This document shows, one piece after another, positions 1 through 40,416 of a stretch of DNA of 40,416 bases (the stretch's first letter is position 1; the number at the start of each line of letters is the position of its first letter). The DNA is from Mycobacterium sp. 1423905.2 (lineage in GTDB: Bacteria; Actinomycetota; Actinomycetes; Mycobacteriales; Mycobacteriaceae). A program made the position numbers and the translations under genes. The notes under the pieces are model-generated. The model saw only the letters and a list, made by a program, of their open reading frames with translations, was not told the DNA's origin and did not search any database. The DNA is taken from positions 1 to 40,416 of the forward strand of contig NZ_LZLE01000018.1 of assembly GCF_001673155.1 (NCBI RefSeq), read 5' to 3'.

Positions 1-2
1 AT

Positions 3-302
3 ATGCGGAACGGATTGCGCCGCTGGGTGGCCAACACCGAGACCACGATCCGGTGGTCGGATTCGACTCGGGCGGACTGGGATCGGCATCTGCGCCCGAT
101 GCTGGCGCGGCGATTCGAGATCGCCACCGGCCAGCGGCTCACCAAAGATCCGGCCGCTTTCGCCGCGACCGGGCGGATGCTGTTCGGGCCGGCCCTGTGG
201 GAATGGGTGAACCCGAACAACGTCACCCACGCCCGAGACCAGCGACCAGGACCCGGGCGCGCGACGTTGGAAGAAATTCTGCAACGGCTAGAGCAGGTAT
301 GA
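3..302 (+). CDS. C-terminal part of an unrecognised protein upstream of moxR
   Basis: The frame is open from the left edge to a TGA at 300-302 and gives 99 residues. It probably starts outside the window, although an ATG lies at position 3. The visible part is soluble in character, rich in Arg, Trp and Asp, with no membrane segment and no motif I can name. By position it corresponds to Rv3165c of M. tuberculosis, a protein of unknown function of about 160 residues just upstream of the MoxR/DUF58 pair. It ends 28 bp before the moxR start on the same strand, so cotranscription is likely. No function is assigned. Confidence 0.6.
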   Translation: MRNGLRRWVANTETTIRWSDSTRADWDRHLRPMLARRFEIATGQRLTKDPAAFAATGRMLFGPALWEWVNPNNVTHARDQRPGPGRATLEEILQRLEQV

Positions 303-330
303 CCACAGACGACTCGGGTATGACTCACCT

Positions 331-1302
<972 letters not shown>

Positions 1303-1316
1303 GCGACGGCCCGCCG

Positions 1317-2582
1317 ATGATCCAAACTCGTGATGTCGAAATCCATTGGCGCGCATCTCCGCTGACGTTGGCTCTGGCCACGAGCGCCGGGGTGGCCCTG
1401 GCCGTTGCGGTGATGACCGGCCGCTGGCAGCTGATAGCGTTCGCCGCGCCGCTGCTGGGCGTGTTGTGCTCGATCAGCTGGCAGCCCAAGGTGCCGACCG
1501 TTCAGGTGCACGGCGAGCCCGATCTGCAGCGGTGCTTTGAAACCGAGCAGGCGCGGGTCACCGTATGGGTCACTGCGGAATCCGACGAAGCGTCGATCGA
1601 GTTGTCAGTGTCGGGCGTCGACGGAATGGACATCGACGTCGTCGAATCCAAGTCCGGTCCCTCGAAAACGGTTGCAGCAGTCGCACATCGGTGGGGGCGG
1701 TACCCCATCCGTGCCCGAGTCGACCTGCTGGCGCGCGGCGGTTTGCTGTGCGGGACCGGCACGGTCGACGCCGCCCACGTCGTGGTCTTTCCGCTCACTC
1801 CGCCGCAGTCGACGTCGATTCCGCAGACGGAGTTGCTGGATCGGCTGGGCACCCACCTCACCCGCCACACCGGTCCGGGGGTCGAGTACGCCGACATCCG
1901 CCCGTATGTGCCTGGTGACCAGTTGCGGGCGGTGAACTGGGCGGTGAGCGCACGACGCGGGCGTCTGCACGTCACGCAGCGGCTGACCGACCGGGCCGCG
2001 GACGTCGTGGTGCTCATCGACACCTACCGTCAGCCGCCGGGTCCGGCCACCGAGGCGACCGAACGAGTCGTGCGGGGCGCAGCGCAGGTGGTCCAGACCG
2101 CCCTGCGAAACAGCGACCGTGCCGGGATCGTCGCGCTGGGCGGCAACCGTCCGCGGTGGTTGGGAGCCGACATCGGACAACGCCAGTTCTATCGGGTGCT
2201 CGACACGGTGCTCGGTGCCGGCGAGCGGTTCGAACGCACCACGGGGACGTTGGCGCCGCGCGCCGCTGTCCCCAACGGCGCCATCGTGATCGCGTTCTCC
2301 ACGCTGCTCGACACCGAATTCGCCTTGGCGTTGATCGACTTACGCCGACGCGGCCACGTCGTGCTGGCCGTCGACGTGTTGGACACCTCGCCGTTCGAGG
2401 GCGAGCATGATCCGCTGGTCATCCGGTTGTGGGGACTGCAGCGTTCCGCGATGTACCGGGACATGGCGACCATCGGTGTCGACATCCTGTCCTGGCCGGG
2501 GGATCGCTCGCTCGAGCTGTCGATGGGAGCGCTGCCGGACCGGCGACGCCGAGTGCGCGGACGGCTACGGGGAGCGCATTGA
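1317..2582 (+). CDS. DUF58 domain protein (vWA-like), MoxR partner
   Basis: From the ATG at 1317 this gives 421 residues. An ATG upstream at 1224 lies inside moxR and would add 31 Arg-rich residues with no homology feel, so 1317 is preferred; it leaves 14 bp after the moxR stop. Two hydrophobic segments lie near residues 15-36 and 38-54. The DUF58 hallmark follows near residues 180-213: PGVEYADIRPYVPGDQLR, then VNWAVSAR. A vWA-like fold comes next, with VVVLIDTYRQ near residue 224. MoxR-DUF58 pairs are widespread and are usually linked to envelope or protein-complex assembly. The equivalent is Rv3163c, about 423 residues. The precise role is unknown. Confidence 0.88.
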   Translation: MIQTRDVEIHWRASPLTLALATSAGVALAVAVMTGRWQLIAFAAPLLGVLCSISWQPKVPTVQVHGEPDLQRCFETEQARVTVWVTAESDEASIELSVSGVDGMDIDVVESKSGPSKTVAAVAHRWGRYPIRARVDLLARGGLLCGTGTVDAAHVVVFPLTPPQSTSIPQTELLDRLGTHLTRHTGPGVEYADIRPYVPGDQLRAVNWAVSARRGRLHVTQRLTDRAADVVVLIDTYRQPPGPATEATERVVRGAAQVVQTALRNSDRAGIVALGGNRPRWLGADIGQRQFYRVLDTVLGAGERFERTTGTLAPRAAVPNGAIVIAFSTLLDTEFALALIDLRRRGHVVLAVDVLDTSPFEGEHDPLVIRLWGLQRSAMYRDMATIGVDILSWPGDRSLELSMGALPDRRRRVRGRLRGAH

Positions 2583-2583
2583 G

Positions 2584-3033
2584 ATGGCCAGCGTCGCACA
2601 GTCCGGCAGCCGTGTGACGTCGTTGATTTTCGGTGCCCTCATGGTCGCCTCGGCGTCGGTGGACTCGCAAGGGCCGGCGATCGTGGTCGTGGTTGCGGCG
2701 TGTCTGGCGGTTGTTGCCGGCATGCTGTCGCGTCCGGCGGCGACCGTTGCGGTGCTGCTCTCGGGCGTGTTGATCGTGGCGGCGGACGCTTCACCCGGAC
2801 TGGCCGCGGTGTCGGGGTTGTGTGCCGCGGCCTACCTGGTCTGTCGGCACGCCGAAGGCTCACCGTTCGCCGTCGTCATCGGAAGTTGGCCGACAATTCT
2901 TGCCGCCGTTGGGTTTTCCTTTGTCGGTTTGGTAGCCACGCAGTTTCCCTTGGAAGTGCCGTGGTTACCGTTGCTGGCCCCGTTGGCCGTGTTGGCGATC
3001 TACGTGCTGGCCACCCGCCCGTTCCTGCGCTGA
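2584..3033 (+). CDS. Small integral membrane protein downstream of DUF58 gene
   Basis: The ATG at 2584 is preceded by GGGGAG at 2568-2573 and lies one base after the DUF58 stop, giving 149 residues. The frame also extends upstream inside the DUF58 gene, but that extension is not hydrophobic and lacks a ribosome binding site. The protein is almost wholly hydrophobic, with about four to five predicted membrane segments from residue 13 onward and a short basic C-terminus ATRPFLR. No enzymatic motif is visible. By position it is the Rv3162c equivalent. It ends only 14 bp from the convergently transcribed nuoN stop, so the two operons abut without a visible intrinsic terminator. Confidence 0.8.
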   Translation: MASVAQSGSRVTSLIFGALMVASASVDSQGPAIVVVVAACLAVVAGMLSRPAATVAVLLSGVLIVAADASPGLAAVSGLCAAAYLVCRHAEGSPFAVVIGSWPTILAAVGFSFVGLVATQFPLEVPWLPLLAPLAVLAIYVLATRPFLR

Positions 3034-3047
3034 CCGGCGCCTAAGCG

Positions 3048-4628
3048 TTATTGCACCAGTTGGGCTGCGCGATCGGCCAAGTCCAATACCGGTTGCGGCA
3101 CGATACCCAAAACCACAGTGACCAAGGCGCATACCGCAATGGCGACCTTGCTCAACACCCCGGGCGCCACCACTTGTGGTGTGTCGTCGGTGCCTTCGGT
3201 GAAGAACATCAACACGATCACCCGAACGTAGAAGTATGCGGCGATCCCGCTGGCCACCACGCCGACGATCACCAGCGGCACCGCGCCGCCCCCGGCGGCG
3301 GCCTTGAACACCGCGAATTTACTGACGAACCCACTCGTGAGCGGGATGCCGGCGAAGGCCAGCAAGAACATCGAAAGCATCACGCCCACAATGGGTGAGC
3401 GCTGACCCAGCCCCGCCCAGTGCGACAGATCGGCGTCCTCGACACCGTCGCGGTTGCGGATCAAACCCACAATCGCGAAGGCGCCTACTGTGCTGAAACT
3501 GTAGGCGACCAAGTAGAACAGCGTGGCCGAGAGACCCGCGGCGTTGTCGGCGATGACGCCGGTGAGGATGAAACCGACGTGCGCCACCGACGAATACGCC
3601 AGCATCCGCTTGACGTCGGTCTGATTCACCGCGGTGATGGTGCCCACGGCCATGGTCAGGATCGCGATCGCCCACAGCACCGGGCGCCATTGGTCATGCA
3701 ACGGGGGCAGCGCGACGTAAATGACGCGCAGCAGCGCCCCGAACGCCGCGACCTTGGTGGCCGCTGCCATGAACCCGGTGACCGGCGTCGGGGCGCCTTG
3801 GTAGACGTCGGGAATCCATGAGTGGAAAGGCACCGCACCGACTTTGAACAACAGCCCGACCGACAGCAGCGCGACGCCGACCAACGCCATCGACGAATCA
3901 CTGCGGGCGGCCAGTGCGGCACGGATGCCCGGCAAGGTCAGCGTGCCCGTCGCTCCGTACAGCAGCGCAACACCGTAGAGGAAGAACGCCGACGAGAATG
4001 CGCCCAGCAGGAAGTACTTCATCGCCGCCTCCTGCGAGAGCAGGCGGCGGTGCCGAGCCAGGCCGCACATCAAGTACAACGGCAGCGAAAGCACTTCCAG
4101 CGCAACGAACATGGTCAGCAGGTCGTTGGATGCGGGGAATACCATCATGCCGCCGACGGACAGCAACGCCAGCGGGAACAGCTCGGTCTGCGCCGCACCG
4201 GCGCGCTCCGCCTCGTGCTCAGCGTCACTGTCGGGCACCGCGGAGGCTTGCGGGGTAAAGGAATCCAGCCCCGCGTGGCCCGCTGCCACCGCAACCTTGC
4301 TGCGTGCGCCGACGCGGCTGCGTTCGGCCATGAAGATCACCGCGAGCACGGCCACCAGCAGCACGGTGCCTTGCAGGAATAGAGCGGGTCGGTCAATGGC
4401 CATCGCCCCCACGACGGCGCGACTACCGGATGCCGGTATGGACTTCGCGACCACGATGTCGGCGACCAGCGCCGCCACCAACCCGCCGAGGGCTAGGGCC
4501 ACCTGGGCGGCGTAGCGCAGTCGCCGCGGCAGGAACGCTTCGACGAGCACACCCGCCACCGCGACTCCGAACACGATCAATATCGGGCACAGCAGGAAGT
4601 ACTCGATGCTGGGGCTGGGCAAAGTCAT
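3048..4628 (-). CDS. nuoN: NADH:quinone oxidoreductase subunit N
   Basis: NuoN is one of the three antiporter-like proton-channel subunits of complex I in the cytoplasmic membrane. The protein has 526 residues and about 14 hydrophobic segments. The family's key charged residues are visible: Glu178 in ALEVLSLPLYL, Lys262 in LLFKVGAVPFHSWIPD, and Lys292 in AAATKVAAFG. A hydrophilic stretch near residues 101-150 interrupts the early membrane segments; I believe mycobacterial NuoN proteins share this. The ATG at 4628 overlaps the nuoM stop by 4 bp (ATGA), consistent with translational coupling. It is the last gene of the nuo operon. Confidence 0.97.
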   Translation of the reverse strand: MTLPSPSIEYFLLCPILIVFGVAVAGVLVEAFLPRRLRYAAQVALALGGLVAALVADIVVAKSIPASGSRAVVGAMAIDRPALFLQGTVLLVAVLAVIFMAERSRVGARSKVAVAAGHAGLDSFTPQASAVPDSDAEHEAERAGAAQTELFPLALLSVGGMMVFPASNDLLTMFVALEVLSLPLYLMCGLARHRRLLSQEAAMKYFLLGAFSSAFFLYGVALLYGATGTLTLPGIRAALAARSDSSMALVGVALLSVGLLFKVGAVPFHSWIPDVYQGAPTPVTGFMAAATKVAAFGALLRVIYVALPPLHDQWRPVLWAIAILTMAVGTITAVNQTDVKRMLAYSSVAHVGFILTGVIADNAAGLSATLFYLVAYSFSTVGAFAIVGLIRNRDGVEDADLSHWAGLGQRSPIVGVMLSMFLLAFAGIPLTSGFVSKFAVFKAAAGGGAVPLVIVGVVASGIAAYFYVRVIVLMFFTEGTDDTPQVVAPGVLSKVAIAVCALVTVVLGIVPQPVLDLADRAAQLVQ

Positions 4629-6190
4629 TGGTGCGGTCCTTCGGCTGTCCGGGGTACGCCGGATACGACGGGAGCGGGGTCGTGCTGGCCGATGGTGGTC
4701 ATGGTGTTCTTGACCGCCGGGTCAATCAGGTCGAGCACCGGTTTCGGGTAGACGCCGAGCACCAGTAGCAATGCGATGAGCGGTGCGACGACGACCATTT
4801 CCCGCGGCAACAGGTCACGGATTCGTTCGTTACCCTCGGCCACCGGACCGGTCATGACGCGTTGGTAGAGCCAGAGCATGTAAATGGCCGACAGCACCAA
4901 CGCGGTCACCCCAACGGCGGCCGCCAACCAGTAGCGGTTGAAAGTCCCCAGCAGAACCAGGAATTCGCTGATGAACGGCGCCAGGCCCGGTAATGACAGA
5001 GTGGCCATCGCCGACACGAGGAAGGTGCCGGCCAGCACCGGCGCCACCTTCTGCACACCGCCGTAGTCGGCGATCCTGCGGCTGCCGTGCCGGGAGATGA
5101 GGAATCCCGCGATCAGGAACACCGCCGCCGTGGACAGACCGTGGTTGAGCATGTACAGCGTCGACCCGCTCTGCCCCTGGGTGGTCATCACGAATATGCC
5201 GGCGATGATGAACCCGAAGTGCGAAATGGAGGTGTAGGCGATCAGCCGCATGATGTCGGTCTGGCCGATCGCCACGATGGCGCCGTACACCACCCCGATG
5301 ATGGCCAGCGTGACGATCAGCGGACGGAAATACGTTGAGGCGTCAGGGAACAGCTGCAAGCAGTAGCGCAGCATGCCGAACGTGCCGACCTTGTCCATGA
5401 TCGCCATCATCAGCACCGCGCTCGCCGGCGGCGCCTCGACCGCGGCGTCGGGTAGCCAGCGGTGAAACGGCCACAGCGGGGCCTTGATGGCGAAGGCGAA
5501 CATGAAGCCGAGGAACAGCGCCTTGAACACCGCGGTGTTGGCGCCGTAACGGCCGGAGGTGACGCCGGCGACGATCTCGCGGAAGTCGAAGGTACCGGGA
5601 CCGTGCTGGGCGGTGACAACGTACAGCCCGATCACCGCGGCCAGCATGATCAGACCGCCGAACAGGTTGTACAGCAGGAACTTCACCGCGGCGCGAGAGC
5701 GCCCTGGGCCGTCACCGAAGCCGCCGATGAGGAAGTACATCGGGATCAGCATCGCTTCGAAGAAGACGTAGAACAGCAGCACGTCGAGCGCGATCACCGA
5801 GATGAGCACCATTGATTCGATGGCCAGCGTCAAAGCCACGTACGCGTGGACACCGCGGGTGCGTTCGCCGCCGTCATTCCAGCCGGCCACCAACAGCAAC
5901 GGGATCAGCACCGCGGTCAGCAACACCAGCACCACCGCGATGCCGTCCACGCCCAGGGTGTAGCCGGCGCCGAAAGCCGGTATCCAGCTGTGACTTTCGA
6001 CGAACTGGAACGGTGCACCGCCGGTCTTGAACCCGGCCGTGATGACGACGGCGACCGCCAGCGTCAGGACGCTGACCACCAAACCGGTCCATTTCGCCAG
6101 CTGACGCAGACCAGGGGGCAGCAAGATGATCAACACCGAACCCGCCAGGGGCAACAGCCACAGAATGCTCAGCCAGGGAGGGTTAGTCAC
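4625..6190 (-). CDS. nuoM: NADH:quinone oxidoreductase subunit M
   Basis: NuoM is a proton-translocating antiporter-like subunit of complex I. Two consecutive GTG codons (6193 and 6190) can start it. I chose 6190 because it gives the 4-bp GTGA overlap with the nuoL stop seen throughout this operon, and an N-terminus MTNPPWLS that resembles M. tuberculosis NuoM. The product has 521 residues. Conserved channel residues are Glu145 in [17 protein letters not shown], Lys236 in [17 protein letters not shown], and Lys267 in [10 protein letters not shown]. It has about 14 membrane segments. It overlaps nuoN by 4 bp at its 3' end. Confidence 0.97.
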
Positions 6191-8073
6191 CACAGCTGCA
6201 CCGCCAGGAGCACCGCGGCAACCACTGCCGCACCGGCCAGCATCGACAGGGCGTAGTTGCGGGCGAAGCCAGTCTGGAAGCTGCGCAGGCGATTCGACGT
6301 CCGGCTCACCAGATCGGCCAGGGCGTTGACCGAACCGTCGACGCCGCCGTTGTCGATCTCGACCAGTGCGTGCGTCAGTTGTGCGCCTGGGCGCATGAAC
6401 ACCTCCTCGTTGAAGGCATCGCCGTAGAGGTCGTTGCGTGCGGCATGGGTCGCCGGGTTGACCGCCAGCGGGGCGACTCGGGGGATGGCCGCCCTGGCGT
6501 ACATCGAATAGGCCACGGCGATCCCAACGGCCACGACACCCAGGGCCAGTGCTGTGCTGACCCAGGCCGGGACGGCGTGGGTGACTTCTTCATGCTTGCC
6601 GACGACCGGCTCGAGCCAGCGCTGCAGCGTGTCGCCCACCGCGAACAGCCCCCCGGAGAACACCGAACCGAAGGCGAGCAGGATCATCGGCCACGTCATC
6701 AAGGCAGGCGCCTCATGCGGATGACTGTTTGGCGCCCAGCGCTTTTTGCCGAAGAAGGTCATCAGCATGACCCTCGTCATGTAGAACGCGGTGATGCCCG
6801 CGCCGAGCAGCGCCGCGCCGCCCAGCACGTAGCCCTGGGTGCCGCCAGTGGACAGTGCCGCTTCGATGATGGCGTCCTTGGAGAAGAAGCCGGCGAACGG
6901 TGGGACACCGATGATGGCCAGATAACCGAGCCCGAAGGTGACGAACGTGATCGGCAGCGCCTTGCGCAGGCCGCCGTAGCGGCGCATGTCCTGTTCTTCG
7001 TGCATCGCGTGGATGACCGCTCCGGAACCGAGGAAGAGTCCGGCTTTGAAGAAACCGTGCGTGAGCAGGTGCATGATCGCGAAGGCGTAACCCGCCGGGC
7101 CCAGCCCGGCCGCGAGCACCATGTAGCCGATCTGGCTCATGGTGGAGGCGGCCAGCGCGCGTTTGATGTCGTCCTTGGCGCAGCCGATGAACGCCCCGAG
7201 CAGCAGGGTCACCGCGCCGACGACTACGACGGCCAGGCGGGCATTCGGCGACAGGTTGTACAGCGGATTGGACCGCACGATCAGGTACACGCCGGCGGTC
7301 ACCATGGTGGCGGCGTGGATCAGGGCCGACACTGGGGTGGGACCTTCCATCGCGTCACCCAGCCAGGCTTGCAGCGGCACTTGGGCCGACTTGGCGCATG
7401 CGCCCAACAGCAGCAACAGGCCCATCGCGGTCAATGCGCCGGAACTGGCCGCGGGTGCCCCCGCGAAAACGCCGCTGTAGGACAGCGTTCCGAAGTTGCT
7501 GAACATGACGAACATGCCCAGCGCCAGCCCGGCGTCGCCGACCCGGTTCATCACGAACGCTTTCTTGGCCGCCGTGGCCGCCGAAGGCTTGTGGTACCAG
7601 AAGCCGATCAACAGGTAGGAGGCCAGGCCGACGCCCTCCCAACCGACGTAGAGCAGCACGTAGTTGTCGGCGATGACCAGCAGCAGCATCGACGCCAGGA
7701 ACAAGTTGAGGTAACCGAAAAACCGGCGTCGGTCGGCGTCTTCGGCCATGTAGGAGATCGAATAGATGTGGATCAGCGAGCCGACTCCGGAGATGAGCAG
7801 CACGAAGCACATCGACAGCTGGTCGAGCTGTAGCCCGAAGTTGACTTGCAAGCCGCCGACCGGAATCCAGGTGAACACCTTCTGGTGAATGACGCGGTCA
7901 CCATCGCCTCGGCTGAGCAGCTCGGCCAACAGCGTCGCGCCGACACCGAACGCCGCCAGCGCCGCAGCGCTGCCCAGCCAATGACCGAATGCGTCGGTGC
8001 GTCTGCCCCCGAACAGCAGGATTACGGCCCCCGCCAGGGGCAGTGCCACTAGCAGCCAGGTGTAATGAGTCAT
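6187..8073 (-). CDS. nuoL: NADH:quinone oxidoreductase subunit L
   Basis: NuoL is the distal antiporter-like subunit of complex I, with the long lateral helix near its C-terminus. The ATG at 8073 (MTHYTWLL) is preferred over an upstream in-frame ATG at 8133, which lies inside nuoK and encodes a basic non-conserved extension. Length is 628 residues, close to the mycobacterial norm. Key residues are Glu146 in [19 protein letters not shown] and Lys228 in [28 protein letters not shown] sequence, followed by [12 protein letters not shown]. It begins 10 bp after nuoK and overlaps nuoM by 4 bp. Confidence 0.97.
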
Positions 8074-8083
8074 CGTGGCGTTT

Positions 8084-8383
8084 CTAGCCTTTGAGTAGGT
8101 TTGCGTCGTCAACCGACGCCGATTTACGGGCACGGAAAATCGTCATGATGATGGCCAGACCGATGACCACCTCGCAGGCGGCCACCACCATCGTGAAGAA
8201 CGCGATCATCTGCCCGTCGAGGCGGCCGTGCATCCGCGCGAACGTGACGAATGCGAGGTTGACGGCGTTGAGCATCAGCTCAACGCACATGAACATGACG
8301 ATGGCGTTGCGCCGCAATAGCACTCCGGCGGCCCCGATGGTGAACAGCAGTGCCGAAAGGTACAGATAGTTGGCAGGATTCAC
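8084..8383 (-). CDS. nuoK: NADH:quinone oxidoreductase subunit K
   Basis: This is a 99-residue protein with three membrane segments, the typical NuoK size. The two conserved membrane glutamates needed for coupling are present: Glu35 in [15 protein letters not shown] and Glu71 in [13 protein letters not shown]. The start codon is GTG at 8383, embedded in a GTGA overlap with the nuoJ stop at 8380-8382. It sits in the membrane arm next to NuoJ and NuoN. Family and function are secure. Confidence 0.97.
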
Positions 8384-9177
8384 GATGCACCACCCTTGAT
8401 GGCCTCGGCCGACGGTGTCTGCGCCAGCTCCGCGCCCTTGGCATCGCGGCTACGCAGAATGCGCGAGACCGACAACTCCGAGTAGGAACCGTCGGGCAGC
8501 CGAGCCGCCACGTCGACGGCGTTGTGGCGGGCATAGACGCCGGGACTGGGTAGCGGGGTGGGGTGCCCGCCCGCCCGGAACCGCTCCTGAGAGAGTTCGC
8601 GCTGGGTCTTGCGACGCTCGAAGCGTTCCCGGTGGGCCAACACCATGGCGCCGACGGCGGCCGTGATGAGCAGCGCACTGGTCAGTTCGAAAGCCCACAG
8701 ATAGCGGGAGAAGATCAGCGCCGCCAGGCCCTCGACGTTGCCGTTGGAGTTGGCGGCGCTCAGCCCGGCGAAACCGCCGGCCGCCACGTTGCCGATGGCG
8801 CCGACCAGCAGGACGCCGAACCCGACGCCGGTAACCACTGCGGCAACGCGTTGTCCGCGCAGCGTCTCCTTCAACGATTCCGCGGAATCGACTCCGATGA
8901 GCATGAGCACGAACAAGAACAGCATCATGACCGCGCCGGTGTAGACCACCACTTGGACCACACCCAGGAACAGCGCATCTTGGATCATGTAGAACACCGC
9001 GAGGATGATCATCGTCATCGCCAGGAACATCGCCGAATAGACCGCGTTGACGGCCAGCACCACGCCGAGCGCGCCGATCAGCGCGATGGCTCCCAGCACC
9101 CAGAAAGTGACCGCTTCGCCGGTGGAGGTGCGGGTGATGACGTCGGAGGCGACATTCGAGGCCAGCATCGCCGTCAC
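8380..9177 (-). CDS. nuoJ: NADH:quinone oxidoreductase subunit J
   Basis: NuoJ is a membrane subunit at the junction of the complex I proton pathway. I chose the GTG at 9177 because it overlaps the nuoI stop in the GTGA pattern. An in-frame ATG three codons later (9168, MLASNVAS) is the alternative. A longer upstream frame runs inside nuoI and is rejected. The product has 265 residues, about five membrane segments in the first 190, then a hydrophilic C-terminal tail of about 70 residues ([15 protein letters not shown] onward) that is much longer than the enterobacterial end; I recall M. tuberculosis NuoJ having the same tail. The conserved segment [21 protein letters not shown] is visible. 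Confidence 0.95.
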
Positions 9178-9719
9178 CGGGAGTCTCCGGATTTCTGGCT
9201 CTGCCGCAAGCCGTCCGGGGTCACGTTGCCCAGGTAATAGTCCTTGTCGGTGGCGCCGGGGGTCCGGGGATGCGGCGGGGCGGTCATTTCGGGCAGCAGC
9301 GGAGCCAGCAGGCGGTCCTTCTCGTAGATCAGGTCGGCCCGGTTGTCGTCGGCCATCTCGTAGTCGTTGGTCATCGTCAGCGCCCGGGTCGGGCAGGCCT
9401 CGATGCACAGACCGCAGCCGATGCAGCGTAGGTAGTTGATCTGATACACCCGGCCGTAGCGTTCGCCGGGCGAGAACCGCTGCTCCTCGGTGTTATCGGC
9501 GCCCTCGACGTAGATCGCGTCGGCCGGGCACGCCCAGGCGCACAATTCGCAGCCAATGCACTTCTCCAGGCCGTCCGGGTAGCGATTCAGTTGGTGGCGC
9601 CCGTGGTAGCGCGGCGCGACGGGTCCCGGTTTCTCCGGATATTCCTCGGTGACGGTCTTTTTGAACATCGAACCGAGGGTGACGCCGAATCCTGCAACGG
9701 CGTCGAGGAATTTAGCCAC
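9174..9719 (-). CDS. nuoI: NADH:quinone oxidoreductase subunit I (two 4Fe-4S clusters)
   Basis: NuoI carries clusters N6a and N6b, which pass electrons along the peripheral arm of complex I to NuoB. The two ferredoxin motifs are intact: [12 protein letters not shown] (Cys54, 57, 60, 64) and [12 protein letters not shown] (Cys99, 102, 105, 109), numbered from GTG 9719. That start overlaps the nuoH stop by 8 bp (GTGGCTAA) and gives 181 residues beginning [13 protein letters not shown]. As I recall it, M. tuberculosis NuoI carries an extra N-terminal extension of about 30 residues. An ATG at 9782 inside nuoH would lengthen this protein too, but its translation is unrelated and basic. Confidence 0.95.
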
Positions 9720-10956
9720 GTGCGTTCTCCTTGCTGGCACCGACAGGCAGCGGCGGTGTCGGGAAAGCCGATTCGCTGTCAACGGTTGTTCGGTCGGGGC
9801 GTTTACGGTTTTCGCGTTCCATCGCCCGGATGCTGGGGGTGGTGAATGGCTTGCGCAGGGATAGCACCAGCAGCGCCGCGACGACCAGGCTGCTGATCAC
9901 CAGATACAGCATCCAGTGGTCGTTGCCCTGGTTGCGCATCGAGCGGATCACCGCGGCGATCATCACCCAGACCAGGGAGACGGGGATCAGCAACTTCCAA
10001 CCGAGCGCCATGAATTGGTCGTAGCGCAGGCGGGGCAGCGTGGCCCGCAGCCAGAAGTAGATGAACAAAAAGCCCCACACCTTGGCGGTGAACCACAGCA
10101 GCGGCCACCAGCCGGTGTTGGCGCCGCTCCACATGTTCAGTGGCCATGGCGCATGCCAGCCGCCCAGGAACATCGTTGCGGCGAGCGCGGAAACCGTTGT
10201 CATGTTGACGTATTCGGACAGCATGAACATCGCGAATTTCAGCGAGGAGTATTCGGTGTGGAAGCCGGCGACCAGCTCGCCCTCGGCCTCGGGTAAGTCG
10301 AAGGGGGCGCGGTTGGTTTCACCGACCATCGCGATCAGGTAGACCACGAACGACGGCAGCAGCAGGAAGATGTACCAGATCCGGTCCTGTGCGGCGACGA
10401 TCTGAGACGTCGACATGCTGCCGGCGAACAGGAACACGGTCGCGAAGGACAGGCCCATCGCCACCTCGTAGGAGATGACTTGGGCGGTCGAACGCACCCC
10501 GCCCAGCAACGGGTAGGTGGATCCCGACGCCCAGCCGCCCAGCACGATGCCGTACACGCCGATCGCCGACAGCCCGAGAATGAACAGCACGGCGACCGGA
10601 AGATCAGTGAGCTGCAACGGGGTTCGGTGGCCGAACACCGACACCTCTGGGCCGAAGGGAATGAACGCGAACGCGGTGAATGCCGGGATCACTGATATGA
10701 CGGGCGCGACGAAGTAGACGAACCGGTCGATGCCGCGTGGGGTGATGCTCTCCTTGAGCGCCAGCTTGATTCCGTCCGCCAAGCTCTGCAGGGCGCCCTT
10801 GGGCCCCACCCGGTTGGGTCCGGGCCGCAACTGCATGCGCCCGAGCAGCTTTCGCTCCACCAGGATGGCCACCAACACCGTCAGCATGAGGAACACGAAG
10901 ATGGCGACGGCCTTGGCCAGCACCAGCCACCACGTATCGTGCCCGAACAAGCTCAT
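9712..10956 (-). CDS. nuoH: NADH:quinone oxidoreductase subunit H
   Basis: NuoH forms most of the quinone-access chamber where the membrane arm meets the peripheral arm. The ATG at 10956 ([12 protein letters not shown]) follows a good Shine-Dalgarno (AAGAGGAG around 10965-10972) and gives 414 residues. An in-frame ATG at 11025 is rejected as non-conserved. Conserved stretches include [40 protein letters not shown] and [20 protein letters not shown], with about eight membrane segments. The charged Pro-rich C-terminal tail of about 40 residues is a mycobacterial feature. It starts 88 bp after the nuoG stop, the widest gap inside the operon. Confidence 0.97.
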
Positions 10957-11044
10957 TGGCGCGGCTCCTCTTGGTGCGACGGTGCGCAGTCGTACGTCGA
11001 TGTCGGCGTGTCCAGGTACCGACACGCACGCTCGCGGCGACGGG

Positions 11045-13456
11045 TCATTTGCTCACCTCGATCTTGACAACAGCGCCGACGGTGACGCCGAGTTGGCGGT
11101 GCACCGCGGAACCCTCGGAGTTCAGCGGCAGCCACACGACCCGATCCGGCATGTCGGTGATGTTGAGCGGCAACGTGATCGAGCCACGAGACGTGCGAAC
11201 CGTGACGTCGTCGCCGTCGGCAGCGCCGATTTCGGCGGCCGTGTCGGCGGACAACCGCACTACCGGGTGGCGGGCGGTGCCGGCCAGATGTGGTTCGCCG
11301 TCTTGCAGGCGGCCCGCATCCAGCAGCATTCGCCATCCGCTCAACAGTGCCTGGCCGGCCTCGGGTTCGGCGACCGCGCCGGCGTCAACTTTCGGGCTGG
11401 CTGCGTGCTTGCCCTCCCAGACCCCCAACGTGGACAGTTCGGCGCGGGCCGCTTCGACGGTGGGCAGTCCCAGGTCGATGCCCATCTCGTCGGCCAACGT
11501 GTCGAGGACCCGGTGATCGGATTGACCGGCCTGCGCGATGGTTCCGCGTAGTGCCGGTTCGAACCCGCGGTAGCGGCCTTCCCAGTTGACGAATGCGCCG
11601 GCCTTTTGGGTGGTCGGCGCCACGGGCAGGACCACGTCGGCGCGTTCCGTGACGGCGCTGTGCCGCAGTTCCAGGCTCACCACGAATTCGGCGGCGTCCA
11701 GCGCGGCCAGCACCGCGTCGGGATCAGCGAAGTCGGCGGGTTCCACCCCGCCGACCAGCAGCGCGCCCAGTGTGCCCTCGGCCGCGGCGGCCAGTATGTC
11801 CCGGGCGTCTCGCCCAGCCGCCGAAGGCAGTTCGTCGACGTGCCAGGCCGCGCTGACCTGTGCGCGCGCGCTGTCGTCGGCGACGGGACGGCCGCCGGGC
11901 AACAGATTGGGCAGGGCGCCGGCTTCCAACGCGCCACGCTCGCCGGCGCGGCGGGGCACCCAGGCCAGCCGGGCCCCGGTGGCATCGGCCAGCCGGGCCG
12001 CGGCGGAAAGACCGCCGGGGACCGCAGCCAGCCGCTCGCCGACCATGATCACCGCTCCGGCGGTGCTCAGCAGATCACCGATCTCACCGGTGGCCAGTCC
12101 GTCCAGCGTCGACGGTTCGGCGCCGGGGGCCGTCTTGAGCAGTCGGCCGTTGATCTTGCTCAGCGCCCGGGTGGCGAACGGGGCGACTGCGTACACCGGG
12201 AGTGCACGCTTGCGGGCGGCCTTGCGCAACCGCAGGAACACGATGGGCGACTCTTCTTCGGGCTCGAACCCGACGAGCAGGACCACCGGCGCGGACTCCA
12301 GATCCGCGTAGCTCACGGTGACCGGACGACCGGCGATGCGGGCCGCCAGGAAGTCCGCCTCCTCCGCCGAGTGTGGGCGCGCCCGGAAGTCGATATCGTT
12401 GCTGTCCAACGCGATTCGGGCGAACTTGGCGTAGGCGTAGGCGTCTTCCCAGGTGGCCCGGCCACCGACCAGCACACCCGCGCGGCCGCGGGCGGCTTGC
12501 AGTCCCTGCGCCGCGGCGACCAGCGCATGTGCCCAGGACGCCGGTACCAACGAGCCGGTCGCATCCCGCACCAGCGGGGTGGTGAGCCGGTCAGGTTGGG
12601 TGGCGTAGGTGAACGCCCACCGGCCCTTGTCGCAGTTCCACTCCTCGTTGACTTCGGGGTCGTCACCGGCCAGCCGGCGCAACACTTTGCCGCGGCGGTG
12701 GTCGGTGCGCATCGAGCAACCCGAGGCGCAGTGTTCGCACACGCTGGGACTGGACACCAGGTCGAACGGGCGAGCCCGGAATCGGTAGGCCGTGCCGGTC
12801 AGCGCGCCCACCGGGCAGATCTGCACGGTGTTGCCGGAGAAGTAGGAGTCGAACGGTTCGTTGGCGTAGATCCCGACCTGCTGCAGCGCGCCGCGCTCCT
12901 GCATGTCGATGAACGGATCACCGGCGATCTGCTCGGAGAATCGCGTGCAGCGGGCGCACAGAATGCAGCGTTCCCGGTCCAGCAGGACCTGCGCGGAGAT
13001 GTTGATGGGCTTGGCGAAGGTCCGCTTGGGGTCGGTGTAGCGAGATTCCTCCCGGCCGTTGGACATTGCCTGGTTCTGCAACGGGCACTCACCGCCCTTG
13101 TCGCACATCGGGCAGTCCAGCGGATGGTTGATCAGCAGGAGCTCCATCACCCCGTGCTGGGCTCGGTCGGCAGCCTCCGAAGTCAGCTGAGTGCGCACCA
13201 CCATGTCGTCGGTGGCGACGGTGGTGCACGACGCCAAGGGCTTGCGTTGGCCCTCGACCTCCACCAGGCACTGCCGGCACGCTCCGACCGGTTCCAGCAA
13301 CGGGTGGTCACAGAACCGGGGAATCTGAATTCCCATCAGCTCGGCCGCGCGAATCACCAAAGTGCCCTTGGGCACGCTGATTTCGGCACCGTCGATGGTC
13401 AGGGTCACCATCTCCGGCTGAGCTACCCGATTCTCGGTGTCGGCTGTCTGGGTCAC
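11045..13456 (-). CDS. nuoG: NADH:quinone oxidoreductase subunit G
   Basis: NuoG is the large iron-sulfur subunit of the NADH-oxidising module. Its 803 residues begin with a 2Fe-2S ferredoxin domain (Cys49, 60, 63, 77). A His-Cys cluster follows at [19 protein letters not shown], then a second tetranuclear site at [10 protein letters not shown] with [14 protein letters not shown] marks the start of the molybdopterin-oxidoreductase-like domain and its additional N7-type cluster. The rest is a degenerate molybdopterin-type fold that binds no cofactor in complex I. The ATG overlaps the nuoF stop by 4 bp. Length matches the mycobacterial norm of about 800. Confidence 0.97.
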
Positions 13457-14784
13457 GCATTCACTCCGTCCAACGAAAGCATGGAATCGCGCGGGTCGAA
13501 CGGGCAGCCGCCTCGTTCCACGTGGGCGAGGTACTCGTCGCGGAAGTACTTCAGCGACGACATCACCGGGCTGGCGGCTCCATCTCCCAACGCGCAGAAG
13601 GACTTTCCGAGAATCGCGTCGGAGATGTCCATCAGCTTGTCCAGGTCCTCACGGGTACCCTTGCCGGTTTCCAGCCGCTCATAGATCTTGTCCAGCCAGA
13701 ACGTGCCTTCTCGGCAGGGCGTGCATTTCCCGCACGATTCGTGCATGTAGAACTGGGTCCAGCGGCGCACCGCGCGCACCACACAGGTGGTCTCGTCGAA
13801 AATCTCGAGCGCCTTGGTGCCCAGCATCGAGCCGACCCCGCCCACGCCCTCATAGTCCAGCGGCACGTCGAGGTGCTCATCGGTGAGCAGCGGAGTGGAG
13901 GAGCCGCCGGGTGTCCAGAATTTCAGCCGGTGACCGGCGCGTACTCCGCCGGCGTAGTCGAGCAGTTCACGCAACGTGATGCCCAGCGGTGCCTCGTACT
14001 GGCCGGGCCGGGTGACATGCCCGGACAACGAATAGAGCGTAAAGCCAGGCGATTTCTCGCTCCCCATGGAACGGAACCAGTCGACACCGTTGCGGATGAT
14101 CGGGGGGACGCTCGCGATCGTTTCGACGTTGTTGATCACCGTCGGGCAGCCGTAGAGTCCGGCGACGGCGGGGAAGGGTGGGCGCAGCCGCGGCTGGCCG
14201 CGACGGCCTTCCAGCGAGTCGAGCAAGGCGGTTTCCTCGCCACAGATGTATGCGCCGGCGCCCGCGTGCACCACCAATTCCAGGTCGAAGCCCGAATCGT
14301 TGATGTTGCGCCCGAGATATCCGGCGGCGTAGGCCTCGGCGACGGCGTTCTGCAGTCGGCGCAGCACCGGCAGCACCTCACCGCGCACATAGATGAACGC
14401 GTGACTGGCCCGGATCGCGTAGGAGGCGATGATGACGCCTTCGATCAGCAGGTGCGGGGTCGCCAACATCAGCGGAATGTCTTTACACGTACCGGGTTCG
14501 GACTCGTCGGCGTTGACCACCAGGTAGTGCGGCTTGGCTGCCGGGCCGCTGTCACCTTGCGGGATGAACGACCACTTGGTGCCCGTGGAGAATCCCGCGC
14601 CGCCCCGGCCACGCAGCCCGGAGTCCTTGACCGCGGCGATGACGTCATCGGGCTCCATGGCCAGTGCCTTCTGCAAACCCTGGTAGCCGCCGTGGCGTTG
14701 ATAGGTGGCGAGCGTCCAGGATTCTGGGTCATCCCAGTAGCTGGTGATCACCGGTGTGAGCGGCGTTGCGGGAGAGGCGGTCAT
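13453..14784 (-). CDS. nuoF: NADH:quinone oxidoreductase subunit F (FMN, NADH binding)
   Basis: NuoF binds NADH and FMN and holds cluster N3; it is the electron entry point of complex I. The 443 residues from ATG 14784 contain the glycine-rich FMN/NADH loop [11 protein letters not shown] at residues 58-68, [19 protein letters not shown] near 175-193, and cluster cysteines Cys351, 354, 357 ([12 protein letters not shown]) plus Cys397. The start overlaps the nuoE stop in an ATGA. An upstream in-frame ATG at 14937 lies within nuoE and encodes an Arg/Gly-rich non-conserved extension. Function is secure. Confidence 0.97.
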
Positions 14785-15551
14785 CGCTGGTCCTCCGGTG
14801 CCGGCGGCGCCTGCATGCCGTTCTCCTGGGCTACCCGCAACCCGGCCAAGGTCGCCGCGCCCGGACCGCCTTGTCCCTCGTCGGGACGCTCGTCGGGCAG
14901 CCCGGCCAGGATGCGCGACGTTTCCCGGAACCCGCACAGCGGAGCGCCGCGAGTGGGCGCCTTCGGTGTGCCGGACCGCAGCGAGTCGACGAGTTCACGC
15001 GCCGAATCAGGTGTTTGGTTGTCGAAGAACTCCCAGTTGACCATCACCACGGGCGCGTAATCGCATGCCGCGTTGCACTCGATGTGCTGCAGGGTGACCG
15101 AGCCGTCTTCGGTGGTTTCGTCGTTGCCGATGCCGAGGTGGTCTTTGATGGAGTCGAAGATCGCGTCGCCGCCCATCACCGCGCATAGCGTGTTGGTGCA
15201 CACCCCGACCAGGTAGTTACCGGTCGGCCCGCGCCGGTACATGGTGTAGAAACTGGCCACCGCGGACACCTCGGCGCCGGTCAGACCCAGTTGCTCGCCG
15301 CAGAATTCGAGTCCCGCGGGGGTCAGGTAAGAATCTTCGGCCTGCACCAGGTGCAGCAACGGCAGCAGCGCCGAACGCTTGTTGGGGTAGCGGCCGATGA
15401 TGTCCTTGGCATCGACCTCCAGCCGCGCCCGCACCTCGGGTGAATAGGACTGCGGCGCACCGTCGACCACGAACTGGTTGGGTTCGTCCGATGGGGGACC
15501 GAGTCGCAGGAAAACCCGCTCGCCGCTGCCGCTTACATTGGGTTCACTCAT
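14781..15551 (-). CDS. nuoE: NADH:quinone oxidoreductase subunit E (2Fe-2S)
   Basis: NuoE is the thioredoxin-fold subunit that carries the off-path 2Fe-2S cluster N1a beside NuoF. It has 256 residues from ATG 15551, with ligands Cys118 and Cys123 (CTNTLC) and Cys159 and Cys163 (CNAAC). It is longer than enterobacterial NuoE because of a C-terminal Pro/Gly-rich tail of about 50 residues, as in other mycobacteria. The start overlaps the nuoD stop by 4 bp. The in-frame ATG at 15626 inside nuoD is rejected. Confidence 0.96.
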
Positions 15552-16846
15552 CGGTCGACCCCACCCATGACCGGATCGATGCTGGCGACCGCGGTGATCA
15601 GATCGGCAACCATACCGCCCTCGCACATGGCGGCGACCGACTGCAGATTGGTGAACGAGGGGTCGCGGTAATGAACCCGGTAGGGCCGGGTTCCCCCGTC
15701 GCTGACCATGTGCACACCGAGTTCCCCGCGGGGTGATTCGACCGCCACGTACACCTGGCCCGCGGGAACGCGGATGCCTTCGGTGACCAACTTGAAGTGG
15801 TGAATCAACGCTTCCATCGAACTGCCCATGATCTTCGCGATGTGCTCGGGTGAGTTACCCATGCCGTCGGCGCCCACCTTGAGGTCGGCCGGCCACGCGA
15901 TCTTGCGGTCTTCCACCATCACCGGGCCGGGCCGCAACTTGTCCAGACACTGCTCGACGATCTTCACCGACTCCCACATTTCCTTGACGCGAATGATGTA
16001 GCGCCCGTAAGCATCACAGGTGTCGGCGGTGATCACGTCGAATTCATAATTTTCGTATCCGCAGTAGGGTTCGCTCTTGCGCAGGTCGTGCGGCAGCCCG
16101 GTGGAGCGCAGGATCGGACCGGTGATGCCCAGGGCCATGCACCCGGCCAGGTCCAGGTAGCCGACGTCCTGGGTGCGGGCCTTCCAGATCGCGTTCTCGT
16201 TGAGCAGTTCGCCCATCTCACGCAACGGTTTCCGCAGTTCCTTGAGGGCCTCACCGATCGTGGTGACCGCGTCGGGCGGAAGGTCCTGGGCCAGGCCTCC
16301 GGGCCGGATGTAGGCGTGGTTCATCCGCAACCCGGAGATCGCCTCGAAGATGTTGAGGATGATCTCGCGGGCCCGGAAGCCGATGAACATCGCTGTCATC
16401 GCGCCCAGTTCCATGCCGCCGGTCGCCAACGCGACCAAATGCGAGGAGATGCGGTTCAATTCCATCAGCATGACCCGGATGACATTGACCCGCTCCGGAA
16501 TTTCGTCGGTGATACCGAGCAGCTTTTCCACACCCAGGCAGTACGCCGCCTCGTTGAAGAACGGAGAAAGGTAGTCCATCCGGGTGACGAAGGTGACGCC
16601 CTGGGTCCAATAGCGGTACTCGAGGTTCTTCTCGATCCCGGTGTGCAAGTAGCCGATTCCGCAGCGGACCTCGGTGACCGTCTCGCCTTCGATCTCCAGG
16701 ATCAGCCGCAACACCCCATGCGTGGACGGATGCTGGGGACCCATGTTGACCACGATGCGTTCACCGGGGTCCGCGCTGCGAGCGGCGTCGATGATCTTGT
16801 CCCAGTCCTGACCGCCGGCGACCAGGACAGTTTCGGTGTCGGTCAT
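15548..16846 (-). CDS. nuoD: NADH:quinone oxidoreductase subunit D
   Basis: NuoD, related to the 49-kDa subunit and to hydrogenase large subunits, forms the quinone pocket together with NuoB. The 432 residues include the quinone-site loop [15 protein letters not shown] near residues 34-48, [14 protein letters not shown], and the C-terminal [11 protein letters not shown] common to the family. NuoC and NuoD are separate genes here, not fused as in E. coli. The ATG at 16846 lies 19 bp after the nuoC stop. Apart from the short N-terminus, the sequence is very close to M. tuberculosis NuoD as I recall it. Confidence 0.97.
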
Positions 16847-16865
16847 AGTGTCTCGATCTCAATCA

Positions 16866-17594
16866 TCAGTTGTAACCGCGCCGTTCGTCGGGCGGAGGTA
16901 TCTGCGCACCCTTGTATTCGACCGGGATGCCGCCCAGCGGATAGTCCTTGCGCTGCGGGTGTCCGTGCCAGTCGTCGGGCATCTCGATCCGGGTGAGTGA
17001 GGGATGCTCGTCGAAGATGATCCCGAAGAAGTCGTAGGTTTCCCGCTCGTGCCAGTCATTGGTCGGATAGACCTTGAACAGCGACGGAATGTGCGGATCA
17101 CTGTCCGGGGCAGACACTTCCAGACGCAAACGACGATTATGCGTGATCGACTTGAGTGGGTAGACGGCGTGCAACTCCCGGCCCGTCTCGTTCGGGAAGT
17201 GCACGCCGCTGACCCCGAGGCAGAGCTCGAAGCGCAATTTCGGTTCGTCGCGCAGACGCTGGGCGACCTGCGGCAGCATTTCCCGGCGCACGTGCAGCGT
17301 CAGCTCGTTGCGGTAGACCACGACTTTCTCTATCGCGTCACCGAAGTCGATGCCCTCGCCTTGCAGTGCCTCGGCCAGCTGGTCGGCGACGTCGTCGAAG
17401 TAGCTGCCGTAGGGGCGGGGGCTGCTACCGGGCAACGCGACCTCGCGTACCAGGCGTCCGTATCCCGAGGTGTCACCGGTACCGGAGACCCCGAACATGC
17501 CGCGGCGCACGTTGATGACTTCGCCGCCATCCGTGGGAGGCTCCGCACCGGGAGTGAGGGTGGCTCCCTGCGGGTCGTGATCCGGCGAGCTCAT
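16866..17594 (-). CDS. nuoC: NADH:quinone oxidoreductase subunit C
   Basis: NuoC (30-kDa subunit) is a structural part of the quinone-reducing module and has no cofactor. It has 242 residues with a low-complexity N-terminus of about 30 residues, then the conserved domain. The family signature is [19 protein letters not shown], followed by [20 protein letters not shown] near residues 183-223. The ATG at 17594 overlaps the nuoB stop by 4 bp. It is unfused to nuoD. Confidence 0.96.
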
Positions 17595-18145
17595 CGCAGC
17601 AGCCCGTGCATCTCGATGGTGGGACGCGCGGCCAACGCCGCTTGTTCGGCTTCGGCGATGGCCTTCTCACGGTTGACGCCCAGCGGCATTTCCTGAATTT
17701 TCTCGTGCAGCTTCAAGATTGCGTACAGCAGCATCTCCGGACGGGGCGGGCAGCCGGGCAGGTAGATGTCGACCGGCACAACATGGTCCACGCCCTGCAC
17801 GATCGCGTAGTTGTTGAACATTCCCCCCGACGATGCGCAGACACCCATGGCGAGAACCCATTTCGGCTCCGCCATCTGGTCGTAGATCTGCCGCAACACC
17901 GGCGCCATCTTCTGACTGACCCGGCCTGCGACGATCATCAAGTCCGCTTGGCGCGGTGTCGCGGAGAACCGTTCCATGCCGAACCGGGCGATATCGAACC
18001 GGGGCCCGGCGGTCGCCATCATTTCGATGGCGCAGCAGGCCAGGCCGAACGTCGCGGGCCACAGCGAGTTCTTGCGGACGTAGCCGGCCACCTTCTCCAC
18101 GGTGGACAGCAAGATGCCGCCCGGCAACTGTTCTTCGAGTCCCAC
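17591..18145 (-). CDS. nuoB: NADH:quinone oxidoreductase subunit B (cluster N2)
   Basis: NuoB carries N2, the terminal 4Fe-4S cluster that reduces quinone. The 184 residues hold the ligand set Cys37-Cys38 (the tandem pair), Cys103 and Cys132 (LPGCPPRPE). The start codon is GTG at 18145, with GAGGT about 5 nt upstream (18149-18153), 8 bp after the nuoA stop. It is the second gene of the operon. Function is secure. Confidence 0.97.
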
Positions 18146-18153
18146 GTTTTACC

Positions 18154-18537
18154 TCAATCCCACGTCAGGCCGCCGCGGCGCCACACATAGGCGTAAGCCA
18201 CGAAAACCGTCAGCATGAACACCACCATCTCGACGAGCGCGAACGTCCCCAGTGCGTCGTAACTGACCGCCCATGGATAGAGGAACACAATTTCGATGTC
18301 GAAGACGATGAACAACATTGCGGTCAGGTAATACTTCACCGGGAACCGCTGTCCGCTGGCCGGTTGCGGGCCGTTCGCCGACGCCGAGGTATCGGTGGGT
18401 TCGATTCCGCATTCGTAGGCGGCCAGCTTCGATCGGTTGAAGCGGGAAGGGCCGACCAGGCTGGCGATCACGACCGAGACCACGGCGAAGACCGCAGCAA
18501 TGGCCCCCAGCACCAAGATGGGTATGTAGACGTTCAA
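18154..18537 (-). CDS. nuoA: NADH:quinone oxidoreductase subunit A (TTG start)
   Basis: NuoA is the first subunit of the operon, with three membrane segments next to the quinone cavity. I place the start at TTG 18537, preceded by GGAG about 4 nt upstream. This gives 127 residues beginning MNVYIPILVL, which matches the N-terminus I know for M. tuberculosis NuoA. Conserved residues are Glu42 (YECGIEP), Asp80 and Glu82 (FIVFDIEIVFLYPWAV), and the C-terminus is YVWRRGGLTWD. The frame is open further upstream to ATG 18651 or 18675, but that extension is Pro/Ser/Thr-rich, non-hydrophobic, and contains two strong inverted repeats that look like leader RNA structure. Confidence 0.93.
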   Translation of the reverse strand: MNVYIPILVLGAIAAVFAVVSVVIASLVGPSRFNRSKLAAYECGIEPTDTSASANGPQPASGQRFPVKYYLTAMLFIVFDIEIVFLYPWAVSYDALGTFALVEMVVFMLTVFVAYAYVWRRGGLTWD

Positions 18538-18564
18538 CTTGCTCCATGATCCGTCGTACGGGCT

Positions 18565-18586
18565 GCCGCCCAGACGGCTGGGCGGC
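18565..18586 (-). repeat. Perfect 9-bp inverted repeat in the nuo leader
   Basis: GCCGCCCAG (18565-18573) and CTGGGCGGC (18578-18586) flank the 4-nt loop ACGG. In nuo mRNA this would be a very stable GC-rich hairpin whose base lies about 27 nt before the nuoA TTG start. No U-tract follows, so it is not a canonical terminator. It could shield or expose the start region, stabilise the mRNA 5' end, or be coincidental in a GC-rich leader. Confidence 0.6.
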
Positions 18587-18607
18587 GGCCAGGCGGTAAC
18601 CGGGCTG

Positions 18608-18638
18608 CTGTGACGCACCGGGCTGGTGGTCGTCACAG
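18608..18638 (-). repeat. Second inverted repeat in the nuo leader, 12 paired bases with a 2-nt bulge
   Basis: CTGTGACG (18608-18615) is complementary to CGTCACAG (18631-18638). The pairing continues inward as CACC (18616-18619) with GGTG (18625-18628) around the loop GGGCT, with GT bulged at 18629-18630. It lies 71-101 bp upstream of the nuoA start. It can be read either as an mRNA hairpin or as a protein-binding palindrome upstream of nuo. Confidence 0.6.
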
Positions 18639-18906
18639 TGATATTCAACATAGTCGCGCGACGACTGGAGCACATGCCCGGGGTACAGGCTCATAGACAC
18701 ATCGCTGGTTTGCGGGTGGCTGCACGCGCCGGTGGTCCCGCTCTGGCGGCAAACCCGGAGGTAGGGGGCGCTGATCGCCATTCCAGCCTGATCCTGTGAA
18801 TAAGCCGCGAACCGGCCAAAAAGAGGAGCAGTTGTTGCTAGTGTTTTGACGCACCGGGTAGTCGCAGAGCTTCCGCAAGGTCAGCGCTGACGCAGACAGC
18901 CGATCT

Positions 18907-18913
18907 GGGAGGG
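18907..18913 (+). promoter_or_regulatory. Ribosome binding site of the PPE gene
   Basis: GGGAGGG lies 9 nt before the GTG at 18923. It fixes that GTG as the start, so the protein begins with the standard PPE N-terminus. Confidence 0.7.
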
Positions 18914-18922
18914 ACCAAAGCC

Positions 18923-20203
18923 GTGAGTTTCTTTACGCTGCCGCCGGAGATCAACTCCTTGCGCATGTTCATCGGCGCTGGTACAGCGCCGATGCTGGAG
19001 GCCGCGGCCGCTTGGCAGAGTCTGGCTGCCGAGTTGGCCAGCGCGGCGGAGTCGTTCGCTTCGGTGACCGCGGGGTTGGCCGGGCAGGCCTGGCAAGGGA
19101 CGGCGGCAGCGGCGATGGCCGCCGCGGCGGCGCCCTATGCGGCCTGGCTGAGCGCGGCGGCAGCGCAGTCCGCCGGGGCCGCTCAACAAGCCAACGCGGT
19201 GACAAGCATGTTCGAGGCGGCGCGGGCGGCCATCATTCACCCGCTCGAGGTGGAGGCCAACCGCAACTCGTTCGTCCAACTGGTCATGTCGAACATTTTT
19301 GGCCAGAACGCGCCGCTGATCGCGCTGGCCGAAAGTCTTTACGAGCAGATGTGGGCCGCGGACGTGGCGGCCATGGCCAGCTACTACTCCGGCGCGTCCG
19401 CCGTCGCGGCGCAGATCGCGCCCTGGTCGAGCGTGCTGCAGACGCTGCCCGCGATCGGTTCGGGAATCGGCGGCGCGATCTCGGCCGCCAACGGCGCCGC
19501 TGGTGGCGCCGGTGGTGCCGGTGGTTCTGGCGGCGGCCCCGACGGCGCAGCCGCCCCGGCACCCGCCCAGGCCGACCACAATGCGGCCGCCGCAGGCGGC
19601 GGCGGTGGCGGCGCCGACTCTGCTGGTGCGGTGCCGGTGGCCAACGTCGGCGGCTACGACACCGGCAACGCCGGCGCGACATTGCTCCAGGGCGGCCCGA
19701 GCGCAGGCGACGCGAGTGCGATCGGCCCGACCACGCCGCCAAGCACCTTTGCCAACACCGGCGCGGGGGGCGGCCCGGGCGGTATCAGCGGCTTCCCGCT
19801 GCCGATTCCGATGACTGGCGCCAACAGCGGCCGTGCCGGTTTCGCCAGCGATCTGATCGCGCCGAAGGACACCGCACCGACCGGAGCGTCGGCCAAGGTG
19901 CCCGAACCGCAGGCCGCGCCTCCGGTGGAAGCCGAGGAAGCAGCGCCACGCATGGCGGTGCTGCCCAACGCCGATCCCGACATCGCAGCGAAGGCGGCCC
20001 CCGGCGTGGCACCCCAAGCGGCGCCGACGACCGCTTCCGGAATTCCCGAGTCCCCGCTGCGGGCCGGAGTTCCGGTCCCGGGCACGGCCGACGATGAACA
20101 AGCCGCCGAAAAGCCACTCACCCTGCGGCCGGAAGCGACCGGGGAATTGCGGCCTCAGGTGGTGCAGGAAGAGGAGCCGCAGATCCAGGTGCGCGGCGCC
20201 TGA
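18923..20203 (+). CDS. PPE family protein
   Basis: The protein has 426 residues from GTG 18923, starting [20 protein letters not shown] with Pro7-Pro8-Glu9, the defining PPE motif. The WxG-type turn W57-Q58-G59 (GQAWQGT) is in the usual place. The first 180 residues are the helical PPE domain that normally pairs with a PE protein for export by an ESX (type VII) system. The remainder is low-complexity Gly/Ala then Pro/Ala/Glu-rich sequence, ending in [12 protein letters not shown]. No PE partner gene is adjacent. Position between nuoA and the receiver gene matches PPE52 (Rv3144c) of M. tuberculosis, about 409 residues. It converges on the receiver gene with only 10 bp between stops. Confidence 0.93.
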
Positions 20204-20213
20204 CGGCTACTCG

Positions 20214-20624
20214 CTACAGCGCGGGCGCCCGAAGCAGGTCCAGCACTGTCCGGCCCAGCACGATGGGGTCGAGGGGATGCGGCACCGCCGCCTCGGCGCG
20301 TGACCAGCTGGCCAACCAGGCGTCGTCCGGACGGCCGGTGAGCACCAGAATCGGTGGGCAGTCCGTCAACTCGTCCTTGAGCTGTTTGGCGATCCCCATG
20401 CCTCCGGTCGGCGACGCTTCTCCGTCCAGGATGGCCAAGTCGATGCCACCTTCGTCCATCGTCTGGATCACCATCGGTCCGGTTGCCACTTCCACGTAGC
20501 TCAACTCGGGCAGGTCGGGATGCAGCTGCTTGCCCAAAGCCCGCATCACTTCTTCGCGAGTCTGAACGTTGTCGCTGTAGACCAGGATTCGCAGGTGGTC
20601 GGAGTTGGCGCTGGAATCGGGCAC
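20214..20624 (-). CDS. Atypical response-regulator receiver-domain protein
   Basis: This is a stand-alone receiver (CheY-like) of 136 residues from GTG 20624. An ATG at 20663 would add 13 residues and overlap the preceding gene. The putative phosphoacceptor is Asp67 in AILDGEA and the switch Thr is Thr96 in LVLTGRPDD. Only one acidic residue, Asp18 (YSDN), is seen where an acidic pair is usual, and the position of the invariant lysine is His116 (VPHPLDP). No output domain follows. It therefore may be phosphorylated poorly or work without phosphorylation. It is the likely counterpart of Rv3143, and it is the last gene of the long leftward operon, 10 bp after the YceI-like gene. Confidence 0.8.
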   Translation of the reverse strand: MPDSSANSDHLRILVYSDNVQTREEVMRALGKQLHPDLPELSYVEVATGPMVIQTMDEGGIDLAILDGEASPTGGMGIAKQLKDELTDCPPILVLTGRPDDAWLASWSRAEAAVPHPLDPIVLGRTVLDLLRAPAL

Positions 20625-20634
20625 GGTGCAGATG

Positions 20635-21192
20635 CTACTGGTAAGTGCTCGGCTCTCGGGCACCCGCTGGTTCGAAGATCAATTCGGCCGCCACCTTTGC
20701 CGTCTCGCTGACCATCCCGGCTTTGTTCCAGTTCACCCCGAACTTGGCGCGGTCGAGCTGGCCTTCCCCGGCGATCCGCACCGAGCCGTCATCGAACTCG
20801 GTGACGGTCACGGGAAACGCCACCGATTCGGTGTTGCCCTTGATGGTGAACCGGGCCTGCAGATCGGCTCCCCGGCCTGCGGTGGGCTGTAACCCGGTGA
20901 CCTCGACGCTGATCTGCGGGAAGCGTTCGGCGTCGAAGAAGTCGGCGGAGAGCAGGTGCTTGTCGCGCCGGCGGATGCCGGTGTCGATCGAGGCGACGCG
21001 GATGTCGACCCGGCCCGATACCGCGCCGCCGTCGGCCAGTTCGCCGGCTGCGCTGAACTCGGTCCACTTGCCTTTGACGTTCACCAGGCCCCACATGTTC
21101 CTGATCTTGAAGGTGATGGTCGACCGATCGGGCACCAGGGCCCAGGCCCCGGCCGCGTCGGGGTCTCGCAACAAGGTCTCCAGCGTGGTCAT
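20635..21192 (-). CDS. YceI-like lipocalin-fold protein
   Basis: The 185 residues match the YceI-like domain: an opening strand WALVPDRSTITFKIRNMWGLVNVKG, then GRVDIRVASIDTGIRRRDKHLLSADFFDAERFPQ-type sequence near residues 60-95, and a C-terminal LIFEP. YceI proteins are beta-barrels that bind long isoprenoid or amide-type lipids. Many are periplasmic, but this one has no signal peptide and so looks cytoplasmic. The ATG overlaps the SnoaL-like gene stop by 4 bp. It might carry a hydrophobic substrate or product of the operon, but that is inference. Confidence 0.85.
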   Translation of the reverse strand: MTTLETLLRDPDAAGAWALVPDRSTITFKIRNMWGLVNVKGKWTEFSAAGELADGGAVSGRVDIRVASIDTGIRRRDKHLLSADFFDAERFPQISVEVTGLQPTAGRGADLQARFTIKGNTESVAFPVTVTEFDDGSVRIAGEGQLDRAKFGVNWNKAGMVSETAKVAAELIFEPAGAREPSTYQ

Positions 21193-21593
21193 CGGGTGCT
21201 CTCTAGCAGGGGGGCGATGTCGGCGGGGTCGAAGTATTCGTCGATTCGGTTGATCAGACCATCCGCATCGAGCTTGATGACGATGCAGACGCGCATGGAG
21301 ATTGATTGTGCTGCATGCCCCGTCGCATGCAAAAGGTGCTGCTGGACAAAGCCCGCCACACCGGCGTCGTCGAACAGTTGTCGGTCGAGTATCTCGTAAC
21401 GGCGGTCGCTGGTGGCCGAGACGAACCAGTCGATGACCCGCAGCGCCCGCGCCTTGTCATTGTCCCGACGGGTGCCGACTCGCCACACCAAAATGTCGTC
21501 GCTCCACAGCCGGGCAACGGCCGCCACGTCGCTGCGCTCGATCGCAGTGAACAGCCGGTCGGCCACCTCGAGGATGATGCTCCTAGTAGGCAT
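21189..21593 (-). CDS. SnoaL/NTF2-like protein
   Basis: This encodes 134 residues with the cone-shaped alpha+beta NTF2-like pattern: an N-terminal helix ILEVADRLFTAIERSD, then LWSDDILVW, and a C-terminal strand ending KLDADGLINRIDEYFDPADIAPLL, which is typical of SnoaL-like polyketide cyclase or isomerase relatives. Members act on varied ketone or steroid-like substrates, or have no known activity, so no reaction can be assigned. It sits 11 bp after the DUF6285-type gene and overlaps the YceI-like gene by 4 bp. Confidence 0.8.
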   Translation of the reverse strand: MPTRSIILEVADRLFTAIERSDVAAVARLWSDDILVWRVGTRRDNDKARALRVIDWFVSATSDRRYEILDRQLFDDAGVAGFVQQHLLHATGHAAQSISMRVCIVIKLDADGLINRIDEYFDPADIAPLLESTR

Positions 21594-21604
21594 GGCGCTG
21601 ACTC

Positions 21605-21946
21605 CTATTCGCTGTCGTATCCGGGATGAGCGATCGCCAACCGATGCCGCACCAGCGTGCGCAGACAGGCGACCACCTCGCCGGCGCGTCCGTCGAGCTC
21701 ACCGGCTCGGATTGCCGCGGCGAGCGCGGCCTCATCGGGGTAGCCCACCTCGGCAAGTGGTGCGACGAAGTCGTGGGCGGACAACAGTTCGCGTTGCACC
21801 ATGCGCAACGCGTTGGCCGCGACCCTGGCATGAAAGTTGACCTGTCCCTCGGTCGCCGCCCGCACATCGCCTTCTAAGAATTCGGCGACTGCCGCGACCA
21901 ATTCGGCCGCCGTCGGGCGTCCGTGCAGCGCATCGCCGGTTGTCAT
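21605..21946 (-). CDS. DUF6285-type small protein paired with an APH-fold kinase
   Basis: The protein is a 113-residue, mostly helical, Ala-rich product from ATG 21946, which overlaps the kinase stop by 4 bp. The pattern (PTAAELVAAVAEFLEGDV near the N-terminus, then FHARVAANALRMVQREL, then LVRHRLAIAHPGYDSE at the end) resembles the small protein commonly encoded right after acyl-CoA-dehydrogenase-associated phosphotransferases in actinobacteria, which I remember as DUF6285. No catalytic residues are recognisable. It may be an accessory subunit of the kinase. The name is from memory and should be treated as moderate. Confidence 0.7.
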   Translation of the reverse strand: MTTGDALHGRPTAAELVAAVAEFLEGDVRAATEGQVNFHARVAANALRMVQRELLSAHDFVAPLAEVGYPDEAALAAAIRAGELDGRAGEVVACLRTLVRHRLAIAHPGYDSE

Positions 21947-22917
21947 GCGCTGGCCCTCTCGTCGAGCAGAGTGAGTAGGTCCCATTCCGTTTCACACACC
22001 CGCCGGCCAATGGTGGCCAACTCCACCGAGCGGGCCTGTCCGCTCAGGTGTCGTTCGGCCTGATGCCGGCAGATGATGCCCCAGCGCAGCGTGGCGAGCA
22101 CCAGCCACCAGTGAAACGCCCCCCGGTCGACGGCAGTGGTGCTGGCCTCCTCGTAGGCCTGCAGGAAAGTTTCGATGCTGCCCAGCCCGCCCGCGCCGCG
22201 GCTGACCGGGGCGCCGAAACGCCAGGCTCGGATACAGAACCAGGCCAGGTCTTCATAAGCAGTGCCGACGTGAACCAGCTCCCAGTCGAGCACCGCGGCC
22301 AGATTCGACCTGTCGACAATGAGGTTGCCCATCCGAAAATCGCCGTGTACCAACACCGCCGACGCTGGCGGCGGTCGATGAGCCGCCAGCCAACGGAATG
22401 CCCACTCGAAGGTGGCGGTGGTGTCGCCCATGGCGTCGAGTCGCTCGCGCCATTGGCCTAGTTGGTCGTCGCGTTCCAGGCTGGGATCGGTCGTGTCGGC
22501 ACGATGGATGGCTGCCAGCGCTTGCGCGCACTGGCGCAGCAGCCGCTGGCGCCCGGCTTCGTCGAGTTGACGTTCGATGCGGCGGACGATGGTCTCGCCC
22601 TTGATCTCCGCGCAGATGAGGAATGGATTGCCCAGGGCGGCAGGTGAATCCGATGCAGTGAGGATGTCGGGTACCGGCGCTCCGGCCGCCGCGGCGGCGG
22701 CCTGCACGCGCGCCTCCAACTCCATTCCGGCGTGGACGTCATCGGGCGGGCCGATCCGCAAAATCAATCCTCGGCGCTGGGCACCGGTTACGGCGTCAAA
22801 CGCCCACGTGCTGCGGCTCGCACCACCGGTCAACGCGCGCAGATTCTCGACTGCGACCTGCTCGCCGAGTACGGATCGCAGCACGGCCGGCAGGCGCTCG
22901 GACAAATGTGTGGTCAC
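21943..22917 (-). CDS. APH-fold phosphotransferase associated with an acyl-CoA dehydrogenase
   Basis: The 324-residue protein has an aminoglycoside-phosphotransferase/choline-kinase fold. The catalytic loop VHGDFRMGNLIVD places the base at Asp193 and Asn198 nearby, and the metal-binding DWE follows at Asp211 (LDWELVHVGTAYEDL). An N-terminal glycine loop (TGGASRSTWAF) is present at residues 30-40. Drug resistance is unlikely: the gene lies directly after an acyl-CoA dehydrogenase. The same two domains are fused in animal ACAD10/ACAD11, where the kinase domain phosphorylates 4-hydroxyacyl-CoA. A similar role here is inference. The start is GTG 22917, in a GTGA overlap with the dehydrogenase stop. 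Confidence 0.88.
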   Translation of the reverse strand: MTTHLSERLPAVLRSVLGEQVAVENLRALTGGASRSTWAFDAVTGAQRRGLILRIGPPDDVHAGMELEARVQAAAAAAGAPVPDILTASDSPAALGNPFLICAEIKGETIVRRIERQLDEAGRQRLLRQCAQALAAIHRADTTDPSLERDDQLGQWRERLDAMGDTTATFEWAFRWLAAHRPPPASAVLVHGDFRMGNLIVDRSNLAAVLDWELVHVGTAYEDLAWFCIRAWRFGAPVSRGAGGLGSIETFLQAYEEASTTAVDRGAFHWWLVLATLRWGIICRHQAERHLSGQARSVELATIGRRVCETEWDLLTLLDERASA

Positions 22918-24152
22918 TTTTTACCAAACCTGAACAGCCGCTGCGCGACTCGACGCATCTGGATTTCTTCGGCGCCCTCGGTGATGCGGTAGCGGCGGTG
23001 ATGGCGGTAGATGTGTTCGAAAGGCTCGTGGCGGCTGTAGCCCACCCCGCCGAACACCTGCATGGCTCGGTCGGCGGCGTCGCACACCAGCCGATTGGCG
23101 CGATAGTTCGCCATCGCCACCTTGTCGGAGACCTCCATATGGTGGTTGCTGTCCAAATGCGCGGCGGCGTAATACACCAACAGCCGCACCATCTGCGCCT
23201 CCGTCTGCAATTCGACCAGCGGCCACTGTACGGCTTGGTTGACCGACAGCGGTTTTCCGAAGACGTGCCGTTGCCCGGCGTATTCGACCGCGCGGTCGAT
23301 GCAGTACTGGGCGGCGCCCAGGCTGCTGGCCGCTTGCCGAATCCTGTTCTCGTGCAGGAAGGTTTGGCCGACCTCCAGCCCGCGGTCCACCTCGCCGAGT
23401 ACCGCTTCCTCGGGCACCCGGACGTCGGTCAGTTCGACTTCCCCGTGATCGGTCGGCATGTTGAAGGTCCACCAGTAGTAGGGCACGGCGAACCCCGGGG
23501 CGTCGGTGGGCACCAGGAACGCGGTGATGCCCAGCGGGTGTCCCGGTTCGCCGGAGGTGCGGGCGAAGACCAGATCGTGGGTGGCACGATGCACACCGGT
23601 GTTGAACCGTTTGACGCCGTTGATGATCCAGCCATCGCCGTCTCGTTCGGCGCGGGACTCCAACCAGGTGGCGTCCGACCCGTGGTTGGGTTCGGTCAGC
23701 CCAAAGGCCATCGACCGCTTACCGGTGATCAGAGCCTCGATCCACTCGGCTTTCTGCGTGTCGGTGCCGAACCGGTCCATCATGATGACCTGAGGAAAGT
23801 TGCCCACGATAGAGGACTCGTTCTGCAGGTCGTTGTGCAGCCCGAGGCCTCTGTGCGCCAAGTGTTCCCGGATGACGGCCATGTCGATGTTGGTGCCGTC
23901 GCGGCCCCCGAACTGTGCCGGCAGGCCATAGCGCAACCAGCCCGCCCGGTCGGCGCGTCGGCGCATTTCGCTGAGTAGGTCTTCCCACTCCGCACGCGGA
24001 ACCCCGTCGTTGTCCCAGTCGGTGCGGGCGTGTTCTCGGCGCTTGTCGAAGTACTGGATGTGCTCGCGTTCCAGCGGCTTGATCTCGGTCTCGATGAACT
24101 CGTCCATCTCCGCAAGGACGTTCGGAAGATGTTCCGGCAGAGCGAAATCCAC
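22914..24152 (-). CDS. Acyl-CoA dehydrogenase
   Basis: This is a 412-residue acyl-CoA dehydrogenase that oxidises acyl-CoA with FAD and passes electrons to ETF. It shows the FAD/substrate motif FGLTEPNHGSDATWLESRAE near residues 150-169, WIINGVKRFNTG, and near the C-terminus VFGGVGYSRHEPFEHIYR followed by RITEGAEEIQ. In that last motif Glu392 aligns with the catalytic base of medium-chain enzymes. The overall character is that of the ACAD10/11-like subgroup (long N-terminal WLRYGLPAQFGGRDG region). The start is GTG 24152 with GGAG just upstream, 9 bp after the TetR stop. The substrate is unknown. Confidence 0.9.
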   Translation of the reverse strand: MDFALPEHLPNVLAEMDEFIETEIKPLEREHIQYFDKRREHARTDWDNDGVPRAEWEDLLSEMRRRADRAGWLRYGLPAQFGGRDGTNIDMAVIREHLAHRGLGLHNDLQNESSIVGNFPQVIMMDRFGTDTQKAEWIEALITGKRSMAFGLTEPNHGSDATWLESRAERDGDGWIINGVKRFNTGVHRATHDLVFARTSGEPGHPLGITAFLVPTDAPGFAVPYYWWTFNMPTDHGEVELTDVRVPEEAVLGEVDRGLEVGQTFLHENRIRQAASSLGAAQYCIDRAVEYAGQRHVFGKPLSVNQAVQWPLVELQTEAQMVRLLVYYAAAHLDSNHHMEVSDKVAMANYRANRLVCDAADRAMQVFGGVGYSRHEPFEHIYRHHRRYRITEGAEEIQMRRVAQRLFRFGKK

Positions 24153-24161
24153 GGTGACTCC

Positions 24162-24794
24162 TTAAGCGCCGTAAAGGGTTTTCTTCCAGACGGTGGATAG
24201 GGTGGCGATGGCGTCTTCGTCGGTCATCGCGACACCGAGCCCACTGTGGCCCGACGTCCCGACGAAGACGGTGGTGAAGTTTTCGAACAGCAGCGCGATG
24301 GCGGCCGCGGTGTGTTCCGGGTGCAGCTCGTCGCCGTACCCGTGTTCTTGGGCGCGGCGGACGGACGCAGCCACCACGTCCATGCCGAATCGACGGAATC
24401 GGTTCTGCACAGCGGCGAAGCGTTGTTTGGTGGCGGCGAGCTGGGCGACCGCGATCATGATGCCGATGTTCTGTTTGAACATGTTCCAATAGCCGGTGAC
24501 CACCGAGGTGAAGAAGGCATCGTCGTGAGGCGAGTCCGGCAGTCGCACGTTCGAACCCGACGGTGTCACGACGTCGTCGAGGAAGGACTGTGCCAGCGCG
24601 GCCAGCAGGTCTTCCTTGTCGGTGAAGTAGCGGTAGAACACCGCCGAGGACTTGCCCGCCGCGGAGGTGATGTCCGCCAAGGTCGTGCCGTGGAAGCCCC
24701 GTTCCGCGAACAGCTTTCGCGCTGCCTGTTCGATCGCCTCTCGGGTCTGGCGGCCTTTGGCGCTGAGCGTTCGCGGTGCCTGGGGGGTCGACAT
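24162..24794 (-). CDS. TetR-family transcriptional regulator inside the catabolic operon
   Basis: The protein has 210 residues from ATG 24794, whose first base is shared with the upstream lyase stop (TGATG). The N-terminal helix-turn-helix is clear at about residues 14-62: ARKLFAERGFHGTTLADIT then SAAGKSSAVFYRYFTDKEDL. The C-terminal domain is helical, with a ligand-binding pocket of unknown specificity. Being embedded between the lyase and the acyl-CoA dehydrogenase, it would be produced together with the enzymes, as expected for feedback repression that an acyl-CoA intermediate might relieve. The interleaved palindromes upstream of the first gene are a candidate operator. A longer frame upstream runs inside the lyase gene and is rejected. 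Confidence 0.88.
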   Translation of the reverse strand: MSTPQAPRTLSAKGRQTREAIEQAARKLFAERGFHGTTLADITSAAGKSSAVFYRYFTDKEDLLAALAQSFLDDVVTPSGSNVRLPDSPHDDAFFTSVVTGYWNMFKQNIGIMIAVAQLAATKQRFAAVQNRFRRFGMDVVAASVRRAQEHGYGDELHPEHTAAAIALLFENFTTVFVGTSGHSGLGVAMTDEDAIATLSTVWKKTLYGA

Positions 24795-25687
24795 CAGGTG
24801 CGAATCCGGTCCCCGGCACGCAACACGGCGCTGGGTAACTCGTGGCCGACCACCGATTGCGCGACCCGGGCCGCCGTGACGGCGGCCTGCAGATCGACGT
24901 CCACATCGATATCGCTGTCGGTCAACAGATAGACCAGGTCCTCGGTGGCGATGTTGCCGGTGGCACCCGGGGCGAACGGGCATCCACCCAGCCCGCCAAC
25001 CGAGGCGTCCAATCGGGTGACTCCCGCACTGACCGCCGCGTAGGCGCTGGCCAACCCCGATCCGCGGGTGTTGTGGAAGTGTCCGCCGAGTGGCAGGTCT
25101 CCGATCACCGGACGAAGTTGCGCGATCAGCGAACTCACTCGTCCGGGGGTGGCGGTGCCAATGGTGTCGGCGATCGAGAACCGGTCCGCTACCTGGTCGC
25201 GCGCGGCCGCGCCAATATCGAGGACCCGCTGCGGGGGTGTCGGTCCGTCGAATGGACAATCCCACGCGGTAGCGACGATGACCTCGACGGTGGCGTCACC
25301 GTCGTGAGCGATCGCAACGATGTCGCTGATCTGTTTGACGGCCTCGGCGCTGTTGCGTCCGACGTTGGCTTTGCTGAACGCGTCGCTGGCGGCCACCACG
25401 TACTCGATTGAGCGCAGCCCGGCCGCAATCGCCCGGCGCGCGCCGTTGGGACTGGCCACCAGTGCGGAGAATTCGATATCGGGGTAGTGGTGCAATTCGG
25501 CTGCGAGTTCTGCCGCGTCGGCCATCGACGGCACCTTCGACGGCGAGACGAAGGCGGTGGCCTCCACTTCACGAACTCCGGTGGCCGCGACCGCGGCGAG
25601 TAACTCCAGTTTGGCCGACAACGGAATCGGCTTTTCGATCTGCAGGCCGTCGCGCAGCGACACCTCGCGGATGTCGACGTGAGTCAT
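24794..25687 (-). CDS. Hydroxymethylglutaryl-CoA lyase-like aldolase
   Basis: This DRE-TIM metallolyase of 297 residues would cleave a 3-hydroxy-3-methyl (or similar) acyl-CoA to acetyl-CoA and a keto acid. Catalytic Arg12-Asp13 lie in SLRDGLQIEKP, the metal-binding pair is His203 and His205 (GGHFHNTRG), and the active-site loop is GGLGGCPFAPGATGN with Cys236. These match true HMG-CoA lyases well. Related enzymes use longer or different acyl-CoAs, so the substrate is open. It overlaps the CoA-transferase stop by 4 bp and the TetR start by 1 bp. With CoA-transferase and dehydrogenase neighbours, it probably performs the carbon-carbon cleavage of the pathway. Confidence 0.88.
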   Translation of the reverse strand: MTHVDIREVSLRDGLQIEKPIPLSAKLELLAAVAATGVREVEATAFVSPSKVPSMADAAELAAELHHYPDIEFSALVASPNGARRAIAAGLRSIEYVVAASDAFSKANVGRNSAEAVKQISDIVAIAHDGDATVEVIVATAWDCPFDGPTPPQRVLDIGAAARDQVADRFSIADTIGTATPGRVSSLIAQLRPVIGDLPLGGHFHNTRGSGLASAYAAVSAGVTRLDASVGGLGGCPFAPGATGNIATEDLVYLLTDSDIDVDVDLQAAVTAARVAQSVVGHELPSAVLRAGDRIRT

Positions 25688-26898
25688 AGCACCTCCTCGG
25701 CGCGCAGCGCTGCGATCTCCTCGGCGGTCTTGCCCAACAGACCAAGGTAGACCTCGTCGTTGTGTTGGCCGGGACGCGCGGGTCCGGCGGAGCGGACGCG
25801 GCCAGGGGAGTCCGAAAGCACCGGCACGACGCCGGGTCCGAGCACCGGGCGGCCGATCCGTTCGTCGTAGTGTTCGACGAGCATGTCGCGGGCCCGCAGT
25901 TGTGGATCGTTGACCACTTCGGCGACGGTGTTGATCGGCCCGGCGATCACGCCTGCGGCGCTGAGGGTTTCGATGATTTCACAGGGCTCCCGTTCGGCGG
26001 CCCAAGCGCCGATGATGATGTCGAGTGCGTCCTGATTGCGTCCACGCGCGCCATGGGTCGCGAACCGCTCGTCGATAGCCAATTCGGGACGGTCCATGGC
26101 CTGGCATAGGCGCGCGAACACGGTGTCCTGGTTGGCCGCGATCACCACCCAGGAGTTGTCCGCGCTGCGGTAGATGTTCGACGGCGCAATGCCTTCCAGC
26201 CTGGTGCCCGACGGTCCGCGCACCACACCGCCGACGTCGTAATCCGGGATCGTGGATTCCTGCACTGCCAGACACGACTCGGTCAACGCGACGTCGACCA
26301 CCTGGCCACGTCCCGTCACGGTGCGGCGATACAGCGCGGCCAACGCGCCTTGGGCGCCGAACATGCCGGCCAAGGTGTCACCCAGAGACAGGGCCAGCCG
26401 CGGCGGGGGACCACCCGGGAAACCGTTGAGGTGACGCAGTCCGCTGGCCGCCTCGGCGACCGAGGCGTATCCGGCCTTGTGTGCGTCGGGGCCGGTCTGG
26501 CCGTATCCAGAGACGCGGACCAGAATGATGCCCGGGTTGCGTTCGCTCAGCACGTCGTAGCCGAGATTCCAGCGCTCCAGCGTCCCGGGGCGGAAGTTCT
26601 CCACGATGATGTCGGATTGCTCCACCAGTTCCAGGAACAGTTCGCGTCCGCGCGGTCGGCGCAGATCCAGTGTGACGGCCCGTTTGTTGCGGGCGTGCAC
26701 GGTCCAAAACACGCGCTCGCCGTCGACTTCGGCCTGCCCCCAGGTGCGCAGCGGGTCCGGTGCACCGGGCGGCTCCACCTTGATGACGTCGGCGCCCATG
26801 TCACCGAGCAGCCTGCCGGCGAACGGACCGGCAATCAGCGTGCCCAGTTCGAGTACCCGAATGCCGTCCAGCGGCCCGGTCGGTTGATCCGCCGTCAC
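25684..26898 (-). CDS. CaiB/BaiF (class III) CoA-transferase
   Basis: The 404-residue protein belongs to the family III CoA-transferases, which move CoA between acids through an aspartyl-CoA thioester. The opening GIRVLELGTLIAGPFAGRLLGD-type stretch, VKVEPPGAPDPLR, the NKRAVTLDLR segment, VENFRPGTLERWNLGYD and the catalytic Asp174 in LALSLGDTLAGMFGAQGALAAL are all present. Its likely job is to activate the organic acid handled by this operon as a CoA thioester. The GTG at 26898 overlaps the hydrolase stop in GTGA. Donor and acceptor are unknown. Confidence 0.9.
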   Translation of the reverse strand: MTADQPTGPLDGIRVLELGTLIAGPFAGRLLGDMGADVIKVEPPGAPDPLRTWGQAEVDGERVFWTVHARNKRAVTLDLRRPRGRELFLELVEQSDIIVENFRPGTLERWNLGYDVLSERNPGIILVRVSGYGQTGPDAHKAGYASVAEAASGLRHLNGFPGGPPPRLALSLGDTLAGMFGAQGALAALYRRTVTGRGQVVDVALTESCLAVQESTIPDYDVGGVVRGPSGTRLEGIAPSNIYRSADNSWVVIAANQDTVFARLCQAMDRPELAIDERFATHGARGRNQDALDIIIGAWAAEREPCEIIETLSAAGVIAGPINTVAEVVNDPQLRARDMLVEHYDERIGRPVLGPGVVPVLSDSPGRVRSAGPARPGQHNDEVYLGLLGKTAEEIAALRAEEVL

Positions 26899-28082
26899 TC
26901 GAGCCTCGCAAACTCGCGCAGCGTCAGCCAGTCGGTGACGATCTCGACGGCCTGCCGCAGCTTGTCGCGCTGGTCAGGTCCGGCGTAATAATGGGTCGCG
27001 CCAGGGATCTCGTACATCTCCTTGTCGGGATGCCCGATGGCTTCGAAGAGCCGACGGGTGTGGCTGGGTGTGCAGGCGTCATCGGCCAGATTACCGATCA
27101 CCAACGCCGGGATCGCAAGGTCACGTCCGCATGCCACGCCGTCGCCACGGGCGTCGTCGTAGCTCCACTGGGAGAGCCAGCCGCGCAGCGTCGAAAACCT
27201 TGCCAGCCCAACTGGACTCATGTTGACCACTTGTGGATCACCCAAGTAGCAGGTGTTCGGGGCGCGTTCGTTGGGATCGACGGCGGGGTCCAGCCAGCGC
27301 GGGTCGGCCATGGTGCCGTGTACGACGAAGCCGAACTCGTCGTTCGGGCGGCCCGCGGCCCTCAATTCCGCGAGCTTGCCTTTGACCCAGGCGGTGATGC
27401 GCCTATTGCGGTCGATCTGCGCCTGGCGGTACCGGTTTAAGAACTCCGGGGTGTAGGGCGGTCGGTTGGGGTTGTCGGGGTTGTACAGATCCAGCTCAGT
27501 GTCGCGTTGGGCGGGATCGGACTCGTCGAGGATCGATGCGTCCAGCCATTCGGTCAGCGTGCCGTGGCGGCTGACATGGGCGGCCAGGAGCATGATGGCG
27601 TCGGCCGGGGGCAGGTCAAGTGCGGTGAGGTCGGGGCCGTCACCGGATGGACTGCAGGTGATGGTCGGGTGTTGTGCCTGTTGTTGGTAGAAAAGCGACA
27701 GCGACCCGCCGCCACTCCATCCGGCCAGCACCACTTTCTGGTAGCCGAGGCGGTTTTTGGCGTCCTTGATGCATTCGCCGAGGTCCTCGACCACCTTCTC
27801 CATGAGCAGCGCCGAGTCGTTGCCGCGAAACCGGCTGTTGCAGTAGATGACATGGTGCCCGGCCCGGGCCAGCGCGGTGATCATCGGCAGGTAAGCACCA
27901 CCGCCGATCGGGTGCATGAACACCAGCACGGTGTCCGAGGGCTTGTCTCGGGGCTTGAGCAGGAAACTCTCCAGCACGGTGATTTCCGCCAGCCCGCCGT
28001 AGACGTCCCGAACGCCCGAATTATTCTGGAAAGCAACGAGATAGGGGATTCGATCGTAGTCGTACTTCGCGGCTCCGGCCAT
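26895..28082 (-). CDS. Alpha/beta-hydrolase
   Basis: From ATG 28082 (MAGAAKYDYDRIPYL), one base shared with the cupin stop, this encodes 395 residues. The nucleophile elbow is GWSGGGS with Ser123. LVFMHPIGGGAY near residues 53-64 forms the oxyanion side, and the C-terminal acid and His lie around LADDACTPSHTRR and PGATHYYAGPDQRDKL. No signal peptide is seen, so it is cytoplasmic. A longer in-frame extension upstream is Arg/Pro-rich shadow translation of the preceding gene. It may hydrolyse an ester, a lactone or the ring-cleavage product of the neighbouring dioxygenase. Which of these is not determinable. Confidence 0.85.
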   Translation of the reverse strand: MAGAAKYDYDRIPYLVAFQNNSGVRDVYGGLAEITVLESFLLKPRDKPSDTVLVFMHPIGGGAYLPMITALARAGHHVIYCNSRFRGNDSALLMEKVVEDLGECIKDAKNRLGYQKVVLAGWSGGGSLSLFYQQQAQHPTITCSPSGDGPDLTALDLPPADAIMLLAAHVSRHGTLTEWLDASILDESDPAQRDTELDLYNPDNPNRPPYTPEFLNRYRQAQIDRNRRITAWVKGKLAELRAAGRPNDEFGFVVHGTMADPRWLDPAVDPNERAPNTCYLGDPQVVNMSPVGLARFSTLRGWLSQWSYDDARGDGVACGRDLAIPALVIGNLADDACTPSHTRRLFEAIGHPDKEMYEIPGATHYYAGPDQRDKLRQAVEIVTDWLTLREFARLE

Positions 28083-29173
28083 CAGTGTTGTCCTAGATCG
28101 TGGTCCAGCACCTCGGGCGAGGGTGTCAAGCGGCGGCGGGTGTCGATGGCGATGACCTGCCAGTCGACTCGGGCGTAATCGTCGAACTTGCGGCGTGCTC
28201 GCTCCCGCGCCTTTTCCGGTGCGCCGTGGTGAACCCCTTGCGGCGCATGGGATATAAGCCCGGGCGGCATCGGGATGCCGTAGAGCGAGCCACCGTGGAA
28301 AAACGCGATCTCGTCGTAATCGACGTTGCGGTGATACCAAGGGGTGCGTTCGGTGCCGGGCAGGCCTTCGGCGGGCTTGGGCAGGAAGTTCATCACATAG
28401 ACCCCGGTAGCCTGCATGAACAGATGCACCGTGGGTGGCAGGTGGACGCTGTCGGAGGTGACGACGTTGTAATCGGCGATGTTGAAGGTGAACGCGAAGT
28501 TGTCACCGCGCCACCCTTCGACGTCGATCGGATGATGTTGATAAAACAGCGATGTCGGACCACCCTCGTGTATCAACCGCACCTCGTACTCGTCGCGGCC
28601 ATCGTCGTCGAGGGGAGTCGGTTCCGGGATGGTGACTTGCGACGGGTCGAACGGGAAGTGCCGGCCCAGCGGGCCGGGCGGCGGGACCCGGAACTCGTCG
28701 GAGGACTCGACCATGAGCAGGGTGGTTTGTTGTTCGGGAACCTGTCGCCAGGTGCACGCCTTGGGCAGGTAAACCCAGTCGCCCTCGCCGTAGCGCAGCG
28801 AGCCGAACTCGGTTTCCAGCAGTCCAGCGCCCTGGTGCACGAAGCACAGCAGGTCGCCGTCGACGTGACGGACGTGCCACGGCATCGGTTCACCGCGGCG
28901 GCTCAGCGACACGCGGCAGTCGGCGTTACTGAACAGCAGTAGCGGTCCACCGGTGGCGTCGGTGGCATCGGTGGGTTTGAGTTCGCCGGCCAGCACGTCG
29001 ACGGGTCGCAGCGTCCCGACCGATCGGTAGGCGGTGGGGTCGTGTCGGCGGTAGAGGTTGGCGGTCCGTCCGGTAAAGCCGCCGCGGCCCAGCTCGTCGT
29101 CCTTGAGACCGTCGAGGTCGGCATGCAGCCGCCGCGGTGTTCTGCCTTTGCGCAGGTGGACGAAGGATTCCAT
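28082..29173 (-). CDS. Homogentisate 1,2-dioxygenase-like cupin
   Basis: The 363-residue protein has the bicupin architecture of homogentisate 1,2-dioxygenase: an N-terminal cupin around HVRHVDGDLLCFVHQGAG (residues 100-117) and EGDWVYLPKACTWRQ, and a C-terminal cupin with TPWYHRNVDYDEIAFFHGG. His281 and Glu288 look like iron ligands, and the third is probably one of the histidines in ISHAPQGVHHG (309-316). It is shorter than typical homogentisate dioxygenases (about 430 residues), and no fumarylacetoacetase or maleylacetoacetate isomerase is nearby, so the substrate may be another gentisate- or homogentisate-like diol. The ATG at 29173 has GGAG nearby. It is the first gene of the leftward operon. 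Confidence 0.82.
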   Translation of the reverse strand: MESFVHLRKGRTPRRLHADLDGLKDDELGRGGFTGRTANLYRRHDPTAYRSVGTLRPVDVLAGELKPTDATDATGGPLLLFSNADCRVSLSRRGEPMPWHVRHVDGDLLCFVHQGAGLLETEFGSLRYGEGDWVYLPKACTWRQVPEQQTTLLMVESSDEFRVPPPGPLGRHFPFDPSQVTIPEPTPLDDDGRDEYEVRLIHEGGPTSLFYQHHPIDVEGWRGDNFAFTFNIADYNVVTSDSVHLPPTVHLFMQATGVYVMNFLPKPAEGLPGTERTPWYHRNVDYDEIAFFHGGSLYGIPMPPGLISHAPQGVHHGAPEKARERARRKFDDYARVDWQVIAIDTRRRLTPSPEVLDHDLGQH

Positions 29174-29202
29174 GCTCGCTCCAAGTGCCGGCCGGTGAGA
29201 TC

Positions 29203-29228
29203 AACTAAAAGTGACATTAGTTTCACTT
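29203..29228 (-). promoter_or_regulatory. Two interleaved palindromes over the dioxygenase operon promoter
   Basis: AACTAA (29203-29208) pairs with TTAGTT (29217-29222), and AAGTGA (29209-29214) pairs with TCACTT (29223-29228). The order is A-B-CA-A'-B', two overlapping 6-8-6 palindromes shifted by 6 bp. On the minus strand TAATGT (29219-29214) fits a mycobacterial TANNNT -10 box, with TTGTGC (29243-29238) 18 bp upstream as a weak -35. The palindromes therefore cover the -10 box, as expected for a repressor operator. The TetR encoded in the operon is the natural candidate. Confidence 0.55.
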
Positions 29229-29266
29229 CTGTATGGCGCACAAGGGTTGGCGGTACTGCCCGCGGA

Positions 29267-30238
29267 TCAGTCCCGGATGCGCAACACGACTTTGCCTTTT
29301 GCGCTGCGGTTCTCCAGCGACGCGATCGCGGCAGCGGCTTGGTCCAACGGATAGACCACGGGTTCGGGCGGGGAAAGCTTGCCGGAGCTGAGCAACTCCT
29401 CCAATGCGGCCCACTGCTCGGTCAGCGCACCGGGGTGCGTTCCGGTCCACGCTCCCCAGCCAACACCGACGACATCAATGTTGTTGAGCAGCAGACGATT
29501 TACCTTGACGGTGGGAATTTCGCCACCGGTGAAGCCGACGACGAGCAGTCGACCGCCGGGCGCGAGCGAGCGCAGCGAATCGGTGAACCGGTCACCGCCG
29601 ACCGGGTCCACCACGATGTCGACCCCTCGGCCACTGGTCAACTCCTTGACCGTGTCTTTGAATCCGTCGGCCAGTACCACGTCGGTGGCCCCCGCCGCGG
29701 TGGCGATGTCTCCCTTTTCCTCGGTGCTCACCACGGCGATGACGCGCGACGCGCCCAGCACGGAGGCCAGTCGCAATGCCGAGGTACCGATGCCACCGGC
29801 CGCGCCATGGACCAGCACCGCCTCACCGGCGCGCAATCGGCCCCGCTCGGTCAGCGCGAAGTACACGGTCAGGTCGTTGAACAGCACCCCGGCGCCCGCC
29901 TCGAAGCTGACATTGTCGGGCAGCTTGAAGGTGCGGTCCGGTGCGAGAATTGCAACCTCGGCCATGCCGCCGGTGAGCATGGTCAGCCCGACTACCCGGT
30001 CCCCGGGTCGCACGTGCGAGTCGTCCGGTGCCGAGCGGACCACTCCGGCGATCTCGGCGCCCAGCACAAACGGCGGGTCGGGCCGGTACTGATAGAGCCC
30101 GCGGGTGAGCAGCGCATCGGGGAAGGCGACCCCGGCCGCCTGCACCTCGACGACGACACCGTCGCCACTGGGTTCGTCAACCTCGGTCACCTCGACCGCG
30201 TCTGGACCATCGAGCCGAGTCACCCGTGCCGCGCGCAT
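29267..30238 (-). CDS. fadB4: FadB4, quinone-oxidoreductase-type MDR dehydrogenase/reductase
   Basis: This is a zinc-free medium-chain dehydrogenase/reductase of 323 residues, nearly identical in layout and length to FadB4 (Rv3141) of M. tuberculosis as I recall it. The NADPH-binding loop VLVHGAAGGIGTSALRLA-type motif lies near residues 143-160, and the quinone-reductase signature is around FNDLTVYFALTERGRLRAGE. GGAGGT (30247-30242) precedes ATG 30238. Despite the fadB symbol it is not a typical hydroxyacyl-CoA dehydrogenase by sequence; the substrate is unproven. It lies 37 bp after the related MDR gene, so the two probably form one transcript. Confidence 0.92.
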   Translation of the reverse strand: MRAARVTRLDGPDAVEVTEVDEPSGDGVVVEVQAAGVAFPDALLTRGLYQYRPDPPFVLGAEIAGVVRSAPDDSHVRPGDRVVGLTMLTGGMAEVAILAPDRTFKLPDNVSFEAGAGVLFNDLTVYFALTERGRLRAGEAVLVHGAAGGIGTSALRLASVLGASRVIAVVSTEEKGDIATAAGATDVVLADGFKDTVKELTSGRGVDIVVDPVGGDRFTDSLRSLAPGGRLLVVGFTGGEIPTVKVNRLLLNNIDVVGVGWGAWTGTHPGALTEQWAALEELLSSGKLSPPEPVVYPLDQAAAAIASLENRSAKGKVVLRIRD

Positions 30239-30275
30239 GCCACCTCCGTTGTCGAGAAACCCCGGTCGCCTCAAT

Positions 30276-31274
30276 CTAGAACCCGTCGGCGACCCGCACC
30301 ACAGCACGCCCGGTGAAGGCGCCTTCGCGTAGTTGGTCGAGCACGCCGACAACGTCCTTCACGTCGACCTCCGTGGTGATCTCGGCCAAATGGCGGGGCC
30401 GCAGCGAGTCACCCAGACGTGCCCACAACTCGCGTCGCGGACCGATGGGTAGCTGAACCGAGTCCATGCCCAACAAGGCAATGCCACGCAGAATGAATGG
30501 CATCACCGTGGTGTGCAGGGCCGGGCCGCCGGTCAACCCGCTGGCGGCTACCGCGCCGCGGTAATCGATGGCGCTGAGCACGGCGGCGAGGGTGGCCCCG
30601 CCGACGCAATCCACCGCGCCGGCCCAGCGGGTCTTGGCCAGCGGCCGCGGCTTGGCGTCGGGGTCGGCGGGCAGCCGACCGATAACCTCTGCCGCGCCAA
30701 GCTGTTTCAAGCGTTCCGCGGCCTCGGTCTTGCCCGTGGACGCCACCACCTGATAGCCGGCGCCGGCCAACAAGTCCACGCTGACCGTGCCGACCCCACC
30801 GGAGGCGCCGGTCACGACGACCGGGCCGGCGTCGGGCCGTACGCCCCAGTCGATCAGAGCCTGCACGCTCATCGCCGCGGTGAAACCGGCCGTACCGATG
30901 GCCGCACCTTCCCGCGGGTCCAGCGCGCCCAGCGCTACCACCTGGTCGGCGGGTAGTCGGGCGTATTCGGCGTAACCGCCGTGATGGCCCGTCCCGATTT
31001 GATACCCGTGGGCCAAGACGTGGTCACCGACCGCGAACTCCGGTGACTGGGACTCGACCACCTCACCGGTGAGGTCGATGCCCGGCACCACCGGATAGTT
31101 GCGCACGACGCCGCCGCCGGCGGTCAACGCCAGTGCGTCTTTGAAGTTGGCACTGGAATACAGCACCCGGATTGTCACCTCGCCGGGCGGGAGATCCGAG
31201 CGGTTCAGGTTCTCGACCGACGCGGTGATCCGGTCCTCGTCTTGGCGCGCCACCAGCGCACGAAACGTATCCAT
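30276..31274 (-). CDS. YhdH/YhfP-type MDR oxidoreductase (acrylyl-CoA-reductase-like)
   Basis: The 332 residues from ATG 31274 (MDTFRALVARQ) show the YhdH/YhfP pattern: LYSSANFKDALALTAGGGVVR, then PGIDLTGEVVES, a nucleotide-binding VVTGASGGVGTVSVDLLA and the distinctive MPFILRGIALLGMDSVQLP. E. coli YhdH (AcuI) reduces acrylyl-CoA with NADPH, so a small-enoyl-CoA reductase role is plausible here. No catalytic zinc ligands are seen. Its start codon is only 23 bp from the divergent aldo/keto reductase start. An upstream ATG at 31313 would overlap that gene and is less likely. Confidence 0.9.
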   Translation of the reverse strand: MDTFRALVARQDEDRITASVENLNRSDLPPGEVTIRVLYSSANFKDALALTAGGGVVRNYPVVPGIDLTGEVVESQSPEFAVGDHVLAHGYQIGTGHHGGYAEYARLPADQVVALGALDPREGAAIGTAGFTAAMSVQALIDWGVRPDAGPVVVTGASGGVGTVSVDLLAGAGYQVVASTGKTEAAERLKQLGAAEVIGRLPADPDAKPRPLAKTRWAGAVDCVGGATLAAVLSAIDYRGAVAASGLTGGPALHTTVMPFILRGIALLGMDSVQLPIGPRRELWARLGDSLRPRHLAEITTEVDVKDVVGVLDQLREGAFTGRAVVRVADGF

Positions 31275-31285
31275 GCCTCCGACGC

Positions 31286-31291
31286 TAACCT
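31286..31291 (+). promoter_or_regulatory. Possible -10 box for a leaderless aldo/keto reductase transcript
   Basis: TAACCT fits the mycobacterial TANNNT -10 consensus. It ends 6 nt before the ATG at 31298, the spacing expected when transcription begins at the start codon. There is no Shine-Dalgarno sequence in front of this ATG, which agrees with a leaderless mRNA. A single hexamer match is weak evidence on its own. Confidence 0.4.
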
Positions 31292-31297
31292 CATGCC

Positions 31298-32155
31298 ATG
31301 GATTCCTTCGCACTCGGTCGCTTCACCGTCGCCCGTATCGGCTTCGGCGCAATGCAATTGCCCGGCCCGGGCGTCTTCGGGCCACCCCGGGATCGTGACG
31401 AGGCGCTGGCCGTGCTGCGTCGGGCGGTCGAACTCGGGGTGAACCACATCGACACCGCCCAGTTCTACGGGCCCGACGTGGCTAACGAACTCATCCGCGA
31501 GGCGCTGCACCCGTACCCACACGACTTGGCGTTGGTGAGCAAGGTGGGCGGGCGCCGTGATGACGGGGGAGCCTGGCTGCCGATCGTCGATCCCGACGAC
31601 TTGCGCCGCGACCTCGAAGCCAACTTGCAGACGCTCGGTGTGGACCAGTTGGCGGCGGTGAACCTGCGCCTGATGGACAGCGAGGGGCCGGATCAGCGCT
31701 TCGACGATCTGCTGGCAGTGATGATCAACGCCCGCGACGAGGGGTTGATCGGTGCCATCGGGCTCAGCGAAGTGACTCGCGACCACCTCCTGCACGCTCT
31801 CGAGCAGACCGAAATCGCTTGTGTGCAAAACGCTTTCAACCTCGTCGACCGGTCCTCGGCCCCGGTGCTACAGGAGTGCAGCGCGCGCGGTATCGCCTTC
31901 GTCCCGTTCTTCCCACTCGGGTCGGCGTTCGGAGAGACCAATCCGGTGCTGGGCAACGAGGTTGTTCAGCGCACGGCCGCCCAGCTGGGCCGTACGCCCG
32001 CCCAGGTCGCGTTGGCGTGGACATTGGGCGTGGCGCCCAATGTCCTGCTGATCCCGGGAACGTCGTCGGTCAGACACCTCGAGGAGAACATGGCGGTCGC
32101 CGATATCAAACTCGACGACGACACCCGCGAGCAGCTCAACGCCGTCGCGGCCTGA
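31298..32155 (+). CDS. Aldo/keto reductase with substituted catalytic histidine
   Basis: The protein is a 285-residue TIM-barrel aldo/keto reductase. Three of the four catalytic residues are clear: Asp52 and Tyr57 (HIDTAQFYGPD) and Lys82 (LVSKVGGR). The usual His falls at Asn122 in AAVNLRLMD. NADPH contacts are seen in LIPGTSSVRHLEENM near residues 251-265. Loss of the His may alter substrate range or slow carbonyl reduction. The stop overlaps the GNAT start (TGATG), and the downstream genes make acetoin, so reduction of diacetyl, acetoin or a similar ketone is possible but unproven. Confidence 0.9.
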   Translation: MDSFALGRFTVARIGFGAMQLPGPGVFGPPRDRDEALAVLRRAVELGVNHIDTAQFYGPDVANELIREALHPYPHDLALVSKVGGRRDDGGAWLPIVDPDDLRRDLEANLQTLGVDQLAAVNLRLMDSEGPDQRFDDLLAVMINARDEGLIGAIGLSEVTRDHLLHALEQTEIACVQNAFNLVDRSSAPVLQECSARGIAFVPFFPLGSAFGETNPVLGNEVVQRTAAQLGRTPAQVALAWTLGVAPNVLLIPGTSSVRHLEENMAVADIKLDDDTREQLNAVAA

Positions 32156-32676
32156 TGCTGGTCCGTGCGGCCGTCGGTGACGATGCGGCCGCCTGCGTCG
32201 CGATCTACCGTCCGTATGTGTTGGACACCGTCATCAGCTTCGAGACGCAGGTGCCGACGGTCGAGACCATGGCGGCCCGCATCGCCGCCGCTGGGGAAAC
32301 GCACGAGTGGTTGGTCCTCGAACACGACGGGGTGGTGGTGGGTTACGCCTACGCGCAGCAGTTCAACCCGCGCGCCGCATACCGGTGGTCGGTGGAGACG
32401 AGCGTGTACCTGGCGCAGCACCGCTTGCGCGCCGGCGGTGGACGAATGCTGTACGCCGAATTGCTACCGCGGCTCGCCGAACGCGGCTACCGGCGCGCGT
32501 TCGCCGGCATCGCGCAGCCCAACCCGGCGAGCAACAAATTTCACGAGGCCTTCGGGTTCTGGCCGGCCGGGCTCTACCGTCGGGTTGGGTGGAAAAGCGG
32601 TGCTTGGCACGACGTGCAGTGGTGGCAGCTGGACCTCATGAACGACGAGGTCGACCCGCCTCCGGACCTCGCGTGA
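32155..32676 (+). CDS. GNAT acetyltransferase, phosphinothricin-acetyltransferase type
   Basis: The 173-residue protein matches the PAT/YncA branch of GNAT enzymes: an N-terminal IYRPYVLDTVISFETQVPT, VGYAYAQQFNPRAAYRWSVE near residues 61-80, the acetyl-CoA loop LRAGGGRMLYAEL (usual Q/RxxGxG/A region) near 92-102, and PNPASNKFHEAFGFWPAGLYR near 122-143. Such enzymes N-acetylate small amines such as phosphinothricin or methionine sulfoximine. ATG 32155 overlaps the reductase stop. Its place in this operon may be detoxification or simple hitch-hiking; nothing ties it to acetoin metabolism. Confidence 0.9.
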   Translation: MLVRAAVGDDAAACVAIYRPYVLDTVISFETQVPTVETMAARIAAAGETHEWLVLEHDGVVVGYAYAQQFNPRAAYRWSVETSVYLAQHRLRAGGGRMLYAELLPRLAERGYRRAFAGIAQPNPASNKFHEAFGFWPAGLYRRVGWKSGAWHDVQWWQLDLMNDEVDPPPDLA

Positions 32677-32690
32677 CGACCCGGGTAGCA

Positions 32691-32696
32691 AAGGAG
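32691..32696 (+). promoter_or_regulatory. Ribosome binding site fixing a TTG start for acetolactate decarboxylase
   Basis: AAGGAG lies 7 nt before the TTG at 32704. No ATG or GTG in frame is better placed, so the gene is read from TTG. Confidence 0.7.
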
Positions 32697-32703
32697 ACTC
32701 CAA

Positions 32704-33471
32704 TTGCCGGCCTTTGACGAGCTGAGCGGGATGCGCCGCTGGGCTCATGCGATCCTCGACCATCACGGACGCGAGATCTACCAGACCTCGACCATGGGCG
32801 CGCTGCTCAACGGGGTGTACGAGGGAGATCTCACCATCCGAGAGTTGTTGCGCCATGGCAATTTCGGGCTCGGTACCTTCAACCGCCTCGACGGTGAAAT
32901 GCTGGTGCTAGACGGCGTCTGTTATCAATTGCGCAGCGACGGCAGCGCCACCAAGGCCGATCTCGAGGAACGCACCCCGTTCGCCGCGGTGACCTGGTTC
33001 CAGCCGGACCGCATCATCGACGTGCCCCGGCCGTGCGACCGCGCCGAACTGAAATCACTGATCGACCACGCCTTGGACAGTACGAACCTCATGGTGGCCG
33101 TGCGGATCACCGGGCTGTTCCGTTCCCTTCGCACCCGCACGGTCACTGAACAGCACCCGCCGTACCGGCCGTTCACCGAAGCGACCCAGGACCAACAAGA
33201 GGTGACGTTCACCGACGTGCACGGCACCCTGGCCGGATTCCGGATGCCCGACTACGAACAGGGCATCTCGGTGGCCGGCTACCACTCACACTTCATCGAC
33301 GACGAGCGCCGTCATGGCGGGCACACGCTGGACTACGAATTGGTGCGCGGGACGGTCGAAGTCGCCGTGCGCTCGGAGTTGCATCTCAGCTTGCAGCGGA
33401 CGCCGGGTTTCCTGAGCGCCGACTTGGACAAGGGCGACGTGGACGATCAGATCCGGCGGACAGAGGGATGA
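32704..33471 (+). CDS. budA: Alpha-acetolactate decarboxylase
   Basis: This enzyme decarboxylates 2-acetolactate to acetoin. The 255 residues from TTG 32704 include the zinc-binding triad His194, His196 and His207 in [19 protein letters not shown], with the same spacing as characterised decarboxylases. [18 protein letters not shown] near residues 28-45 and [20 protein letters not shown] near 52-71 match the conserved N-terminal part. It sits 4 bp before the acetolactate synthase gene, the arrangement of the Bacillus alsSD operon with the order swapped. No signal peptide is present. I know of no counterpart in M. tuberculosis. Confidence 0.93.
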
Positions 33472-33475
33472 GGCA

Positions 33476-35146
33476 ATGACTGGCGATGCGGTTCGATCGG
33501 CGCAGCGGGTGGTAGAGACATTGAGCGCCTATGGAATTCGACATGTCTTCGGTGTCCCGGGCGCCAAGATCGACGCAATTTTCGACGCGCTGCTCGACAG
33601 CGACATCGAGTTGGTGGTATGCCGCCACGAACAGAACGCCGCCTTCATGGCGGCCGCGGTGGGCCGGCTGACCGGCACGCCGGGAATCGCGCTGGTCACC
33701 TCGGGCCCGGGCACCACCAACCTGGCGACCGGTCTGGTCACTGCTACCACCGAGCAGGACCCGATGGTGGCGATCTGCGGTGCGGTGGCGCGCGCCGATC
33801 GGCTCAAGCGCACGCATCAATCGATGGAAACGGTTGCGGCACTGAAGCCTTTCACCAAGTTCACCGGCGAGGTCACCGACCCCGACAACGTGCCGGAAGC
33901 GGTGGCCAACGCAATTCGCGCTGCCACCACGGTGCCGCGCGGTGCGGCCGCGGTGGTGCTACCCGCCGACGTGTCCAGCGCGTCGACGACAGCGGCCATC
34001 GTCCGGCCCACACCCGTGACCCGGCTCGGCGCGGCCCCGTCGGCGTCCATCGAGCAAGCGGCGCTGATGATCCGCGGCGCACGCAATCCGGTGTTATTCG
34101 TCGGCATCCGGGCCGGCGACCCGGCGCCGTGTGCGGCGTTGCGTGACTTGCTGGCCGCCACCGACCTGCCCGTGGTCGAGACCTTCCAAGCTGCCGGTGT
34201 GGTGTCCCGTGACCTGGAGGACCACTTCGTCGGTCGCGTCGGTTTGTTCCGAAACCAACCGGGCGACATCCTCATTGGGCAGGCGGACGTGTTGGTGACG
34301 GTCGGTTTCGACCCGGTCGAGTACGACCCTGGGCTGTGGAACACCGATCCGAGCCGGACCATCATTCATGTCGATGAGGTGCCGGCCGACCTGGACAACA
34401 ACTATCAGCCGAGCTTGGAATTGCGCGGCGACATCGCCGCGACCCTGGCCGAGTTCACGCGACTGCTCTCCGGTCTGCGGTTGCCCGAGCCCGCCAGTTC
34501 AGCCGTCGCCGAACAGCGCGAGGCACTACGCCGAATCGACGACGAGGCAAGAAGCCATGCCCAAGGTGACGGGGGGCTGAATCCGGCGGCCATCGTGCTC
34601 AAAGTCCGGGAAGTCATCGACGACGACGCCACCATCGCCTGCGACGTCGGGTCGCACTACATCTACATGGCGCGGCACTTCCGGGTTTATCAGCCGCGCC
34701 GGCTGCTGTTTTCCGATGGGCAGCAGACGCTGGGAGTCGCGCTGCCCTGGGCCATGGCGGCGGCGCTGGTGCGCCCGGGCGGCCAAGTGGTGTCGATCTC
34801 CGGCGACGGCGGATTCCTGTTCAGTGCACAAGAATTGGAGACCGCGACCCGGCTCGGGCTGAGCCTCACCCACATCATCCTGCGCGACAACGCCTACGAC
34901 ATGGTGGCATTTCAAGAGCTGCTCAAATACGGCCGCAAATCCGGTGTGACGCTCGGCGACTACGACATCACCCAGTACGCCGGCGCGTTCGGAGCCAACG
35001 GAATTCGCGCGGACACGATGGAGGAGTTCACCGGCTCGCTCGAGCGGTCGCTGACCGCACCGGGCGTGACCATCATCGACGTGCCGGTCGACTACAGCCG
35101 AAACACCGAACTGTTCCAGGAACTACACGACGGGGTGGTCGACTGA
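33476..35146 (+). CDS. alsS: Catabolic acetolactate synthase
   Basis: The 556-residue ThDP enzyme condenses two pyruvates to 2-acetolactate. Glu52 ([11 protein letters not shown]) is the ThDP-activating residue. [18 protein letters not shown] near residues 442-459, with [10 protein letters not shown], forms the ThDP/metal site. The segment [20 protein letters not shown], then [10 protein letters not shown], is characteristic of the FAD-independent AlsS type and differs from anabolic IlvB. With budA 4 bp upstream it makes a pyruvate-to-acetoin module. No regulatory subunit gene (ilvN type) is adjacent. It ends one base from the convergent DoxX-like pseudogene. Confidence 0.93.
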
Positions 35147-35147
35147 C

Positions 35148-35561
35148 TCACCCGGTACTTAGCCGCCGAGACGGCGGCCGCAGAGCCCAGGAGCTGAAAG
35201 TGAGAATGAGGAAGAACACCGGCCCGGCCGACGTGCGTATCGGGTCGCCGACCGCGAGGTGAGACACGACGGCGCCGGTGTAGACGATGATTGCTCCGGC
35301 GTACGCCCAATACTTGAGCCGCGGAAAGCCTGGAGCGAGCAACGCCAGCCCGCCCAGCGCGTACCAAACACCTAGCAGCACATCGAAATAGCTGGGATAT
35401 CCGAGATGCTGCATCATGTCACGCTACGGGCTGCGCAGAATGCCCCACGTTCCGCCAAAGAGCATCTCGGACGCCAACACGACAGTCGTCACCCAATATG
35501 CGACGAGCTGACGGCGGGCACATGGGGTGGTTGTCGGCTTGGTCGGCGCGGGAGCGGTCAT
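35148..35561 (-). pseudogene. DoxX-like membrane protein gene interrupted by an in-frame TAG
   Basis: From ATG 35561 the frame reads MTAPAPTKPTTTPCARRQ, then the first membrane segment VAYWVTTVVLASEMLFGGTW and ILRSP. It then hits TAG at 35426-35424 and continues in the same frame as RDMMQHLGYPSYFDVLLGVW to the stop at 35148. Ignoring the TAG, 137 codons give a complete four-helix DoxX-like protein with the diagnostic HLGYP and AHL-type (SHLAVGD) motifs. The downstream part alone (89 residues from ATG 35417) lacks the first helix and a ribosome binding site. A nonsense mutation or a sequencing error explains this best; restart at 35417 is possible. Confidence 0.75.
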
Positions 35562-35661
35562 GTCGATGTCCTTCTCGATGAGTGGGGCGTAGCCGTCATC
35601 TACTCGACCGATGGCGGCCGCGAAATGTGACCGCGACAGCTCGCCTGCCTCGCCGGGATGA

Positions 35662-35679
35662 ATGTACCATCTGGTACAT
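35662..35679 (+). promoter_or_regulatory. Perfect palindrome over the SRPBCC start codon, probable TetR operator
   Basis: ATGTACC (35662-35668) and GGTACAT (35673-35679) are exact inverted repeats around ATCT. The second arm contains the first two bases of the ATG at 35678. TACCAT (35665-35670) inside the palindrome fits the TANNNT -10 box and ends 7 nt before that ATG, so the transcript may be leaderless with the operator covering both the -10 box and the start point. The TetR regulator encoded as the second gene of this pair is the natural ligand. Confidence 0.65.
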
Positions 35680-36121
35680 GATTAATGAGTCGGAGATCAC
35701 GATCGAGGCGCCCGCCGCAGTAGTCTGGGGTGTTTTCAGCGACGTGGAGCGCTGGCCGGAATGGACCGCGTCGGTCACGCGGCTCCTGGGTCTCGACGGG
35801 CCGGACCTGGCGGTCGGCAAGCGGTTCGAGATCAAACAGCCGCGCCTGCCGAAATTGGTGTGGGAGGTCACCGAGCTCATGCCCGGCGCCTCATGGACGT
35901 GGGTTCAGCGTGCGGCCGGCGGTGTGACCGTGGCCCGGCATGACGTCATCCCCGAATCACCCCATCGAACCGTGGTGCGACAGTGGCTCGAACAAGGCGG
36001 ACCCATTGGCGCCCTCGTGGGGTGGCTCATGCGTGGAACGACAAGGCGCTACCTCGAATTGGAGGCCCAGGGCCTCAAGGCCCGAAGTGAACAGCGACGC
36101 GTCGATGGCCCGAGCGCCTGA
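35678..36121 (+). CDS. SRPBCC (START-like) domain protein
   Basis: The 147 residues from ATG 35678 start with the SRPBCC signature: ESEITIEAPAAVVWGVFSDVERWPEWTASV, with VWGVFSDVERWPEW the typical first strand-helix-helix block. The strands RFEIKQPRLPKLVWEVTELMPG and a long C-terminal helix with YLELEAQGLKAR follow. The fold makes a deep cavity for lipids or aromatic compounds; no catalytic residues are evident. Upstream in-frame codons would place the operator within the gene, so 35678 is favoured. It overlaps the TetR gene and is presumably its regulated partner. Confidence 0.87.
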   Translation: MINESEITIEAPAAVVWGVFSDVERWPEWTASVTRLLGLDGPDLAVGKRFEIKQPRLPKLVWEVTELMPGASWTWVQRAAGGVTVARHDVIPESPHRTVVRQWLEQGGPIGALVGWLMRGTTRRYLELEAQGLKARSEQRRVDGPSA

Positions 36122-36635
36122 CCTCGAGCGGCGCCAGCAGCTGCTCGACGCGGTGGTCAAGGAATACGCAGAGCGCGGCATCGGTGACCGATCCCTTCGT
36201 CACCTCGCGGCCGCCGTGGGCGTCAGCCACCGCATGCTGCTGCATCACTTCGGATCGCGCGACCAGCTTCTGGTGGCCATCGTCGATGAGGTCGAGCGTC
36301 GGCAGCGAGCTCTGCTACCCGAATTGCCAGCCGAGCCTGCAGCGGCGGTGGAGGCTATGTGGGCTGACCTTCGCCGGCCCGAACTGCGGCCCTTCGAGCG
36401 GCTGTTCTTCGAGTGCTACGCCCGCGGTGTCCAAGGCGAGCAACCGTTCGTGCGAATGTTGCCAGGAGCGGTCGAGGCATGGCTCGTCGCGGCGGGTACG
36501 GAAGACCCCGCTCGGGCTCGCCTGGGCTTGGCGGTCATGCGCGGACTTCTTCTCGACCTGGTCGCCACCGAGGATCGCGCCGGTGTCGACGCCGCGGCGC
36601 AAGCGTTCGCCGAGCTGCTCAAAGCGGGCGGATAA
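36105..36635 (+). CDS. TetR-family regulator downstream of the SRPBCC gene
   Basis: From ATG 36105 this gives 176 residues; GTG 36087 would add six. Either start lies inside the end of the SRPBCC gene. The helix-turn-helix is at about residues 8-52: QQLLDAVVKEYAERGIGDRS, then AAAVGVSHRMLLHHFGSRDQLL. The rest is a helical ligand domain (FERLFFECYARGVQGEQPF near residues 90-108). Its coupling to the SRPBCC gene and the palindrome at the SRPBCC start suggest autoregulation of a two-gene operon. The ligand is unknown. Confidence 0.85.
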   Translation: MARAPDLERRQQLLDAVVKEYAERGIGDRSLRHLAAAVGVSHRMLLHHFGSRDQLLVAIVDEVERRQRALLPELPAEPAAAVEAMWADLRRPELRPFERLFFECYARGVQGEQPFVRMLPGAVEAWLVAAGTEDPARARLGLAVMRGLLLDLVATEDRAGVDAAAQAFAELLKAGG

Positions 36636-36707
36636 CCCTCCGGCGAGTAGTACCTCCGTGCGACGACGCCCGTCCCTGTTCCGGCTTCAGTGGCGATGAG
36701 TCGGACG

Positions 36708-37910
36708 CTATTTGAGCTCAGCCGACGACAATCCCAACAACCGGCGCGCGACCACCAATTGCTGGATCTGCTGGGTGCCCTCGAAGATGTCCAGGATCTT
36801 GGAGTCCCGCGCCCACTTCTCCAGCATCGAATGCTCCGAATAGCCCGTCGTTCCAGCCAATTCGACGGTCTTGCACGTGACGTCGCTGGCCATGCGGCCG
36901 GCTTTGGCCTTGCTCATCGATGCTTCTTTGGAGTTGGGAATGTTGTTGTCTGCCTGCCACGCCGCCCGCAAGGACAACAGGTAGGCGGCCTCCCAGTCGG
37001 CCTCCATGCGCAAGAACTCCGCCGCCGCGGCGGACTGGACGTGCCCCGGCTTGTCGTAGTCGATCTCCACACCGGCTTCGGTCAAGATCCTGCGGATCTC
37101 CTCCAATGCCGCCCGGCCGACCCCGACGGCCATCGCAGCGACGATCGGCCGGGTGTTGTCGAAGGTCTCCATGACGCCGGAAAATCCTTTGCCCACTTCG
37201 ATTTCGGGGTTGCCGAGCAAGTTGTCCTTCGGGATGCGCACGTTGTCGAACCGGATCGCCGCGGTGTCGGAACCCTTGATGCCCAGCTTTCGTTCGAGGC
37301 GTTCCACCGTGACGCCGGGATGCTCGCGCGGCACGATGAACGACTTGATGGCCGCGCGGCCCTTCGACTTGTCCAGCGTGGCCCACACCACGATGTGCGT
37401 AGCACGGGAACCGGCTGTGACATAGATCTTTTCACCGTTGATGACGTATTCGTCGCCGTCGAGCTTGGCTGTCGTCGACACGGCGGCAGAGTCGGATCCG
37501 AATCCCGGTTCGGTGATGGCCATCGCGGCCCACACCTTGCCCAAGCGTTGCAGCTGTTCATCGGTGGCGACCGCAGAGATGGCGGCGTTGCCCAGCCCTT
37601 GATAGGGGATGGACAGCATCATCGCGACGTCACCCCAACTGGCTTCCAAGGTCTGCAATAGCGCGGCCATGTTGGCGCCGTTGTGGTTGTCCTCTTTGCT
37701 CTCGGTGCCGCGCAGCGCGTCGGCTCCAGCGAAGCTGAACGACTGCGAAGCGCCTTCGAAGAGATTGAAGAGCGTGTCGAGCTCCACCGGGTAGGCGTGC
37801 TCCTTGAGGTCGTACTTGCGGGCGATCGGCCGCATCAGCTCGGCGGCCCCTTGGTGGGTCTTGGTCATGACCGCCTGCAACTTGCGGGGGAGTTCCAGAT
37901 TGATTGGCAT
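36708..37910 (-). CDS. fadE23: Acyl-CoA dehydrogenase FadE23
   Basis: The 400-residue protein starts MPINLELPRKLQAVMTKTHQ and is nearly identical to FadE23 (Rv3140) of M. tuberculosis as I remember it. The FAD/substrate motif MAITEPGFGSDSAAVSTTAK, then VINGEKIYVTAGSRATH, and the catalytic base Glu377 in DIFEGTQQIQQ are all present. It should form a heteromeric acyl-CoA dehydrogenase with FadE24, whose gene ends 23 bp upstream. In M. tuberculosis this pair is known to be induced by isoniazid. A longer frame upstream of 37910 is shadow sequence from fadE24. The natural substrate is not established. Confidence 0.95.
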   Translation of the reverse strand: MPINLELPRKLQAVMTKTHQGAAELMRPIARKYDLKEHAYPVELDTLFNLFEGASQSFSFAGADALRGTESKEDNHNGANMAALLQTLEASWGDVAMMLSIPYQGLGNAAISAVATDEQLQRLGKVWAAMAITEPGFGSDSAAVSTTAKLDGDEYVINGEKIYVTAGSRATHIVVWATLDKSKGRAAIKSFIVPREHPGVTVERLERKLGIKGSDTAAIRFDNVRIPKDNLLGNPEIEVGKGFSGVMETFDNTRPIVAAMAVGVGRAALEEIRRILTEAGVEIDYDKPGHVQSAAAAEFLRMEADWEAAYLLSLRAAWQADNNIPNSKEASMSKAKAGRMASDVTCKTVELAGTTGYSEHSMLEKWARDSKILDIFEGTQQIQQLVVARRLLGLSSAELK

Positions 37911-37933
37911 GATTGATCTTTCGGCTAGAAGAC

Positions 37934-39325
37934 TCAGATGACGACGACGCCCTCGGCCACGCCGATGACCCGCAGATCGCGGTACCAGCGCTCGACCGGG
38001 TGTTCCTTGGTGAAGCCGTGACCGCCGAGCAGTTGGACGCCGTCCAGGCCGATCTGCATGCCCTTGTCGGTGCCAAGGCGCTTGGCCAACGCCGCCTCTC
38101 GCGCGAACGGCAGGCCCTGCTCGGCGCGCGATGCGCCGCGCCAGGTGATCAGCCGCAGCCCGTCGAGCTCGATTGCGATGTTGGCGCACATGAACGCCAC
38201 CGCCTGCCGGCGGGCGATTGGTTCGCCGAACGCTTCGCGCTCTTTGACGTAGGGAACGACGTAATCGAGCACTGCATGCGAGGTGCCGACGGCCAGTGCC
38301 GCCCAACCCAGCCGGGCCAACGCCAGCGCGTCGGAGTAGTCCTCGTCGGAGGCCGCGTCTTCACCCAGTCGCGCGGTGAGCGGCACCGAGACCCCGGACA
38401 GTTCGATCTGGCCCAGGGCGGCGGCGCGGATGCCCATGCTCGGGTCGGGTTTGACGGTCAGGCCTTTGGTGCCCGCTTCGACGATGAACAATGCCGGCTT
38501 GCCGTTGAGTTGGGCGCCGACGATGAACAGTTCGGCGTCAGCGGCCGCCGGCACCAGTGACTTGACACCGTCCAGCCGGTAGCCCGACGGCGTGCGCACT
38601 GCCGTGGTCTTCAGTCGGGTGGGGTCGAACAACGGGTGCGGTTCGGCGATCGCCACGCAGGCCTGCGGCACGTTCTCGCCGGCGAACTCCTTGAGGTAGG
38701 TGGCTTGCTGGTCCGCGCTGCCCCAATGCGTCAACGCCGCGGCCACCCCGCCGGGCGCCAGGATCGGCAGCGCCAAGCCCATGTCGCCGTATGCCAGCGC
38801 CTCGGCCACCAGCACGTTGGTCACGCTGGACCGGTGTTCGGCGATGCCGTCGAAGTCTTCGGGAATGTTGATCGCGGTGATGCCGAGTTCGGCGGCTTTG
38901 GCGATCAAGTCCGGCGGGTAGGTTGTCGCGGCGTCCGCGTCGGGAGCCGCCGGACGCAAGATCTCCGCGGCGAACTCGTTGACCGTCTCGACGATCATCT
39001 TCTGGTCGTCGTCGGGTCGCAGGTCGAAGTAGTCCTTGCCGCTGGCCTTGAGCCGGGTGGGCGCGCCGCGCAGGTTCTGCACGCGCTGGAACTGGCGCGA
39101 CGTCTTGACGGTGGTGGAGAACAGGGTCTTGGTGCCGAAGCGCAGGCCTCGGTTGAGCGGACCCCGCAAGTTGTACTTGTCCAGGAAGTCCTGGCCCATG
39201 ATCGGGGTCAGGAACGCGATGGCGAGGTCGACACCGGTCCGTTTGTGGGTTTCAAGCCCGACACCGTGGTCGCGGCGATTCTTGCGCGCGGGCGAGCCGG
39301 CCTTGGCGGGAAGTGTGTTGGTCAT
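37934..39325 (-). CDS. fadE24: Acyl-CoA dehydrogenase FadE24
   Basis: This is a 463-residue acyl-CoA dehydrogenase with an N-terminal extension of about 95 residues before the catalytic fold (which begins near KDYFDLRPDDDQKMIVE). It matches FadE24 (Rv3139), about 468 residues. Middle-domain motifs include ACVAIAEPHPLFDPTRLKT and YRLDGVKSLVPAAADAELF. The C-terminus GGHGFTKEHPVERWYRDLRV ends at VAEGVVVI with Glu458 at the catalytic-base position, then stops abruptly. The substrate-binding and FAD residues are probably shared with FadE23 in a mixed oligomer. A strong palindrome lies just upstream and is probably the operator for this pair. Confidence 0.94.
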   Translation of the reverse strand: MTNTLPAKAGSPARKNRRDHGVGLETHKRTGVDLAIAFLTPIMGQDFLDKYNLRGPLNRGLRFGTKTLFSTTVKTSRQFQRVQNLRGAPTRLKASGKDYFDLRPDDDQKMIVETVNEFAAEILRPAAPDADAATTYPPDLIAKAAELGITAINIPEDFDGIAEHRSSVTNVLVAEALAYGDMGLALPILAPGGVAAALTHWGSADQQATYLKEFAGENVPQACVAIAEPHPLFDPTRLKTTAVRTPSGYRLDGVKSLVPAAADAELFIVGAQLNGKPALFIVEAGTKGLTVKPDPSMGIRAAALGQIELSGVSVPLTARLGEDAASDEDYSDALALARLGWAALAVGTSHAVLDYVVPYVKEREAFGEPIARRQAVAFMCANIAIELDGLRLITWRGASRAEQGLPFAREAALAKRLGTDKGMQIGLDGVQLLGGHGFTKEHPVERWYRDLRVIGVAEGVVVI

Positions 39326-39363
39326 TTCAGCAGCCTCTGTCGTTGGGGCGATGCGAATAACCG

Positions 39364-39385
39364 TATCTTACTCCCGAGTAAGATA
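39364..39385 (-). promoter_or_regulatory. Perfect 10-bp-arm palindrome upstream of fadE24
   Basis: TATCTTACTC (39364-39373) and GAGTAAGATA (39376-39385) flank CC. On the minus strand TAAGAT (39370-39365) inside the palindrome fits a TANNNT -10 box. That would put the transcription start near 39358 and leave a leader of about 33 nt before ATG 39325. This is a textbook TetR-type operator over a promoter. It lies in the 76-bp gap between the hisN stop and fadE24. The cognate regulator cannot be identified from the window. Confidence 0.7.
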
Positions 39386-39401
39386 AATAGTCTCGTGTTA
39401 A

Positions 39402-40196
39402 TTACTTCACATCGGTGCGCAACCGGCTCATGACCTGTTCATGCAGGTAGCCGTTGGTGGCCACGGCGCTGCCGCCATGCGGTCCGGCGGCCCCGTCCAG
39501 ACTGCTCAGTCGCCCACCGGCCTCGCGCACCACGATGTCGATGGCGGCGAGATCCCACACCGACACCTCGGGTTCGGCGGCGATGTCGACCGCGCCTTCG
39601 GCCAGCAGGCAGTAGGAAAGGAAGTCGCCATATCCGCGCACCCGCCATACGGCGTCGGTGAGTTCGATGAAGCGGTCGCGCAAGCCGCGTTGAGCCCAGC
39701 CGGACAGGCTAGAGAACGACAGGCTTGCCGAATCCAGTTGTGTCACAGTCGAAACCGATATCGGTCGCGGCTGGGCGCCCTCGACGGAAGCGAACGCGCC
39801 CCGTCCGTGCGCTGCCCACCAACGTCGCTGCAGCGCCGGCGCGCTGACGACGCCGACCACGGGAACGCCGTTGTCGAGCAACGCGATCAGGGTTGCCCAC
39901 ACCGGCACTCCGCGCACGAAATTCTTTGTGCCGTCGATAGGGTCGAGGATCCACTGCCTTCCGGCGAAGGTGGCGGTGCCGCCGAACTCTTCGCCCAGAA
40001 CACTGTCTTGGGGCCGCTCCCGACCGATCGCGTCGCGGAGGTGTGATTCGACCGCCTGATCGGCATCGGTGACCGGCGTCAGGTCCGGTTTGGTGTCCAC
40101 GCGCAGATCCAGCGCCCCGAAGCGGGCGCTGGTCATCCGATCCGCCTGGTTGGCCAACTCCAGCGCGAAACGGAGATCGTCTTGGCTGACGTTCAT
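39402..40196 (-). CDS. hisN: Histidinol-phosphatase (inositol-monophosphatase family)
   Basis: The 264-residue protein belongs to the Mg-dependent IMPase family. Metal ligands are visible as Glu69-Glu70 (LGEEFGG), Asp85 and Asp88 in [15 protein letters not shown], and Asp215 in [16 protein letters not shown]. It matches Rv3137, which is the histidinol-phosphatase HisN of mycobacteria, the penultimate step of histidine synthesis. ATG 40196 lies 40 bp from the divergent gene start at 40237. It ends 76 bp before fadE24 on the same strand, and the fadE promoter palindrome is in that gap. Confidence 0.9.
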
Positions 40197-40236
40197 CGGC
40201 GCCGCTTGGTCATGCCAGCAGTCCTACCATGGCCAC

Positions 40237-40416
40237 GTGGGATGGGAATGGGGCGTGTTGCTCATATTGGTCGGGGTGCTGGTCGTATTTCTTGCCCCGC
40301 GATTCATACCGGTCGGCCCCCGAGGCGCGATGGCGAGCGGCACGCTGCTGGTGACGGGTGTCAGCGAGCGGCCGGATGCTCCAGGCGAACAGTTCGTCAC
40401 CATCGCCGGCGTCATC
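40237..40416 (+). CDS. N-terminus of a small membrane protein, cut by the window edge
   Basis: From GTG 40237 the frame is open to the last base, giving 60 residues. It begins MGWEWGVLLILVGVLVVFLAPRF, a single membrane segment (written in parts: hydrophobic residues 6-21), followed by a hydrophilic part with LLVTGVSERPDAPGEQFVTI. I do not recognise the family. An overlapping frame from ATG 40229 is also open, but its Cys/Trp/Arg-rich translation is not protein-like. It is divergent from hisN, so a promoter must lie in the 40-bp gap or inside hisN. Confidence 0.6.
   Translation, partial: MGWEWGVLLILVGVLVVFLAPRFIPVGPRGAMASGTLLVTGVSERPDAPGEQFVTIAGVI

Follow-up and report, generated by a model that had tools for sequence, protein, structure and literature searches.

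The densely packed leftward gene run in the window (the whole stretch of 40,416 nucleotides analysed here, from Mycobacterium sp. 1423905.2) raises the question of which acid its enzymes would degrade and which of its genes belong to the pathway. The initial annotation had described eleven genes of named families, joined by overlaps of 1-8 bp or gaps under 12 bp. Ten genes on the minus strand (20635-29173) form such a run, with junctions of 1-4 bp overlap or 9-11 bp gap, and all ten exceed the Pfam cut-offs of their families (HgmA_N, alpha/beta hydrolase, CoA_transf_3, HMGL-like, TetR_N, acyl-CoA dehydrogenase N/M/C, APH, DUF6285, SnoaL_2 and YceI; the scan used longer frames of 481 aa for the hydrolase and 126 aa for DUF6285). 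The core reads cupin, alpha/beta hydrolase, CaiB, HMG-CoA-lyase-like enzyme, TetR, acyl-CoA dehydrogenase, APH kinase, DUF6285; the overlaps are 1 bp between cupin and hydrolase (TGATG at 28082) and between lyase and TetR, and 4 bp each at hydrolase/CaiB, CaiB/lyase, dehydrogenase/kinase and kinase/DUF6285, while 9 bp separate TetR from the dehydrogenase. Eleven bp beyond DUF6285 lies a SnoaL-like gene (21189..21593, minus strand; SnoaL_2, 35.3 bits; 61 of 80 loci) that overlaps a YceI-like gene (20635..21192, minus strand; YceI, 117.9 bits; 57 of 80 loci) by 4 bp, both being optional additions to the eight-gene core. The eleventh member, a receiver-like frame (20214..20663, minus strand; 65 of 80 loci), did not hold up: its Response_reg score is marginal (18.5 bits vs a cut-off of 30.2), and it overlaps the YceI-like gene by 29 bp when the first GTG is taken as start, more than the 1-8 bp of the initial annotation. 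We rejected it as a pathway member; it is probably a neighbouring gene. All three additions are absent from 6 of the 69 complete loci with room for them.

Related loci were ranked by similarity of the cupin and the best 80 of 303 taken, a choice by which the sample leans to close relatives. All eight core genes occur in identical order and on the same strand in the 73 complete loci, and the other seven end inside the core at a locus boundary; among close relatives these families thus do travel together. In less close relatives the gene set is often partial. The genes at the two ends of the core are linked in their presence across 198 Mycobacterium genomes, with cupin and DUF6285 both present in 175, both absent in 13, DUF6285 alone in nine and the cupin alone in one (Fisher 8.6e-14, a statistic that ignores kinship).

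The earlier view of the run as an operon also agrees with the conserved promoter-like sequence of its own, found in all 80 loci. In the window it consists of the hexamers TTGTGC (29238..29243, minus strand) and TAATGT (29214..29219, minus strand) with a spacer of 18, which is 17 in 72 of the 80 loci; the pair TTGNNN-16..19-TAANNT precedes the cupin in 80/80 loci vs 15 of 4000 random windows, which were drawn from those loci and may include the site itself. In a generic sigma-70 promoter scan no site stood out clearly over shuffled sequence, and this pair was not listed. Overlapping it is a conserved palindrome (29203..29224, minus strand; arms AACTAA / TTAGTT), an operator candidate whose core, at two mismatches or fewer, lies 41-66 bp upstream of the cupin start in 75 of the 80 loci (the other five show degenerate forms, judged by eye) and has one exact match across the home genome. 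The TetR-family regulator (24162..24794, minus strand; 210 aa; TetR_N, 59.4 bits) is probably the operon's own repressor and would bind this palindrome, because in two loci (L200, L202) a displaced tetR is preceded by a second, weaker copy with three mismatches. In two others (L237, L238) the operator candidate is kept without tetR.

The cupin (28082..29173, minus strand; 363 aa; HgmA_N, 29.3 bits) resembles homogentisate dioxygenase (HGD), and scores 47.7 bits against the model for Homogentisate 1,2-dioxygenase, TIGR01015, whose equivalog cut-off is 510.75. H281, E288 and H316 are invariant in 18/18 aligned sequences; in the alignment to the solved HGD 3zds, H281 and H316 match H331 and H367, and E288 falls one column off E337. 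From the ligand roles and numbers of HGD we take these three to be the 2-His-1-carboxylate iron ligands. The predicted structure of the cupin (pLDDT 41.7) was too poor for use. The alpha/beta hydrolase (26895..28082, minus strand; 395 aa; Pfam Abhydrolase_1) accompanies the cupin in all 16 family loci fetched (L194-L209), and its motifs GWSGG and A-x-HYY are present in 79/79 sequences. A Foldseek search with its model (pLDDT 65.4) returned generic lipase, esterase and dehalogenase folds. The best match, with 15% identity, was the monoglyceride lipase of M. tuberculosis, and HsaD was also among the matches. An HpaB-type hydroxylase lies beside the cupin-hydrolase pair in L204, L206 and L208.

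The class III CoA-transferase (25684..26898, minus strand; 404 aa; CaiB/SUGCT-like) passes the superfamily model CoA_transf_3 only (411.8 bits); its best NCBIfam model is succinate-glutarate CoA-transferase NF052585, at 252.8 bits against an equivalog cut-off of 750. The adjacent lyase-family aldolase (24794..25687, minus strand; 297 aa) exceeds the HMG-CoA lyase cut-off of NF004283 (272.4 vs 246 bits) and keeps RDGLQ, H-F/L-HN and GGLGGCP in 78/78 sequences, of which we take H-F/L-HN to be the metal-binding HxH and GGLGGCP the active-site Cys loop. The two genes are thus like SUGCT/HMGCL chemistry in being adjacent and in the lyase score and motifs, but unlike it in the CaiB score, far under the NF052585 cut-off, and in their setting within a dioxygenase-kinase operon. 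Elsewhere in the class, none of 17 lyase relatives of about 50% identity (L297-L313) has a CaiB match within about 1.5 kb. A hydrolase relative adjoins CaiB in three of the 12 loci L327-L338, all distant (L334, L335, L337).

The APH-fold kinase (21943..22917, minus strand; 324 aa; APH, 122.1 bits) resembles LvaA and ACAD10/11; its motifs HGDxRxGN and DWE are intact in 75/75 sequences, and solved ACAD11 is among its matches. The 113-aa DUF6285 protein (21605..21946, minus strand; 79.4 bits) adjoins the kinase gene, and adjoins or is fused to it in other genera; by analogy with LvaB, itself presumably a DUF6285 protein, it is likely the kinase's partner. The lva operon (LvaABCDE) of Pseudomonas putida was reportedly described by Rand et al. 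in 2017, and its content is taken here from citing papers. In these, the chemistry of LvaA, LvaB and LvaC includes phosphorylation of an acyl-CoA hydroxyl by LvaA and LvaB, and LvaB is a 12 kDa protein (PMC6692424, PMC11342911, PMC12440821), while a catalytic Asp and an HCMR motif are reported for the dehydrogenases LvaC and ACAD10/11 (PMC12440821). The window shares with lva and the mammalian ACAD10/ACAD11 an APH-fold kinase with intact motif, a small protein as its putative partner and an acyl-CoA dehydrogenase in one operon, so that a phosphorylation step would have precedent there. Unlike lva it lacks LvaD (SDR) and LvaE (ligase) and adds CaiB and the HMG-CoA-lyase-like enzyme. The dehydrogenase (22914..24152, minus strand; 412 aa; Pfam) also differs, with Glu at the catalytic position in 77/77 sequences and QAAS at the position of HCMR. 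We therefore rejected it as an LvaC member, and its residues lend no support to an LvaC-type phosphate elimination. In L253, L264, L271 and L279, DUF6285 does lie next to a dehydrogenase that motif or similarity marks as LvaC-type.

The catabolic make-up proposed at the outset stands, and the best reading predicts ring opening followed by a kinase module resembling that for levulinate, with HMG-CoA-lyase-type cleavage as its last step. We put at roughly 0.45 the probability that this eight-gene, TetR-repressed operon degrades a hydroquinone-type aromatic acid to acetyl-CoA, as its gene content suggests. The HGD-like cupin would open a dihydroxylated ring with O2 and the alpha/beta hydrolase would split the ring-opened product, upon which CaiB could load CoA from an acyl-CoA donor, e.g., succinyl-CoA. 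Like LvaA and LvaB, the kinase with DUF6285 would phosphorylate a hydroxyl on this acyl-CoA; the dehydrogenase may convert the phosphorylated or the plain acyl-CoA to an unsaturated acyl-CoA, which would become a branched 3-hydroxyacyl-CoA, and the lyase-like enzyme would cleave this, releasing acetyl-CoA together with a keto acid or a ketone. In favour of this reading are the fixed core order, the linked presence of cupin and DUF6285, the promoter-like pair and operator candidate, the invariant ligand positions of the cupin, the HPPD and HpaB-type neighbours of cupin relatives, the hydrolase relatives adjoining CaiB, locus L264 (described below) and the LvaA/LvaB/LvaC chemistry. Against it count the Glu and the missing HCMR motif of the dehydrogenase, the separate occurrence of the modules, the lyase relatives with no CaiB nearby, the operator candidate kept without tetR, and the absence from the operon of a transporter, a CoA ligase, a hydratase and a ring hydroxylase. 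More speculatively, CaiB, lyase, dehydrogenase, kinase and DUF6285 may constitute a new route for beta-branched acids, in which the 4-hydroxyl is phosphorylated and shifted to C3 by the dehydrogenase, and the resulting tertiary alcohol, intractable to beta-oxidation, is cleaved by the lyase-type aldolase to acetyl-CoA; in mycobacteria the route would be joined to a ring-opening dioxygenase, with the Glu-type dehydrogenase in the role of LvaC.

A homogentisate pathway in disguise, with the cupin as true homogentisate dioxygenase, the hydrolase replacing fumarylacetoacetase (FAH), CaiB activating acetoacetate and the rest auxiliary, we consider improbable. Cupin relatives of 35-45% identity do lie beside HPPD (in 12 of the 22 loci taken from elsewhere in the phylum; 4/4 HPPDs tested exceed the HPPD cut-off) and beside FAA-hydrolase genes, many close relatives are publicly named 'homogentisate 1,2-dioxygenase', and the HgmA_N family and invariant iron-ligand positions are likenesses to the HPPD-HmgA-FAH pathway. 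The window cupin, however, is only about 360 aa long, falls far below the hmgA cut-off and adjoins an alpha/beta hydrolase instead of HPPD, isomerase or FAH; the reading also leaves lyase, kinase and dehydrogenase without a role. Tyrosine-derived homogentisate, the obvious substrate, was rejected as unlikely because HPPD above cut-off is missing from the home genome and found in only 6 of 198 genus genomes (some weaker match occurs in 197), although hydroxyphenylacetates could still supply homogentisate. The fold of the APH gene product could point to aminoglycoside resistance or to some other role outside catabolism, yet we regard this as very improbable: it lies far under every resistance-family cut-off shown (best 46.6 of 205 bits), has ACAD11 among its solved relatives and a DUF6285 partner, and a resistance role was rejected.

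The core is made of two modules, cupin-hydrolase and CaiB-lyase-dehydrogenase-kinase-DUF6285, and each is found without the other. It is accordingly conceivable, if unlikely, that two half-pathways share one regulator and serve different substrates, the first module opening an aromatic compound and the second acting on a different one, a branched or 4-hydroxy acid. In L197, L203 and L205-L209, cupin and hydrolase are present but CaiB, lyase and kinase are not. Seven genomes with DUF6285 and no or a weak cupin signal were opened (five of the nine with DUF6285 only, plus G169 and G202), and in four of them (G169, G205, G245, G326) the five-gene module survives with cupin, hydrolase and tetR matches gone; in two of these four (L237, L238) the promoter-operator now stands ahead of caiB with a cupin remnant between. 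In L264, from another genus, TetR, CaiB (62%), lyase (53%) and SnoaL (a 33% relative between lyase and dehydrogenase) keep company with a dehydrogenase of LvaC type and a fused APH-DUF6285 gene, with no cupin within the 20 kb of the locus. The split is broken, however, by G085, where only dehydrogenase, kinase and DUF6285 (with SnoaL and YceI) are left, by G301, which retains tetR and part of the hydrolase, and by G202, which keeps everything except most of the cupin; CaiB follows the hydrolase in the three distant loci above, CaiB and lyase follow cupin and hydrolase in the kinase-less L204, and loss of the upper part could leave a lower pathway fed via another entry. Of 20 loci fetched from other genera, 12 have the dehydrogenase-kinase-DUF6285 triad and no match to cupin, hydrolase, CaiB or lyase. 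Turnover of a prenylated quinol or isoprenoid-tailed phenol, with the CoA part cutting the branched side chain and the cupin opening the ring, seems a long shot. It draws on family f80, where three of the four genomes fetched have cupin (47-50%), CaiB (34-38%) and hydrolase (51-52%) within about 10 kb, and on its annotated locus (L349), with a P450, an acyl-CoA ligase, an enoyl-CoA hydratase and a fused double dehydrogenase interspersed and menA/menE nearby; but this is a single family with low CaiB identity, menA/menE may lie there by chance, and those extra genes are absent from the window operon.

The initial annotation knew of no described pathway with exactly this set, and among the matches listed in a full-text literature search, judged by title and abstract opening, this held: none described the operon or its function, DUF6285 and the full gene set had no match, and those for LvaC with mycobacteria were unrelated by title. 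The genes at the two ends of the core nevertheless co-occur in most of the Mycobacterium genomes sampled, as given above, with no function paper among those matches. If the ring-opening and kinase-module reading is true, it would name a class of growth substrates for environmental mycobacteria, add a clade of short enzymes resembling homogentisate dioxygenase, and carry the kinase-dependent chemistry that LvaABC and ACAD10/11 perform on hydroxy acids into a pathway with HMG-CoA-lyase cleavage as its end; the Glu of the dehydrogenase poses the question of whether the aspartate is needed in a kinase-linked dehydrogenase.

Ten genes follow one another on the minus strand of the window, which is a 40-kb contig (G000:C18) of a Mycobacterium genome: cupin (28082-29173), alpha/beta hydrolase (26895-28082), CaiB CoA-transferase (25684-26898), HMG-CoA-lyase-like aldolase (24794-25687), TetR (24162-24794), acyl-CoA dehydrogenase (ACAD; 22914-24152), APH kinase (21943-22917), DUF6285 (21605-21946), SnoaL (21189-21593) and YceI (20635-21192). 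All ten exceeded the curated Pfam cut-off and agree with the families named in the initial annotation; adjacent genes share 1 or 4 bp or are spaced by 9-11 bp. The eleventh gene counted there, a receiver-like frame (20214-20663, minus strand), fell short (Response_reg 18.5 bits, cut-off 30.2) and may be a degenerate receiver; it overlaps YceI by 29 bp if its first start codon is used. No transporter or hydroxylase was found within the operon. One flank holds a PPE gene and genes of the NADH:quinone-oxidoreductase type (one of these scanned), which we take to be nuo; the other, upstream on the same strand, holds two zinc-type dehydrogenase genes (29267-31313), one of them presumably FadB4-like.

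The cupin scan of named genomes gave 303 relatives, the best 80 of which, leaning to close relatives, were kept with their flanks. The eight core genes, cupin to DUF6285, occur in one order and strand in all 73 loci long enough to hold them (the remaining seven stop inside the core), together with SnoaL (61/80), YceI (57/80) and the receiver-like gene (65/80); these last three are all absent from 6 of the 69 complete loci having at least 2.5 kb past DUF6285. Of the 80 loci, 61 carry a relative of the first zinc-type dehydrogenase and 59 a relative of the second, which lies on the opposite strand in at least five. Across the genus, cupin was found in 176 and DUF6285 in 184 of 198 genomes (175 with both, 1 with cupin only, 9 with DUF6285 only, 13 with neither), and the co-conservation of the two is borne out by Fisher's test (8.6e-14, kinship ignored). 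These joint counts record presence per genome, with contiguity checked in part of the 175; they include two weak or partial cupin matches (G169, G202) and two negatives (G326, G330) assigned by elimination from an unlisted remainder.

The 93-bp gap between the zinc-type dehydrogenases and the operon holds a conserved promoter-like site, visible as a block 5' of cupin in an alignment of 79 rows (78 loci and the window). The pair TTGNNN-16..19-TAANNT is present there in 80/80 loci, compared with 15 of 4000 windows drawn from these loci at random (the pattern was drawn up after the alignment was viewed, and the random windows may include the site itself). A palindromic core, AATGTCACTTTNAGTT, overlaps the second hexamer and recurs with up to two mismatches in 75 of the 80 loci, 41-66 bp 5' of the start codon, the remaining five carrying degenerate forms, by eye, in the same place. 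The home genome has one exact and one two-mismatch match (two for the reversed control pattern), and 0.01 matches are expected in shuffles of the window. In two loci where tetR is parted from the lyase by other genes (L200, L202), a second operator-like copy with three mismatches lies about 75 bp 5' of the tetR match. The three-mismatch scan covered 31 loci, among them these two, and left 26 without any match; the matches in L237-L239 are the promoter copy. The second copy is the trace that TetR autoregulation would be expected to leave, binding being something we infer from the sequence.

Seven genomes in which DUF6285 is present and cupin is absent or nearly so were examined. CaiB, lyase, ACAD, APH and DUF6285 remain in four of them, with cupin, hydrolase and tetR gone; of the core, G085 retains only ACAD-APH-DUF6285, G301 tetR and part of the hydrolase, and G202 everything except most of the cupin. 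In L237 and L238, which lack cupin, hydrolase and tetR matches, the promoter-operator block now stands 5' of caiB, separated from it by a short remnant of cupin (L237:14389-14700; L238:5180-5480); the upper module was therefore lost there, and the site outlived its regulator. The three-mismatch scan gave no operator copy in L234 and L236, where the same matches are missing.

Each of the 16 loci fetched from Mycobacteriaceae (L194-L209) has cupin and hydrolase together, whether CaiB or lyase genes are present or not, and a 36%/37% pair stands in another class (L211); in L204, L206 and L208 an HpaB-type hydroxylase and an ACAD-fold protein lie 5' of them. In other members of the phylum, cupins at about 40% identity adjoin HPPD, of the homogentisate pathway, in 12 of 22 loci fetched (FAA-hydrolase match in 11 of the 12), and all four cupin-neighbour HPPDs tested passed the equivalog cut-off; HPPD also lies within 1.5 kb of three of seven cupins of 36-38% identity in Mycobacteriaceae. 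Residues H281, E288 and H316, presumably iron ligands, do not vary among 18 sequences drawn from both groups and match the ligand region of solved homogentisate dioxygenase (HGD) structures, the glutamate one column off. Gene company and conserved residues thus support a ring-opening role for the cupin. Many close relatives bear the public name 'homogentisate 1,2-dioxygenase'; tyrosine-derived homogentisate as substrate is unsupported, since HPPD above cut-off is absent from the home genome (it is found in 6 of 198 genus genomes, a weaker match in 197).

Short HGD-like cupins (35-45% identity to that of the window) adjoin HPPD, often with FAA hydrolase, in L213-L217, L221, L223, L225-L228, L232, L163, L166 and L168. 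They probably form a clade of homogentisate dioxygenases that the hmgA model does not cover; the single one scanned (L225) scored 74.9 bits against that model (cut-off 510.75).

The hydrolase has a generic fold in the structure model search, and CaiB adjoins its relatives in 3 of 12 loci (L327-L338). A 39% paralogue in the home genome (L351, G000:C160:5576-6502) lies some 1-2 kb away from a gene of ACAD fold that matches the operon ACAD and the HpaB-linked ACAD at 28-37%. Cupin, CaiB and hydrolase relatives also stand close together in three genomes of one family (L347-L349, L354-L356); L349 adds a fused double acyl-CoA dehydrogenase (one half IpdE2-like), an enoyl-CoA hydratase, an acyl-CoA ligase and a P450, with menA and menE near.

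In 12 of the 20 loci fetched from other genera, the triad ACAD-APH-DUF6285 occurs with no match to cupin, hydrolase, CaiB or lyase (ACAD divergent in one, L263). Three papers (PMC6692424, PMC11342911, PMC12440821) describe phosphorylation of 4-hydroxyvaleryl-CoA by LvaA and LvaB of Pseudomonas putida, phosphate elimination and then partial rehydration to 3-hydroxyvaleryl-CoA by LvaC, and both reactions by ACAD10/11 in mammals. The kinase half of the window fits LvaA/LvaB: the APH motif is intact in 75/75, the small partner gene adjoins, and ACAD11 is among the solved relatives. The dehydrogenase, in contrast, differs from LvaC and ACAD11, with Glu for Asp, QAAS for HCMR and, eight residues upstream, Phe for an arginine (R626 of mouse ACAD11 by our own count). 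Among 30 DUF6285 loci read, the ACAD motif was readable in 26, with Glu in 25 (window included) and Asp in one. Judged by sequence, the place of the window's dehydrogenase in Lva-like chemistry is uncertain; the enzyme could be a plain dehydrogenase or a replacement of the glutamate type. The clearest test locus for the proposed kinase-lyase route is L264, from another genus of the same family, where TetR, CaiB (62%), lyase (53%), SnoaL (33%), an LvaC-type dehydrogenase (32%) carrying HCMR and Asp, and an APH-DUF6285 fusion form one run (L264:4283-10250); compared with the window, the same functional set has therefore come together with another type of dehydrogenase in the equivalent position.

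The proposed order would begin with ring opening and hydrolysis, go on to CoA transfer and phosphorylation, and end with dehydrogenation (or elimination) followed by cleavage by the lyase. The HMG-CoA-lyase-like protein, the only carbon-carbon cleaving enzyme downstream, passes its subfamily cut-off and keeps its motifs in 78/78, which suggests that the product would carry a tertiary 3-hydroxyl, i.e., be a beta-branched acid. Several findings weigh against this pathway. The two modules part company in several genomes, so they may serve different substrates; the hydrolase fold is generic, the operon has neither transporter nor hydroxylase, and the 80 loci lean to close relatives. In addition, when the lyase is followed to relatives at about 50% identity in the rest of the class, a CaiB match was found in 0 of 17 within the short flanks searched.

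The initial annotation knew of no described pathway with this set, and search listings of openly licensed papers likewise gave no description of the operon. The operon is real and conserved and probably singly regulated; its predicted enzymes belong to known kinds, in a combination and variant that are new.
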